From the NCBI GenBank assembly GCA_012034805.1, contig JAAUOP010000006.1, positions 1 through 64,000 on the forward strand: a stretch of DNA of 64,000 bases. Reading direction: 5' to 3'. The notes under the pieces were generated by a model. It was not told the origin of the DNA. It searched no databases and was given only the letters and a program-made list of their open reading frames with translations. Shown in pieces: positions 1 through 64,000 of the stretch. Numbering within the stretch: position 1 is the stretch's first letter; each line of letters begins with the position of its first letter. The DNA is from Synechococcales cyanobacterium CRU_2_2 (GTDB lineage: Bacteria > Cyanobacteriota > Cyanobacteriia > PCC-9006 > JAAUQQ01). A program made the position numbers and the translations under genes.

Positions 1-1
1 G

Positions 2-150
2 GTGGTGGATGTTCACATTGGTCAAATCCGCAAAAGATTGAGCTGGATATTAGCCAGCCGTCGTTGATTCAGACCGTCCGGGGTGTCGGGTATAAATTTG
101 AGGCCGCTCCCCGAGGGGAAGGGGTTGAGGAACTGGCAGACCAGATTTAG
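2..150 (+). CDS. C-terminal end of an OmpR/PhoB-type response regulator (winged helix), truncated by the window edge and frameshifted at the A-run 32-35
   Basis: VVDVHIGQIRK + (one extra A) KIELDISQPSLIQTVRGVGYKFE is the classic wHTH C-terminus; the two halves lie in different frames. Confidence 0.75.
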   Translation, partial: GGCSHWSNPQKIELDISQPSLIQTVRGVGYKFEAAPRGEGVEELADQI

Positions 151-160
151 CGGCTCCGAT

Positions 161-1548
161 TTAGGGGACGGGTTTGCGGCCCAGCTGACCGGCCATCAGG
201 GCGAGGGCGATCGCTCTCGCCCAGGCCATCCGCCGCATAGCCCACAGGCCCGCGCGCCGAACCCAGACGATCGGTGGCCACTGGGTTGAAAACGTCCGGT
301 CTAGAATATCGGTAAACGCCAAAATCAAGCTGTTCTCGGGTTTGCGCCAGCGATCGTAGCGACGCAGAACTTCCAGCTGGCCAATGTCTCGGCCTTGTTG
401 GTGCGCCTGGGCCAGAACCTGGGCCAGGGCTGCGGCGTCGCGGATGCCCATGTTCATGCCCTGCCCCCCCACGGGGTGACAGTTGTGGGCAGCGTCGCCC
501 ACCAGGGCTAGGCGGTGGAGGCTGTAGCGATCGCTGTGCATCAACCGCACCGGAAACACAACCCTGGGATTTTCGAGTTCGAGTCGGCCCATCTGCGTTC
601 CGTAGCGCTGGGTGAGCAAATCGAGGAACTCCGCTTCCGGTAGCGCTGCAATCCGTTGGGCCTCGGCGTGGGGAGCCGTCCAAACCACCTGGGCGCGCTG
701 ACCGGGCAGCGGCAGAATCGCAAAGGGGCCGCTGGGCCAAAAGCGTTCGTAGGCGATATTGTCGTGGGGCTTTTCGGTCCGCACTGTGAAGCTAATGCAA
801 GACTGCCAGTAGTGCCAGCCCCGAGTCCGGATCTGGGCGGCTTGGCGAAGGGGCGACTGGGCACCGTCAGCAGCGATGACGAGGCGCGTTTTGAGGCGCG
901 TTTTGGAAGGGGCTTCGAGGGGGGGCGATCGCCATCTAGATCGCGGAGATACACCCAAGCCGCATCGGCCTGATACTCCACATGTTCAACCTGAGCGGGA
1001 CAACGCCAGTCAACCTGACCCAGCTCTAGCTCTGGGTTGCAAGGGCGGTCTAAGGCCTCGTAGAGTGGCCCCAGCATGGCCTGGTGTTCGGCGACGTAAA
1101 CCACGTCCTCCTGGCGACCTAGGTCTGCAGGCCCCAGCCACACGGGGCGGGGGTGGCTGCCGTCAGAAAGGCGAATGCGATCGCACGCAACAATCTGCGG
1201 ACGAATCTTGTCCCACAGGCCCAGTCGGGCAAAAATTTCGCCGGACATGAGCGAAATCGCATAGGCCCGCCGCTGCTCGAGTCCGGCAGATTTAGGTTTT
1301 GCTTCTACCAGCGTGATGCGCAGGCCACTGGAGCGGAGCGCCCAGGCTAAGGTCGCCCCGACGATACCGGCCCCAACGATCACGATATCGGTGTCGAAAT
1401 CGGTGTCGAAATCGGTGTTGGGACTGGAGCCAGTTTGGGGGCCAGTATCTGTTCTCGTCAAAGCGGTAGGATTTAAGCGGAAGTTTTCCAAGACTTGCGA
1501 TCGCGTCTCCAAAACCATAGATTCAGCCCAGGAATATAGTCTCGCCAA
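161..1548 (-). CDS. UbiH/UbiF/VisC-type FAD-dependent monooxygenase, frameshifted at G7 (919-925)
   Basis: DIVIVGAGIVGATLAWALRSSGLRITLVEAK Rossmann motif in ORF 541-1548; VIAADGAQS and LVGDAAHNCHPVGGQGMNMGIRDAAALA in ORF 161-958. Confidence 0.85.
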
Positions 1549-1794
1549 AGGACAGCGTGAGCGTCTTGAGTGCCAGAGGATGTGCCAGAGGATTGACCTC
1601 GTGCCAGAGAATTGATCTCATGCTAGGAACCTGCTAACCCTCGATATCGATGCTCAATGGATTGTCCTGTACCGTCTATTGTTACGTAAATTTAAGAAAG
1701 TCCCCTGCGGAAAATACGAATTTTTCAGCTTGATTTTTTAATGAACGAGAATTTAATAAAATCGGCAATCTCCCAAAATTATTTTCAAGCCCTC

Positions 1795-1875
1795 GTAGGG
1801 GTCGGTATCCCCGACCCTCAGACGTCTTGAGACGCATCCCAGATCCGGTATTGGGCGCGGAATGCGCGCCCCTAC
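1795..1875. repeat. Intergenic REP-like element, diverged copy of the one next to the RAYT gene (26654-26732)
   Basis: TAGGGGTCGGTATCCCCGACCCTCAG...TGAGACGCATCCCAGAT...TTGGG vs TAGGGGTTGGCATTTCTGACCTTCAG...TGAGGCGCATCCCAAAT...TTTGGG. Confidence 0.5.
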
Positions 1876-1940
1876 TTTCTCGCCTACGTTTTCTCGTCTA
1901 CGTTTTCTCGTCTACCTCTTTTCATCTACTTTTTTTTCCC

Positions 1941-2961
1941 ATGACCCTTAGCACCGAACTCCCAGCCCCCAGTTTCACCTCGCGCCTTGTCAGTGGTCTC
2001 TTGGCGATCAAGCCCTTGGCCAGCTTCGCCAAGAGCCGCGCCCGCACCATGATGATCCAACGGGCCGAGGGCATTGGCGTCTATTGGCTGCAGGAGGCCG
2101 ATGCCTTGCGATCGCGCGGGCAGGCCACGCCCTTCTCCGGGGATTGGGAGGCCGACTTGGCCGAAATCCGCGACCCCAGTCTCACCTATCCCAGCTACTA
2201 CCTCAAGCCCTTCCACGCCTACGCAGAAGGCAACCTGGGCTGGGATCCGGCCATGGAAAGCGAAGTTGCGGCTAAGGCGGTTCATGCCAAGATTTGGCCC
2301 GAGGAAACCGCTGAGGGAGATGTCAAGCTGCGCCGGAGTTATCACGAGATTGTCGAGCGCGAGCTCGCCCAGGCCTCAACTTCTGGAGCACCGGGGGCGA
2401 TGCCGTTGGGGAATGGCATGGCGATCGCAGACCTGGGCTGTAGCGTCGGTCTCAGCACGTTTTCACTGCGGGAAATGTTTCCCCAGGCCCAGATTACCGG
2501 GGTGGATTTGTCGCCGTATTTTTGGCGATCGCGCCGTTATCCGCGATCGCCAATCCCAGCCCCAATCCCAGCCCCAATCCCAGCCCCCAGCCCCCAGCAT
2601 CACCTGGAAACACGCCGCCGCCGAGGCCACCGGCCTCCCTGGCCAGTCCTTCGACCTGGTCTCCGCCTGCTTAATGTTCCACGAACTGCCCCGCACCGCC
2701 GCCTGTCAAATTCTCCAGGAAGCCCGACGCCTGCTCAAACCCGGCGGCCACTTCGCGCTCATGGATATGAATCCCGCCTCGCCAATTTATGCCGGGATGC
2801 CACCTTATATTCTGACGCTGCTCAAAAGCACCGAGCCTCACCTAGACGACTATTTCAGTTTTGACTTGCTCGCGGCGATCGAGCAAGCCGGGTTTGAGCG
2901 ACCCAGCCTCACCCCCAACACCCCCCGCCACCGAACTATCCTGGCTCGGGTCGCGAATTAG
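1941..2961 (+). CDS. Class I SAM-dependent methyltransferase, frameshifted around 2519-2595
   Basis: ADLGCSVGLSTFSLREMFPQAQITGVDLSPYF then, in another frame, SITWKHAAAEATGLPGQSFDLVSACLMFHELP...LLKPGGHFALMDMNP. Confidence 0.8.
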
Positions 2962-3119
2962 GCGCGGAATGGGGCGCGGGATACGGCCCCGACGCGGGTG
3001 CCCTAGATGTTTTGGAATCAATCCGCTGGGGAATCCTGGGAAAGTCAGGGTATCGCCGGTTTGCGGTCGCTTTTTGTGCAATCTCTTTCCTGAAATAAAA
3101 TTATCCTGAGGAAAGTGTA

Positions 3120-4643
3120 GTGAGCAGACCTCTCACCGTTTCCCCTTCCCCTTTCGATCTCCCTCCAAAAACCATGGCCCACGTCCCTCCCAGCTTTCAG
3201 CCCCCTGGCCCGATTATCTTTGGCACCGATGGCTGGCGCGGCATCATTGCAGAAGACTTCACCTTTGAGCGGCTTTATCGGGCCGCTTGTGCAGCGGCTC
3301 GGGTGCTGAAGGAAGTTTATGGCGAGTCCACGGGCAGCAACACCGTCATCATTGGCTACGATCGCCGCTTCCTCTCCGAAGAATTTGCCCACACCACCGC
3401 CACTGCCGCTAGAGCTGTTGGCCTCGATGTGCTCATGTCTGAGAGCTATGCGCCGACACCGGCCTTTAGCCTCGCGGCCAAGGACAGAAATGCCCTGGGT
3501 GCACTCGTGATCACGGCCAGCCATAACCCCGGTACCTACTCCGGCCTCAAAATCAAGGGAGCCTTTGGCGGCTCGGTGCCCCCGGAAGTGACCCAGAAAG
3601 TCGAAGCACTGCTGGCCGAAGGGTATTTGCCCCAGGCATCTACCGAGACCGCAGCACCCGCCGTTGGGTTTGAGACGTTTGAACCTTGGGCTCCCTATTG
3701 CGAAGCCCTGGGCAAAAAAGTTGATCTGGGCGCGATTCAGGCGGCGGTGAACGGCGGTCAATTACAAATTTTTGCCGATGTGATGTACGGTGCGGCGGCG
3801 ACTGGGTTGGAGCGCATTTTGGGCGTACCCGTGACCGAATTGCATGGCGATCGCGACCCGCTCTTTGGCGGCGGTGCCCCCGAGCCCCTGCCCCGCAACC
3901 TCGCGGTGGTGATGGATCGCATTCAACATCGCGACAACCCATCCCTGGCCGTGGGGTTTGTCTTTGATGGCGACGCCGATCGCATTGCCGCCATCGACGA
4001 AACCGGCGAATTTTGCAGCTCCCAAGTTCTCATTCCAATTTTGATCGAGCACCTGGCGGTGCGACGCGGCCTCACCGGCGAAGTGATCAAAACCGTCAGC
4101 GGCTCAGACTTGATGCCCAAGGTGGCCGAGCTATTTGGCCTATCGGTGTATGAAACTGCGGTGGGCTACAAGTACATCGCCGATCGCATGTTGACCACCC
4201 CGGTTCTAATTGGCGGCGAAGAATCCGGCGGCATTGGCTACGGCAGCCACATCCCCGAGCGCGATGGACTCCTAGCGGCGCTCTACGTGCTGGAGGCGAT
4301 CGTCCAGTCGGGCCAGGGCTTGGCCCAGCTCTATCGCAGCTTGCAAGAACGGACGAATTTCGTTGCGGCCTACGATCGCATCGACCTTCCCTTAGCCAGT
4401 TTGGCAGTGCGCGATCGCGTCCTCGAAGCCCTCCAGCACAACCGCCCCAGCGAAATCGCCGGTCAAGCCGTGCTGGACTGCATCACCATCGATGGCTACA
4501 AATTCCGCCTAGCCGACCAGCGCTGGCTGATGGTTCGCTTCAGCGGGACTGAGCCCCTATTGCGCCTATACTGCGAAGCGGCGACGCTGGAGCAGGTCAA
4601 CGAAACCTTGGCCTGGGCTAGGGATTGGGCCGGTCAGTTTTAG
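3120..4643 (+). CDS. Phosphoglucomutase/phosphomannomutase (alpha-D-phosphohexomutase) family; start may be ATG 3174
   Basis: FGTDGWRGIIAEDFT, VITASHNPGTYSGLKIKG (phosphoserine loop), FDGDADR, GGEESGG, RFSGTEPLLRLY. Confidence 0.92.
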   Translation: MSRPLTVSPSPFDLPPKTMAHVPPSFQPPGPIIFGTDGWRGIIAEDFTFERLYRAACAAARVLKEVYGESTGSNTVIIGYDRRFLSEEFAHTTATAARAVGLDVLMSESYAPTPAFSLAAKDRNALGALVITASHNPGTYSGLKIKGAFGGSVPPEVTQKVEALLAEGYLPQASTETAAPAVGFETFEPWAPYCEALGKKVDLGAIQAAVNGGQLQIFADVMYGAAATGLERILGVPVTELHGDRDPLFGGGAPEPLPRNLAVVMDRIQHRDNPSLAVGFVFDGDADRIAAIDETGEFCSSQVLIPILIEHLAVRRGLTGEVIKTVSGSDLMPKVAELFGLSVYETAVGYKYIADRMLTTPVLIGGEESGGIGYGSHIPERDGLLAALYVLEAIVQSGQGLAQLYRSLQERTNFVAAYDRIDLPLASLAVRDRVLEALQHNRPSEIAGQAVLDCITIDGYKFRLADQRWLMVRFSGTEPLLRLYCEAATLEQVNETLAWARDWAGQF

Positions 4644-4696
4644 TTAGGTTTTGGGCTGATTTCTAGCTGATTTCTAGCTAGTTTTTAGTTGGTTTT

Positions 4697-5530
4697 TTGG
4701 TCACTCTTCTATTCACTCTCAAGGAACTCACTTCTATGGTCGCAACGCGCCCCAATGCTAACCCGATCGCGATCAGCCTTGCCCTTAAGGTGGTGGGAGC
4801 TGTTCTGCTAACTGCTTCGCTGCTGGATTATGTGGTGCTGTTTTTGCCACCGCAGCTCAAGGATGCCCAGTGGCGATTTCAGTTTACGACACAACTGATC
4901 GATCGCGGTATCGTCCCTCTGATCGGAATTTCATTGATTATGCTGGGGCTATGGATGGCGGCAGCTCTGGGCGAGCCTTCGGAGCCTGGCCGGGCCAATC
5001 GCCCAGCCAGCGCAGATCCGCTCAAGCCGATCACGATGGCGATCGCCGGTTTTCTGGGCTTCTTGTTTTTGATGATGTCGCCGCTGCACATTGTCGATGC
5101 GGGCAAAGCCAGCGCCGCTGCTACCCGTCAGGTCAACAATCAAACCTCTCAAGTGGAGCAGCAGCTTGAGTTTCGTTTGCAACAGGAACGCGCCCAAATT
5201 GATGCTATACTGGCAAATCCTGAACAGCTCAAACAGCTTGATCTGGCCCTGCAGCAACCTGGCCTACCTGCGGAAGAAAAGCAGCGCATTCAAACCTTGA
5301 AAAAAGATTTGGAGCGCTTCCAAGGCAATCCAGCGGCCCTGGGAAAACAGCAAGAGCAAGCCCGTACCCTGGCCCTAGACGAAATTCGTAAGCGCAATCA
5401 AACCGAGCGGGGTCGCATCTCCACCGAATTCAACAAATCCCGTGCGCGCATTGGTCTCAGTGGTTTGTTGATCTCCGCAGCATACCTGCTAATCTGCTGG
5501 ATGGGGTTCCAGACCAGCGGACGACGCTAG
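4697..5530 (+). CDS. HpsJ-like cyanobacterial membrane protein with coiled coil (start probably 4736)
   Basis: Several TM segments, central Gln/Glu-rich coiled coil and C-terminal TM; family name is from memory. Confidence 0.55.
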   Translation: MVTLLFTLKELTSMVATRPNANPIAISLALKVVGAVLLTASLLDYVVLFLPPQLKDAQWRFQFTTQLIDRGIVPLIGISLIMLGLWMAAALGEPSEPGRANRPASADPLKPITMAIAGFLGFLFLMMSPLHIVDAGKASAAATRQVNNQTSQVEQQLEFRLQQERAQIDAILANPEQLKQLDLALQQPGLPAEEKQRIQTLKKDLERFQGNPAALGKQQEQARTLALDEIRKRNQTERGRISTEFNKSRARIGLSGLLISAAYLLICWMGFQTSGRR

Positions 5531-5547
5531 TTGCCCGGGATTCCAAC

Positions 5548-6173
5548 TTGCCTGCCGAATCTCTGAACCACACGCCATCTATGCTCAATTTTTCCAGAGG
5601 CCAAACGCCGCTTGTCGTTGCCACCGGTAACCCCAATAAGCTGAAAGAAATGCAGCATTATTTGGGAGATTTGGGCTGGTCTTTGGAGCTGAAACCGAGA
5701 GAATTGGAGATCGAAGAAACCGGTACAACGTTCTTGGAAAATGCCCAGTTGAAGGCAACCCAGGTGGCGATCGCGACAGGCAAGTGGGCGATCGCCGATG
5801 ACTCCGGCCTCTCGGTCAATGCCCTCAACGGCGCGCCAGGGCTCTACTCTGCCCGCTATGGCGACAGTGACGCCGAACGGATCGATCGGGTGCTGCGCGA
5901 ACTCGGCCCCCACCCGAACCGCTCGGGGCAATTTATTTGTGCCGTGGTCTTGGCAAGGCCCGACGGTTCGGTGGCCTTGGCAGAGGAGGGCATTTGTCCC
6001 GGTGAAATTTTGCCGTCCCCTCGAGGCGCGGGGGGCTTCGGCTATGACCCGATTTTTTTGTGCCCGAGGCTAACCGCACCTACGCAGAAATGACGCCCGA
6101 CCAAAAGCACGCGCTCAGTCACCGGGGCCGAGCCTTTGCGTTGATTGTGCCGCAGATGGAAGGGCTGCGATAG
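5548..6173 (+). CDS. rdgB: RdgB/HAM1 non-canonical purine NTP pyrophosphatase, frameshifted at T7 (6053-6059)
   Basis: VVATGNPNKLKEMQHYL, ADDSGLSVNALNGAPGLYSARYG, GGFGYDPIF; one extra T restores FVPEANRTYAEMTPDQKHALSHRGRAF to stop 6171-6173. Confidence 0.9.
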
Positions 6174-6197
6174 CAGTCGCGCAGGAGGCGATCGCCC

Positions 6198-7493
6198 ATG
6201 CTGCCCACGCTAATCTTTGCAGCCATTTTAGCCCTCTACCTCGCATTTAACCTGGGTGCCAACGACGTTGCCAATGCCATGGGGACTTCGGTGGGGTCGA
6301 AGGCGATTACGCTGACCCAGGCGATCGCCCTCGCTGGGGTGATGGAATTTGCCGGGGCTATTCTCCTAGGCCATCAGGTTTCCCAGCGGCTCATCAACGA
6401 CGTGATTGACCCTGGAGCTTGGAGCGGTGATCCCCAGCCCTGGCTGTGGGCGATGCTGGCGGTGTTGCTCACGGGAGGGGTATGGCTGAATCTGTCAACG
6501 TTGCTGAGTTTACCGGTATCGGCATCTCATACGGTTGTCGGCGCATTGGCGGGGGCGGGGCTGATGGCGGCGGGGCCGGAGGTGGTGCATTGGGCGTCGC
6601 TGGGGCAGATCTCGCTCGCTTGGGCGATCACACCGCTAGCCAGTGGGGCGATCGCCGCTGGGGTCTACAGCCTGATTCGGCGTGGAATTTTGATGCAGGA
6701 GCAACCTTTGCTGCAACTTCGTGAAGGGGTGCCGGGGTTGGCCGTGTTGTTATTTGGGGTGTTCGGGGCGATCGTCTTTCCGGCTCTCCAGCGCACGGCC
6801 TGGGTTGCTCGATGGCTAGACAACGCAATAATCCCTGCGCCTGCATTGGGGATTGGACTGAGCGCGATCGGCGCGTTGGGCTTGGTTTGGGTTTCGTTAA
6901 AGACAATTGTAGATACATCTAATCTGGATCAAACGTCTTGCGTTTCAACGGAGGTCGGGGCGCAAGCGACTTTGGAGCGGGTGTTCGGGCGATTTCAGGT
7001 CGTGAGTGCTGGCTTTGTCGCCTTTGCCCATGGGGCGAATGATGTCGGCAATGCAGTGGCTCCGCTGGGGGCGATCGCGTTCTTTTTGAACACAGGACAG
7101 CTGCCGGGCGATCGCCCCGAAATGCCCCTTGACCTGCCCTTCTGGATTTTGGCCCTAGGCGGCGTTGGCCTTGTACTCGGCCTCGCCATTTTGGGCAAAC
7201 GGGTCATCGCAACCATTGGCGAAGGCATCATCCCACTCCAGCCCAGCAGCGGCTTTTGCGCCGAGTTGGCGACGGCCCTCACGGTGCTCCTGGCCTCAGG
7301 CCTGGGTTTGCCCGTATCGACCTCCCATGCGCTGATTGGGGCGGTGGTGGGTGTGGCCTGGGTGCAGGATCGAGAGGCGATCGCGTGGGGCACTTTGCAG
7401 AAAATTGCCATTACTTGGGGCATCACGATTCCGGCGGCGGCGGCGATCGCAGCGGTCAGTTTCGCCGGGATCCAGGCGTGGGCTATCAAATAG
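6198..7493 (+). CDS. PiT family inorganic phosphate transporter
   Basis: LGANDVANAMGTSVGSKAIT and AFAHGANDVGNAVAPLGAI signature repeats; multi-TM. Confidence 0.93.
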   Translation: MLPTLIFAAILALYLAFNLGANDVANAMGTSVGSKAITLTQAIALAGVMEFAGAILLGHQVSQRLINDVIDPGAWSGDPQPWLWAMLAVLLTGGVWLNLSTLLSLPVSASHTVVGALAGAGLMAAGPEVVHWASLGQISLAWAITPLASGAIAAGVYSLIRRGILMQEQPLLQLREGVPGLAVLLFGVFGAIVFPALQRTAWVARWLDNAIIPAPALGIGLSAIGALGLVWVSLKTIVDTSNLDQTSCVSTEVGAQATLERVFGRFQVVSAGFVAFAHGANDVGNAVAPLGAIAFFLNTGQLPGDRPEMPLDLPFWILALGGVGLVLGLAILGKRVIATIGEGIIPLQPSSGFCAELATALTVLLASGLGLPVSTSHALIGAVVGVAWVQDREAIAWGTLQKIAITWGITIPAAAAIAAVSFAGIQAWAIK

Positions 7494-7507
7494 GAGGGTG
7501 CATTGCC

Positions 7508-10500
7508 CTAGGCGACGGCTCCGAGGGATCGCAAGATGTCCCGTTGTCCGTTGCTCAATCCGGTTGCGTGGGTGATCTGCATCTTGTCGTAGGGATGGGG
7601 AACCGTGAGCGCCTTGATACAGTGGCCTGTGGTGACATCCCACAGACGAATGACCCCATCCAAAGAACCACTAATCAGGGTGTTACTATCGGGGTGGATA
7701 TCCACAGCCATGACATCGCGATCGCTCACCTGACAAACTCGAAGGCATTCTCCTGTCATTGCATCCCACAGTCGAAGCGTACAGGTACGGTTGCTGCCGC
7801 TGATAATGTATTGGCCACAGCGGCTCATGGCCACGGAAAAAATCCAAGCCTGATCGCCTGTCAGGGTTTGCAAGCAGGTTCCAGCCGCTACATCCCATTG
7901 CTTGATGGAACCATCATCGCTGCCACTTACGAGCCACTGACCATCCGCACTAAAGGCGATCGTGCGGACTTTATCGCGATGGCCTTGCAGAACCCGGAGG
8001 CAGTTCCCCGTCACACTGTCCCAAAGACGAATGCTGTGGTCGTCGCTACTGCTGGCAAATAATCGCCCATGGGGATGATAGGCTACGCTCCATACCCAAG
8101 CTTGGTGGCCTTGATAACCTTGGATGCAGTCGCCAGTGTTGAGATCCCAGCGCTTGACGATCGGGTCTTGGCCGCCGCTAATGAGGAATTGACCATCGGG
8201 ACTGAAGGCGATCGCCCAAATGCCGCCTTGATACGTGTCACTGGTATGGCGTAGGCATTGTTTGCTTCCCCCTGTTTGGACATTCCAGAGGCAGATAGTT
8301 GCGTCATCACCACTACTCGCAAGGGTTTTGCCATCGGGGCTGAAGGCGATCGACCAGATCCAGGCCGTATGACCCTGGAGGATGTGGAGGCATTGGCCTG
8401 TTTCTGCATTCCAGAGACGAATGTTGTGGTCGAGATAGCAGGCAGCGATCGTTTTGCCATCGGGGCTATAGGCAAGAGACCAAAGCCAGTTGGTATGGCC
8501 AGTCAGGGTTTTAACACACTGACCCGTTTGAGCATTCCAGAATTTAAGCACTTGATCATTATCGCCCGTCACGACGGTGCAGTTATCGGGGCTAAAGGCA
8601 AGGCTACGAATCCCTGTAGCATGGCCTTGGCCGATGGCATGGCACGTTCCGGTTGCAACATCCCAAAAGCGGACGATAGGGCCAAAACAAGCACTAGCAA
8701 GGTTTTTCCCATCAGGACTGAGGGCCAGAGTTTTGATTTCCATTGGGTGACCTGTGAGGGTTTTCTGGCAGGTGCCAATGGTGACTTCTGAACCTGAGAC
8801 TAAGCTGAGATCCCAGTTGAGATCCCAAAGCTTGATTTGTTTGTCGCAACCGCTGCTGGCAAGGCGATCGCCGCTGGCGCTAAAGGCGATCGTCCAGACG
8901 GCATCGCTGTGATCGGTGAGGGTTTGTAGGCATTGACCTGTGGTGAGGTCCCAGAGCTTGATGGTGGCGTCGTAGCTGCTACTGGCGAGGACGGGGCGAT
9001 GGGGGTGGAACGCAACGCAGAGGATCCAGTTGCTGTGGCCGGTGAGGGTTTGGCGGCAGTGGCCAGTAGCGGTGTCCCAGAGTTTGATCGTGCGATCGTC
9101 ACTACCACTGGCGATCGTATTGCCGTCGGGGCTAAAGGCCACGCTCCAACAGCCTTCGTGATGCCCCTCTAGGTCATACAGGCAGCGCTGGGTTTGGAGA
9201 TCCCAGAGTTTGAGGGTGGGGGTGAGGCTGCTGCTGACGAGTTTTTGGCTGTCGGGGCTGAAGGCCACGGAGACAGTCCACCAGAGGTGTTTTTGGAATA
9301 GGCCAATTTGTTGGCTACCATCGGCGGTGAGGAGACGGATTTGGCCGTTGGAATCACCTGCGGCGAGGAGTTGACCATCGGGGCTGAAGGCGAGGGAATG
9401 GATGCCCCCAAAGGATTGGCGAAAGAGGCAGCGGTGAAAGTCGGCTTGGGTGAAGTTGACCCCATGAAGAATGCTTTGCTGGAAATTGGCTTGCCAGAGG
9501 GCGAGACGAGAGAAGTCGTAGTCTTGGAGATTGGTGCCGAGAAGGACTAGGAGATTGAAGAGATTACCCGCACTGTAGCCCGGTTGGCGGGGGCTGTGGG
9601 TTTGGAGGTGGCGGAGGAGGCTTTGGATCTGGAGCTCTAGATGGGATTGGCTGTTCCAGATTGCGAGTAATTCATCCCGGATGGGGGTGAGAATGAGGCG
9701 GGTTTGAGTGTCACGGACATAGTCTTTTGTATCGGCTTGGATCAAAGCGTGCTGATTGAATATATGTAGCTGATTAGTCTTGATTTCTTGGAGAGCAGTG
9801 GCAATCAATTTGTCGGTGAAATACTCGATCAATACCGGTTGTAGGCCGAAGTATTTGTTGCTTTTTTCGAGGGGGAGTTTTTGCTGGAGGGACTGGAGGG
9901 TTTGGGGGAGATGATGCTGAGAGCTGGCAGAAACGAGGTCTGCGCGAAGGTCTGTGAGGCTGGAGGGGTCCCGGCGAATGGCGAGCCAATAGAGGACTTC
10001 CTGTTCGAGGGGGGAGAGGCGATCGCAGTGCCAATCTAGCAATTCCCGTAGATCAGAAAAAAGGGGTTTGCCGATGCTTAAAAACTCATGGAGATCGCCA
10101 TTGAAAATATCTTTGACATGGTGGGCAGCAAGTTCGAGGGCGAGGGGATTGCCGTCATAGAATTGGATGACCTGTTGCCAATCGGTTTCACTGCCGTAGA
10201 ATCCATCGCTGATTTCAGCAAAGAGTTGATGGCCTTCGATTGCCGTTAATCCCCCGAGTTCGAGGATGCGAACGGGTTTATTAGGGCCTTCAAGACGGGT
10301 GAGATGGGTAAGTTTTTCGCGGCTGGTGAGGAGGATACAGCTTTGGTGGGGGACGGTGGCGAGTTTTTCGATGACGGGGTCATAGTCTTCGGAACCGAGT
10401 CGGTATTTGCCGGTTTGGTCGCCCGTTCCGAGGATGGTTTCTGCGTTGTCGAGGATGAGGAGACAGCGGTTTTGTTTGAGCAGATCGAGGAGTTGGCGGG

Positions 10501-11149
10501 TTTGTTGGTCAAGGGGGAGGGGAGCGGGATTGGTTTGGTGTTGGGAGAGAACTTGAATCCAGTCGGTGAGGAGATCGCTGATGGCTGGGGCGTTGAGGAG
10601 CGATCGCCAAATGACGAATTCAAAGTCATCCTGAATGCCTTGGGCGAGTTTGAGGGAGAGTTCGGTTTTGCCAATGCCGCCTTTGCCGAGACGCAGGGAG
10701 ACGGCGGTTTTGCCAATGCCGCGTAGGCCGACGATGGAGATGAAACGAGCGCGATCGGTGAGAACCCAGTTTTTCAGAGTTTGCAGCTCTGATTCTCGGC
10801 CAAAGAAAACAGGAACATCCGGCGCTTCACCCCAGTCCTGATGGCTCTGGTTCGCAACGAATGAGGCTAACGAGGCAGCATCTGGCAACTGGGGTGAGAG
10901 ACGTCGCAGGGCTTCACGGCAGTTGGGTTTTGTGACCGATTCACCGAGGGCAAGGCTGAGTTGTTTCCAGAGAAGGGAGCCGGTTTTGCGGACATGTTCG
11001 ATGGTTTTGCCGGTTGCGCGGGCGATCGTTTTGTAGTCTTGTTGGTCGAGGGAGCCTCGCAGGACGGCAACTTGAAGGTCTTTGAGGTGTTCTCCGGTGG
11101 ATTGATGGATAGCGCGATCGGCTGACTGGATGAGGGTTTCTGTATCCAT
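7508..11149 (-). CDS. STAND NTPase: N-terminal vMAP-like HTH, NB-ARC, short pentapeptide-like stretch, 14 WD40 repeats
   Basis: N-term [55 protein letters not shown] P-loops; LLILDNAE; 14 blades of the type [36 protein letters not shown]; C-term [21 protein letters not shown]. Confidence 0.92.
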   Translation of the reverse strand: [1213 protein letters not shown]

Positions 11150-11557
11150 GATTGAACACCAATGTACAAAGAGGTGGGCTGGTTGCCTTGCCAGCGATCG
11201 GGCTAATGAATACAGGTAAATTAGCCTTAAAGTCCTTGGCTATTCTACTTTTAGCTACTCACGAAATATTCGACTGTCACTTTTTGATACTTTTTGCTTC
11301 GTAAGTTGAAAGAGGGGTCGGGCACCTTAGAAGTGAGGTGATATTACCTCCTAGCTAGGGGCTGAACTGCTCTTAGCTCTTTCATTCTGTAGGTTTACTT
11401 TCTTGGGGCTTCACTTTTTGAGTTTTGCCTCTTGAGGCTTTACGTATGCTCAAGCCTACGCCGAAGACTTCTCATACCATCCAACCTTACCTGTTCATCA
11501 GGGATCAGATGGTTCTTCGGTGAGCGATCTAGTGAGCCAACTTCTGAGACTAAATCC

Positions 11558-13866
11558 ATGAGCACAAATTTTTTCGATCACAATTTCTATGCGCTAGACA
11601 ATCCAGATCTAGCTGCTAATGGAATTTTAAGCCCAGAGCAACTTTTAAATCATTTCAATAGCTATGGACTGAATGAAGGTCGAAATTTTTCGTCCATGGT
11701 TGACCTAAGTTACTATAAAAGCATCAATCCTGATTTGATAGATGCTGGTTTGACAACGAATTCTCAACTCTACTCCCATCTTTCAAGCTATGGTGTTTCA
11801 GAAGGAAGAAGTTTCTCTCCTTTGGTCGATCTAGATTTCTACCTGAATTCTAACCCAGACTTAGAACAGGCATTTGGCAACGATTTTAAGTCTGCTTTTC
11901 AACATCTAGCTGGTTTTGGAGTCCAAGAGGGTCGAATGTTTGGAACCTTAGTTAATTCCAGCTTTTATCTAGATGCAAACCCAGATGTCAGTCAAGCTTA
12001 TGCTGGTAATCGAAAGAAAGGATTTGATCATTTGGTTTCCCATGGTTTTGAAGAAGGAAGAGAATTTTCACCATTTATAAATCTAGATTTTTATCTTCAG
12101 GCCAACCCAGATATCAATCAAGTTTTTGGCAATCAGAGATATGCCACATTGATCCATCTTCTGACGAATGGGATGGCAGAGAATCGTCAATTTTCTGTCG
12201 TGTATGATGCAGATCATTATTTGAATAATAACCCTGATCTCTATGAATTTATCCTAGATGTAGGGAAAGACTTGTTTGAACATTTTGTTCATTATGGAGC
12301 TTCTGAAGGTAGAGAATCCTCCCTTGTTTTTGATGTTGATTATTACAGAGAGAATAATCTTGACTTAGTCAGTGCAAATCTGAACATATTGCAGTTGTTC
12401 GAACATTTTCAAATTAATGGATTAGAGGAAGGTCGAAAAGCCTCACTAGATTTCAATGTTCAGCACTATCTTTCAGCTAATAGCGATCTCAGAGATCTCA
12501 ACTTTGACAGTAGACAAGCCTTTCATCACTATCTCACATATGGTTTAGGTGAAGAAAGTCGTTACGGAGTCATCAATGACATTAGTCTTCCACAGAAAAT
12601 TATCGAATTTGGTTCTCCTATTTTTTCCAAAGTTTCAAGTACCGTGTGGGCATTTACAATACCAGGAAGTGACGGTAGTAAATTCATTAGTAACATCGTT
12701 GCGACTAGCTCAGAGCTATATCCGAGTCAAGTACAATTTATTCCCGCGAACACATCTCTAGAAAAAGGATATACAGCACAAATCAGCCAAGGCGGGAAAA
12801 AAATTGTATTTCAGAGAGACGGGGAAATGACCCCTGTTGTTTTTGATATGACTGACGACAGATCTTTGTTGATTACAATTAGCTCTATCGGCTACTCAAT
12901 TGCTCTACCCGTTCCCGAATCCTCTATACCTGAGAATCCATCCACAACAGTACCTCCGGGAAATGAGAAGCTATGCGAGTTTGCAAAACAATTCTGTAAA
13001 TCAGTAGGCATTATTGGTGATGTTGCTGGAGCGCTTGCTACCATCGGTGCACTAACAGGAGTGGGCATCGTTGCAGCCGGACCTCTTGGCAGCATAGCGC
13101 TAGTTTCAAAAGTTGTAAAATATTCCTGCTTAGCACTCATAGGAAGCGATAAAGATCTTGTCAATGAGTTAGCCGATGAGTTCACAGATAAGCTAGGGGG
13201 CTGGGCTTTTGGGAAGCTAGCTGCTTCTAACTCCGTCTTCTCACGTCAAAAAATTATCAAGGCGCTTAATTTACAAGGAGAAACTCCCAGTAATCGATTA
13301 GTGGGTAAATTAGTTGATTCTCCAAATAATTCTGACAAGAAAATATTTGATTTAACAAGTTCTGGGATAAAGTTTCTTGCTCAGTTGAAGGCTGAACAGC
13401 CCAATAGTTCTTCGGGAACCTTACTACCCACTTTACGTAGGAAACTTGGGATCGATTTTTGCGATCCGCCTCGGCCTGCTTTCTTCGATGCTTCTATTTC
13501 AACCACAGCAGTGCCCTATAAAGGTAGTGCCGTTTTGACTGTAAAATTCCTTAATCCCAATAATGATTCTACACGACTGACTGTACAAAGTGATTTATTT
13601 CGAGGATTGGGTGCACTAACAGTTCCAGTCCCAGAAAATATGAAAAAGAAGGTGAAATGAAGTTTTTAATTGAAAATAAGGGCTATCAGCTCGGCAATGG
13701 AACTTGCGCTACTACCAGTCCTTCTAGTGTAGATGTTTCACTAGAAGGAGCTTCCTATACACCTCGGGGAGACGAACGACTTGAGCCATTTAAATTAAGT
13801 GGCCCTTTAAGTGGCCCTTCAGATTCAATCGTATATCCTTGTTCAGCAACAATTAGACTACTGTAG
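11558..13866 (+). CDS. Large repeat protein (about 8 copies of a ~45-aa FDxxFYLxxNPDL...HFxxxGxxEGR repeat) with a C-terminal hydrophobic segment; probably continues into ORF 13657-13866 through a frameshift at A5 (13643-13647)
   Basis: Repeats such as VDLDFYLNSNPDLEQAFGNDFKSAFQHLAGFGVQEGR; hydrophobic GIIGDVAGALATIGALTGVGIVAAGPLGSIALVSKVVKYSCLALIG; one extra A joins VPENMKK to EGEMKFLIENKGYQLGNG. Confidence 0.7.
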
Positions 13867-14156
13867 TGAGAGTATTGATAGATAGCGTGTTAGGTTGTTC
13901 TGGGGCCAATGTTCTTTCGTTGGCCACTCAACAAGATATCGATCTCGCCAACCGCCTTGGCATTCCAAGGTACACCCCTCCTCATGCTCAGCGATGAGGT
14001 CTGGAAGGGCGCGATCGACCTCCTCAGCCGAGAAGCAGCGATCTGAGTCAACTCAGCAGCGATCGCAAGGTCATCCACTTCTCCGATATGGCCATAGTTC
14101 GTCTTGGCTCTCCTAATTGTGGAGCGATCGCCACCTGCAAACTCCCCTAATTACTT

Positions 14157-14966
14157 TTAGGGCAACTGATTGGGGTCAATCCCTTGCGATCGCAAATAAG
14201 CTTCAAGACGCTCCTTAGCCTGCCGTTCCTGGTTGGCGATCTGTTCAGCCTGCTCCTTAGACTGCCGCTCAATTTCCTCTGGGAGGGGGATCAAAGCGCC
14301 ATCAGATGTAAACCAGCGTAACTGCCGATCGTGGACACCCAGTTCAAGGTCAAGTTCAATACTTTTAAGCCGTTTCTGAGCATTCAGTGGCATAGCCTTG
14401 TACTTCCCATTGCTGAGCCGAAAACCCTTGAACTCTAAGCTCTCCGGATCAAACCAATAATACTCAGGTAAGCGCCAGACATTTTGGTATAACTTTTTCT
14501 TCGTGGTGCGATCGACATCCGCAGTAGAATCTGACAACAATTCGATGACAACATTTGGGTATTTGCCACCTTCCTCCCAAATAGTCCAACTGCGACGATC
14601 ACGCTTTTCCGCATCTAAAACAATAAAGACATCCGGTCCACGGAAGTCTCGCTTTTTGGTTTGAGCAGCACTGTAGTAGACCGTCAAATTACCGGAAATG
14701 TAAAAATTATCACGATCGCGCCACCAATACTCTAAAAGACGAATGAGCAAATCAATTTGGCGGCGATGCCAGTCAGTTTCCAAAGGCGGTTCGTCGCTAT
14801 AAAGGTTTGTAGGCGGTACGGATGGGAGGTAAGAGTCAAGTTCTACAGGCAAATCCTCAGACAACTCCTCAGGCAAATCTTGAGCCCAAGGCTGATTTGA
14901 AGGTATCGGGTTTGGAGATGCTACGATCGCGTTACGTGGGGGTGGAATGGCATCTAGACGAACCAT
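14157..14966 (-). CDS. Uma2 family (DUF820) putative endonuclease with coiled-coil tail
   Basis: DVFIVLDAEKRDRRSWTIWEEGGKYPNVVIELLSDSTADVDRTTKKKLYQNVWRLPEYYWFDP. Confidence 0.88.
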   Translation of the reverse strand: MVRLDAIPPPRNAIVASPNPIPSNQPWAQDLPEELSEDLPVELDSYLPSVPPTNLYSDEPPLETDWHRRQIDLLIRLLEYWWRDRDNFYISGNLTVYYSAAQTKKRDFRGPDVFIVLDAEKRDRRSWTIWEEGGKYPNVVIELLSDSTADVDRTTKKKLYQNVWRLPEYYWFDPESLEFKGFRLSNGKYKAMPLNAQKRLKSIELDLELGVHDRQLRWFTSDGALIPLPEEIERQSKEQAEQIANQERQAKERLEAYLRSQGIDPNQLP

Positions 14967-15098
14967 GGCTGTTACCCTAGGATATTTGGGCTTATTTCAG
15001 TATAGCAAGTTGTCTATTCAAATCTATCAAGCGCCTTCACACCTTTCCATACAGCTTATGCGACTTCCCCCCTCCCCCAACTCCTCAGCCAAAACACC

Positions 15099-15695
15099 AT
15101 GTCCTACAGCCAATTTGATCTTGAAACCGCGATCGCAGACTTCGACCTGACCTTCCACGAACAAGTTGGTTATTTTTCGCAGGTGGCGGAAGTGCGGCCG
15201 AGCAGCCTGCTGATGCAAATTCTTGACTTTAATACGCCCGTTGCCTTAGCGATTAACTCGGAGAAAGTTCGATCGGAATTGATCATCGCACCATTACTCT
15301 TAGAACTCAAACGCAATCATCCTGATCGCGTCAGCTTCTTCTCCGGCAAAGAGTTTAATGTCGATGTAAATCGAGGACTGAACGGATTTTGTGACTTTCT
15401 TATTAGTCGATCGCCCCAGCAATCCGTGATTCAATCGCCCGTCATTGCGATCGTAGAAGCCAAGAATGAAAACATCGAGCTGGGCCTAGGACAATGTATT
15501 GCTGAAATGGTTGCTGCTCAGATTTTTAACCAACGCAAAGGATTGGAGATCTCGACGATTCTTGGGGCCGTGACGACCGGGAGTACTTGGAAGTTCATGC
15601 AACTTGAAGACAAAACGGTCGAGCTGGATCTCACCGAATATTTCTTGAATCAAGTCGGCAAGATTCTCGGAATTCTTAGCATCAATTTGGTATGA
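15099..15695 (+). CDS. Hypothetical protein, PD-(D/E)XK-nuclease-like
   Basis: CDFLISRSP...VIAIVEAKNENIELGLGQCIAEMVAAQIFNQ: D...ExK then Q pattern. Confidence 0.6.
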   Translation: MSYSQFDLETAIADFDLTFHEQVGYFSQVAEVRPSSLLMQILDFNTPVALAINSEKVRSELIIAPLLLELKRNHPDRVSFFSGKEFNVDVNRGLNGFCDFLISRSPQQSVIQSPVIAIVEAKNENIELGLGQCIAEMVAAQIFNQRKGLEISTILGAVTTGSTWKFMQLEDKTVELDLTEYFLNQVGKILGILSINLV

Positions 15696-15803
15696 AAAAT
15701 CCCTTAGATAAAGTTCACCCTACGGCGGGTTGCACAAAAAAGACTGTGATCGGCTCATTGAGTGGAGAACCCGATCGCAACCTCATCCGCTTTCCCGATA
15801 TTT

Positions 15804-17029
15804 CTAGGTGTGGGCAAAATCGAGTGGATTTTGATCGCGGCGGTGGTTGATGGGAATGGGTGGGCCTTGGCGATCGCCCACCAACGCAGCCGTTTCCTCC
15901 AGCGCCTGCCGCAGCCGCTTGGCCGCATAAATCGACATATCGCGAGGAACATTGACGCGATCGCGCAAATAGCGCAGCGCCACGTCCGCTCCAGGCGGCG
16001 GCACGCAAACCTCCCCCGTCATCATCCGAGTCAGCGCACACCGTAGCGCCGCGTCAATGACCCCATCCGCCGCCGGATTGACCCGCACCAAATTATCGCG
16101 ATGTTTCAGCACCCGGTGTAGTGCCTCACCCCTAGCCGTCTCCGGTTCTGGATAGGTGACATCCGGCAACCCCAACCAAGGGCCCTGATCCACCCGCAGC
16201 TGATTGGCCTGGGATTGAGGCTGATCATTGCTATAGCAACCGCCCATCTGCGGCGGCAGGTCGTGGGCGTGGGTGTGAAAGTCGCTTTGGGTGCCTCGAT
16301 AGGTCGAGCGAGTTTCCATGGCATCAAACCAGGCCGAAAAGCCGGGGTTCGCAGTTCTCAGGTCATAGCCTTTGTAATAGTAAAGGCTGGCATTCATGCG
16401 TTCGACGTAGGGCGTAAACACCACATCCGCAGTGCTGAAGACATCGAGAAAGTAGGGGCCGGGGGTACTGGCCAATGCCGCTTCTACGAGGTCAACAATT
16501 TCCTGAAACTGCCCTTGCTTTTGCTGATCCTTGGAGCTAAAAGGCCCCGATGGCCGACAGAGCCAGTTGCACCACTCACTAAAGAGTAGGCGCTCTAGCC
16601 GCCGCAGCGGCAGCACAGCGGCATCGTTCATGCCTTTGTAGAGCAGCCCAAAGGTCTGTTCGAGGGCGACTAAAATATCGTCGCTTTCGGTCACAAACTG
16701 GCCGTCTAGCTCCAGAGCCGGGAGCATTCCAGAAGGAACAAGTTGCTTGTACCAGCGCTCTTTTTCGCCATAGCAAAACATCGTCACCTTTTTGATGCGG
16801 TAGGGGACGCGCTGTTCCTCGAGCCACAGCCAAACTTTTTGGCAATAGGGGCACCAGGCATGGTTATCCCGGTAGAGCGTTACCCGCACATCGGTTCGGT
16901 TGGCAACAGCCGCAACGTCGCCTGGGCATTGGTCGGGCCATGGATGCGATCGCTCCCATCGGCACCATCGTTAGTCAGGGCTTCAGTCAGGGCTTCGAGT
17001 TCGGGCCAGGTCAGGGGGGCAGGGGTCAT
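15804..17029 (-). CDS. Glutathione S-transferase family protein; N-terminal extension frameshifted at AA 16905-16906
   Basis: [39 protein letters not shown]; adding one base gives [18 protein letters not shown]...[25 protein letters not shown]. Confidence 0.82.
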
Positions 17030-17255
17030 CAGCGGAGACGATGGTGGGGAAGGATTGTGTCGAACGCTACAAGCAAGCCGGGGTCAGACGGCGGATTTGG
17101 GGATTTGGCCGCAAATCCTGTTCCTATTGTCGCACTCTCTCTAGGCTTTGCCCGAGTCTCGCGTCAGGAGATTCCGGCAGAGACGCTATAATTTTCGTGC
17201 TCGAATTGAGCCAACTTCCTTGGGGTGAACCGCGCCTAATGAGATCCCGCGCGAC

Positions 17256-17303
17256 GATGTCCATAGATAACGATGTCCATAGATAACGATGTTCGTAGAT
17301 AAC
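17256..17303. repeat. 16-bp tandem repeat x3 (GATGTCCATAGATAAC)
   Basis: Direct reading. Confidence 0.9.
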
Positions 17304-17340
17304 GGTCTCCCAATCACCACGATGGCTGCGCATAACAACG

Positions 17341-17889
17341 ATGAATGATAGACACCGCCAACACCCTGACCGCCAACTGGGCGAAACTTGCCCGATTCAT
17401 CCAGCTTTTTCTAAGCCATGGCGCATCCTCTCTTGCCTGAGTGTGACCATGGCTGTCCTCGCGAGTCTTATGATTCCCGAGATGGCCCGAGGCAAGGCTG
17501 ATGACCCCTCGACTGAAAGCCAGTTGGTGGTCGAAGTTGACGGGGTGCGTAGGCCAAAGGGGCAGATGTGCTTGAGTGTGTTTGAGAGCGATCGCGGCTT
17601 CCCCAGCAGTAGCGGCGACGCCGTGCAAAACAAATGCGTCGCCGTGACCACCGGGCTGCAGGTCATCCAAATTCAGGGTCTCAAACCCGGAAGCTATGCC
17701 GTGGCGGTTTTGCACGATGCCAATGGCGATCAAAAAGCCAATCGCAATGGCCTCGGGATCCCGATGGAGGGATTCGGTTTCTCGCGCAATCCTACGATTC
17801 GCTTTCGGGTGCCTCGGTTTAATGAGACGGCGATCGCAGTCAAGGGCAAACAAACCAAAATCCAAATTCGCCTCAATCACCTAATCTAG
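17341..17889 (+). CDS. DUF2141 domain-containing secreted protein
   Basis: VDGVRRPKGQMCLSVFESDRGFPS...LKPGSYAVAVLHDANGDQKANRNGLGIPMEGFGFSRNP. Confidence 0.88.
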   Translation: MNDRHRQHPDRQLGETCPIHPAFSKPWRILSCLSVTMAVLASLMIPEMARGKADDPSTESQLVVEVDGVRRPKGQMCLSVFESDRGFPSSSGDAVQNKCVAVTTGLQVIQIQGLKPGSYAVAVLHDANGDQKANRNGLGIPMEGFGFSRNPTIRFRVPRFNETAIAVKGKQTKIQIRLNHLI

Positions 17890-17898
17890 ACCCTAAAT

Positions 17899-20800
17899 CT
17901 AGACCACGCTCAGTAAGGAAATTTGATTGGCTCCAAACTCAGAGACATACAGATTTCCCGTGGGTCGATGCTCGACCAGATCCAACGGATTGTTCAAGCC
18001 GCTGGCAATCTGGGTCGAGCCGATCACGCCGCCGTTGGCCCCGAGCTTGAGGGCCAAAATGTCGTCCCCGGCGCTATACTCTGTCACCAGGAGTTGATTG
18101 CGCAATTTGCCCCCAAAGGCATCGCCCAGGTATTCGATCGCGCCATTGGTCGAACGGTTGCGGCCAAAATCGTAAGCAAAACCCCGATACAGCGGATCCG
18201 GCTGGGTACCCACGGCATATTGATTGACCTCCGCTGGATCGAGCCCTGCCGTAGGATTCCCCCCGTTGAGGATGTAATGACCTTGGGCCGGGTTGGGGTG
18301 ACCGTAGTAGCCCCCGGATTCGACTCGATACAGATAATCATTTTGGGTATTGACGCCCAAAAGGACTTCGTTGAATGGCGTCCTAGGGTCATCTGGCGTA
18401 TTGCCTTCTGCCGCACCGCTACCGTTATTCGGCACATAAAGAGAGCCATTGCTATGCCAGACCAAGTCGTAGGCATTGCGGATTCCCTTGCCGTATAGCG
18501 TGACGGGGGCATTGGGCGCAAAGGGATTGTAGGTTCCAGGCTTGCCGTTATAGGTTTCGGTTTGAACATTGAAGCCGCCCACGGGTGCCGTGCGCCTCGG
18601 ATCAATACGCAGCACCGAGGCGGTGAGCAATCGTTCAGGGCGATTGCCCCAGTTGCTGTCTGGGGCTCCGGTGGCGGCGTTGCCGCCCTGGGTGAGGTAG
18701 AGCGCACCGTCTGGGCCAAATTCCAAACTGTTGCTCATGTGGCTGCGGGTGGCTCGGGGCAGACCCACGACGTAGTCGGTCACGGTGGGCACAAAGCTAC
18801 TGCCGCTGTTAAGGGTGACCTTAGAGATTTTGCTGGTAAAGTCGTTGGCTGGGGGCGGGGTCACGACCGAATCATTATTGGTAATCCAGAGGGTCTTAGG
18901 ATCTTGGGGATCGAAGACCAGGCCGACGATGGAGCGGTTGGCATTCGCCAGCCCCAGAAATGTCTGCTGATTGGTGAGGCGGCCATCGGCGGCGATAGTC
19001 CAGCGGTGTAGTTCTCCGGTGATCGTTGCGCCGTAGAGTTGGGTGCCATCGGGGCTGGTTTCCAAGCTGCTGAAGCCGAGAGGGCCAATGCCGGTGTAGA
19101 CGGTGGATTTGTTGAAACGAATCGCGCTGTTGCTGTTGTCGTTGCTGCCGGTGGAAAAGGTGGTACTAAAAGGGAGAAATGCGACGCCCGATTCGTCCTT
19201 GACGCCGTCGCTCAATCGGAAGGTGTAGTGCGTGTTGGCATCTAGGCTGCGACTGGGCTGGAAGACAATGGCATCGCCCCCTCCGGTTGTGTTAGCAATC
19301 CCTGCGACGGGCGCTCCGTCGCGGGTGCGATAGAGCTGCACGGTACGATTGGTCAAGGTGGCACCATCGACGACGCTGCCGGTGCCGAGGAGATCGACGT
19401 CGAGGGTAATTGCAGCGTTGCGGTTGATGTTGCTGGCACGACTGAGCGGGACGCCGCTGGGAATCCGAGGGTGATTGCCGGGGTCAACGCGTTTAATCTC
19501 AACGTAGTTGATGCGCGTATTGTCCCCACCGATAGAATCGAGGGTGAGTCTGCCATCGTTGACACGGACGGTAGCGGTGGCGAGTTCGTAGGGCTGGCGG
19601 CTGGTGGGTACGAAGTTGGGCAGGATGTTTTGGCCTTCGACGTTGATGCGGTGGGTACTGTCGAAGTAGCGATCGCCCACACTCACCGTCACGCTATAGT
19701 CGCCGTTGGGCAAGGTATATTCCCAGGCTGCTGCAGGGGCGTCGTTGCCGATGTGCTCCATGTGCAAGAAGGTGTTGAGGCGGGGGTCGGTGTTGGGGTC
19801 TTGGCGATCGCGCGCCACGCCGCGCAGGTCAACCGGAACGGGGGTACGACCCACGCTGGTCTCTGTGATCCAGCCGTAGCCCCGCGCGGGTTAAAGGCTT
19901 CACCGATATCAGCGCTATAGCCCTGGGGCGTGGCGGAAGCGGTGGCCTGGAAGTTGATTAAGCGTGAAAAGGTCGGGGGCGGATTGGTCAGCGCCTTGGG
20001 GATGATCTCCAGGGCCGAGAGTTTGGCGTTGTTGGCACTGGCCAGAAAGTCGAGGTTGAGGATGCCATCGCTGACGGTGATATTGAAGGTTTTGTCCAGG
20101 GCGATATTTTTTCCTCCGGCCTGGGCGAAGACATCCACGTCGTCTAGGACTTTTCGGCCTTCGGCGCTGAGGTCAAAGATGCGATCGCCCGCCGCATTAG
20201 CCCAAAAATCCGCCAGCTTCAGAGTCACCTGGTAGTCCCCATTGGCCGCAACGGGGACTGCGTAGGCTAAGTTGCGCAGCCAACGTTCGGATTGGTAGAG
20301 GGGATCGTCTTGGGTGTTGGCGATCGCAGCTTGGGTCGAGGCAACATTGCCGCCGGTGAAATAGCGATCGGCGCTCCAGAGGTTGCCGTTGCGATCGGTG
20401 TAGGCACCTCCGCCAGCATTGATCCGAACAATGGATGGAATCGGCGGCGCGGCTTGACGGTTCAAGGCCCATTCAATACTCTGCTCTAGGTGCTGTTGGA
20501 ACAGCAAGTCCATGGGCGCGCTGCCTTCGTAGAGATGCTCGTCATGGCCGAGGGCAGAGTAGAAGACGCGGCCTTGGCCTTCATTGCGCACCCATGCTAG
20601 GGGGTGATTGCTGCCACCGACGCCGTTGTCGCCGATGTAGGTTGATTCATCAACCGTGAATAGATACTCGGCCTGGGGCTGGGTCGTAAAGTTATACAGC
20701 TCATCGGCAAAGGCAAAGGAACCGGGCAAGCCGAGATTGGCAGGATGATTATTGACCGAGATTTCGACGTTGGTGTTGTTGGGAGAATGAAGGTTGGTTC

Positions 20801-21542
20801 GATTGTTGCGGGTATCGGCTTTTGCACCTAACAATGCACCGAATTCGTTAGACTCTCCAAAGGTGGAAATCCCGCCATGAACCCCGATCAGCGCCCCCCC
20901 ATTGCGGACATAATTCGTAAGGGCTGAGACTTGAGTTGGGTTATCGCTGGTGCCGATGGAGTTTAAAGCGATCACCGCATCATACTGGGCCAAGTTTGTG
21001 GGAGTTAAGGCATTGAAGTCTTGGGTGTCAGTCACCCGCCAACCGTTTTCTTGTCCGAATTCGTTGATCAGGGCAATCCCTTCGTCAATGCTGTCGTGAC
21101 GAAAACCCGTGGTTCCATGAAAAATCAGAATGGATTCGGGCTGGCTGCCGATGGGTGGCGTCGCATTATCAGAAATTCTTAGGTAGTCGAAGTTCGCTCC
21201 ACTACTGCCATTTGCGGTTAGACGGATCGTATTAGGTCCGGCGTTGAAATTGACAGACAGACTGACAAAATTCCAGTTTGACCAACTGTCCGTGCTACCA
21301 AAATTAAGATTTTGATTGACCGTCTCTCCGTTGAGACTAAAAGAAAGCGGGCGGTTTTTTTCGCCTAAAGCATAGCGCCAGGATAAGCCATAGGAGCCAG
21401 CCTGGGGAGCATTAAATGTCCATTCAATAAAATCATTGGTGGAATTTTGATAATCCACAAATGTGCCTTGGGCACCAGTATGGTTGGAGGCAATTTGGGG
21501 GCCTTGAAATCGTGCAGCTTCCGCTTGCAAGAGAGTATCCAT
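17899..21542 (-). CDS. Multidomain secreted protein: CBM6/35-like, ThuA, two malectin-like, SbsA-type Ig-like, sorbosone/PQQ sugar dehydrogenase propeller; frameshifted at GGG 19888-19890
   Basis: ILIFHGTTGFRHDSIDEGIALINEFG...ALIGVHGG (ThuA); VRINAGGGAYTDRNGNLWSADRYFTGG (malectin); GPDGALYLTQGG...GIRNAYDLVWHSNGSLYVPNNG (dehydrogenase); one extra base restores NPARGYGWITETSVGRTPVP. Confidence 0.82.
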
Positions 21543-21961
21543 AGCAATCTTTTGGCGTGGCTTGTAAGGTTTGGTCGAAGCGGGTGACCGAAGCGGATGA
21601 TCGAGTCTTTCGATCGCAGCTTCTGGTGGATGCTGATACTAGAGGATGCGTGATGACAGATACGCTCTCCAGTCGCGTCACGTCCAAACTCGTGGAAACC
21701 GGGCGCTGAGGCTATGATACTATCGTTTTTAACTGTTGCACGAGGGTTATTGTGGGTGTTGAGGCGATCGCCAAAGTCTCAACTAAGAATATTTTCTGGA
21801 ATATTTTTCTGAGATATTTTTTGGAATATTCGTGCAATATCCTTTCCTGAGACTCTTTCTTTAATCTCAAGATTACCCCAATCAAAAAGCTGAACTATTC
21901 CATAGAATTCAGCTTTTTGATTCTCAGATCTATCTTAATGTCTTAGGGTTTTGAAAGGATG

Positions 21962-23935
21962 CTACAAAGTCGTAGCGAAAATGTCCGAACTCTCTGTCAC
22001 TGCCTGTAGTGCTAAAGACTCCCACTTCGTTGTGTTGACGGGCCAAATTGGATTCGTCGCACCTTGAATTGTGACATCATCGATCAATGCTAAGGTTTTT
22101 ATGTCGTGAACCGTAATGCGATTGCCGGAAATCGCATACAGATCGTCATCGATCACTAAGCTCCGACGAATCCTTTCTCCATCATGCCGAATATCACCAA
22201 CCACCTTAAACCCATCCTGAGCATCAACATCAAACACCCGCAATCCCTGACCACCAACAGAACTTTGAAACGGAATTGCCAGAGTATCAAACTTAGGATA
22301 GTAGCCGACGGCTTGCTGATCCCACTGAGCTTCAGAGCCACTATATTGCCCTTCAAATAGATAGCTATCCACCTCCTTGGGCTGACTCAAATTTTGCACA
22401 TCAAACAGCGATAGTTTTAGGCCGCGCACGCGCCCCGAAGCATCTGCATCCCGGCCCACTCCGAGAACTTGCTTGCGCCCTTCATTTTCAATCACCTGCA
22501 AATACTCGGAAAAGCCAGGCAGCTTGACTTCGCCCGCAATCTTAGGCTTACTCGGTTGACTCAAATCTAGTGAAAAGAACGGATCAACCTGCTCAAATGT
22601 GACCAGAAACCCATAATTATCCTGAAAACGTGCCGACCGAATCGTCTCGCCGGGGGCGATATTGTTAATGCTGCCGATAGTCTCTAGATTTTGACCTTTC
22701 TGCGCCAAAACAAACAAATCATTGCGGGCCTGCTGGCCAAACCCCTGGGTGGTTGCGACACGTAAAAAGCCCTTTTCCTCATCCACCGAGAATGGGTCTA
22801 GCACTCGACCTGCAACCTCACCCCGCGCCACCCAGTCGAGTGAATCCAGATCAACCTTCAAGATACCAGTCTTGCCGCTGTCCCACCAATCGTTCCGTAA
22901 CAGGTAGAGATTATCTTGGGACATGTACAGATTGCCCACATTGTTGGCAGGCAGACCGATCGACTTATCAGGACCAGGACGCTTGTCATCCACATCAAAC
23001 ACGGAGACCGAAGCCATATTGTAGGGCTTGTCATCGAGGGGCTTATAGATGTCGGTGGCTCGGTTGAGCAAACCTTTTTTAAGTTCTTTTCCTTGGCCAT
23101 CCACAGTTATAAAGCTTGGCAACGCTAGCGTTAGTTCTTTACCCTGAATTCGTTTTAGATACGCCTGCTTTGTTTCGTATTGATAACTTTGATTTGGGTT
23201 CGGAAATGCAATCTTCGCTGAACTTACACTTCCGTTTATCCAAGCAGGACGCGATTCCGGCGCAGGCAAACCAAAGGTGTCCTGGGTCGCGACATAAACC
23301 TTGTCACCCACGGCACGGGACGATAGCAGCATGCCATCGAGCTTCGAAGTCTCCTCAATCCGAATGGCATAGGGATTAGAAATATCAAAAACACTGACAT
23401 TGACCGTTGGTTGGTCGGAAAGGTTGCTCCGATAAGAACCGAAGTAGGTATAGAAGAAGTTGGGACTCGTCGAAACGATAGTCAGCTTATCTCCGTAGAG
23501 ATAAGCTCCTTCAATATTGCCCAGATCTTGCAGGCTCTTTTGCGAGGTCACTTTTATCTCTTTTGGATTGCGTGTATCGACAATCGTCAGAGTTTGATTC
23601 TCAACTTGATAGATAAACTTGCCATCTGTTTCAACCAAATCAGCTTCGTCTACCCCTATTTCTTGGGTATTGGTTTGAGAAAAATCTCGACTGCTGGAGC
23701 CTCCAGAAGCATTGCCTGTGAAAAAGGATGGGGTGGCCCCATCTTGCACCTGAGTCCCAAAGTTAATTGCTAGAAATTGAGGGGTACTACCCTTCAGATA
23801 ATAAGGGGGATAGTAGGTGACAGGTTTGCCAAATAGGGACGCGTATTGATTTTGTGCGGATTCGACCAAATAGGATTTGAGTTGACTTTCTGAGCCGAAT
23901 CGTTCAATCGTCGGATAGGAGCTATTTTGAGCCAT
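21962..23935 (-). CDS. Beta-propeller domain-containing protein (PF09826-like)
   Basis: TNTQEIGVDEADLVETDGKFIYQVENQTLTIVDTRNP...MYSVSVFDV-type blades and LVIDDDLYAISGNRITVHD. Confidence 0.78.
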   Translation of the reverse strand: MAQNSSYPTIERFGSESQLKSYLVESAQNQYASLFGKPVTYYPPYYLKGSTPQFLAINFGTQVQDGATPSFFTGNASGGSSSRDFSQTNTQEIGVDEADLVETDGKFIYQVENQTLTIVDTRNPKEIKVTSQKSLQDLGNIEGAYLYGDKLTIVSTSPNFFYTYFGSYRSNLSDQPTVNVSVFDISNPYAIRIEETSKLDGMLLSSRAVGDKVYVATQDTFGLPAPESRPAWINGSVSSAKIAFPNPNQSYQYETKQAYLKRIQGKELTLALPSFITVDGQGKELKKGLLNRATDIYKPLDDKPYNMASVSVFDVDDKRPGPDKSIGLPANNVGNLYMSQDNLYLLRNDWWDSGKTGILKVDLDSLDWVARGEVAGRVLDPFSVDEEKGFLRVATTQGFGQQARNDLFVLAQKGQNLETIGSINNIAPGETIRSARFQDNYGFLVTFEQVDPFFSLDLSQPSKPKIAGEVKLPGFSEYLQVIENEGRKQVLGVGRDADASGRVRGLKLSLFDVQNLSQPKEVDSYLFEGQYSGSEAQWDQQAVGYYPKFDTLAIPFQSSVGGQGLRVFDVDAQDGFKVVGDIRHDGERIRRSLVIDDDLYAISGNRITVHDIKTLALIDDVTIQGATNPIWPVNTTKWESLALQAVTESSDIFATTL

Positions 23936-24053
23936 TTTTCATATTCTCCTGGAGAAGAAGGGCACTGAGCCAGTATTCCCCAGAAGACTTAAAAAGGTCT
24001 GCCAATTCGGCATTTTCTCGGTCTGAGTGGTTGCGAGCTGGCGCGTTTTTGGG

Positions 24054-25568
24054 TTACTGCCCCCGCAAGCGTGACCAAAGTCGAAACACATCCCAACGCG
24101 ATCGCCCCGTGTTCTCCTCATTCCGGCTCCAAAAATCACTCCACCAGCCGGGAGGCTCGTCCTTGGAGCCGTCGTATTCGGTTGGGCGATTCGTGTCGCC
24201 ACTGGTGACGAGGCTGCCCACGTAGTCCCCTTCTGAATAGACTTTGCTGATTTGATCCTGGATGTGCTGCATGTCCTGCTCGGACACAACACCATTGCTG
24301 GTGGCTTTATAGAATTGAACCGTGGCGCGGATTGGGAAACGGGGGTCACGTTCGATTGCCAACTGATCAATCTCCGTAAACGGCCCTTCCACTTCCCCGT
24401 GGCCAATCACCGCGGCTTCGACATCACTGCTTGGGGCTGTGGTCATGGGCGCAGATTGGGGCATGGCTTCTGATAGAACCATGTTGTTACCTAGGGCGGC
24501 GCGGGGTTGCTCTTTTTGTTTGAGGGGTACTTGTATTAGCAAGACCATGTTGAGCCCTTCGGCTTCTGTAGCCTTGGGGGTATCGGCTCCACTGCGATCG
24601 CCCGATGGACTTAAGTCACGATTAAAATCGCTGAGGCGCTGGCCAGTGAGGCTGGTGCGATCGCCATTTTTATTAAAAAACAACCGTTGCCCCCAGGTCA
24701 TCCCTGCCTCAAAGCCATCTCGGGTATTGTCAATCACCGTTACACTCGTTCCCTCGCGTGTCGCCAAAATTGTGAGCACGGCGGGATTCTCTTGATAGGA
24801 CTGGTAGTTGAACAACACCGGATTAAACGTCGCTTCGCCGGTCTTTGGGATGGGCAAAAATGCGGCTTGGGCACTGACTAGGGCATGGCTATCGCGGGGA
24901 GCGAGCAGGGATTTTTGCTGACCTTTCCACGACTTGGGCTCATGCAAATATTTGCGCAGATCGCCCAGCAACTCTCGCACCGAAACCCGCTCGAGTGCTT
25001 TTCCCTTTTCATTGCCGACCAGCACAAAGAATTTATCCAGATCGACATCAGCGGTTTCGTCGGAAAAGTTGGGATGACGGATCACGGGCATGAGACTCAG
25101 GTTGTATTGCCCACTGCTAGGGTCACGCTGCTGCACCTGAATGGTCATGTCACTGATATTTGGCCCCACGGCGGAGTTTTTGTAGCGACCGGTGTCTTCC
25201 CACGTGACGTTGAGAATATTCAGACCGAAGCGTTGGGCGAGGCGTTGGGCGGCGCTGTCGTTGACGAGATTTACCGTTTTTTGGATGACATTGCGGTATT
25301 GCTGCGATCGCTCGGCTCGGCTTGGGTCGGTGGGCACTGGCTCTGCTGGGTCGCTAGAGGTATTGGATTCGGCATTGGGGTCGGCATTGGATTCGGCATT
25401 GGCCCCAGGACTGGCTTCAAGATCATCCTTCGCGCCCTTAGTATCCAGGATTCCCCAGGTTTGTGCGAGGCTTGGAGCTGCGGTGGCTGGGGGGGTGAGG
25501 GCGATCGCCGCACTGGTGATGGCGGTGGCGATCGTCACCAGTAAGCCCAGGGAGAAGGTGGATTTCAT
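24054..25568 (-). CDS. Exported hypothetical protein
   Basis: Signal peptide MKSTFSLGLLVTIATAITSAAIALTPPATAA; no domain recognised. Confidence 0.65.
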   Translation of the reverse strand: MKSTFSLGLLVTIATAITSAAIALTPPATAAPSLAQTWGILDTKGAKDDLEASPGANAESNADPNAESNTSSDPAEPVPTDPSRAERSQQYRNVIQKTVNLVNDSAAQRLAQRFGLNILNVTWEDTGRYKNSAVGPNISDMTIQVQQRDPSSGQYNLSLMPVIRHPNFSDETADVDLDKFFVLVGNEKGKALERVSVRELLGDLRKYLHEPKSWKGQQKSLLAPRDSHALVSAQAAFLPIPKTGEATFNPVLFNYQSYQENPAVLTILATREGTSVTVIDNTRDGFEAGMTWGQRLFFNKNGDRTSLTGQRLSDFNRDLSPSGDRSGADTPKATEAEGLNMVLLIQVPLKQKEQPRAALGNNMVLSEAMPQSAPMTTAPSSDVEAAVIGHGEVEGPFTEIDQLAIERDPRFPIRATVQFYKATSNGVVSEQDMQHIQDQISKVYSEGDYVGSLVTSGDTNRPTEYDGSKDEPPGWWSDFWSRNEENTGRSRWDVFRLWSRLRGQ

Positions 25569-25723
25569 GGTGCGCTAGGATTAGTCTATGGCTGATGGTC
25601 TACGGCCCCACTCTAGAGGGAGTTTGGCAATGCAAAACCTGGGTTTCTATTTTTGAAACAGCGGGCTGTCGTCACCGATCGCTGGGCAGAGTCTCTTTAC
25701 GAAGCACAAAAACTTTGACCAAC

Positions 25724-25748
25724 ATGGGTTAGCGCTGCGCTAACCCAT
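25724..25748. repeat. Perfect inverted repeat, 12-bp arms and 1-nt spacer (ATGGGTTAGCGC t GCGCTAACCCAT), REP-like
   Basis: Direct reading. Confidence 0.9.
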
Positions 25749-25805
25749 CCTAAGACCGAGGTGGAGGCGAGTTATATTAGGGGCAACTGATTAGGGGCAA
25801 CCGTC

Positions 25806-26609
25806 ATGTATCAACCCTTAGGCTACGGGCCGGATGGCCCACTGCCGCCATCACAAACATTGCCGACAATGTACGATTTGCCCAGTGAGTCTGCGGGGGA
25901 GCCAGGATTGCCGGATTTGTTTCACTTGAGCCAGCCGCGTTTGCTGGATGAAACGCTGCTGTCGCCCACCTATCCCGGAGACCAGCGGTTTACAGCAAGC
26001 GATCTTAATCTCTATTACGATGCCCGCCATTCACTCTGGCACAAGCGTCCGGATTGGTTCCTCGTGCTCGGCATTGCACCCGCTTCAAACCAAGCGGAGC
26101 TGCGGCTGAGTTATGTTATGTGGCAGGAAGCCGTGGCACCGTTTTTGGTCGTCGAGTTGTTGTCACCGGGAACGGCGGATGAGGATTTAGGCAAGACATT
26201 GCGGGAGGTGAACCGACCGCCGACGAAATGGCAAGTGTATGAGCAAGTGTTGCGGGTGCCCTATTATGTGGTGTTCGATCGATATGAGTCACAGTTTCGG
26301 TTGTTTGGCATGAGGGGGATGCGGTACGAAGCCATTGAGTTGGTGGGCGAGCGGTTTTGGTTTGAGGAGCTGGATCTGGGCTTGGGGGTTTGGTCTGGGG
26401 TGTATGCGGGAACCGATGGGCGATGGTTGCGGTGGTATGACGCGGCGGGGGATTGGGTTGCAACGCAGGAGGAGCGGGCCGAGTCTGAGCGGGAGCGGGC
26501 CGAGTCGGAGCGGGTGAGGGTCGAACAGGTGATGGCGGAGTTGGCGGTGGAGCGAGAGCGGGCTGAGCGTCTGGCGGCAAGGTTGCGGGAGCTGGGAATT
26601 GAGGAATGA
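25806..26609 (+). CDS. Uma2 family putative endonuclease with AER-rich coiled-coil tail
   Basis: RPDWFLVLGIAP...PFLVVELLSPGTADEDLGKTLREVNRPPTKWQVYEQVLRVPYYVVFDRY. Confidence 0.88.
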   Translation: MYQPLGYGPDGPLPPSQTLPTMYDLPSESAGEPGLPDLFHLSQPRLLDETLLSPTYPGDQRFTASDLNLYYDARHSLWHKRPDWFLVLGIAPASNQAELRLSYVMWQEAVAPFLVVELLSPGTADEDLGKTLREVNRPPTKWQVYEQVLRVPYYVVFDRYESQFRLFGMRGMRYEAIELVGERFWFEELDLGLGVWSGVYAGTDGRWLRWYDAAGDWVATQEERAESERERAESERVRVEQVMAELAVERERAERLAARLRELGIEE

Positions 26610-26653
26610 GTGTCTGGACTAGGAAATATTGGTTTCCCCAACAAATTGATCGG

Positions 26654-26732
26654 TAGGGGTTGGCATTTCTGACCTTCAGGGCATTCCTGAAGGGGTGTTG
26701 AGGCGCATCCCAAATTCTGCTTTGGGGGCGGG
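26654..26732. repeat. REP-like element directly upstream of the RAYT gene
   Basis: Diverged match to 1795-1875, mostly C/T and A/G differences. Confidence 0.5.
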
Positions 26733-26751
26733 ATTGCATGAAGAGCGAATC

Positions 26752-27503
26752 ATGCGCAAAATTCGTTCTTTCCTTTCTGGGTATTGTTATCACACAACCG
26801 TTCGGTGTAACAATCGAGATTTTTGTTGACTCGATCCCATTGTCGGGAGGTGTTGCTGTATGCGATCGAACAATGCAAGGCGAAGTATGAGTTTAAGCTT
26901 TATGGCATCTGCATTATGAGTAATCATGTGCATTATTTGATGCAGCCGCTGGTGCCGAAGGAGATGCCGAAGATTATGCATTTCCTCAATTGGTATAGTG
27001 CGATGTGTTTTAACCGGATGTTGAATCGGACGGGCCATTTTTGGGAGAAGCGGTACCATGCGGTGGGTTTTCCGGAAGATGACCAGCGGCGGGCGTTGAA
27101 TACGTTGCGCTATATCCATGCGAATCCGAAGGCGGCGGGGATGCAGCGGGGCTTTTTCTACGATTTCAGCAATTATGGCAGTTATGAGCGGTTGACGCAG
27201 GATGGGTTGACGGAGTGGCATCCGGCCTTCTTGTCAATGGCAGCGACGTTGGAGTTGTGTGCGGCAGCGTATCGGAGGTTTTGTGAGCGGTATCAACCGA
27301 AGCCGAAGTCGGAGCGGAGAAGCCATTGGGGGAGCAAATTGTTGGCGAGGATTGTCGCAGAGCGGCGGGCGAGGCGACGAAAGTACAAAATTAGCCCCGG
27401 ACAAAAATCGCTTTGGGAGGATTGGGATGAACCGTTTGAGGAAATAAAAAATGTTGCCGAAAAATTTAAGGCAGCGAATCAATTTCCTCCCTATCCTAAA
27501 TAA
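26752..27503 (+). mobile_element. REP-associated tyrosine transposase (RAYT, IS200-like Y1), frameshifted at T5 (26820-26824)
   Basis: MRKIRSFLSGYCYHTTVRCNNRDF + extra T gives LLTRSHCREVLLYAIEQ...YGICIMSNHVHYLMQP (HxH motif)...YIHANPKAAG. Confidence 0.88.
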
Positions 27504-27625
27504 AAAAATAACCCAAATTTCTATTTTTTTAAGGAGGTGAAAAAGATTGTTGGTGCCAGGTAAAGAAATGCTGGGAGGCTGATTATGCCGTAGAAATTTG
27601 TTCTTGATAAAAGCTTCAAAAATTC

Positions 27626-29983
27626 CTAGGACTGAGTCGTGCTACAGTTCACAAGTCGCTGCGCGAGAGAAGAGAAGCAATAATCGAAGGTATAAAAATC
27701 GATAAAAATCAATCCCCCCGGATTCGGCCGAGGTAATTCTCCCACCGGAGAAAGAGAGGGTGTCTTTTGGAGGTCTGAGTAGTTCACGTATTTTTTTGCT
27801 TGTTTATTCTGCCAACCTACTTTAACGCAAAAACGATCCCAGTCTTTGCCCAAAGACATTGGACTCCCGCATTCCTGCCAAATCTTTTTTTGGACCGAAA
27901 ACCCAAAATGTCCATTGCTGGCTTCTACCCAAAGGCGATCGATCGTCCGTAAGTCTTCACAGGGAAAATTCTCCAAATCCTCCGGGTCAAACCATTGCCC
28001 TTCTTCCTTATTCACCGTCGTAATCATCAGCCGATAGGTTTCTTTATCCGCTGCTTCCCACTCGCCCGCCTTCAGCAGCCTTTCTAGTTCCCCATAGCGA
28101 GACACTTGCACCTTGGGCTTGAGCGCCTCTAGCTTCTGGACAATAGCCGGATTCAAGGTTCGCTTAGTCTCCTGATAACAAGCATAGGCCAAATTATTCG
28201 CCCCTTGCGCCATCGCCGCCTCGATCAATACCGTCGGATCCTTCGCCTGAGCCGCATAGAGCAAAATGGTCTGCCGCCACCAGGATTGATTCTCCCCGTC
28301 GGCATCCGCATCCTTGAGAAACTCATAGAGCAGAACTTCTTGATCAGTCTCTTTAATTTGCCGAGCGGCCAAAAATTCCTGAAAACTCAAATGAGAAAAC
28401 TCATAGCCCTCCAGCCCTTGGCGCACAATCAACTCACTCACATTCACCACCTGCCGCAAAAATTCCTCAGGTGGAATACCCTCGTGGTTTTGTTCCTGTA
28501 AGGTTCTGCTGAGTAACTCCAGCAAGTCCTCTTCCTCAATCAGCCGTTTTTCCTGCCGCATCATCTCCAGCGCAATCGCTTGCAAGACCAATTGCCGCTC
28601 CTCTGGAGACAGGGGCAAAACAATCCCCCTTGCTGCCGGTCGTTTGCGCAACTGCAACGAACAAATATCCTGATAAAGCTCCACCCGCTGACGGGGCAAC
28701 TCTACCCCCGGATCGCTACGGTGATAGGTCGCCAATAGATTTAGCAGCAGCGGATTTTTCGCCAGATCGGCCAGCTCGGGTCGCTCAGGATTGCGGATTT
28801 GTTCCAGCAGACTCTCTGCATTGCGTCTGGCATCCCGCTGTACCTCCGGGGTGCCTCGACCGGCGCGATCGAGCTTTTCCTGGGACAAATACCACTGATG
28901 CACAAACTGGGTTTGTTGATCCGCCGTGAGCGGCCTGACCCACACCTTCGTGCGCAGGGCATCCACCCGCCCAGAATCCTCAAAAATTTCCCGGTAGGCG
29001 GTGGGCCGAGAGGTCAGAATGAACACCGAACGATCGAACTGGCGCATCTGCTGGGTGATCCATTGGCTAAAAATAATCCGCTCGTTTTCTGGAATTTCAT
29101 CAAATCCATCCATCATCACCAGCACCTTACCCCGCGCTAGCATGTCTCGGAACCAATTTTGGGGCAGCTTGGAGAGGCGATCGCGCTCACTATCAATTTC
29201 CGCCATGACCCGCAAATGCTGCTGCATGAACAGATCCGGCAAACTCAAAGGTGACTCCTGGGCGATGTACTTGCGGTATTGCCGCAGGGGCAAGAGGACC
29301 GGAATTAACCCTGGCACATCATACTTGCGGTATTGCTTGGTGCCATAGATATAGGCCAAATGCTTCAGCAACGTTGTCTTGCCAAACCCACCCCAGGCCA
29401 CGATCGCCAACTGTCGATAGGCCGGATTTCGCTCAGCCTCCGCCAGAAAATCCCAAATGCAGTGATGGCGAAGATCCTCTAGATTCTCTGCCGTCTGTCG
29501 CCTGCGCTGAAACCCAACCGCCACCGCGCTCGAATCTAGCTCCAACGGGACAAACACTTGCTCCAGCATGGGCGTCATGATGCGATCGCGCTTGCCCATT
29601 CCCTCGGATTTATAATCCCGACAATCTAATGCCTGACAGAGCAAATAGGCATCCTCTGCCCGCGAGACCTTGGCAAAAAGCTGGTCAATCCCGCCATCGA
29701 TCGCCTGGTCGATCGCCTCATCAATGCGCTTACCAGTGTTCTCCAAGCGCCGCCGATTGCCTGCATCCACGGGCTTTAGCAAACTGGCTCCGTAGGTGAT
29801 GCCCAAACCGATTCCGGCGGAGGCGATCGCCTGGGGAATATCGCTCTCCTTAAACAATGACCAAAATGCCCCAAACCCTCCTGCCCCGACGCCCCCAGTC
29901 ATCAGCACTTTGGCCAAAATGCCTCCCAGCTTGTCTGGCAACGACTCTGGCTGTGGCGACTGATCGGGCGGAGGATTCGACAT
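27626..29983 (-). CDS. NACHT STAND NTPase with N-terminal membrane segment and C-terminal GUN4 domain
   Basis: VAWGGFGKTTLLKHLA (Walker A), VLVMMDGFDEIP (Walker B), C-term YGELERLLKAGEWEAADKETYRLMI...FPCEDLRTIDRLWVEASNGHFGFSVQKKIWQECG (GUN4). Confidence 0.9.
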   Translation of the reverse strand: MSNPPPDQSPQPESLPDKLGGILAKVLMTGGVGAGGFGAFWSLFKESDIPQAIASAGIGLGITYGASLLKPVDAGNRRRLENTGKRIDEAIDQAIDGGIDQLFAKVSRAEDAYLLCQALDCRDYKSEGMGKRDRIMTPMLEQVFVPLELDSSAVAVGFQRRRQTAENLEDLRHHCIWDFLAEAERNPAYRQLAIVAWGGFGKTTLLKHLAYIYGTKQYRKYDVPGLIPVLLPLRQYRKYIAQESPLSLPDLFMQQHLRVMAEIDSERDRLSKLPQNWFRDMLARGKVLVMMDGFDEIPENERIIFSQWITQQMRQFDRSVFILTSRPTAYREIFEDSGRVDALRTKVWVRPLTADQQTQFVHQWYLSQEKLDRAGRGTPEVQRDARRNAESLLEQIRNPERPELADLAKNPLLLNLLATYHRSDPGVELPRQRVELYQDICSLQLRKRPAARGIVLPLSPEERQLVLQAIALEMMRQEKRLIEEEDLLELLSRTLQEQNHEGIPPEEFLRQVVNVSELIVRQGLEGYEFSHLSFQEFLAARQIKETDQEVLLYEFLKDADADGENQSWWRQTILLYAAQAKDPTVLIEAAMAQGANNLAYACYQETKRTLNPAIVQKLEALKPKVQVSRYGELERLLKAGEWEAADKETYRLMITTVNKEEGQWFDPEDLENFPCEDLRTIDRLWVEASNGHFGFSVQKKIWQECGSPMSLGKDWDRFCVKVGWQNKQAKKYVNYSDLQKTPSLSPVGELPRPNPGGLIFIDFYTFDYCFSSLAQRLVNCSTTQS

Positions 29984-30070
29984 CAGACTTCCAGGAGAGA
30001 CAAACTCAGTCAGTCTTATTCTACAAGTCTCACAAACTGGATTTCTGAAAGAGCCACTTGCAAGATTTGC

Positions 30071-30685
30071 CTACAGCCTCGGCATCAAATCCCCCAAGCT
30101 CAGATTCAGCTCAGGCAACAAAGGCGATCGGATTGCCTCCCCCAAGCGATACTGCACCTGGTCATAAAACCGACCCGACAAAACATTAACCGTCAGCGTC
30201 GGCTGCTTCGGGTCTCCAATATAACGAATCCCACCCAACCCACGAAAATCAACAATCCAATATTCAGCAATCCCCATCAGCGCATACTCCTCCACCTTCC
30301 GCGCATAATCATTCTCCCAATTCGTACTCACCACCTCCACCACCAACTTGATCGATTCTCCATAGACAATAATCGGCTCCTGCTGCCAAAGGGGTTCCTG
30401 GGCCAGCGCTCGTTCATCCAACACAATTACATCCGGACGGCGGGCCGTTGCTTCACGGATATTGGGACGGAGAATGCAGGTTTTGGGAATTAGAAACGGC
30501 AGATCCTGGCGATCGATCTCAACACTCAATTTGCTCGCCGTTTTCCCAGCAACCGCCTCATGGGGCCCCGTTGGTTCCATTTCGATCAATTCTCCATCGA
30601 CCAACTCGTACTGTTCATGATCGCCATGCTGAGCAATGAACCGTTCAAAGGTGAGAAGCTGGGCAGGCATGTAAGTCATCGCCAC
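30071..30685 (-). CDS. Uma2 family putative endonuclease
   Basis: YELVDGELIEMEPTGPHEAVAGKTASKLSVEI...RRPDVIVLDE...KLVVEVVSTNWENDYARKVEEYALMGIAEYWIVD. Confidence 0.92.
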   Translation of the reverse strand: MAMTYMPAQLLTFERFIAQHGDHEQYELVDGELIEMEPTGPHEAVAGKTASKLSVEIDRQDLPFLIPKTCILRPNIREATARRPDVIVLDERALAQEPLWQQEPIIVYGESIKLVVEVVSTNWENDYARKVEEYALMGIAEYWIVDFRGLGGIRYIGDPKQPTLTVNVLSGRFYDQVQYRLGEAIRSPLLPELNLSLGDLMPRL

Positions 30686-30750
30686 AACCTTTAGACTGAG
30701 CCTCTAGTTTAGCAATCGCCCCGAAATTCCTGCCTGTGCCGAGGTTAAGT

Positions 30751-31968
30751 CTAGGCAATACTGCCGCGTTTGCGAGCTTCCTTGAACGAGGTGCCGACAT
30801 TGCGCAAACCCGCCTTCACCATTTGTCGCTCTAGCATCGCAAAAAAACGAGCGCGATCGCCCCCCCGCACCACCGCCTGATTGTGCGCCTCCGCCAAAGC
30901 CACCGGATAGCCGTAACCCTTGTGCACCTGGCCCAACACCAAACTCAGCGCCGAACCCAACAACGTCGCATCTTCCCCCACCCAGGCCGGAAACTCCAGC
31001 CGTGCGATCTCTGCGCCCACATGGACATAGCAAAAATAAATCGTTTGTTGTAGACCATACTCCGCCAAAATCTTGGCCGAACTGCGCCACAGCGGCCCCC
31101 GCTCTCCCGGCCGCAGCATCGTAGACCACAGCGTTACATCTCGCAGCGGCGTAAAAACCTGACAGGGTGCGCCATCACCTCGGCCTTCGCAGTGGGTTGC
31201 ACAATCTGGGAAGTCGTAGGGGCAAGATTGCAAGCGCAAAAAATTGAGCGACTCGGTGCTGCGTGAGGCGCTGACATAGCCAACAAATGGCACCCGCAGC
31301 GCCTGCAGCTGCTCCCAGGCTTCGAGAATCGGGGGCAAGATGCGATCGCGCGCCTCCCCCGGCAATCCATCCAAAAACCAGTAAATCAACGAGCCATCGA
31401 CCAGGGCTAAGGTTGGAGCCAGGGTTGAAGCCAGGGTCGCAAGTGAAGCCTGGGGCGGGCTTGAAGCTATCCCCGCCGCCAGTTCTGCCAGCATTTCCAC
31501 CTCGGTAACGGTTCGCCGATAGCCCATCCATTCCTCGGTACCGATGCCCCATTTGCGTGCCCCGTAGAGGTCGTCGGATTGGTAAAAGACCTCGGGCAGG
31601 CTGTCGAGCAACGGTTGGCGGTTTTGACCATAGTGCAAGACGACGCGACCAATGTTGATTAGATAACAGTAGGCAATTTCGTGGTGGCTGGGGGCGATTT
31701 GGGAGCCATCGGTGGCAAGGACGGTGTGCTGGGCAGGTGGGGTTGCGATCGCAACTTTTGTCTCCATTGGCTCCATTGGCTCGGCGGCGGTGAAGCTGAG
31801 GCGATCGCGCCACTCCTGTCCCATCTGCACCAAGATTGCCTGGTGCTGGGCGGCCTGGGTGACCAAATGCTGGGCTCGCTCCAACCTCGTCCGACTCGCC
31901 GCCGCTTCCTGGGCAAGGTGGTTACTAATCCCCTGCATTTGTAGTGCCAACTTAGTCAGATCCAGCAT
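30751..31968 (-). CDS. NurA-domain nuclease-like protein
   Basis: TVLATDGSQIAPSHHEIAYCYLINIGRVVLHYG...LALVDGSLIYWFLDG...VGYVSASRSTESLNFLRLQ. Confidence 0.82.
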   Translation of the reverse strand: MLDLTKLALQMQGISNHLAQEAAASRTRLERAQHLVTQAAQHQAILVQMGQEWRDRLSFTAAEPMEPMETKVAIATPPAQHTVLATDGSQIAPSHHEIAYCYLINIGRVVLHYGQNRQPLLDSLPEVFYQSDDLYGARKWGIGTEEWMGYRRTVTEVEMLAELAAGIASSPPQASLATLASTLAPTLALVDGSLIYWFLDGLPGEARDRILPPILEAWEQLQALRVPFVGYVSASRSTESLNFLRLQSCPYDFPDCATHCEGRGDGAPCQVFTPLRDVTLWSTMLRPGERGPLWRSSAKILAEYGLQQTIYFCYVHVGAEIARLEFPAWVGEDATLLGSALSLVLGQVHKGYGYPVALAEAHNQAVVRGGDRARFFAMLERQMVKAGLRNVGTSFKEARKRGSIA

Positions 31969-32794
31969 CGCTCACGCCCCGTTCGGGAAATGGCCAACCG
32001 CAGAACGTCTCCAAGTCTAACAGCTCGATCTGTTCATCTGCTGCCGCCGCCTGCCGGTCTGGAGCGACGTTATAGCCCCAATCTGCTAAGAACAAGCGGA
32101 CTTCCTGCAGGTCTGCTTGGACTTGAACGGCTTGCAGCGCTGGCAGGCGGTCTTCGATGAACCAAAGGGAGGGCTGGGCAGCCGCTTGACCTTGGGGGTG
32201 GGAGATGAGATTGCGGTTAAAATTGCCTTGGAGATCGCGCAGGGTTTGATATTTGGGCTGTCGGATTTCCTTACCAATGATTTGCTCCGGCGCAAGCTCG
32301 ACGCCGCCCTGGGCCAGGAGCTGACGGATGAAGCGACCTTCCTTGGTGGAGACGATATACAACTGCGTGGCGCTGCGCTGAACCCGACTGATCAGATCGA
32401 GGACGCCGGGGTAGAAGTGGTGGAGGGCAAGCCAAGCCTCGAGCTGGGTTTGAATTTGGCGATCGCGCTCCCCATCCACCTGGGCCACCAGCTCCTGTGG
32501 CTGTTTCTGGGCTGCCTCCGCAATTTGTCTGACTAAAATCGGCCAGTTTTCCAAAATTTCAGCGTCACCGACACCCTGAACCAGCGCTGCCACCAGCACC
32601 GGCATCTCCCAGCCCGTTTCGATCACGGGGCGAAGCTTGCGAAAGCGATCTTCGAGCCCCATCGGTTCGACGGTTTCATCTTCATCCACGCCCCAACAGC
32701 GCGCGTAGGCCCGCCAAGCTGTCTGCCAGTATTCTCGCAGCCCGTCACAGATGACCCCGTCAAAGTCCAGTACCAAGAGATCCGGTTCAGCCAT
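31952..32794 (-). CDS. HAD family hydrolase, 17-bp overlap with the downstream NurA-like ORF
   Basis: LLVLDFDGVICDGLREYWQTAW; LYIVSTKEGRFIRQLL; WFIEDRLPALQAVQ. Confidence 0.88.
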   Translation of the reverse strand: MAEPDLLVLDFDGVICDGLREYWQTAWRAYARCWGVDEDETVEPMGLEDRFRKLRPVIETGWEMPVLVAALVQGVGDAEILENWPILVRQIAEAAQKQPQELVAQVDGERDRQIQTQLEAWLALHHFYPGVLDLISRVQRSATQLYIVSTKEGRFIRQLLAQGGVELAPEQIIGKEIRQPKYQTLRDLQGNFNRNLISHPQGQAAAQPSLWFIEDRLPALQAVQVQADLQEVRLFLADWGYNVAPDRQAAAADEQIELLDLETFCGWPFPERGVSDAGSD

Positions 32795-33027
32795 GACAAA
32801 AATCCTTGGGAACGAGCTCTCAGAAGCGAGGGTCAAATTAGACCATCCCCACCTCACCAGCCACTAACCAAAACCAACCAAACCTCTTACGGGAGCCAGT
32901 GATTGCTCCAGCGTTGAGCGATCGAACAGTGGGAGCCCTTCCCTAACCCTCAGATGGTTGAGTCCGACTCACCAAAAGTAGGCTCTGTTCGATTTTTACT
33001 TTCGATTTTCACTTCTTAAGCAATTAG

Positions 33028-33099
33028 CTGGGGTGCTAGGATTCGAACCCAGGAATGGCGAGACCAAAACCCGCTGCCTTACCACTTGGCGACACCCCA
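33028..33099 (-). tRNA. tRNA-Gln (anticodon TTG)
   Basis: Reverse complement TGGGGTGTCGCCAAGTGGTAAGGCAGCGGGTTTTGGTCTCGCCATTCCTGGGTTCGAATCCTAGCACCCCAG folds as a tRNA; T-loop GGTTCGAATCC. Confidence 0.96.
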
Positions 33100-33165
33100 T
33101 CGGCGTTTGCCTTTGTAAGGATAGCAGTATTGACCCGGTCTCTGTCAAGGGCTGTGCGCAAAAAA

Positions 33166-33240
33166 CTGTGCCCAACAACCTGTGTCCAACAACCTGTGTC
33201 CAACAACCTGTGTCCAACAACCTGTGCCCAACAACCTGTC
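33166..33240. repeat. 14-bp tandem repeat (CAACAACCTGTGTC) x about 5
   Basis: Direct reading. Confidence 0.92.
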
Positions 33241-33305
33241 CTCCCCCTGCCCAATAACCTGTCCTTCTCCTACAGGAATCCCACCACCGACGCCGTTGCC
33301 TTTTG

Positions 33306-35606
33306 CTACGCCGAGGCCCGATAGCGCTTCAGGAGGGGGCGCAGCCGCACCACGGTCAGCAAAATGGCCAGCAGCGCATCGAATCCCCCCGGTTTTTTGC
33401 GACGTTTCCACTCGGTCATTTCACCGTAGAGCAGCTGAACGATTTGGCGATGGGACTGCGACGGCAAAGCCTCGGAAAATTGAACCGAGACCCATGTTTG
33501 ACGCCCTTGGCCAAAGACCCGCAACACCTGCCCCGGCAGTTGTAGATTTTCGGCGTGTAGATTTTCGGGGTATGAATTCTCGGGGTATGAACTTTCTGGG
33601 TATGAACTTTCTGGGTATGAACTTTCCGGGTTGAGCCACAGCTCCGCCTCGGCTCCTGGCTGTAGCTCTAGGGGAAATCCGAAGACCGCAGAGGCTCCCC
33701 CTTCCGATAGATCCTGGAGCACGCCTTCATATTCTCGCTCGACCAGCATCTGGTCTGGGCCGGGCTGCTCGCGGATGAGCAAACGACAGGGTCGCTTGAG
33801 GGGGAAGCGATCGAGGCTGCGGCGAATGGGTTGATCGATCGCCGATAAAATCGACGCCCCCATCAGCAGACAGTTATAGCCCAACCAAAAGTAAATCGGA
33901 AATTGGTTGTCCCAAGGCGCGGGCCACAGCCACAGCCACTGGCCCACCAGCTGCACCATCACGCAGCCTAAACTCAAGGCCAACATCAAAATTAGCGGTA
34001 GACTGTGCTCAAAGTTATAGTGCTTGCCGTCCAGCTTGACGCCCTTGCGCGTCACCCGGCTCACCTTGCGAAATGGATTGCCCAGCAACCGCACGAGCCG
34101 ACTGACCGCCGGGAAGCAAAACGTGGTTTCGTAAACATCGTACCAAAATTGAGAAATGCGGTAGTCTGTGGACCAGCCCTGTACGGCAATGCTAAAAAAC
34201 CAAAACGGCGCAAAATAATACAAGATCTCTGCAAGCGTTGCATCCAGCAAAGCCAGATTTCCGTAGATGCACAACAAGGGCGTGATCAATAGAATTAACC
34301 GCAAAAAGGGCTGAATGCAGGCAATAAACTGAGTGACCAAAAAGCTCTTTTGTCCCCAATTGAGCCGCTGAGCTAAGGGCAAGTCTTTCCCGCAAAAATA
34401 GACCTGCCAGTTACCTTGGAGCCAACGCAAACGCTGGTCAATAAAGTCATTATATGTTCGGGTTGATTCTCCCATGCTGAGGATTTCGTTCAGATAGATA
34501 ATTCGCTGGCCATGGGTCAACATTTTGAGCGAGGTTTGATAATCTTCTACGCAGCACTTGATGAAATAGCCGCCGATTTGATCGAGGCTCGATCGCCGTA
34601 CCACGTAAGAGCTACCGCAGCAAATGACACTATTAAAGACATCTCGACAAGATTGAACAGAGCCAAAAAATAACTCGAGGTCATTGGGTAAAAAGTCAGA
34701 TAAGCCAAGATTACGGGCGTGATAATCCGGGTTATAAAAATATTGAGGCGTCTGAACAAGGGAAATTTGACTTTGCTGAAAAAACCGACCGTTCGAATCA
34801 AAAAAATTGCGAAAGGGTACAAAGTCTGCGTCTACGATCGCAACGAGTTCTCCCCCGATTTGGGTCAGCGCATGATTGAGATTGCCTGCCTTCGCATGGT
34901 CATTATTCGGTCGAGTCAGATATTGACAACCGAGCTCTGCGGCCATGGCTCGAATCTGGGGACGTCGCGTATCATCCAGAATATAAATCGTCTTATTGGG
35001 GTAGTCCATTGCCTGACAGCCCATCACCGTTCGCCGCACAATGAAATCAGGCTCGTTGTAGGTGGGCACAAGAACATCAACACTAGGCAAGTAATTGCCG
35101 GAGATAACCGCTTGTTGGTCGCGATCGGCTTGGCGCGATCGCAACTTGTCCGTTGCGAAAATCGTCTGCATCGAGTTCAAAACTGCTGACAAGATACAGA
35201 CACATTCCACCCCAAAGAGCATGAGCCCCAGAGTTTGTTCTAGCGGCGTGGAGAAATCGAGGGTGGAGAGCGATCGCCAGACCAGATAGCGCAGCGCCAA
35301 CACTATCAAAATGGGCCGAAAAATTAACCGCGTCAAGTTATTCGGCGGCAAAAAACGCAGCATCATGGTCGCCAACAGCACCAGTGCCAAGGGCAAAATG
35401 ATCCGCTCTGACCCCATGGGCAGGGCTAGGAAATCGGGCAGCGTATTGGCGATAGAAACCGGAGGACGCTGACGGTAGGCGTCGAGCGGGCCTTGGCTGT
35501 TGAGCCGACTGAGGTAAAACAGCGTACCCGAGACGACGAGACTCAAGCCAAAAAAAGCTTTGACGGGCCAAGCGATCGCCTGCCGCCACAGTCCGAGAAG
35601 ATTCAT
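33306..35606 (-). CDS. Cellulose-synthase-like GT2 glycosyltransferase with C-terminal PilZ domain
   Basis: VLVPTYNEPDFIVRRT, IVDADFVP, VEDYQTSL, QRLRWLQGNWQ (QxxRW); PilZ-like PLKRPCRLLIRE...DLSEGGASAVF. Confidence 0.9.
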   Translation of the reverse strand: MNLLGLWRQAIAWPVKAFFGLSLVVSGTLFYLSRLNSQGPLDAYRQRPPVSIANTLPDFLALPMGSERIILPLALVLLATMMLRFLPPNNLTRLIFRPILIVLALRYLVWRSLSTLDFSTPLEQTLGLMLFGVECVCILSAVLNSMQTIFATDKLRSRQADRDQQAVISGNYLPSVDVLVPTYNEPDFIVRRTVMGCQAMDYPNKTIYILDDTRRPQIRAMAAELGCQYLTRPNNDHAKAGNLNHALTQIGGELVAIVDADFVPFRNFFDSNGRFFQQSQISLVQTPQYFYNPDYHARNLGLSDFLPNDLELFFGSVQSCRDVFNSVICCGSSYVVRRSSLDQIGGYFIKCCVEDYQTSLKMLTHGQRIIYLNEILSMGESTRTYNDFIDQRLRWLQGNWQVYFCGKDLPLAQRLNWGQKSFLVTQFIACIQPFLRLILLITPLLCIYGNLALLDATLAEILYYFAPFWFFSIAVQGWSTDYRISQFWYDVYETTFCFPAVSRLVRLLGNPFRKVSRVTRKGVKLDGKHYNFEHSLPLILMLALSLGCVMVQLVGQWLWLWPAPWDNQFPIYFWLGYNCLLMGASILSAIDQPIRRSLDRFPLKRPCRLLIREQPGPDQMLVEREYEGVLQDLSEGGASAVFGFPLELQPGAEAELWLNPESSYPESSYPESSYPENSYPENLHAENLQLPGQVLRVFGQGRQTWVSVQFSEALPSQSHRQIVQLLYGEMTEWKRRKKPGGFDALLAILLTVVRLRPLLKRYRASA

Positions 35607-35607
35607 T

Positions 35608-35675
35608 GCAGTTTAGACAGAAATGCAGTTTAGACAGAAATGCAGTTTGGACGGAAATGCAGTTTGGACGGAAAT
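35608..35675. repeat. 17-bp tandem repeat (GCAGTTTAGACAGAAAT / GCAGTTTGGACGGAAAT) x4
   Basis: Direct reading. Confidence 0.92.
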
Positions 35676-35777
35676 AAGGTGAAAGGGCTAACGCGAATAA
35701 GGTGAAAGGGCTGAGGTGAGAATTGCGGCGATCGCCCCGTGATAAGCGCCCCGTGATAAGCGCCCCATAACGATCGC

Positions 35778-37108
35778 TTAGGACGCCAAACGGCCCGCCA
35801 TCGTGCGCAAACGACTCCAGAGCTTGCGATCGGCCTGGGGTTCACCCTGGCGCGCAAACGTTACCCGACCCGTGTAGCCGATGTAGCAAAGATTTCCCGA
35901 AGCCACCTTTTGATCCGAAACCAGCGCTGTGGTTGCCTGACCCGGCAATTTTACCCGTACCTGGGTGTGGCGGGGCAGGTTGCGCTGGAGCGGCGTCAGC
36001 ACGTCTTGCCCCGCGACCAACCGGCCCACGCCTCCCCGAATCATGCTGACTTCCCCTTGCAGAACAATATTGTCTGCGCCGTGCAGCTGCACTTCTGCAG
36101 GGGTGCCAATTTGCAGTGAACCCAGGGCATTTTCATCGACCACGGCATCCACCCAGCGCTGTTCGCAGTCCATCATCTGACCGAGGGAATCCCCCTGCTG
36201 AACAAACTGACCCGGCTGGGCCGAGAGATCCCACAGGACGCCATTCACCGGCGCACTAACTTGGGAGAGCTGTTGTTTTTGAATTTCTGCTCGCACCTTG
36301 AGGAACTCTGCCTGGGTATTTTTAAGCGCCTGGCCCAGTAGTAAGACCTGCTGGTGTCCGGCCACAATTTGCAGTTCTAGCTCTTGCTTGCGAATGCTGG
36401 GGTCATAGTTGCTGCGGGTGCGGGTGAGGGTGAGCCCACGACCCACGGCGTTTTGGCTCACTTTCTGGGCCGCAATGCGGTTCTCGAGGCTGTTGACTTC
36501 GCTGGCGCGCTGATCCCGCTCGGATTTGGCAATATCGACATCAATGGACGGGACGGCTCCCTGCTGCTTGAGGGCGGCGAGGCGCTGGTAGTTGAGTTCG
36601 GCGAGTTGCAGGCGCGATCGCCCCCCTGCAATTCCGACTCGAGTTGCTGAATTTGTAGCCCCATTTCGGAGCCTTCGAGGGTGATTTGCTCGCTGGCATC
36701 CTGGCTGACGAAACTGAGCATTTTTTGCTTTTGCAGGAGCTGGGACTGAGCCCCCGTCAGCTCAAACTGCTGTTGCCTGAGGCGGCTCAATAACTCCTGA
36801 CCCTTGACCTCGCTGGCGCGGCTGTTGGTGATGCGAAAAACCGGGGCAGCTTTGCTGATGGCGTCACCGGTACGAAAGACCAGCGGTTCGAGAATGCCAT
36901 CTTCGGGCGCTTTGAGATCGACCAGGGCACCATTGACGACAGCATCGACGCTAATGACAGAAGTCATGCGGGTTTGTAGATACTGATATGACCAATACAA
37001 GAGGCCGATGCCAGCTCCCAGAACGAGCAGATTCGCAAGGGGCGATCGCAGGGAAACAGACTCATTTTCAGCAAGACGATTGCCTAAAACCATAGGAGAG
37101 AACAACAC
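35778..37108 (-). CDS. HlyD family periplasmic adaptor, frameshifted at C6 (36621-36626)
   Basis: Lipoyl/HlyD halves VDAVVNGALVDLKAPEDGILEPLVFRTGDAIS and APVNGVLWDLSAQPGQFVQQGDSLGQM; one extra base gives LQLAELNYQRLAALKQQGAVPSIDVDIAKSERDQRASEVNSLENRIAAQK. Confidence 0.85.
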
Positions 37109-37592
37109 GGTAGAGCATTATTAAAGGAAGAAAAAAGTCGAAAACACCCAAATCCACTAGCCTAGTCCAGATCTATCTCCGTTGACTTCACTCGAAGACA
37201 GTCTTATGCAAGACTTGTACAACCCCACTGTTATTTATAGCGTCATACGGCTCTTTTTTGAGTTATATATCTTACTTTTTCTACGAGCGGCAAATATAAG
37301 AATCTACCGGGAGCTTGCTTTGATGAGATCCGGCTCTCATTTTTCGCAGGATCGATGAGCGCTTTGTCTGGCAAAGCATAAAGATTTGATGAAGAGCTTT
37401 CCATCTCCCCCAAAATATGGGTTTGAAGGGCTGTAGAGAAACGACTCAGCTCTAGATCGTATGGGTATAAAATAATTAAGCTGCAATGCGGTTGCTGCTT
37501 GGCTTTAAGTTAGCTACTGGAGCAACTGCTTGCTCCAGTTTCGGTCTGAGCATTTGGCATTGCCGATTATTGCTGATTGATGGGATGTTTGC

Positions 37593-37617
37593 CGTAGGAA
37601 CGAACCGCTGTTCGTCC
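37593..37617. repeat. Short palindromic repeat GTAGGAACGAACCGCTGTTCGTCC
   Basis: Same GGACGAAC...GTTCGTCC theme at 53787-53833 and 55212-55235. Confidence 0.55.
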
Positions 37618-37622
37618 AGCTT

Positions 37623-37982
37623 TTGCAAAGCCTTGAGCGCCTCACGGGTCAAACGGATCTGATCGAAGCGCTCGATGGTCGCTGGTGTCCGACGGAATAC
37701 AAGCAGGGAAAACGGAGTGAGTTTGAATTTGAAAGTGAATTTGACAACAATGTAATGATGCGATGCAAGTTTGTGCCCAGGATCTTTGCTTGGAAGAGAT
37801 GCTAAGACAACTGATTGCCCTCGGCTATGTCTATGCCCAGCCCCATCGGTGCCAGTCCGTGGAAATTCCGAATGTGCAGAGTGCGCTGAATGTAGAGTGC
37901 GCTGAATATTGCCGGGTTTGATCCGGACTGGGGCGATTTGCATACGGTGCGCTACGGTCGGTCTTGGCTGGCGCTAGAACTG
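37623..37982 (+). pseudogene. Decayed cas4-cas1 remnant
   Basis: LTGQTDLIEALDGRWCPTEYKQGK (RecB motifs II/III), MQVCAQDLCLEEMLRQ...GYVYAQPHRCQSVEI (Cas4 QxCAQxLCLEEM), NIAGFDPDWGDLHTVRYGRSWLALEL (Cas1-like GFDPxxGxLHxxRYGRxxLAL); three frames, no full ORF. Confidence 0.72.
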
Positions 37983-38082
37983 CACTTTCCGCAACAACAC
38001 TTTCCGCAACAGCACTTCCCGCAACAGCACTTCCCGCAACACTTCCCGCAACAGCACTTTCCGCAACAGCACTTTCCGTAAC
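37983..38082. repeat. 15-bp tandem repeat (CGCAACAGCACTTTC) x about 6-7
   Basis: Direct reading; reads FPQQH in the Cas1-like frame. Confidence 0.92.
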
Positions 38083-38207
38083 AACGCAACCTCTGCGATT
38101 TACAATGGCCCTTGAGCGTAAGCTCCGAACACAAAGCTAGAATGGCTTCGCAAGCTTGCGGAGAAATCGCCACCCCAATCCCCCCACCCACGTTCAACCC
38201 CATCCCC

Positions 38208-38516
38208 ATGTCCGAAGCCGCCGTTGGAATGATCCAAATTGACGGGTTCCCCGGAACCCTCGCCGCTGCCGATGCCATGCTCAAAGCCGCGCGGGTCACG
38301 CTCGTACAATTTGACCTCGCCGAGCGCGCCAACTTTTACCTCGTGATTCGTGGCCCCAACTCTGAAGTGCAACGGGCCATGCCCGCAGGCATCAAAGCCG
38401 CTGAAGACGTCAAGGCCGAGGTCGTCAATTATTACATCGTGCCGAATCCTCCTGACAACATCGTCGATGTCTTAACCCTTGGCTTCAGCGACGCCTCCTT
38501 ACCCTTTCGGTCTTAA
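38208..38516 (+). CDS. ccmK3: Carboxysome shell (BMC) protein, CcmK3-like
   Basis: AVGMIQIDGFPGTLAAADAMLKAARVTLVQFDLAERANFYLVIRGPNSEVQRAM...HYIVPNPPDN-type end; upstream partner of a CcmK4. Confidence 0.85.
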   Translation: MSEAAVGMIQIDGFPGTLAAADAMLKAARVTLVQFDLAERANFYLVIRGPNSEVQRAMPAGIKAAEDVKAEVVNYYIVPNPPDNIVDVLTLGFSDASLPFRS

Positions 38517-38608
38517 GTGCCCAGCGGTTCAGGCTAGCCCGTCGGGTAGATGGCCCGCTTTAGCCTAGTATTAATAGTTGTCTGTCCGTTTGCCGTTAGG
38601 AGTTTGCA

Positions 38609-38956
38609 ATGTCGATTGAGGCTGTCGGTTCCCTAGAGACAAAAGGCTTTCCGCCCATGCTGGCGGCGGCGGATGCCATGGTCAAAGCAGGCCGGATAAC
38701 CGTGGTGGGTTATCTCCGCGCCGGGAGTGCGCGTTTCACGGTGAATATTCGGGGCGCGGTGTCTGAAGTCAAGACGGCGATGGAAGCGGGCCGGGCAGCA
38801 GCTGAGAATACACCGGGCGGCACCCTGGAAACCTGGGTGATTATTCCCCGTCCCCACGAGAATGTTGAGGCCGTTTTGCCCATTGCCTATAGTCCTGAAT
38901 CTGAACCCTATCGGGTGTCTCCGGGCAGTAGTAATCGTTTGCCTGCCGCTTCTTAA
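38609..38956 (+). CDS. ccmK4: Carboxysome shell (BMC) protein, CcmK4-like
   Basis: EAVGSLETKGFPPMLAAADAMVKAGRITVVGYLRAGSARFTVNIRGAVSEVKTAMEAG. Confidence 0.9.
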   Translation: MSIEAVGSLETKGFPPMLAAADAMVKAGRITVVGYLRAGSARFTVNIRGAVSEVKTAMEAGRAAAENTPGGTLETWVIIPRPHENVEAVLPIAYSPESEPYRVSPGSSNRLPAAS

Positions 38957-38979
38957 AGCGCCGGGGGTCGGATTACGAG

Positions 38980-39393
38980 ATGGTTGAATTGCCGTCGATT
39001 ACCATACAGACCGTTTGGGCGGTTCTCAATGATGAGGTAGATGATGCCACAGCCAATGCCTTGGTGTGGCAGGTGTTGGGCTATCGTTGGGTCGGCGATC
39101 GCCCCCAGGACGATCGCTGGAATAATCGCTGGAACACCGAAGCCGTCGCCCCAGACTGGCGCGACGCCTATCCAGAGCCTCCCAACTTCATTGAGAGCCG
39201 TCCGGCAACGGTCAAGCTGACGCGATCGATTCCACCGTCAGACAAACAATTGCTCAAGGAACAGCTTCAGTTTCAGGGCTACAAAATCGGTGAGTTGACG
39301 CCGCGCAAGACCCGCCGAGCCACGATCGCCAACTATCTGCTCAGTTATTTGAATCAGCTCAATCTCAACTCGCCAGAGGCAACCGAGTCATAG
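38980..39393 (+). CDS. DUF1823 family protein
   Basis: RPATVKLTRSIPPSDKQLLKEQLQFQGYKIGELTPRKTRRATIANYLLSYL. Confidence 0.85.
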   Translation: MVELPSITIQTVWAVLNDEVDDATANALVWQVLGYRWVGDRPQDDRWNNRWNTEAVAPDWRDAYPEPPNFIESRPATVKLTRSIPPSDKQLLKEQLQFQGYKIGELTPRKTRRATIANYLLSYLNQLNLNSPEATES

Positions 39394-40583
39394 CTGGAGC
39401 TCGCGCTCCAGGGCTTCCGTATGCATCGGCATGGGGAGCCTGACCGTGACGCAGGTGCCCTCGGAGGTGCTGACGAGAGTGATATTACCGCCGTGCAGTT
39501 CGGTGCAGGTTTTGGCGATCGCCAGCCCCAGCCCAGCCCCAGTTTTGATCTTGGCATTCTCTGCTCGAAAGAATGGTTTGAACACATGATCTTGGTCGGC
39601 AGCGGGAATGCCCATGCCCTGATCTTGAATCAAAAACGTTGCCTCGGTTTTGTCGTAGGTGAGCACGAAGTCAACCTGGGTTTCGGGCAGGGAGTAGGTC
39701 AGCGCATTGACAAGCAAATTGCGGAGGATCGATCGCAAGAGCTTGGGATCGCCCTGGACAGAAATCGCCTCAGGTAGAAGTTTGCAAGTGATCCGGCAGG
39801 GTATGGCTTCGACAGAGAGCTCGGTCGAATCGTTTGCCGGCATACTTGCCACCAAATCCGTTACGAACTGGTTCAGATTGAGAACAACAGGCTCGAACTG
39901 GAGTAATCCCGTTTCCGATTGCCCCACCAAATCAGCGCATCATTGAGCAACGAAGTCATCAGTTTGACCGATTCGCGAATGCGCTTGAGGTGGCGATGGA
40001 TGCGCGCTTTGCTCCAGCCATCCCCGTAGTGTTCGATCAGTTCGTTGGATGACAAGATGACCGTCAGCGGTGTCCGATAGGCTCGAGAGAGCAGAGGCAA
40101 GAGCTGGGATTGTAGCGAGGCCAAAGGGTCAGCTGGGGGATGGGCCAAATCTGGGACTAGCTCGGTGATCCGGGGCTCGGAGGTATTTGGAGGTTTAGGC
40201 TCCGATCGCGTTGGACTCGAGGATCCAGATGCTCTTGCTTGGGCCAGTTGAGCCTTAACCTCTTCGAGTTCCTGGCGCTGGCCGACGATGAGCAACACTG
40301 CGAAATAGGCCAGTGCACCGAGCATGGGTGCAGTGAAGGCAAAACACAACAGAAAGCGATCGCGCATCAATTCCGTCACTGCCGCTTGATCCCCCTGGGG
40401 GAGGCGATCGCCGACAAAGTGGTAGAGCTGCGCCAGAAACAAGGCCCAAGCGATCGCCCCCACCGAGCTACTGATGAGCCAAAGCCGCAGCCGCAGCCGA
40501 GCCGATTGTTTTGCCGATGAACTGGCCGATGGACTGGCCGATGAACTGATCGGGTCAGATGGCTGATTTACAAACACGAACAC
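39388..40583 (-). CDS. Sensor histidine-kinase-like membrane protein with degenerate H-box, frameshifted at AAA 39929-39931
   Basis: LLSRAYRTPLTVILSSNELIEHYGDGW (HisKA-like), NLLVNALTYSLPETQ...DQGMGIPAADQDHVFKPFFRAENAKIKTGAGLGLAIAKTCTELHGG (HATPase). Confidence 0.82.
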
Positions 40584-40962
40584 GAGCCTCAGATTAATCA
40601 GCAAAAATGAACCAGACCCCTGCAACCCCCAAATCCTTCGAACAAACTCTGAACCACTCGGCGGAAGATTGCTCCCAACACACCTGAGTTTCTGGGGGCG
40701 GCTCAGAACCGAAATTTTTTCATGGCAAAATTTAGTCCATGACAGTATAAGGGGCAAAAGGGTCTTGCCGTTACCTGGGCAGAAATCCTCAACCTCGAAA
40801 CATCTCATCGATATCTCATCGATATCTCACCGACGCATTGGATTGAAGCGCACTAGAATGGAGTGGAGTTAGCAGATAACTCGCCAAATTTTGCTCGTCC
40901 GTTGCTCGTCCAGAGCCCGTTAATTTCTCCCACTCCCGTTCGACACCAGGATCTTTTGACCT

Positions 40963-42324
40963 ATGCCGCTGCCTGTCGTTGCCATTATCGGTCGCCCCAA
41001 TGTGGGCAAGTCTACCCTGGTGAATCGATTGGCCGGGGGGCGAGATGCCATTGTTCATGATGAGCCGGGGGTGACGCGCGATCGCACCTACCGAGAGGCC
41101 TACTGGAGCGATCGCGAGTTTCAAGTCGTCGATACCGGCGGACTGGTGTTCGCCGACGACACCGAATTTCTGCCGCTGATCCGCGAGCAGGCCATGCTGG
41201 CCATGGCCGAGGCAAGTGTCGCCATTTTGGTGGTCGATGGCCAAGCTGGCATTAATGCAGCGGACGAAAGCATTGCCGAGTGGCTCCGTCAGCAGAAGGT
41301 ACCGGTGTTGTTGGCCGTCAATAAATGTGAATCCGTGGGGCTCGGCAATGCCCAGGCCGGAGAGTTTTGGGGGCTTGGGCTCGGGGAGCCGATGCCGATT
41401 TCGAGCGTGCATGGTAGCGGTACGGGGGATTTGCTCGATCGGGTCATTGACTACTTTCCGGCCAAGGAAAATGATCAGGCGGAGGCTGCTGCCAGTGTTG
41501 CCATCATCGGCCGCCCCAACGTCGGCAAGTCTAGCTTGTTGAATGCCTTTGTGGGCGAGGGTCGGGCGATTGTCAGTCCGATTGCTGGAACGACCCGAGA
41601 TGCGATCGACACCCTCGTGGAGCGCGACGGCAAGACCTATCGCCTGATTGACACCGCTGGGATCCGCCGCAAACGCAGCATTGACTATGGCCCCGAATTT
41701 TTTGGTATCAACCGAGCCTTTAAGGCCATCCGCCGCTCCGACGTAGTTTTGCTGGTGATTGATGCCCTAGATGGCGTGACCGACCAAGACCAAAAGCTCG
41801 CTGGACGCATCGAGGAAGACGGGCGCGCCTGCATCATCGTCGTCAACAAATGGGACGCCGTCGATAAAGACTCAGGCACGATCTACGAAGTCGAAAAAGA
41901 ACTACGGGCGCGTCTCTACTTTCTCGATTGGGCTCCGATGATCTTTATCAGTGCCCACACCGGCCAACGGGTCGAAAAGATTTTGGGCCTAGTGGATGTG
42001 GCTGTGGTGCAGCACCAGCGCCGGGTGACGACCTCGGTGATCAACGAAGTGATTGAAGAAGCAGTGAGTTGGCAATCGCCACCGGCCAACCGCCAGGGCA
42101 AGCAGGGCAAAATTTATTATGGAACGCAGGTGACCAGTGCGCCGCCCACGATCGCCCTCTTCGTCAATGAACCCAAATACTTTGGTGAAGGCTATCGCCG
42201 CTATGTCGAACGTCAATTCCGTCAGGGCCTTGGCTTTAATGGCACACCGCTGCGGCTGATCTGGCGCGGCAAGCGCCAACGGGAAGCCGAGCGCACCCTC
42301 AACCGAGCCACCCGCGTCAAGTAG
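40963..42324 (+). CDS. der: GTPase Der (EngA)
   Basis: Two G domains: [17 protein letters not shown] and [23 protein letters not shown]. Confidence 0.97.
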
Positions 42325-42403
42325 CCCAAGGACGCAGGCCGCCTCGCCTGACCGTTCATCGACAGTTCCGCCACCATCGTTCCGCCGCAATCGTTCCGCT
42401 GCA

Positions 42404-43462
42404 ATGGATATTCTGCGTTCCTTACCCCTGGGTCTTTACCTGGAGCAGCCCATCACCGGGCTGCATCGCTTAGATCCTCGGGTCAAGTTGGTTTGGTTGA
42501 TGGGCTTTTTGCTCACGCCGGTTCTGGCCAGTGATCTCTGGCGGATTGCACTGGTCTTTTTATTGGTCGCGCTGACCCTGGTGGCTCGGATTCCGTGGCG
42601 GGTGTGGCGGCAGCAGCTGGGCTGGCTTTCGACCCTGTGTTTGCTGATCTTTGTGATGACGGCCATCTCACCCGATGGTCTGCTCGCCAATCACACCGCC
42701 CATCGCCCTGGGGTGGATAGTCTCAGACTTGACGGCCCAGCGACGCCACCACCACTGCGGTCCAAGGCCACGCAAGCGCAACGGCAGCAAAGTCGAACCC
42801 CCAAAACGCGAACGAATCGGGGTACGGCACCCTCTATTGCGTCGTCCCCAAGCAGTGCTGAGCCAGACGCGCTCACGTTTGTCAGCAATGTTTTCGGCAA
42901 TGTTTTTAATGCTGATCGCTCCTACCGCTACATCCTCTTCCAGCAGTGGTTCATTACGATCTCCCAGCGATCGCTCGACCTCGCTATCCGCGTCAGCACG
43001 CTCATTTTCACCCTGATCTACAGCACTAATCTCTACCTTCTCACCACCGCTCCCGAAGAAATTACCGCTGGACTCGAAGACCTGATGCTGCCGCTGCGCT
43101 GGTTGGGCGTGCCGGTGACCGAGGTCGCGCTGACGTTGACGCTTTCCCTGCGCTATATCCCGCTCGTGCTCGAAGAGATCCAGAACCTGGGTCGCTCCAT
43201 TTGGACCCGCGCCATCAACTGGAAAGAGCTGGGGTTGCGTCGGGGGTTGAGGGTCTGGTTGATTGTGGCTGAACGCCTGCTCGAAAATTTGCTTCTGCGG
43301 GCTTCCCAGGCGGCGAATGCCATGCAAGTGCGCGGCTTCACCGGCCCCAATCGCCATCGGGTACAGTGGCACGAGCTGAAGCTAAAGCTGCCAGATTGGC
43401 TGGCGATCGCCACTCTCCTGCTCTTTTGTGGCCTACGCACTTGGATCGGCGGCGAGGGATAG
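42404..43462 (+). CDS. CbiQ/EcfT family transporter transmembrane protein
   Basis: LHRLDPRVKLVWLMGFLL N-term; RGLRVWLIVAERLLENLLLRASQAANAMQVRGF. Confidence 0.88.
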   Translation: MDILRSLPLGLYLEQPITGLHRLDPRVKLVWLMGFLLTPVLASDLWRIALVFLLVALTLVARIPWRVWRQQLGWLSTLCLLIFVMTAISPDGLLANHTAHRPGVDSLRLDGPATPPPLRSKATQAQRQQSRTPKTRTNRGTAPSIASSPSSAEPDALTFVSNVFGNVFNADRSYRYILFQQWFITISQRSLDLAIRVSTLIFTLIYSTNLYLLTTAPEEITAGLEDLMLPLRWLGVPVTEVALTLTLSLRYIPLVLEEIQNLGRSIWTRAINWKELGLRRGLRVWLIVAERLLENLLLRASQAANAMQVRGFTGPNRHRVQWHELKLKLPDWLAIATLLLFCGLRTWIGGEG

Positions 43463-43553
43463 GATGCTGCATGCCCCCTGGGGTGTTTTGGCACGGCTCG
43501 ACGCTTGAATATTTCGTAAGTTTTGTCTATTTTTGTATGCCGTAGGAAGTGAT

Positions 43554-44276
43554 ATGTCAGACCCGTGTTCAGGAGATGGGCTGCTTGCGGAAGATGAACA
43601 AGCGGCGATCGCCGTCCGCATCCAAGCCATTCGCCAAACCTTGCCCAACACTGTCCGTTTGATCGCCGTCTCCAAAACCCACAGCGCCGCCCACGTTCGA
43701 GCCGCCTATGCTGCAGGCATTCGTGACTTCGGCGAAAACCGGGTTCAAGAAGCGATCGAAAAACAAGCCCAGCTGCAAGACCTCGCCGACGTCACCTGGC
43801 ACCTTCTTGGCCCTTTGCAAAGCAACAAAGCCCGCAAAGCCGTTGACCACTTTGACTGGATTCACTCCCTAGACAGCTTGGCCTTGGCGGAGCGCCTCGA
43901 TCGCATCGCTGCCGAGCAACAAAGGTCACCGCAAATTTGCCTGCAGGTCAAGCTACGCCATGATCCCAGCAAGAGCGGCTGGTCTCGGGATGAACTGTTT
44001 AGTCAATTGCCGCAGCTCTCTAAGTATAAAGAACTACGTATTTCTGGGGTGATGACGATCGCCCCCCTCGGCTTAGAAACCGTGGAAACCCTTAGATTAT
44101 TTGAGGAAGCACGCGATTTGGCTGAACAAGTACACGCTGAAGCAAAACGGCAGAGATGGTCTAATATGTTGATGAATCAGCTGTCAATGGGAATGTCCGA
44201 GGACTATCTGTTGGCCGTAAAAGCCGGTTCAACCCTGGTGAGGTTGGGTCGAACCATCTTTGGATCGAGGGGTTAG
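43554..44276 (+). CDS. pipY: YggS/PipY family PLP-binding protein
   Basis: VRLIAVSKTHSAAHVRAAYAAGIRDFGENRVQEAIEK...WHLLGPLQSNKARKAV; LSMGMSEDYLLAVKAGSTLVRLGRTIFG. Confidence 0.94.
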   Translation: MSDPCSGDGLLAEDEQAAIAVRIQAIRQTLPNTVRLIAVSKTHSAAHVRAAYAAGIRDFGENRVQEAIEKQAQLQDLADVTWHLLGPLQSNKARKAVDHFDWIHSLDSLALAERLDRIAAEQQRSPQICLQVKLRHDPSKSGWSRDELFSQLPQLSKYKELRISGVMTIAPLGLETVETLRLFEEARDLAEQVHAEAKRQRWSNMLMNQLSMGMSEDYLLAVKAGSTLVRLGRTIFGSRG

Positions 44277-44810
44277 TTCCCTTCTTGTCGTCTATTTGGG
44301 GCGTGGGTAGCATAGGCACACACCTGGACGAACAAGCTCCCACAGATTTTTGTTCTTCCCCCCATCAACACCAGATCGACTTAGGCCAGCAATCCCGACG
44401 TTCCGCAGGGTGTTTCATGGGTTTGATTTTGTTCCGTCCTCATGACGTCATATACCTGGGTTGCATTTGCCCTATAATCCCGAATGCTCGAGCACCCCTT
44501 TGGAGCACTCGATTCCGGGGCGTTTCGCGACCGGCAACGAACTCGCTGACCCAAGAGCAATGTTGCGAGCCAGAATGCTAGTGGTTTTAAGCTACTTGGG
44601 CGACTGTGACCCGGTCGTAAACATTTGGTGTTACCCTCTTTGTGAAGTTTCGTTAAAGATACTTCACAGCCAGAGAGATTAGGTGCATCTTTAGCTGCAA
44701 GTCTCGCGTCTTCGACCTGTGGTGCTGGTTCGGATCTAAATGCTGGTTTCGTTAATGCATCGCTCGAGAATCTAAAAAAGCATTTACTGAGTTTTACTGG
44801 AGTGTGAACC

Positions 44811-45389
44811 GTGTCAATTTTCAATAGGCTGCGCGATTTCGTCGGCATGAACGAGGGAATGGAGTACGACTACGAGTATGACGAAATGGATGGTGAGGAG
44901 TATCAGAATCTCTACCAAGAAGAGAACCCTGCCCCCGTTGTTCAAGAAGAAGCCCCCCGCCGTCGTACCCGTGAGCGTTCTACTGTAATGACTACTACTT
45001 CTTCCTTAGGTTCCACTGGTGTAAGCAACGTGATTGGTATGCCCGGCGCGATCAATGGCCTCTCTGAGGTGGTGGTAATGGAACCCCGCTCATTCGAAGA
45101 GATGCCCCAAGCAATTCAGGCCATGCGCGAGCGCAAGTCTGTGGTGCTCAATCTCACCATGATGGATCCTGACCAAGCCCAGCGGGCTGTGGATTTTGTG
45201 GCCGGTGGTACCTATGCCATCGACGGTCACCAAGAGCGAGTGGGTGAGAGCATTTTCCTCTTTACGCCCAACTGTGTTCAGGTTGTAACCCAGCAAGAAA
45301 ACGCTGAGGCCGCCCCGACTGCTGCTCCGACTTATCAGGCTTCGGGTGCCCCTGCTTGGGCCAATAGCCAAATGCCCCTAGCGCAATAG
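44811..45389 (+). CDS. sepF: Cell division protein SepF
   Basis: [92 protein letters not shown]. Confidence 0.96.
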
Positions 45390-45436
45390 TGCCTCTCATC
45401 CCATCGGGCAGGATTTACCTCCAGTTGTCGTAGCTT

Positions 45437-45490
45437 GGGAGTTATAACTTGAGAGTCATAACTTGAGAGTCATAACTTGAGAGTCGCAGC
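45437..45490. repeat. 14-bp tandem repeat (GAGAGTCATAACTT) downstream of sepF
   Basis: Direct reading. Confidence 0.9.
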
Positions 45491-45665
45491 TTTAGGGTGA
45501 CAGCTTTAGGGCGGTTACTTTGGGTTTTGTCGAAGCGATTTAATTGAGCCAGCGCATCGAAGCGAAGTCAGGCAAGTTGGGTTAAACCGCTTGCCTTATT
45601 TTTTGGCTTTCATTCAGGGCGTGAATAAGGGTTTTAATAACACTAGATTCACGAAATAGGACGCA

Positions 45666-46481
45666 GTGGTTATGGCTCCAAAGCTGGGCTTGGTGGGGGG
45701 TGGCGTGATGGGTACGGCGATTTTGTCACGGCTGCTTGCGCAGCAGATCTATCGCCCTGATGAGGTGTTAGTCAGCGAGCCCAGGGCAACGCAACGGGCG
45801 GAACTTGAGGCAGAGTATGGGGTGTTGACGACGGAGAGTACGCCCCTTGCAGCCGAAGCAGAGGTGCTGTTGCTGGCGATTAAGCCGCAGATTTTTGGGG
45901 TGATTGCTCAACAGCTCATGCGTCAGGCAGGGCAGTTTTCGGAGCAACTGGTTTTGTCGATTTTGGCCGGAACGCCTCTAAGTCATTTGGAAACTGGGTT
46001 TGCGGCTCAACCGATTGTGCGGGCCATGCCCAATACACCGGCGACAGTGGGGGCGGGCTGTACGGCGATCGCGCCCAATGCCTACGTGAAGCCCTATCAC
46101 CTCGCCCAGGCGCGCAGGATTTTTGAGGCGGTGGGCCAGGTGGTCGAGGTTCCGGAATCGATGATGGATGCGGTGACGGGACTGTCAGGGTCGGGGCCTG
46201 CCTACGTGGCGCTGATGGTGGAGGCGTTGGCAGATGGAGGGGTGCGTGCAGGGTTGCCGAGGGCGATCGCCCAGCAGTTGGCTCTGCAAACCGTGCGGGG
46301 AACAGCGGAACTGTTGGCGCAAACTGGGCAGCATCCGGCGGTGTTGAAGGATCAGGTCACCAGTCCGGGGGGAACAACGATCGCGGGGGTGGCAGCCTTG
46401 GAGCAGGCAGGCTTCCGCTCGGCGTTGATTGAGGCGGTGAGGGCGGCGAGCTTGCGATCGCAGGAACTCGGCAAGCTGTGA
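45666..46481 (+). CDS. proC: Pyrroline-5-carboxylate reductase
   Basis: LVGGGVMGTAILSRLL; VRAMPNTPATVGAG; GLSGSGPAYVALMVEALADGGVRAGLPR; VTSPGGTTIAGVAALEQ. Confidence 0.95.
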   Translation: MVMAPKLGLVGGGVMGTAILSRLLAQQIYRPDEVLVSEPRATQRAELEAEYGVLTTESTPLAAEAEVLLLAIKPQIFGVIAQQLMRQAGQFSEQLVLSILAGTPLSHLETGFAAQPIVRAMPNTPATVGAGCTAIAPNAYVKPYHLAQARRIFEAVGQVVEVPESMMDAVTGLSGSGPAYVALMVEALADGGVRAGLPRAIAQQLALQTVRGTAELLAQTGQHPAVLKDQVTSPGGTTIAGVAALEQAGFRSALIEAVRAASLRSQELGKL

Positions 46482-46524
46482 ACTATCGCTGTGTGGATGG
46501 GTTGTGAGAATTCGGGCACGCATC

Positions 46525-47357
46525 CTACGGTACGTCAGGGTTGATGCCTTGTTGGCGTAATAGTTCGGCGAGTCGGTCGGCACGTTGGCGTTCTGCTTCG
46601 GCGCGCTCCCGTTCCACTTCGGCGCGTTGGCGCTCTGTTTCTGCTTCTCGTCTGGCCTGATCTGCTGCTTGCTCAACCTGAGTGACTTTCTCGACGGCCA
46701 GGGTAATCGTTCTCCCTCGCGAGTCCACCAGCGCAGCCAGTAGCCATCGCGTTTTTCTTTCGCGCCCCGCCAGGTGCCCATCCAGAGGTTCATGGATGCA
46801 ATCCAATGGCGTCCGTTTTCGTCTGGGTTTTCGAGCTGATAGCGCCCGCCTTCTAGGGTGTAAACCTCCAGCAAGCCACCGTCGGGGTCAAAAATAACGT
46901 AGGTGGAGACACACAGGATTTGCTCGTAGAAAAACCACTTGCCGGGGGGAAAGGTGCGTTTGACGGAATACTCGCCGCCATCAGTGTCTGAAATAAATTC
47001 CATCACCACCGCTGGGGGAGTGCCTTCCAGGTGGGGGGTGTAGGCCTTGCGCTCTGAACGTTCGGGCTCTTTGACCTGGGGGACATAAAGCCAGTCGGGA
47101 GCTTTGATGATCAACTCCCCGTTAAGGGTTGCGCAGAGCCCAAAGTTGGAGGCGATCAGCATTGCAGGCTGGATCCATTGCGCCAGTTCAAGGCTCTCGC
47201 GTAGGGCTCCGGCAATTAGGGGTTGGCCAGTATTTTCCACGGGGGTTTCGTCTAGCTGAAAGCCCTCGGGCAGTTTTTCCCAGGTGACAGTGGGATCGGC
47301 GAGGGCGGTGATGGAAGACGGGCTACCTGAAGACGGGCTGATTGGGGTTGCAACCAT
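46525..47357 (-). CDS. Uma2 family putative endonuclease with coiled-coil tail, frameshifted at GGG 46701-46703
   Basis: TPPAVVMEFISDTDGGEYSVKRTFPPGKWFFYEQILCVSTYVIFDPDGG; one extra base gives GERLPLAVEKVTQVEQAADQARREAETERQRAE...LLRQQGINPDVP. Confidence 0.85.
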
Positions 47358-47449
47358 GGGTGCCTTAAGGGTGCAGGTTTGGTTTTATGGTAGCGCGATC
47401 GCCATCCGATCCGGTTCACCGCCGGGCGCGTTGGGGGAGCGTTTCGCCG

Positions 47450-48154
47450 TTACGGGCTTTGTTCGTAGGCGGCGGTGGACTGGCCAATTTTCGGTTCCGT
47501 GCCCGCCAGCAGTCGCTCCAGGTTGGCCCGGTGCCGCAGAACCACAAAACCGGCACCCAGCAATGCAAACAGCAGATAGGGCAGTGTGGCCCCGGAGGCA
47601 AACATGGCGATCGCCATCACCCCCACTGCAATCAGCGACGACAGTGAGACAATCCGCGACACCGCCAGCACCAGCGCAAACGTTCCCAGCGCCGCCAGGG
47701 CCACCGGCCATTGCATCGCAAACAAAACCCCCAGCCCTGTTGCCACAGATTTGCCGCCTCGGAAGCCCAGCCACACCGGACGACTGTGGCCCAAGACTGC
47801 CAACAGGGCAGCCAAGGCGGCCAGCCAGTCTAAGATCACCGCCGGTGTCAATCCCAGGGTTGAGGCGGGCGGCCAGTCAGACAGGTCAGAACCTGCCTGT
47901 TGCCCCAGAAACCGCACCAGCAGCACCGCCGCCACGCCCTTGAGCACATCCACCATAAAAACCACCAGCGCTGGCCCCTTGCCCAAGACACGCAGCACAT
48001 TGGTTGCCCCAGTGCCACCGGAACCGTGATCTCGAATATCCAAACCACCGACCCAGCGGCCCGCCAGGTATCCCGTTGGAAACGAACCTAAGAGGTAGGC
48101 CAGCAACAGCAAACCGAAAGCGGCCAGCGCGGTCAACAGGGGCGTGGTCAACAT
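47450..48154 (-). CDS. plsY: Glycerol-3-phosphate acyltransferase PlsY
   Basis: LLLAYLLGSFPTGYLAGRWVGGLDIRDHGSGGTGATNVLRVLGKGPALVVFMVDVLKG; FRGGKSVATGLG. Confidence 0.95.
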   Translation of the reverse strand: MLTTPLLTALAAFGLLLLAYLLGSFPTGYLAGRWVGGLDIRDHGSGGTGATNVLRVLGKGPALVVFMVDVLKGVAAVLLVRFLGQQAGSDLSDWPPASTLGLTPAVILDWLAALAALLAVLGHSRPVWLGFRGGKSVATGLGVLFAMQWPVALAALGTFALVLAVSRIVSLSSLIAVGVMAIAMFASGATLPYLLFALLGAGFVVLRHRANLERLLAGTEPKIGQSTAAYEQSP

Positions 48155-48280
48155 AGGAATGTTTTGGAGATGAAGGGATGGGCGATCGAGCGATGGGGCG
48201 ATCGACTTTTATCATGCCATGGGCGGGGGATCTCGCTCCCATGCTCTCCCCTGGCCATTACCCTCGAAGTCCCCTGTCAG

Positions 48281-50071
48281 CTAAATCCAATCCCCATCAT
48301 CGTCGTCATAGCGATCGTCATAGGGACGCTCGACCCGATTGTCATCACTGCGGCTGGGTGGCAAACTGCGGCGCGGCGCAGGGGGGCTGAGGGCGTCGTC
48401 TTCCGGATAACGCCGTTGGCGATCGCCCCGAGAGGCCTGGTCAAACCAGCTTTCGCCGCGTGGATTATTGTCCCGACGCGGGTCACGGCTCGGTTCGTAG
48501 CTGTCCGATTCGTAACCGGGCTGTCCATAACTGGGCTGCGCGTAACTGCCCTGGTTGTAGTTGCCTTGGCCGTAACTGCCTTGGCCGTAACTGTTTTGGC
48601 CGTAACCGCCCTGGCCATAATCCCCTCGTCCATCGTTTCCTCGGCCATAACCTGGCTGGCCATAGCCGCCTCGGCCATAGTCATCATCGTAGCGATCGTC
48701 GCCGATGAGCTTGTCGGTCATGCGATCGAGACTGTCGGTCACCCGGTCTAAAATATTTTTCTCCTTGGGGCGATCGTCAAACGCTGGCTGGATCTGGGTC
48801 ATGGGATCCGGCGAAAAGGCGATTAAGAGGGGAAATTGCAGCAGCGACACATCCACCAAGCCCTCGGCTTCATCCAAGATCACCAGAGGCAGGTCTCCGG
48901 CCTTGAGCATCCGCTCAGCCCTCTGCACCAAGGGCTCCGGCGCTTCGCAGAGCATAATGCCTTCGTTCGGGCCAAAATCCGAGCGGGAAATACCGAGGCA
49001 TTCTTGGAGGCCCCGCCGCCAGTCGCCGAGGCGCTCGGGGCTATTGGCCAGCACGAGGGCGCAGACGCGATCGCCATACAGCTCGTTCAACACTGAAATG
49101 GCCGCCGATGCCAGCAAAATGTTCTGTAACCGGCTACCCATGCTGCGCACGGCCCCACGACCACCCCGCTGCAGGAACCACTGGGTCACTCGCTCAACAT
49201 GAATAGGCTCAAAGGTTCGGCGCAGTTGCCACGGCGGGCCGTAGTAGTCCGGGGCGGTGCGATAGCGATCGAGAATGTTCCGAATTTCCCGCTCCTGGGT
49301 CTCGACGTCCTGCTGGGCGAACTTGGGCAAGGGCAGGGGCTGCTTTTCGGCGGGTTTGCGGTCTAGCTCTGAGGCTTGGGCCCGAATGCCGCTGCCATCG
49401 GTTCCGAGGTCCATCTGCTCGGTGATGTTGACCAAATCCTGGAGACTGCCGACGAGGTAGTCCTTAAAGCCTTGAACCCGCAGGGCGAGATCTTGGGATA
49501 CACCGGCAAAGTTGTCGCGCATTTCGCGACGAATGTTGTCGCGGCGGCGTTCGAGCTGCTCGATGTTGGTGCGCAGGGCATTTTGGCGATCGCACAACTC
49601 CCGCAGGCCATCCTCAAAGACGACTTCCACAGCCTTGCGTTTGGCCGCTTGCTGCTGGGTGAGGGCGTCGATGTCTTGCTGGAGCGATCGCTTTTGGGCC
49701 TGGAGCTGAGCCACAGAACTGTCGTCTAAATCCAGGGATGGTTCGGAGGGTGCTGATTCGGAGGGCGCTGGCGATGGCAGGGCTGCGCTGGCTTCAAACT
49801 CTGGATCGCCGGGTTCATCAGTGACAACTTCGGGCTGGATGGCTGCAATCGCCTCATCCCCAGCCACCCGATCTTGCGCCCCAGTTTGGCTGTTACTGTT
49901 GATCTCACCTGAGTTCATCTCACCTGAATTCATCTCACCTGAATTCATCTCGCCCAAATTCATCTCGCCCGGATTTATCCCGTCTGGCTTCGTGCCACCG
50001 TTCAGCCCGCCTAGGTTCAGCGGAATCGCATCAGCCGGAATTTCCAAGGGTCGCAGATCGTCAGGGTTCAT
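48281..50071 (-). CDS. DUF3086-like cyanobacterial protein with acidic/repetitive N-term and Gly/Tyr/Gln-rich C-terminal tail
   Basis: Central RRDNIRREMRDNFAGVSQDLALRVQGFKDYLVGSLQDLVNITEQMDL; C-term GRGGYGQPGYGRGNDGRGDYGQGGYGQNSYGQGSYGQ; GEMNSGEM repeats at N-term. Confidence 0.72.
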   Translation of the reverse strand: MNPDDLRPLEIPADAIPLNLGGLNGGTKPDGINPGEMNLGEMNSGEMNSGEMNSGEINSNSQTGAQDRVAGDEAIAAIQPEVVTDEPGDPEFEASAALPSPAPSESAPSEPSLDLDDSSVAQLQAQKRSLQQDIDALTQQQAAKRKAVEVVFEDGLRELCDRQNALRTNIEQLERRRDNIRREMRDNFAGVSQDLALRVQGFKDYLVGSLQDLVNITEQMDLGTDGSGIRAQASELDRKPAEKQPLPLPKFAQQDVETQEREIRNILDRYRTAPDYYGPPWQLRRTFEPIHVERVTQWFLQRGGRGAVRSMGSRLQNILLASAAISVLNELYGDRVCALVLANSPERLGDWRRGLQECLGISRSDFGPNEGIMLCEAPEPLVQRAERMLKAGDLPLVILDEAEGLVDVSLLQFPLLIAFSPDPMTQIQPAFDDRPKEKNILDRVTDSLDRMTDKLIGDDRYDDDYGRGGYGQPGYGRGNDGRGDYGQGGYGQNSYGQGSYGQGNYNQGSYAQPSYGQPGYESDSYEPSRDPRRDNNPRGESWFDQASRGDRQRRYPEDDALSPPAPRRSLPPSRSDDNRVERPYDDRYDDDDGDWI

Positions 50072-50152
50072 TATCGAAGAATCGTAGAAGTTGAATGGGG
50101 TTCTAAGGGGCAGAACGTTTGGGGGCCGGAACGCTTGGGGAAATCTTAGCTC

Positions 50153-50689
50153 TTAATCGAGCCGGGGACAGCGAGCCTCCAGACACTCTTGCAGCTGGCG
50201 CGGGTTGAACAGGACGGGCAGAAAGTGAATGCTGTTGATTTCTTTGAAGTAAAACAGAATCGGGACAGCAGGCCAATAGATGCGCCAATTTTCCCATTCG
50301 CTATAGGGAAAGCTGCGAAAGGGCGGATTGTTGCCGCGTTGGACGTCTAGGGCCGTTGCGGTGAACCGCAGCCGCAGGCTCGAGGCCTGGTACGCGAGAA
50401 ACAAGCCAAACAGAGCCACGGGCAATGCGCCCCAGGGGCTGAGGAAGACGAGGGAGAGGGCGATCGCTAACACTCCCACGGGCACCCGATAACTTGGCGA
50501 CAACTCAACGGTTTCCGTCGGCGACAAAGCCTGCTGAGTCGAGGGTTGAGCCGATGCTCCTGCCGGTGATTTGGCCGGTGATTTTGTCGGTGATTCCGTC
50601 GATGGCTCGGTCGATTGACCCGCCGGTTTTGCAGTCGCCATAGCAGATATCTCGCAAATAGTTCTCAGATGCATAGGTCTCAGACGCAA
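50153..50689 (-). CDS. DUF3119-like cyanobacterial protein
   Basis: ELSPSYRVPVGVLAIALSLVFLSPWG...RFTATALDVQRGNNPPFRSFPYSEWENWRIYWPAVPILFYFKEINSIHFLPVLFNP; sits beside the DUF3086-like gene. Confidence 0.72.
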   Translation of the reverse strand: MRLRPMHLRTICEISAMATAKPAGQSTEPSTESPTKSPAKSPAGASAQPSTQQALSPTETVELSPSYRVPVGVLAIALSLVFLSPWGALPVALFGLFLAYQASSLRLRFTATALDVQRGNNPPFRSFPYSEWENWRIYWPAVPILFYFKEINSIHFLPVLFNPRQLQECLEARCPRLD

Positions 50690-50843
50690 TGACTCAAACG
50701 GACGCTTCCCAATCCGTTTTCATGTTTAGAGCCACTCCCCATTCTATGAGCTTCAAGCGAGAGACAGCCTGTGGGGTTTCCCGTCCCCTGGGCTAACCTC
50801 AAACCTAAAGCTCAAACCTAAAGCTCAAACCTAAAGCTCAAAC

Positions 50844-51677
50844 CTAGAACTGCACCGTTGCGCCCTGGCCATGGAATAACAGCCCGGATAACACAAAATT
50901 CACCACAAAAATGGCCAACAGCGTTGTCACCACCGCCGCCGTGGTCGATTCGCCGACGCCCTTGGCCCCGCCCGTCGTGGTCAGTCCCCAGCTGGAGCCG
51001 ACGATCGCCACCAACCCCCCAAACACAAACGCCTTGATCATCGCCGTGGCCAAGTCCCACACACTGAGGAAACCGCGCACCGAGTCCAAAAAGGCATTGA
51101 GCGTCATGCCAAAGCTGCTCATGGCGACCAGTAAACCGCCGCCCATGCCCACCAGCGCAAAGACCAGGGTCAAAATCGGTGTCATCAAGCAGCAGGCCAG
51201 AACTCTGGGCGACACCAGATAATCCACGGGATCCGTACGCAAGACGTAAAGGGCATCGATTTGCTCGGTAACCTTCATCGTGCCAATTTCTGCGGCAAAG
51301 GCCGACCCCATCCGGCCCGCCAGCAGCACCGCCGTCAGCACCGGAGCCAGCTCTCGCACCAGCGCCAGCGCCAACACGCCACCGACGACGCCCACCGCCC
51401 CAAAACGCAAAAACTCCCGCGCGACCTGAATGGTAAATACCGCGCCGACAAACACCGACGCTACGGAAACAATCAGCAACGAGGCAGGCCCTGCGGCGGC
51501 CATTTGCTCCATGGTGTTGCGATAGTGAATGCGTCCGCGCACCACATGAAAAATTACTTGACCGCCCAGCAAGATAGCGGCCCACAGACGCAGTCCCCAG
51601 CGTCTTAGTCCCTTGTTCAAGAGGTTGCTCCGTTTGCTAAAGCTGCTCGAAGAGCGCTTTGACCTGTTCCCAGGCAT
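50844..51677 (-). CDS. MlaE family lipid ABC transporter permease
   Basis: ELAPVLTAVLLAGRMGSAFAAEIGTMKVTEQIDALYVLRTDPVDYLVSPRVLAC. Confidence 0.94.
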   Translation of the reverse strand: MPGNRSKRSSSSFSKRSNLLNKGLRRWGLRLWAAILLGGQVIFHVVRGRIHYRNTMEQMAAAGPASLLIVSVASVFVGAVFTIQVAREFLRFGAVGVVGGVLALALVRELAPVLTAVLLAGRMGSAFAAEIGTMKVTEQIDALYVLRTDPVDYLVSPRVLACCLMTPILTLVFALVGMGGGLLVAMSSFGMTLNAFLDSVRGFLSVWDLATAMIKAFVFGGLVAIVGSSWGLTTTGGAKGVGESTTAAVVTTLLAIFVVNFVLSGLLFHGQGATVQF

Positions 51678-52419
51678 CCGCTGCGGCGTCCGCTCGGTAG
51701 GAGTCGCGGCGATCGCAAAAGAATCCGTGCCCTGCACCCTGGTAGCGAAACACCCGGTGGTTCGAATCGTTCAATTGCAGCGCTTGCTCTACGGCATCCA
51801 CCTGCTCATTGGGAATCAGCGGATCCTCAGTCCCGAAGCAAGCATACAGCGTCCCTTGAATCTCTGGGGTACGCGCGATCGTCGGTTCGCCACCGCCCGG
51901 TGTCATCGTCGCGATACCGGCTCCATAAAACGAAGCGGTGACATGGAGGGCGGGCAAGGTCGCCGCGAGATAGGCGACATGGCCGCCAAAGCAAAAGCCG
52001 ATGCTGCCCAGGGCGGGTTTGCCGTTGGGCCGGTGTTTGAGCTGCTGGCCCCAGGTATTTTGGAGATAGGCGATCGCCGCTGCCAGGTCACTCAGCAGTT
52101 CTGCGGCTGTGGTCATGTCCTTATATTTTCGCCCTTCGGCTAGAGCCGCGTCGTCATAGCCGACGTCAAAGCCGGGGGCCGTACGTTGGTAGAGGGCGGG
52201 GGCGATCGCAAGATACCCCTCCGCTGCAATCCGCTCTGTCACGTCCCGAATGTGGGCATTTACCCCAAAGACTTCTTGGATAACGAGGATGCCGGGAAAA
52301 GGCCCATCGCCCTCGGGCTGGGCGAAGTAAGCCTCGATGCGCAAATCACCGTTGGGGATTTGGACGGTCGTAGTACGGACGGCCATGGAAAGAAAGCCAA
52401 TTAGGGGATTTCGACCCAC
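51637..52419 (-). CDS. Dienelactone hydrolase family protein
   Basis: GPFPGILVIQEVFGVNAHIRDVTERIAAEGYLAIAPALYQR; GSIGFCFGG; GAGHGFFCDRRDSY. Confidence 0.93.
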   Translation of the reverse strand: MGRNPLIGFLSMAVRTTTVQIPNGDLRIEAYFAQPEGDGPFPGILVIQEVFGVNAHIRDVTERIAAEGYLAIAPALYQRTAPGFDVGYDDAALAEGRKYKDMTTAAELLSDLAAAIAYLQNTWGQQLKHRPNGKPALGSIGFCFGGHVAYLAATLPALHVTASFYGAGIATMTPGGGEPTIARTPEIQGTLYACFGTEDPLIPNEQVDAVEQALQLNDSNHRVFRYQGAGHGFFCDRRDSYRADAAADAWEQVKALFEQL

Positions 52420-52499
52420 ACAGAATATCCCGACTCTACCCAGGCCGTAACCTCCAGGAGATAGTCGCCGCTCAAGAATTTCTCAGATACTGAATTTAG

Positions 52500-52630
52500 A
52501 CTTCTTGCGCAAATCAAGACCCTCACCCTAAATCTCTCTCTCGGCGGGGGAGAGTGACTTTGAAGTTGCTCCCATTCTGCCCTTTTGGGAGCAAGTGGTT
52601 GGGGCATGAGGGGGCTGTTTCTCCTCATGC
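52500..52630. repeat. Dispersed-repeat-like intergenic element (MITE/REP type)
   Basis: ACCCTCACCCTAAATCTCTCTCTCGGCGGGGGAGAG...GCTCCCATTCTGCCCTTTTGGGAGC...GGGGCATGAGGGGGC; resembles a widespread bacterial intergenic repeat (recalled). Confidence 0.45.
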
Positions 52631-52804
52631 AAGAGATCCATCAAGAGATCTCTTGAGTTCCAGTATTGATTGAATTCCAGAAGTTTTTCCAAAAGTTTTC
52701 CCAAAAGTTTTCAAGGATTTGTCAATAACCGTTGCCAAGCAAGGACAGGGGAGTCACCCTAAGGACGACCCTACCCCAGGCTCTCTAGAATCTTTCTCCC
52801 TCCC

Positions 52805-53788
52805 ATGGTCAAATTTCTCATTCAGCCAGACAGCGAAATTCCCGCGTCTAACCAGCTTTATAACCAGATCATGTTTGCGATCGCCTCCCGCAAATATCCG
52901 CCAGGACACAAGCTGCCCAGCACCCGGCAACTGGCGATGCAAACGGGGCTACACCGCAACACCATCAGCAAGGTCTATCGCCAGCTCGAAGACAATGGCC
53001 TGGTGGCGGCTCAGGCGGGGTCGGGCATCTATGTGCGCGAACAGGGCGAAGACCAAAGTGTCAGCCAGCGCACACCCTTGGTGGATCAATATCCCAAGGC
53101 CTATCAAGACATTCGACAATTGTTGGATGACCTGCTCAAACAGGGCTGCTCCCTGAGCGAAGCGCGGGATTTGTTTTTAGCGGAAATCGACTGGCGCTTG
53201 CGGTGTAGTGCGCGGGTGCTGGTCACGGTGCCCAACGAAGACCTGGGGGCCGGTCAGCTGATGGTGCAAGAGCTAGAGCGATCGTTCAATATTCCGATTC
53301 AGCTGGTGCCCCTCGAAGAGCTGGAGAAAATTCTCGAAAAAACCCGCTCGGGGACAGTGGTGACCAGCCGGTACTTTATGGGGACAGCCGAGGCGATCGC
53401 CTCTCCCAAAGCCGTGCGCGTTATCCCAGTGGATGTATACGACTACACCAGCGAAATTCAACTGCTGAGCCAGCTCAAACCGGGCACCTGCGTGGGCATT
53501 GTCAGCCTCAGTTCGGGGTTGCTGCGGGGAGCCGATGTGATGATTCGCAGTTTGATGGGGGAGCGGCTGCTGTTGATGAGTACCCAGCCCAGCGATAGCT
53601 ATAAGTTACGAGCGATCGCCCGCAGTGCGGCGTTGATTTTGTGCGATCGGGCCAGCGATGAAACCGTCAAAAAGGCCGTTTTTGCAGTCCAAGAAGACTT
53701 GATCCGCCACCCCAGGGTGGTGTGCTGCGAAAATTTTATCAGCACCGACTCCATCAATCTCCTGCGCCGCGAGCTAGGCTTAGACTAG
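52805..53788 (+). CDS. GntR family transcriptional regulator
   Basis: PASNQLYNQIMFAIASRKYPPGHKLPSTRQLAMQTGLHRNTISKVYRQLEDNGLVAAQAGSGIYV. Confidence 0.93.
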   Translation: MVKFLIQPDSEIPASNQLYNQIMFAIASRKYPPGHKLPSTRQLAMQTGLHRNTISKVYRQLEDNGLVAAQAGSGIYVREQGEDQSVSQRTPLVDQYPKAYQDIRQLLDDLLKQGCSLSEARDLFLAEIDWRLRCSARVLVTVPNEDLGAGQLMVQELERSFNIPIQLVPLEELEKILEKTRSGTVVTSRYFMGTAEAIASPKAVRVIPVDVYDYTSEIQLLSQLKPGTCVGIVSLSSGLLRGADVMIRSLMGERLLLMSTQPSDSYKLRAIARSAALILCDRASDETVKKAVFAVQEDLIRHPRVVCCENFISTDSINLLRRELGLD

Positions 53789-53833
53789 GGACGAACCAAC
53801 CTTCCTCCGGTTGTGGAGACACCGTTCGTCCCT
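53787..53833. repeat. Palindromic repeat AGGGACGAACCAACC...GTTCGTCCCT
   Basis: Same theme as 37593 and 55212. Confidence 0.5.
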
Positions 53834-53857
53834 AAGATTTTTATGAAGGGATGCCCA

Positions 53858-54610
53858 ATGCAGTTGACGTATTTTGGTGCCAATAGTTGGCTTCTAGAGT
53901 TTGAGCAGCTTCATATTTTGATTGACCCTTGGCTTGTCGGTCGCCTTTGCTTTGGCGGCCAGCGCTGGTTCTTCGAGGGCACTCACACCCTGCCGACGAC
54001 GATTCCCGATCGGATCGACTTGGTCTTGCTCGCCCAGGGCTTGCCTGACCACGCCCACCCGCCGACCCTGAAAAAGCTCGATCGCCAGTTGCCCGTGGTG
54101 GCCTCCCCCAGTGCAGCCAAGGTGGTTCAGGGCTTGGGCTACTCCACTGTCACTGTCCTTAGCCCCGGCCAAACCCATCGCGTCGCCGATGCGGTCGAAA
54201 TTCGCGCCACTGCCGGGGCACCAGTACCCCAAACCGAAAACGGGTATCTGATCACGGGGTTGCAAACCGGCAAAAAGCTTTACTACGAACCCCATGGGTT
54301 TAGCGATCGCACCCTCCCAACCTACGCCCCCATCGATGTTGTAATTGCTCCGGTGGTGGATTTGACCCTTCCCTTGGCAGGCGCGTTTGTCAAAGGCAAC
54401 CAAACCACCATCCAGCTACTCCAGGCTCTACAGGCGCGCTATGTGCTGCCAACAACGGCGGGAGAAGGGATTGAGTATGCGGGGATAATTGATCGGCTGC
54501 TGTCGGTGAAGGGTAGCCCGGAGCACTTTCGGCAACAGCTCCAGGCCGCGAATCTTCAAACCGAGTTGGTGGAAGCAAAACCCCAGCAGGCGATCGCATT
54601 AACCCTGTAA
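53858..54610 (+). CDS. MBL fold metallo-hydrolase-like protein
   Basis: MQLTYFGANSWLLEFEQLHILIDPWLVG...LVLLAQGLPDHAHPPTLKKL. Confidence 0.85.
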   Translation: MQLTYFGANSWLLEFEQLHILIDPWLVGRLCFGGQRWFFEGTHTLPTTIPDRIDLVLLAQGLPDHAHPPTLKKLDRQLPVVASPSAAKVVQGLGYSTVTVLSPGQTHRVADAVEIRATAGAPVPQTENGYLITGLQTGKKLYYEPHGFSDRTLPTYAPIDVVIAPVVDLTLPLAGAFVKGNQTTIQLLQALQARYVLPTTAGEGIEYAGIIDRLLSVKGSPEHFRQQLQAANLQTELVEAKPQQAIALTL

Positions 54611-54824
54611 GCCACCGCCGAAACTCCTTGGCTGGCGTTGAAATTCCTAGGCTGGCATAACGAAGGGAGCTATAACACGAATGACTGAGTGTTTTCACGC
54701 ATAAAGAGGGTAAAAACTGGGCGATCGCCACTGCAATCCTCCGTGAAAACTCGGCCTTGATCACCGTGAGGGTCACTAGACTCGAGGGATTTTAGATTTT
54801 TCTCGAAATATCCGGATGTTCAGA

Positions 54825-55070
54825 ACCCTTGAAGCATAAGGGTCAATCACCCCCTAGGGGTGACGACTCCCTCCGTAACGACCCCTCTAGGGCATTACCC
54901 AGATGCCATTCCCGGAAGGAATTATGCATAGTAGATACAGGTTCACGCGAAGGTTTCCGAAAGGGTCTTCACGTTCCAGGTGTTCCCCACGTGCACAAGG
55001 GGGAAGGAGCTGTAAGGGAGGTGGGAGTCTCTTGCAGCTTCGTAGCCTGGTTCGCGAAATCAGGTTTTCT
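54825..55070 (+). ncRNA. Candidate structured non-coding RNA ending in an intrinsic terminator
   Basis: Consecutive hairpins ACCCTT..AAGGGT, TCACCCC-CTA-GGGGTGA, TTCCCC..GGGGAA, AGCTGTAAG..CTTGCAGCT, then CCTGGTT-CGCGA-AATCAGG-TTTTCT; no convincing ORF. Confidence 0.45.
55046..55070 (+). terminator. Rho-independent terminator-like hairpin with T tail
   Basis: CCTGGTTCGCGAAATCAGG TTTTCT. Confidence 0.6.
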
Positions 55071-55107
55071 GTAGATTTTCGTATTCCAATAAATTTTATT
55101 TCGATAA

Positions 55108-55185
55108 GTTTTCATTCCAATTGATTTTCGTTTCGATAGATTTTCGTTTCGATAGATTTTCATTTCGATAGATTTTCATTTCGAT
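55108..55185. repeat. 16-bp AT-rich tandem repeat (GATTTTCGTTTCGATA) x about 4
   Basis: Direct reading. Confidence 0.88.
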
Positions 55186-55211
55186 CAAATCACCCGCACA
55201 CCGTTCACCCC

Positions 55212-55235
55212 GTAGGGACGAACCGCGTTCGTCCG
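55212..55235. repeat. Palindromic repeat GTAGGGACGAACCGCGTTCGTCC
   Basis: Direct reading. Confidence 0.55.
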
Positions 55236-55261
55236 GCTGTTCCGGCTGGTTTGGATTGCTT

Positions 55262-55325
55262 ACCGGTTCTCGAGGATTTACAGGTTCTCGAGGATTTACA
55301 GGTTCTCGAGGATTTACAGGTTCTC
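55262..55325. repeat. 18-bp tandem repeat (GGTTCTCGAGGATTTACA) x3 plus partial, running into the 3' end of the S9 peptidase gene
   Basis: Direct reading. Confidence 0.9.
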
Positions 55326-57350
55326 GATCGCCACCGGCTCCACTGCCTGAGCTAGCGCAAAGCCAAACACCTTGGCATAGAAAAACAGCTCGCCATCGAG
55401 CGATCGCTTAATACTCTCCGCCTGACGAAACCCGTGGTACTCCTCGGGAAAAGGAACATAGGCCACCGGCAACTGCTTCGCCTTCAACACTGCTACCATC
55501 TGCTCTGCTTGATTGGGCGGTACCACCTCATCCTTCAGGCCCTGGAAGAAAATAATCGGGCAGGAGAGGCAATCCGCGTGGTAAATCGGCGATCGCGCCT
55601 GATACAGCGCCTCACACTCGGGATAGGGCCCCACCAACCCATCCAAATAGCGCGCTTCAAACTTGTGCGTGTCGCTGGCTAGGGCCGTCAGGTCACTGAT
55701 ACCATAGCGACTCGCTCCCGCCTTGAAGACATCGTGGAAGGTCAGCGCACAAAGCGTTGTATAGCCTCCGGCGCTGCCGCCGTTAATGGTGAGGCGATCG
55801 CCATCCACATCGCCCCGCGCCACCAAATACTCCGCACCATGGACGCAATCTTCCACATCCACCACGCCCCACTGACCCCGCAACGCCTCCCGGTAGGCGC
55901 GGCCATAGCCCGTGCTACCGCGATAGTTGACATCTAGCACCGCAAACCCGCGACTTGTCCAGTATTGAATGCCCAAATTCATGCAACTGCGTGCCGCTGC
56001 CGTGGGGCCGCCGTGGCTTTTGACCAGCAGGGGCGGGCGTTCGTGGGGATTGTGACGGTGCGTCGCATAATCGGGGTGGGTCGGCGGATAGTAAATGCCG
56101 TGAGCCACCTGGCCATCGCTGGTGGGAAAGGTGATCTGCTCGGGAACCGAAAAATAGCCCGGATCCAAATCCAGCTGGCTCGAAGATTGGAGCGTCGTCA
56201 GCTTTCGGGTTGCCAAGTCGAGCTGCACCACCTCTGTCGGGCCCGTGGCGGAACCTGCAATAAATACGGCCCGCTCGGGAGAGGCCTGGATGTCACTGAT
56301 TTCGGTGTAGGGACTGGTGACTTTTTCGATCCTGCCGCTGCGCGTATCAACGAGGGCCAGGTACCAAAGGCCCCCCTGGGTGTAGGTACAGACAATTTGG
56401 TCTTCGCTGGCAAAGGCGTAAAGATCCATGCAGAATACCCAGTGGGGCAGGCCAAATTCTGCGTCGCCAAACTGCTGCCGAAACTCGGGATGGGCATCAC
56501 AGACCGCTTCGACGGTGCTGCCTGTCCAGCGGTGGAAGCGCCACCAGCCGGTACCGCGATCGCTCACAAAGTAAAGCTGTCCGCCCGGAGACCACTTAGG
56601 TTCTACCACTGCTTCTGCTGGCCCGCCCGCCACCTTGCGAATGCCCCCCAGCGAACCATCTGCCTGAAAGGTTCCGAGCCAAAGATCGGCACTATCCCAC
56701 GGCATCTGCGGATGATTCCAGCTGACCCAGGCCAGTTGCGTCCCATCGGGGCTGAGGCGCGGGCTGGCATAGAAATCATCACCGCTGACTAAGACGATGC
56801 CGCCGTTGGCATCGCCCTGGAGGGACACGGCCACGATGGCGTTGGTTGGCTCTGGGGGGAGCGACGCCGCAGTGCCGTTTTGATCGTTGGGCTCGACGCG
56901 ATGATCTTCTCGAACCCCAATCCAGCGATCGCGCCCTCGATCAATCTGACCATCCGCAAACCGCAGCGGTAGCTCCGGTGTGAGCGGCCAAGGCTCTTGC
57001 CCCGGAACCAGCCGATAGAGCCGCTGGTCATCATTATTCGAAAAATAAACCGTTTGTTGATGCACCACAAACGAGCCGCCCCCATACTCATGCACCCGAT
57101 TGCGCAGGCTAAAGGGTGCTGCATTCACCTCGTGCACCGACCCGTCGGCTTGCTGATGCATCAGCACCGTGCGACCGGCTTCGGCAGGTCGCATTTCTAG
57201 CCAGTAGGTATCGCGCCCTTCCAAGGCGGTTCCAATTAGGCTTACCGTATTTGCGACAATTAAATCTGCAGTAATGGGAGAATCCCAGGAACCGTAGGGA
57301 GCTGCGATCGCAGGGGTCATTCGATCTGTACGCTCAAGTAGAGTCTTCAT
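55314..57350 (-). CDS. S9 family (prolyl oligopeptidase-like) peptidase
   Basis: LLVKSHGGPTAAARSCMNLGIQYWTSRGFAVLDVNYRGSTGYGRAYREALRGQWGVVDVEDC; INGGSAGGYTTLCALTF. Confidence 0.95.
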   Translation of the reverse strand: MKTLLERTDRMTPAIAAPYGSWDSPITADLIVANTVSLIGTALEGRDTYWLEMRPAEAGRTVLMHQQADGSVHEVNAAPFSLRNRVHEYGGGSFVVHQQTVYFSNNDDQRLYRLVPGQEPWPLTPELPLRFADGQIDRGRDRWIGVREDHRVEPNDQNGTAASLPPEPTNAIVAVSLQGDANGGIVLVSGDDFYASPRLSPDGTQLAWVSWNHPQMPWDSADLWLGTFQADGSLGGIRKVAGGPAEAVVEPKWSPGGQLYFVSDRGTGWWRFHRWTGSTVEAVCDAHPEFRQQFGDAEFGLPHWVFCMDLYAFASEDQIVCTYTQGGLWYLALVDTRSGRIEKVTSPYTEISDIQASPERAVFIAGSATGPTEVVQLDLATRKLTTLQSSSQLDLDPGYFSVPEQITFPTSDGQVAHGIYYPPTHPDYATHRHNPHERPPLLVKSHGGPTAAARSCMNLGIQYWTSRGFAVLDVNYRGSTGYGRAYREALRGQWGVVDVEDCVHGAEYLVARGDVDGDRLTINGGSAGGYTTLCALTFHDVFKAGASRYGISDLTALASDTHKFEARYLDGLVGPYPECEALYQARSPIYHADCLSCPIIFFQGLKDEVVPPNQAEQMVAVLKAKQLPVAYVPFPEEYHGFRQAESIKRSLDGELFFYAKVFGFALAQAVEPVAIENL

Positions 57351-57655
57351 GCAGGCGCAGCTAACCGCTCTCGATGGACAGTAATGTCAGGTTCGAGGGT
57401 TGGTGCGATCGTGAGTGTGATCATATCAGGCGCTTCTTCTTCCGAATGCTCCTGTCGCTCAGCTCAGGGACCGTATAAACCCTAACCACCGACGGCCTCA
57501 ATATAGGACGAAGGGGTGAGAGCCGACAGGGGGCAAGATCCTGCCGCTCGATTGGGACTCCTCCCCCCCATCCACTGTCCTATCCTAGGAATGTGAGGCA
57601 ATTGGGAACTTGACAAGCTGCAACCTCTATGAACTGAATCTTTATACTCAAGGGA

Positions 57656-58528
57656 ATGCTATCACTCAATACAATGAATCCTGTTCTAAATGCCGCCCGC
57701 TCAAGCATCACGCTCTGGTCCGTTGCTCTTGCTGCACCAATTGTGGGCCTAGCTCTGCTGCCCCAGCCTGCCACGGCGAACAATCCCCGCATCACGCCAG
57801 CTTTAGCTCAAAATGTGGCCCAGGGGAATGCCAGCAATCGCCCGCTTCCCCGATTGGTCGATCTCGCTGTGCGTCGAGATGTGGCTCGCCGGAGCAATCA
57901 GGCCGTTGAGCAACTGCAAATTACTCGCTACACCTCGGATATTTGGCCCAATGGCTGTCTGGGGTTGGCGATCGCCACAGAAGTCTGCACCCAGAGCCGA
58001 GTCTCTGGCTGGCGCGTGCTCGTCAGCAGCCCCGGCAACAGCCAACCTTGGATCTACCGCACCAACGCCTCCGGTCGAATCCTACGCCTAGAATCAGCGC
58101 CGCCCAGCCTAGGGGCGACCGATAAAGACACCCCACCCCGAGAGGACGGTATCACTGGTGCAGCTAGCACTACCACCACCTCCCCCCTGCCCGAGGAAAT
58201 TCAGGCTCCCGCTGCCCAGCTGACTCCCCAGAACGGCCAAATTCGCATCACCCTGAGCAACCGCACCAACGCCGGACTGACCTACCAGGTCATTGGCGAC
58301 ACCATGCCGCGCAATCTCCCCGGTCAGGAGAGCGTGACCTTGCAATTTTTGGAGGTTCCGACCACGCTGACCTTTCGACGAGATGACGGTGGACTGTTGA
58401 ATGTCAGGCTGCAACCCCAATCGGAAGAACCCGCCGCGTTGGAGATTGTGCTCGAAGCCGTGCTGGACTTGGGGCGCGATCGCACCACCCTCACTGTTGA
58501 ACAAACCGGAGCGGTTTTCCTCAATTAG
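57656..58528 (+). CDS. Secreted hypothetical protein
   Basis: N-terminal hydrophobic signal ending PATAN; TSDIWPNGCLGLAIATEVCTQSRVSGWRVLVSS. Confidence 0.7.
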   Translation: MLSLNTMNPVLNAARSSITLWSVALAAPIVGLALLPQPATANNPRITPALAQNVAQGNASNRPLPRLVDLAVRRDVARRSNQAVEQLQITRYTSDIWPNGCLGLAIATEVCTQSRVSGWRVLVSSPGNSQPWIYRTNASGRILRLESAPPSLGATDKDTPPREDGITGAASTTTTSPLPEEIQAPAAQLTPQNGQIRITLSNRTNAGLTYQVIGDTMPRNLPGQESVTLQFLEVPTTLTFRRDDGGLLNVRLQPQSEEPAALEIVLEAVLDLGRDRTTLTVEQTGAVFLN

Positions 58529-58789
58529 GCCTGCCACTCAGGCCTGCCACTCAGGAATAACGCCACCCCTTGCGAAGAAAGGACTCGCCCTGACGGACAC
58601 CACCGTGCAACTCCTAGCACAGTTCTCCGAAATCGCAACATCCTAGTTTGTAGATCCCCAAGACCCTAAACACCAGACGCTAGACACCAGCAAGGACGGG
58701 GTGGCAACCGGCCTTCTCGTCTCCCCTAGCCCTCGTCGTTGCTTGGAGCAGTCGTTCTCAAACCCTCTTTTGTTCGTGAGTTATTTTCC

Positions 58790-58987
58790 ATGACCTTTTC
58801 TGATAGCCAGTCCCCTGTGAGAGACATCACTGAACAAATTTTGGCCACGCGACGCATCACCCGTGGCGATCAACAGCGTTTGATGGTGACCTTGCTCTCC
58901 AAAGACGCCCTTAGCTCCGAAGATCGAGCCATGATCGATCGCATCTTTGACCAGCTTCAGCGCGGTCTGCTGCATGTCGTTGACTGA
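58790..58987 (+). CDS. Small conserved-looking hypothetical protein (65 aa)
   Basis: MTFSDSQSPVRDITEQILATRRITRGDQQRLMVTLLSKDALSSEDRAMIDRIFDQLQRGLLHVVD. Confidence 0.65.
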   Translation: MTFSDSQSPVRDITEQILATRRITRGDQQRLMVTLLSKDALSSEDRAMIDRIFDQLQRGLLHVVD

Positions 58988-59097
58988 CCCCTCGAATCTC
59001 TTGCTATGCTGAAAATCTTGCCATTCGATAGGTCGGCTGCTAGTCTACATCAGCATCCTTGACAAACTGCCAAAGTAGACCCTCGTTGCTTGGTTAC

Positions 59098-60569
59098 ATG
59101 ACACAGCCCAACTTGCTCAACCTTGCCAAACAGGGGGACACCCGAGCCCTCACGAGTTTGCTCAATCGATCGCTTCAGCCCCGTGGCATCACGGCCAAGG
59201 CAACCAAGCGCGATGAGCAGCTTCATATTCTGCTGGAGGCACCCGAAATCCCCAGCAAGCTCGCCTCTGTGCGCTGTATCCAGCAGGGACTAGAAAAGCT
59301 AGAGTTGATCGACACTCCGGTCAACATCTATGGCCGTCAGCAGGGGCAAACCCAGATTGCCTGGCAGGAGTGTCTCACTGCCCCGATTCGGAGTACCTCT
59401 TTTGAAGATGGTTTCTTTGATGCCGAGCTATTGGCAGATGGCGATGCTCCAGAACCCACTGGCGGTGAGCCCACCCAGGTGTCGGAAGACTGGTCAGATC
59501 AAGCCACTGCGATCGAAGTGGTCGATCATCCCCTGCCTCCTGCCCCACCGCCGCCATCGATCTCACTTCAGGCACCAGCTCAGGCATTAGCCCAATCATC
59601 TGCCCAGTCATCGACCAGCTGGGATAACTTCGAACTCGATGCCGTCACCCCAAAAGCTGTTCCCAGTGCAGGATTTGAGCCTTCCCCTGTCAGCGCGGCT
59701 TGGGGCGCGGGCATGCCGGTCGATTACTCCCCTGAAGAAGCTGACCCGACTTTGATTGTCCCGGATGAAGGCGAGGACGAGATGGACTCAGCTCTTAATG
59801 ATGAGGATGCAGATAGCGAGATTTTGCTCTCCCTTTGGGACGATGCTAATTTAGATGACGATATCGAACTTTCTGGGGATGTTTCCGCCGATAACCTGTC
59901 CCTGTGGCAGGAGAGAGAAACCGCAGGCAGACTGGGTGCAGATCCCACCGTTTTATCCGACGAACCCATGTTGGTGGGTCAGGCAGCTGGTGCGAGGTCT
60001 CGGAAGCAATCCTCTTGCCTGCCGCTGTTGCTGCTAGGCTTGCTGGCCCTGTTGGGTGGTGTCGTCACTGCCGCTTATTTGAATGTGCCCTGGCTGGCGA
60101 AGGTGCCCGGTATTGGCCCGCTGCTTTCGCAAAACGTGCCACAAGATTCCGACAGCGTGGATTCGACTGAGGGAACAGTCGAATCTGGAAAGCATCCATC
60201 CCGCCCAAGGCGGTGGAGAGTACGTCGAGTAACCCTCCGCCGACCGAGGCTAGCCCTGGGACGAGTCCTGAAGCCGCTTCCCCGGACACCGCTCCTGCAA
60301 CGCCCCCGGCTCAACCGGTGGTGACATCTCCAGACACCACAGCCACCTCGGCTGACCCCTTCCGGGAGGCTGTGAACGCTGCCACCCAGGCTGCAAACCT
60401 CGCCCAAACCGCCGACTCCCCAGAGGCTTGGAGCCAAGTTGCAGACCTTTGGGACAGCGCCGTTAAGAACATGCAGGCGGTGCCCAGCGATCACCCCCGC
60501 TATGACGTGGCCCAGCAGAAAATTCCTGAATACCAGCGCTATCTTGACTATGCCCAGCAACAGTTGTAG
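59098..60569 (+). CDS. Hypothetical membrane protein, frameshifted at CCC 60204-60206
   Basis: ORF 59059-60324 (TM LPLLLLGLLALLGGVVTAAYLNVPWL) continues into ORF 60213-60569 (KAVESTSSNPPPTE...NAATQAANLAQTADSPEAWSQVADLWDSAVKNMQAVP) after one added base. Confidence 0.72.
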
Positions 60570-61246
60570 GTGTTGCAGGAAAATTTCAGCACTGAGCAGG
60601 GTTTTAGTGCTATCAGCTACAGACTGAGAGATGCTGCTGGGAAAAACAGCCGCCCTAAGGTTGCGGTTTTAGCAATCGATTTGAAAAGCTTATTTAAATA
60701 TTTGGTAAGGAACCCGATTGTCGCGACATTCCAGATGATTTTGGGGTTAGGGTGTACCCTGAGCTGTGTCAGCGTGCCCTACTGACTCAGTGCAAAGAAA
60801 AAATATACCCATACACCTGAACCTTTACCTTTGTCTCTCTATTTAGCGCTCAGCGACTTTCCGGTTTTGCCAGGTGCTCTGTAGAATCTACAAATATGAA
60901 GTTTATTGGGTTAGACATCTTGGCCTATTCTTAATCTCAGGTTCGAAGGGAGCATCTGTTCGCTAGACTGCTGCTCAGCTCAGATATATTTCTATATCAA
61001 CGATCTCTAAACGTTACGGGTCATTCCTTTAATCGGCAGTCATTCACAGCTCAGGTATTGCTTAGTCCTGTCCAGTTTTGGAGTAGGGCGGAGGGCCGAA
61101 TTTGGTTCGGCTGCTGGGATAGAGTCTTGAGGATTTATGCCTCATGCGATCGCTCCTCCCATGAGGGCGACTGCGCTGGCTGTTGACTGGTGGCGGTCTA
61201 AGCTTACGTCTACAGCGTCTTAGATTCGCGCCGAGCTCCAAACGAT

Positions 61247-61345
61247 TAACTTGAAACAGACAATTAATTTGAAACGGCTAACTTGAAACGGCTAACTTGA
61301 AACGGCTAACTTGAAACGGCTAACTTGAAACGGCTAACTTGAAAA
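61247..61345. repeat. 14-bp tandem repeat (GGCTAACTTGAAAC) x5 just upstream of the labA-like gene
   Basis: Direct reading. Confidence 0.93.
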
Positions 61346-61367
61346 ACTTCTTATATACAATTTCCCT

Positions 61368-61937
61368 GTGAGACCTGACAAACTTGCTCCGCTTAGACAA
61401 AAGCTCAATCGAGTATCAACGGAAGGGCGGCTGACGCGTCTGTCGATCTTTGTTGATGGCAACAATATGTTTTATGCCCAGCAAAAGAACGGCTGGTTCT
61501 TCGACCCTCGGCGGGTTCTGGAGTACTTTGCTCGCAATGCTGACACCGAGCTGATGAATGCCTTTTGGTATACGGGGATCAAAGACCCTCAGGATCAGCG
61601 TGGCTTTCGAGATGCGCTGATTAGTCTGGGGTATACAGTCCGCACCAAGATTTTGAAGGAATACTACGACGATATCTCGGGTCGATATTCCCAAAAGGCC
61701 AATTTGGATATTGAAATTGTCATCGACATGTTCAATACGGTGAACCAATATGATTCTGTGATTTTGTTCAGCGGTGATGGGGATTTTGAGCGTGCGATCG
61801 AACTCCTGCGCTCCAAGAATACTCACATTACCGTGGTTTCGACGGAGGGGATGATTGCGAGGGAGTTGCGCAATGTGACCGATCGCTACATTGATCTTAA
61901 CGATATTCGCAAGTTTATCGAGAAAAGTGACTACTAG
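61368..61937 (+). CDS. NYN domain protein, LabA/DUF88 family
   Basis: LSIFVDGNNMFYAQQKNGWFFDPRRVLEYF...KANLDIEIVIDMFNTVNQYDSVILFSGDGDFERAIELLRSKNTHITVVST. Confidence 0.92.
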   Translation: MRPDKLAPLRQKLNRVSTEGRLTRLSIFVDGNNMFYAQQKNGWFFDPRRVLEYFARNADTELMNAFWYTGIKDPQDQRGFRDALISLGYTVRTKILKEYYDDISGRYSQKANLDIEIVIDMFNTVNQYDSVILFSGDGDFERAIELLRSKNTHITVVSTEGMIARELRNVTDRYIDLNDIRKFIEKSDY

Positions 61938-62000
61938 GGCGTAGCTGTAGCCTGCCCATTCTCTGACCTGACCATTCTCTGCCGTAACGTCTGTTGGCCC

Positions 62001-62831
62001 ATGACTTACCTCGTGACCACGTTCTATAGGTTCGTGCCTCTACCGGACTGTGCTGAGCTGCGTGAGCCGTTGCTACAAGCTTGTTTGGCGGGTGGGGTTG
62101 GCGGCACGATTTTGCTGGCAGAGGAAGGGATTAACGGGACGATCGCCGGCGAGCCCCAGTCTGTCCAGTCGGTTTTGGCATTTCTGGCCCAGGATGAGCG
62201 CTTTAGGGATTTGCCCTGCCGGGAGGCTTGGAGCGATCGCCAACCCTTCCAGCGGACGAAGGTCAAGCTCAAGTCAGAAATCGTCACCCTGGGCCAGCCT
62301 CATATTCGTCCCTTGGAGCAGGCCGGAATCTATGTTGAGCCCGAAGATTGGAACCCCGTGATTTTGGATCCAGAGGTGTTGGTCATCGACACGCGCAACG
62401 AATACGAGGTGAAACTGGGGAGCTTCCGCAATGCCGTTAATCCGCACACCGAGTCCTTTCGAGCCTTTCCAGACTACGTGCAGCGCCAACTCCACCCGCA
62501 ACGGTACCGCAAGATCGCGATGTTTTGCACTGGCGGGATTCGCTGCGAAAAAGCCTCGGCTTATCTGCGAACCGAGGGGTTTGAAGTGGTCTATCACCTC
62601 AAGGGCGGAATTTTGAACTATTTGGAGAAAATTCCGGCGGATCAGAGCCTTTGGGAGGGAGAGTGCTTTGTCTTTGATGAGCGGGTGGCGGTAAAGCAAG
62701 GGCTGGAGGTGGGCAATACTGAGATGTGTGGGTGCGGTCAGCCGATTTCAGCGGCAGATAAAGCCTCTGAGTTTTATCAGTTCGGGCGATGTTGCCCCCA
62801 ATGTCGCAAGCTGCCTAGCCTTGAGCCGTGA
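62001..62831 (+). CDS. trhO: Rhodanese-related tRNA uridine(34) hydroxylase TrhO
   Basis: LAEEGINGTIAGEPQSVQSVLAFL; VIDTRNEYEVKLGSFRNAVNPHTESFRAFPDYV; IAMFCTGGIRCEKASAYL; CGQPISAADKASEFYQFGRCCPQC. Confidence 0.95.
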   Translation: MTYLVTTFYRFVPLPDCAELREPLLQACLAGGVGGTILLAEEGINGTIAGEPQSVQSVLAFLAQDERFRDLPCREAWSDRQPFQRTKVKLKSEIVTLGQPHIRPLEQAGIYVEPEDWNPVILDPEVLVIDTRNEYEVKLGSFRNAVNPHTESFRAFPDYVQRQLHPQRYRKIAMFCTGGIRCEKASAYLRTEGFEVVYHLKGGILNYLEKIPADQSLWEGECFVFDERVAVKQGLEVGNTEMCGCGQPISAADKASEFYQFGRCCPQCRKLPSLEP

Positions 62832-62983
62832 CTCAACTTCCCCATCGAGTAGTGACCGAATTGAATGTATTGGATTTCTATCCCTTAGTCTTGGGACGTT
62901 CAAATTAAGATTTTTAGAGCGTTTTCGGGCAAAGGCATCAAAATCAGGCATGATCGGGAGTATCACTGTCAAGAGAGAATTTT

Positions 62984-63522
62984 ATGGTAATGAACCGACT
63001 GCGTCGGCTTTTCGCCCCGTTGCTGTTGAGTGCGCTGCTGTTGTTCTCAACGGGGTGCACTGCCTTTGCGCCACCGGATGCGCCCTCGTCCTTTAGCGAG
63101 GTTCAAGCCGAGACCTCCGGACGGAAAGCGCCGGATGCGGTGGCTAAGGATGCTACCAGTGGTAGCAGTTTCAATGCTTTTTTCCCACGCTCGGTCGCGG
63201 GATATGATGGCTATGAGATTGTGCCTGCCCAAGAGAAGAAAGGTTTCGCTGAGTTTAAGGTGAACGAGGGTGGCACCAATGTCGCGATGCTGTCGATTAA
63301 CGACACGATTAGCAACCCTTCTGCTGCAACGAAGTATCAGTCCAGTAGCCGCAAGATCCAGGGGTACCCCGCCCTCGATATTGGTAATAACGGTACGGGG
63401 GTTTGGTGCGCGATCGCTTTCAAGTCAAAATCCAGTCCCGCTCTGAGTCCTTTACCGCTGAGGATCGCGACACCTGGCTGCAAAAGTTTGATTTCAAGGG
63501 ACTCTCGAAACTCGCCAACTAG
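62984..63522 (+). CDS. Putative lipoprotein, frameshifted at GG 63405-63406
   Basis: Lipobox LLLSALLLFSTGC; one extra G gives VWVRDRFQVKIQSRSESFTAEDRDTWLQKFDFKGLSKLAN*. Confidence 0.75.
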
Positions 63523-63685
63523 GCCGTTCAATGCTTAAGTCAATTGTTTTAATGCCAATTGTTTTAATGCCAACTGTCTTCAGGTCAGCCGTCTTGATCT
63601 CAGACGTCTAGAGCCAACCGTTAAAGCCAACCGTTAAAGCCAACCGCTAAAGTCAACAGTCCAATCATGTTTAAGGGAGCCGACT

Positions 63686-64000
63686 GTGAGTAAAAAATCG
63701 ATTTTGAACTGGTAGATGACCTACCGACGCGTGGCCTCACCGTGATGTCGCTCAAAGCGCTGGATTTTGCAGTGCCAGGGCAGTGGAATAACTTGGTCGG
63801 CTTCACCAATACCATTAAAGAGGTGACAGGTGAAACCGATGAGGCATTGATTCAAACCATCGGTGAACGAGCGGTGACGCTGTTTAATGACAAGTCCGAG
63901 GGGTATCAGAAGGCGCTTTGGCTTTATCAGACCGTCGATGCGGGATCGAGTGCCTTGGGTGCGGGCATGTTGGCCAATAAGGCGACGGAGAATATTTCGT
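63686..64000 (+). CDS. Hypothetical protein, runs off the window; frameshifted at T4 (63712-63715)
   Basis: One extra T gives VSKKSIFELVDDLPTRGLTVMSLKALDFAVPGQWNNLVGFTNTIKEVTGETDEALIQTIGERAVTLFNDKSEGYQKALWLYQTVDAGSSALGAGMLANKATENIS. Confidence 0.65.

Follow-up and report, generated by a model that had tools for sequence, protein, structure and literature searches.

What does a GUN4 domain, known from the Mg-chelatase cofactor Gun4, do at the C-terminal end of an NLR-like ATPase? The question is raised by a gene in the window (the whole 64,000-nt stretch analyzed here, from contig JAAUOP010000006.1 of Synechococcales cyanobacterium CRU_2_2), for which the original prediction proposed a membrane-anchored switch that might sense a tetrapyrrole. 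Cyanobacterial fusions of GUN4 to kinase, caspase, trypsin, and TIR domains are described in passages of Kaur 2020 (PMC7159879) and of a metacaspase survey (PMC2853523), and the passages of the former already hold the idea that fused GUN4 domains act as tetrapyrrole sensors.

Pfam profile searches and the Walker motifs confirmed the fusion of NACHT to a C-terminal GUN4 domain, with both scores of the 785-aa protein exceeding the curated Pfam cut-offs. The gene is composed as follows.

27626..29983, minus strand: NACHT-GUN4 gene, encoding an NLR-like STAND ATPase (785-aa open reading frame, Pfam and fold matches)
29780..29935, minus strand: N-terminal two-segment hydrophobic hairpin, residues 17-68, a possible membrane insertion or effector part (hydropathy)
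28892..29389, minus strand: NACHT ATPase domain, residues 199-364, with Walker A and Walker B (PF05729, E value 1.5e-10; Walker residues invariant in 59 homologues)
27728..28102, minus strand: GUN4 domain, residues 628-752 (PF05419, E value 6.5e-33; match to the solved GUN4 fold)

Walker A reads AWGGFGKTTLL and Walker B reads VLVMMDGFDEIP, and G199, G201, K202, T204, D292, G293, D295, and E296 are invariant across the 59 homologues. An AlphaFold2 model built from these homologues (mean pLDDT, 82.7) has an NLR-type fold that matched NLRC4, NOD2, and NLRP3 over approximately 600 columns, with NLRC4 and NOD2 as the top matches (E value, ∼1e-11), while its GUN4 part separately matched solved GUN4 structures. 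No GUN4_N repeat domain was detected in the protein. The domains and fold matches support an NLR-like NACHT switch with GUN4 in the sensor position. The N-terminal hydrophobic segment is also present but modest, its best two 19-residue Kyte-Doolittle windows scoring 1.39 and 1.23 and its model pLDDT falling below 50, so membrane anchoring is at most putative. A PADLOC match to PD-T4-6 covered only model positions 244-448, at the GUN4 end of the protein; with the GUN4 end alone matching, rather than the full length, this gives no evidence of that defense system. Genes for Uma2-type putative endonucleases, which PADLOC reports as candidate PDC-S03, lie on both sides of the locus (25806-26609, plus strand; 30071-30685, minus strand), and a NurA-domain protein is encoded upstream of the NACHT-GUN4 gene (30751-31968, minus strand).

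Sister NACHT proteins with the same N-terminal part illuminate the GUN4 position. One of them (L033) has an FGE-sulfatase (lectin-fold) domain replacing GUN4 and another (L040) has both domains, which marks the GUN4 position as a sensor slot and suggests, as far as the sequences go, that sensors may be swapped on a single NACHT scaffold. NACHT-GUN4 proteins occur patchily across cyanobacteria: some significant match was found in 58 of 59 genomes of relatives, approximately 17 of which have NACHT-GUN4 genes, and 80 further homologue loci were retrieved. This scattered distribution agrees with the accessory character that had been proposed for the gene. A plasmid search for close copies of the locus returned none of full length. 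The host genome, a draft of 332 contigs and 88.9% completeness, has eight GUN4 loci. One of them, a separate gene on contig C261, encodes a true Gun4 that has an N-terminal domain of its own; the others are three NACHT fusions (one cut by a contig edge), caspase, kinase, and ankyrin fusions, and one further protein. The ankyrin-repeat protein carrying a GUN4 domain lies at 3743-5791 of L015 (host contig C154).

Whether the fused domain could sense a tetrapyrrole depends on its pocket. Bilin binding by Gun4 involves the LxNxLR motif with Asn211, and porphyrin binding involves Phe196 and Arg214 (PMC10156173, PMC8967248); Gun4 paralogues without the LxNxLR motif have been proposed not to bind bilin (PMC10156173). 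Where the true Gun4 of the host reads GHLP-LFNQLRGVR (GHLPLFNQLRGVR), the window protein reads GELP-RPNPGGLIF (GELPRPNPGGLIF), and Asn alone coincides in the alignment; RPNPGG thus stands in place of LFNQLR, and the motif with Arg214 is absent. The LxNxLR site is the exact point at which the homologues cease to align. A fused GUN4 that binds porphyrin or bilin, gates the NACHT switch, and reports the photosynthetic state would be in keeping with the retained GUN4 fold and much of its core, and with the proposal made for fused GUN4 domains in general in the passages of Kaur 2020 (PMC7159879). We nevertheless consider it improbable, as unrelated sequence replaces the LxNxLR/Arg214 region and motif-less paralogues are the proposed non-binders of bilin (PMC10156173), although porphyrin could still be bound through other residues. 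Loss of the ligand pocket had been named beforehand as grounds for abandoning the original prediction, and judged on sequence that loss has largely occurred; with the bilin and porphyrin residues falling within a hypervariable stretch, tetrapyrrole sensing is not supported.

The stretch and the DNA that follows it are located as given here.

27676..27730, minus strand: hypervariable stretch of 55 nt, beginning right behind the GELP codons at the site occupied in true Gun4 by LxNxLR and Arg217 (comparison with homologues)
27553..27675, minus strand: conserved 123-nt DNA element, TCTCTTCTCTCGC...TTACCTGGCAC, abutting the stretch (sequence conservation)

Beyond G[HE][LF]P, approximately 90 homologues have sequences unrelated to one another, and their C-termini fall into three flavors. 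Across 151 element-bearing GUN4 genes, in which GUN4 is fused to NACHT, kinase, caspase, or TPR, the stretch ranges from 13 to 179 nt in length. Among 73 genes, pairs with a core identity of 80 to 89% had variable-stretch identities of 0.10 to 0.54, compared with 0.42 for shuffled sequence. The contrast is sharpest in two genes of one genus (L314 and L315; g84), which are 96 to 97% identical in the core, 97% identical in the element, and identical at 28 of 28 fourfold sites but have a stretch identity of 0.45; the means over 37 pairs were 0.91 for the core, 0.88 for fourfold sites, 0.82 for the element, and 0.43 for the stretch. In BLAST alignments of close copies, the breaks recurred at two boundaries, query positions 351 and 403. 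Neutral drift is therefore excluded, since close relatives retain flanks of ∼97% identity and fourfold sites of 100% around a stretch that is random, and the hypervariability goes beyond what drift produces. Change is not constant, as the stretch was unchanged in one pair from two species with a 98% identical core. In a single pair (L319 and L322) the stretch begins with 13 shared nt and diverges thereafter, as might be seen if replacement proceeded from the element side.

The stretch is rich in G (0.38 to 0.42) and T (0.28 to 0.34) and poor in A (0.16 to 0.18) and C (0.11 to 0.12) at all three codon positions in the same 151 genes, in contrast to the gene core with its normal codon-position differences, and GGG makes up 0.42 of the Gly codons in the stretch versus 0.15 in the core. 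Equal composition at all codon positions together with the excess of GGG indicates that the bias acts at the nucleotide level. All stop codons contain A, and a G/T-rich stretch would therefore rarely close the frame, though open reading frames were required to be open, which partly selects for stop-free stretches. In the window gene the stretch is only moderately rich in G and T (35 of its 55 nt), and in the host paralogue on C30 a stop precedes the element.

Localized change at the end of a signaling gene recalls diversity-generating retroelements (DGRs), and a run of NNY codons in the window tail suggested one. Rewriting of the tail by a DGR, or by gene conversion from silent cassettes, would suit the cyanobacterial DGRs that diversify the C-terminal domains of signaling proteins (PMC7517822), the DGR-type FGE-sulfatase domain of the sister NACHT proteins, and the three reverse transcriptases encoded elsewhere in the host genome. 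It is nonetheless highly improbable: the length of the stretch is variable, its bias is toward G and T with the adenine-only pattern absent, the recurrent neighbors of element-bearing loci include no reverse transcriptase, and a search of two genomes found no template or donor copy of the window stretch or of the stretch of L073. The latter stretch (143 nt, 3609-3751) has a translation, FEFAHSSFKEFFTAMEAV, that resembles the NACHT-internal motif YEFSHLSFQEFLAA; a templated origin, considered on account of this resemblance (FEFAHSSFKEFF), was dropped, as its own genome holds no DNA source. The GHLP boundary or the TTCTCTTCTCT start of the element is duplicated over short lengths within the stretches of L088, L059, L097, L052, and L051, which suggests slippage or template switching.

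The element explains the three C-terminal flavors. At the DNA level they derive from a single string that is translated in three frames and continues beyond the stop codon, so that the protein-level motifs LASRLVNC, LFSRIETC, and LLSHRDL were rejected as separate entities. The start of the element encodes the C-terminal residues and a stop codon in any arriving frame, and the remainder is non-coding. Of 390 cyanobacterial genomes searched with a DNA pattern of the first 33 nt, 110 contained the element, and the reversed pattern matched none; 102 copies were retrieved from the forward matches, of which 90 end a GUN4-coding open reading frame (30, 26, and 34 in the three frames) and 12 have no open GUN4 frame at the element. 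Conservation within those 33 nt is partly by construction, whereas the pattern had no part in the conservation from 33 to ∼65 nt or in the homologue set, which was found by protein. The element has a core of ∼65 nt and a near-fixed length of 123 to 124 nt beside a transposase, to which its second half is tied. Four copies are present in the host genome. No pairs were obtained in a consensus RNA structure or hairpin of the element, and a structured RNA is thus not supported; an Rfam search around the locus returned nothing above chance. At L190, L204, and L188, two or three tandem GUN4 domains follow a kinase domain or TPR repeats, and the last GUN4 ends at the element.

The only recurrent neighbor of a specific type at element-bearing loci is a transposase, and conserved operon partners of any other specific type were sought and rejected. 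The copy in the window is the following.

26752..27503, plus strand: convergent gene for a Y1 (IS200-like, RAYT-type) HUH transposase (PF01797, E value 8.4e-14)

This copy has a one-base frameshift near its start, which may be real or an assembly error (ATG 26752 is out of frame with the open reading frame 26823-27503), and it is 70% identical from residue 23 on to an intact homologue (P0002) with the HUH motif SNHVHY. The association with the element is solid: a transposase lies near 25 of the 102 copies, convergently downstream in all 25, and the 3′ motif TACCTGGCAC is found in 23 of these 25 copies versus 20 of 76 others. A transposase elsewhere in the genome had no effect on preservation of the motif, so action in trans was rejected, and at the genome level the two co-occur, as linkage would lead one to expect: of 53 genomes with the transposase, 42 also have the element (odds ratio, 15).

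Whether the transposase is a cause is less clear-cut. Because 68 of the 110 element genomes lack a close transposase relative, because no effect in trans was seen, and because the window copy is frameshifted, it may be a passenger. As a passenger, it would belong to a selfish IS200-like unit that keeps landing, or persists, at the 3′ ends of GUN4 genes, the tail being functionless junction debris and the element a remnant of the unit end. Such an account would fit a 3′ motif that is bound to the adjacent transposase and fades in its absence, the degraded transposase copies in the host genome, and related transposases that adjoin unrelated genes. We regard it as rather unlikely, given that the first ∼65 nt of the element persist, conserved, even without a transposase, that 90 of 102 copies keep the stretch in an open frame, and that junction debris should drift with its flanks instead of being replaced where fourfold sites are identical.

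More distant transposases of the family stand, with TACCTGGCAC, near cyanobactin-like, prochlorosin-like, and beta-barrel genes whose ends are apparently variable. Cyanobactin-like precursors (MTKKNIRPQQVAPVERE...core...PFAGDDAE) with differing cores occur at L292 (1009 and 1696), L295, L296, and L294, followed ∼120 nt on by TACCTGGCAC and a Y1 transposase (oriented with the transposase on the minus strand). At L307 a prochlorosin-like leader (LSEEQLKGVAGG) and its G-rich core region lie beside one of these distant family members, and at L309, L310, L311, and L312 beta-barrel-like open reading frames end in [NH]R[DN][VI]RVHD and an apparently variable tail, with TACCTGGCAC and a transposase downstream.

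Collectively, the locus is probably best read as encoding an NLR-like switch in which a localized process, apparently needing no reverse transcriptase, diversifies the sensor loop. The hydrophobic N-terminal part would serve as effector or membrane anchor, the NACHT ATPase would drive nucleotide-dependent oligomerization, and the C-terminal GUN4 would be the sensor, its scaffold kept and its bilin/porphyrin loop exchanged for the hypervariable stretch. Each gene copy would thereby present a different binding surface to a putative ligand, as in conflict receptors. Diversification would proceed by DNA-level block replacement at a fixed site between the GHLP/GELP codons and the conserved element. 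The new sequence, being G/T-rich, would contain few stop codons whatever the frame, and an acceptable short C-terminus would be provided by the element in all three frames. The most likely source would be the adjacent Y1 HUH transposase or a host repair process acting at the element; the foremost candidate for opening the site is the transposase, although it may plausibly be a passenger. A more far-reaching version, which we advance tentatively and hold well short of an even chance, is a cyanobacterial diversity system independent of reverse transcriptase. With help from a Y1 HUH transposase at the conserved element, sensor genes for NLR-like, kinase, and caspase GUN4 proteins would receive at their 3′ ends untemplated G/T-rich sequence whose length is random, related transposases would do the same for ribosomal peptide precursors, and the frame-tolerant element would make nearly any insert usable.

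If this is correct, NLR-like and kinase or caspase sensors in more than a quarter of the sampled cyanobacterial genomes would vary their recognition surface by a dedicated non-retroelement route, and the puzzling abundance of fused GUN4 paralogues would be recast as a testable receptor hypothesis. It would also provide a link to the hypervariable cyanobactin and prochlorosin peptides and a natural means to generate libraries of sequences at a single fixed position. A literature search, with bioRxiv and many subscription papers outside its scope, found no paper on the hypervariable GUN4 end or the element.

Among known systems, Gun4 (PF05419) shares the GUN4 fold and core with the window protein, which differs in its fusion to a NACHT switch and in the hypervariable stretch that replaces the bilin/porphyrin loop. 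Known GUN4 fusions, as presented in passages of PMC7159879 and PMC2853523, have the same kind of architecture with GUN4 as a regulatory domain, and those passages make no mention of the hypervariable end, DNA element, or transposase linkage seen here. Animal NLRs and bacterial NACHT proteins likewise combine NACHT with a C-terminal sensor, but theirs is LRR, WD40, or TPR where ours is GUN4, and any defense role of the window protein is putative. DGRs resemble the GUN4 stretch in localized diversification at protein C-termini, often of signaling proteins, while the stretch lacks a template repeat and a nearby reverse transcriptase, varies in length, and is G/T-rich and not adenine-directed. The transposase has the Y1 HUH domain of RAYT/TnpA-REP enzymes (PF01797, as above), but the high-copy palindromic REP sequences are absent, with four element copies and no consensus hairpin. 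TnpA-REP transposases beside lanthipeptide genes of marine picocyanobacteria, known here from the title of a preprint (Laurenceau 2022) cited in PMC10783134, are, as far as that title conveys, likewise Y1 transposases beside genes with hypervariable C-terminal parts; the present targets are instead sensors of the NLR-like, kinase, and caspase types, with a defined 123-nt element that is read in three frames. Read as untemplated writing, the process would be a bacterial parallel to the junctional diversity of antigen receptors.
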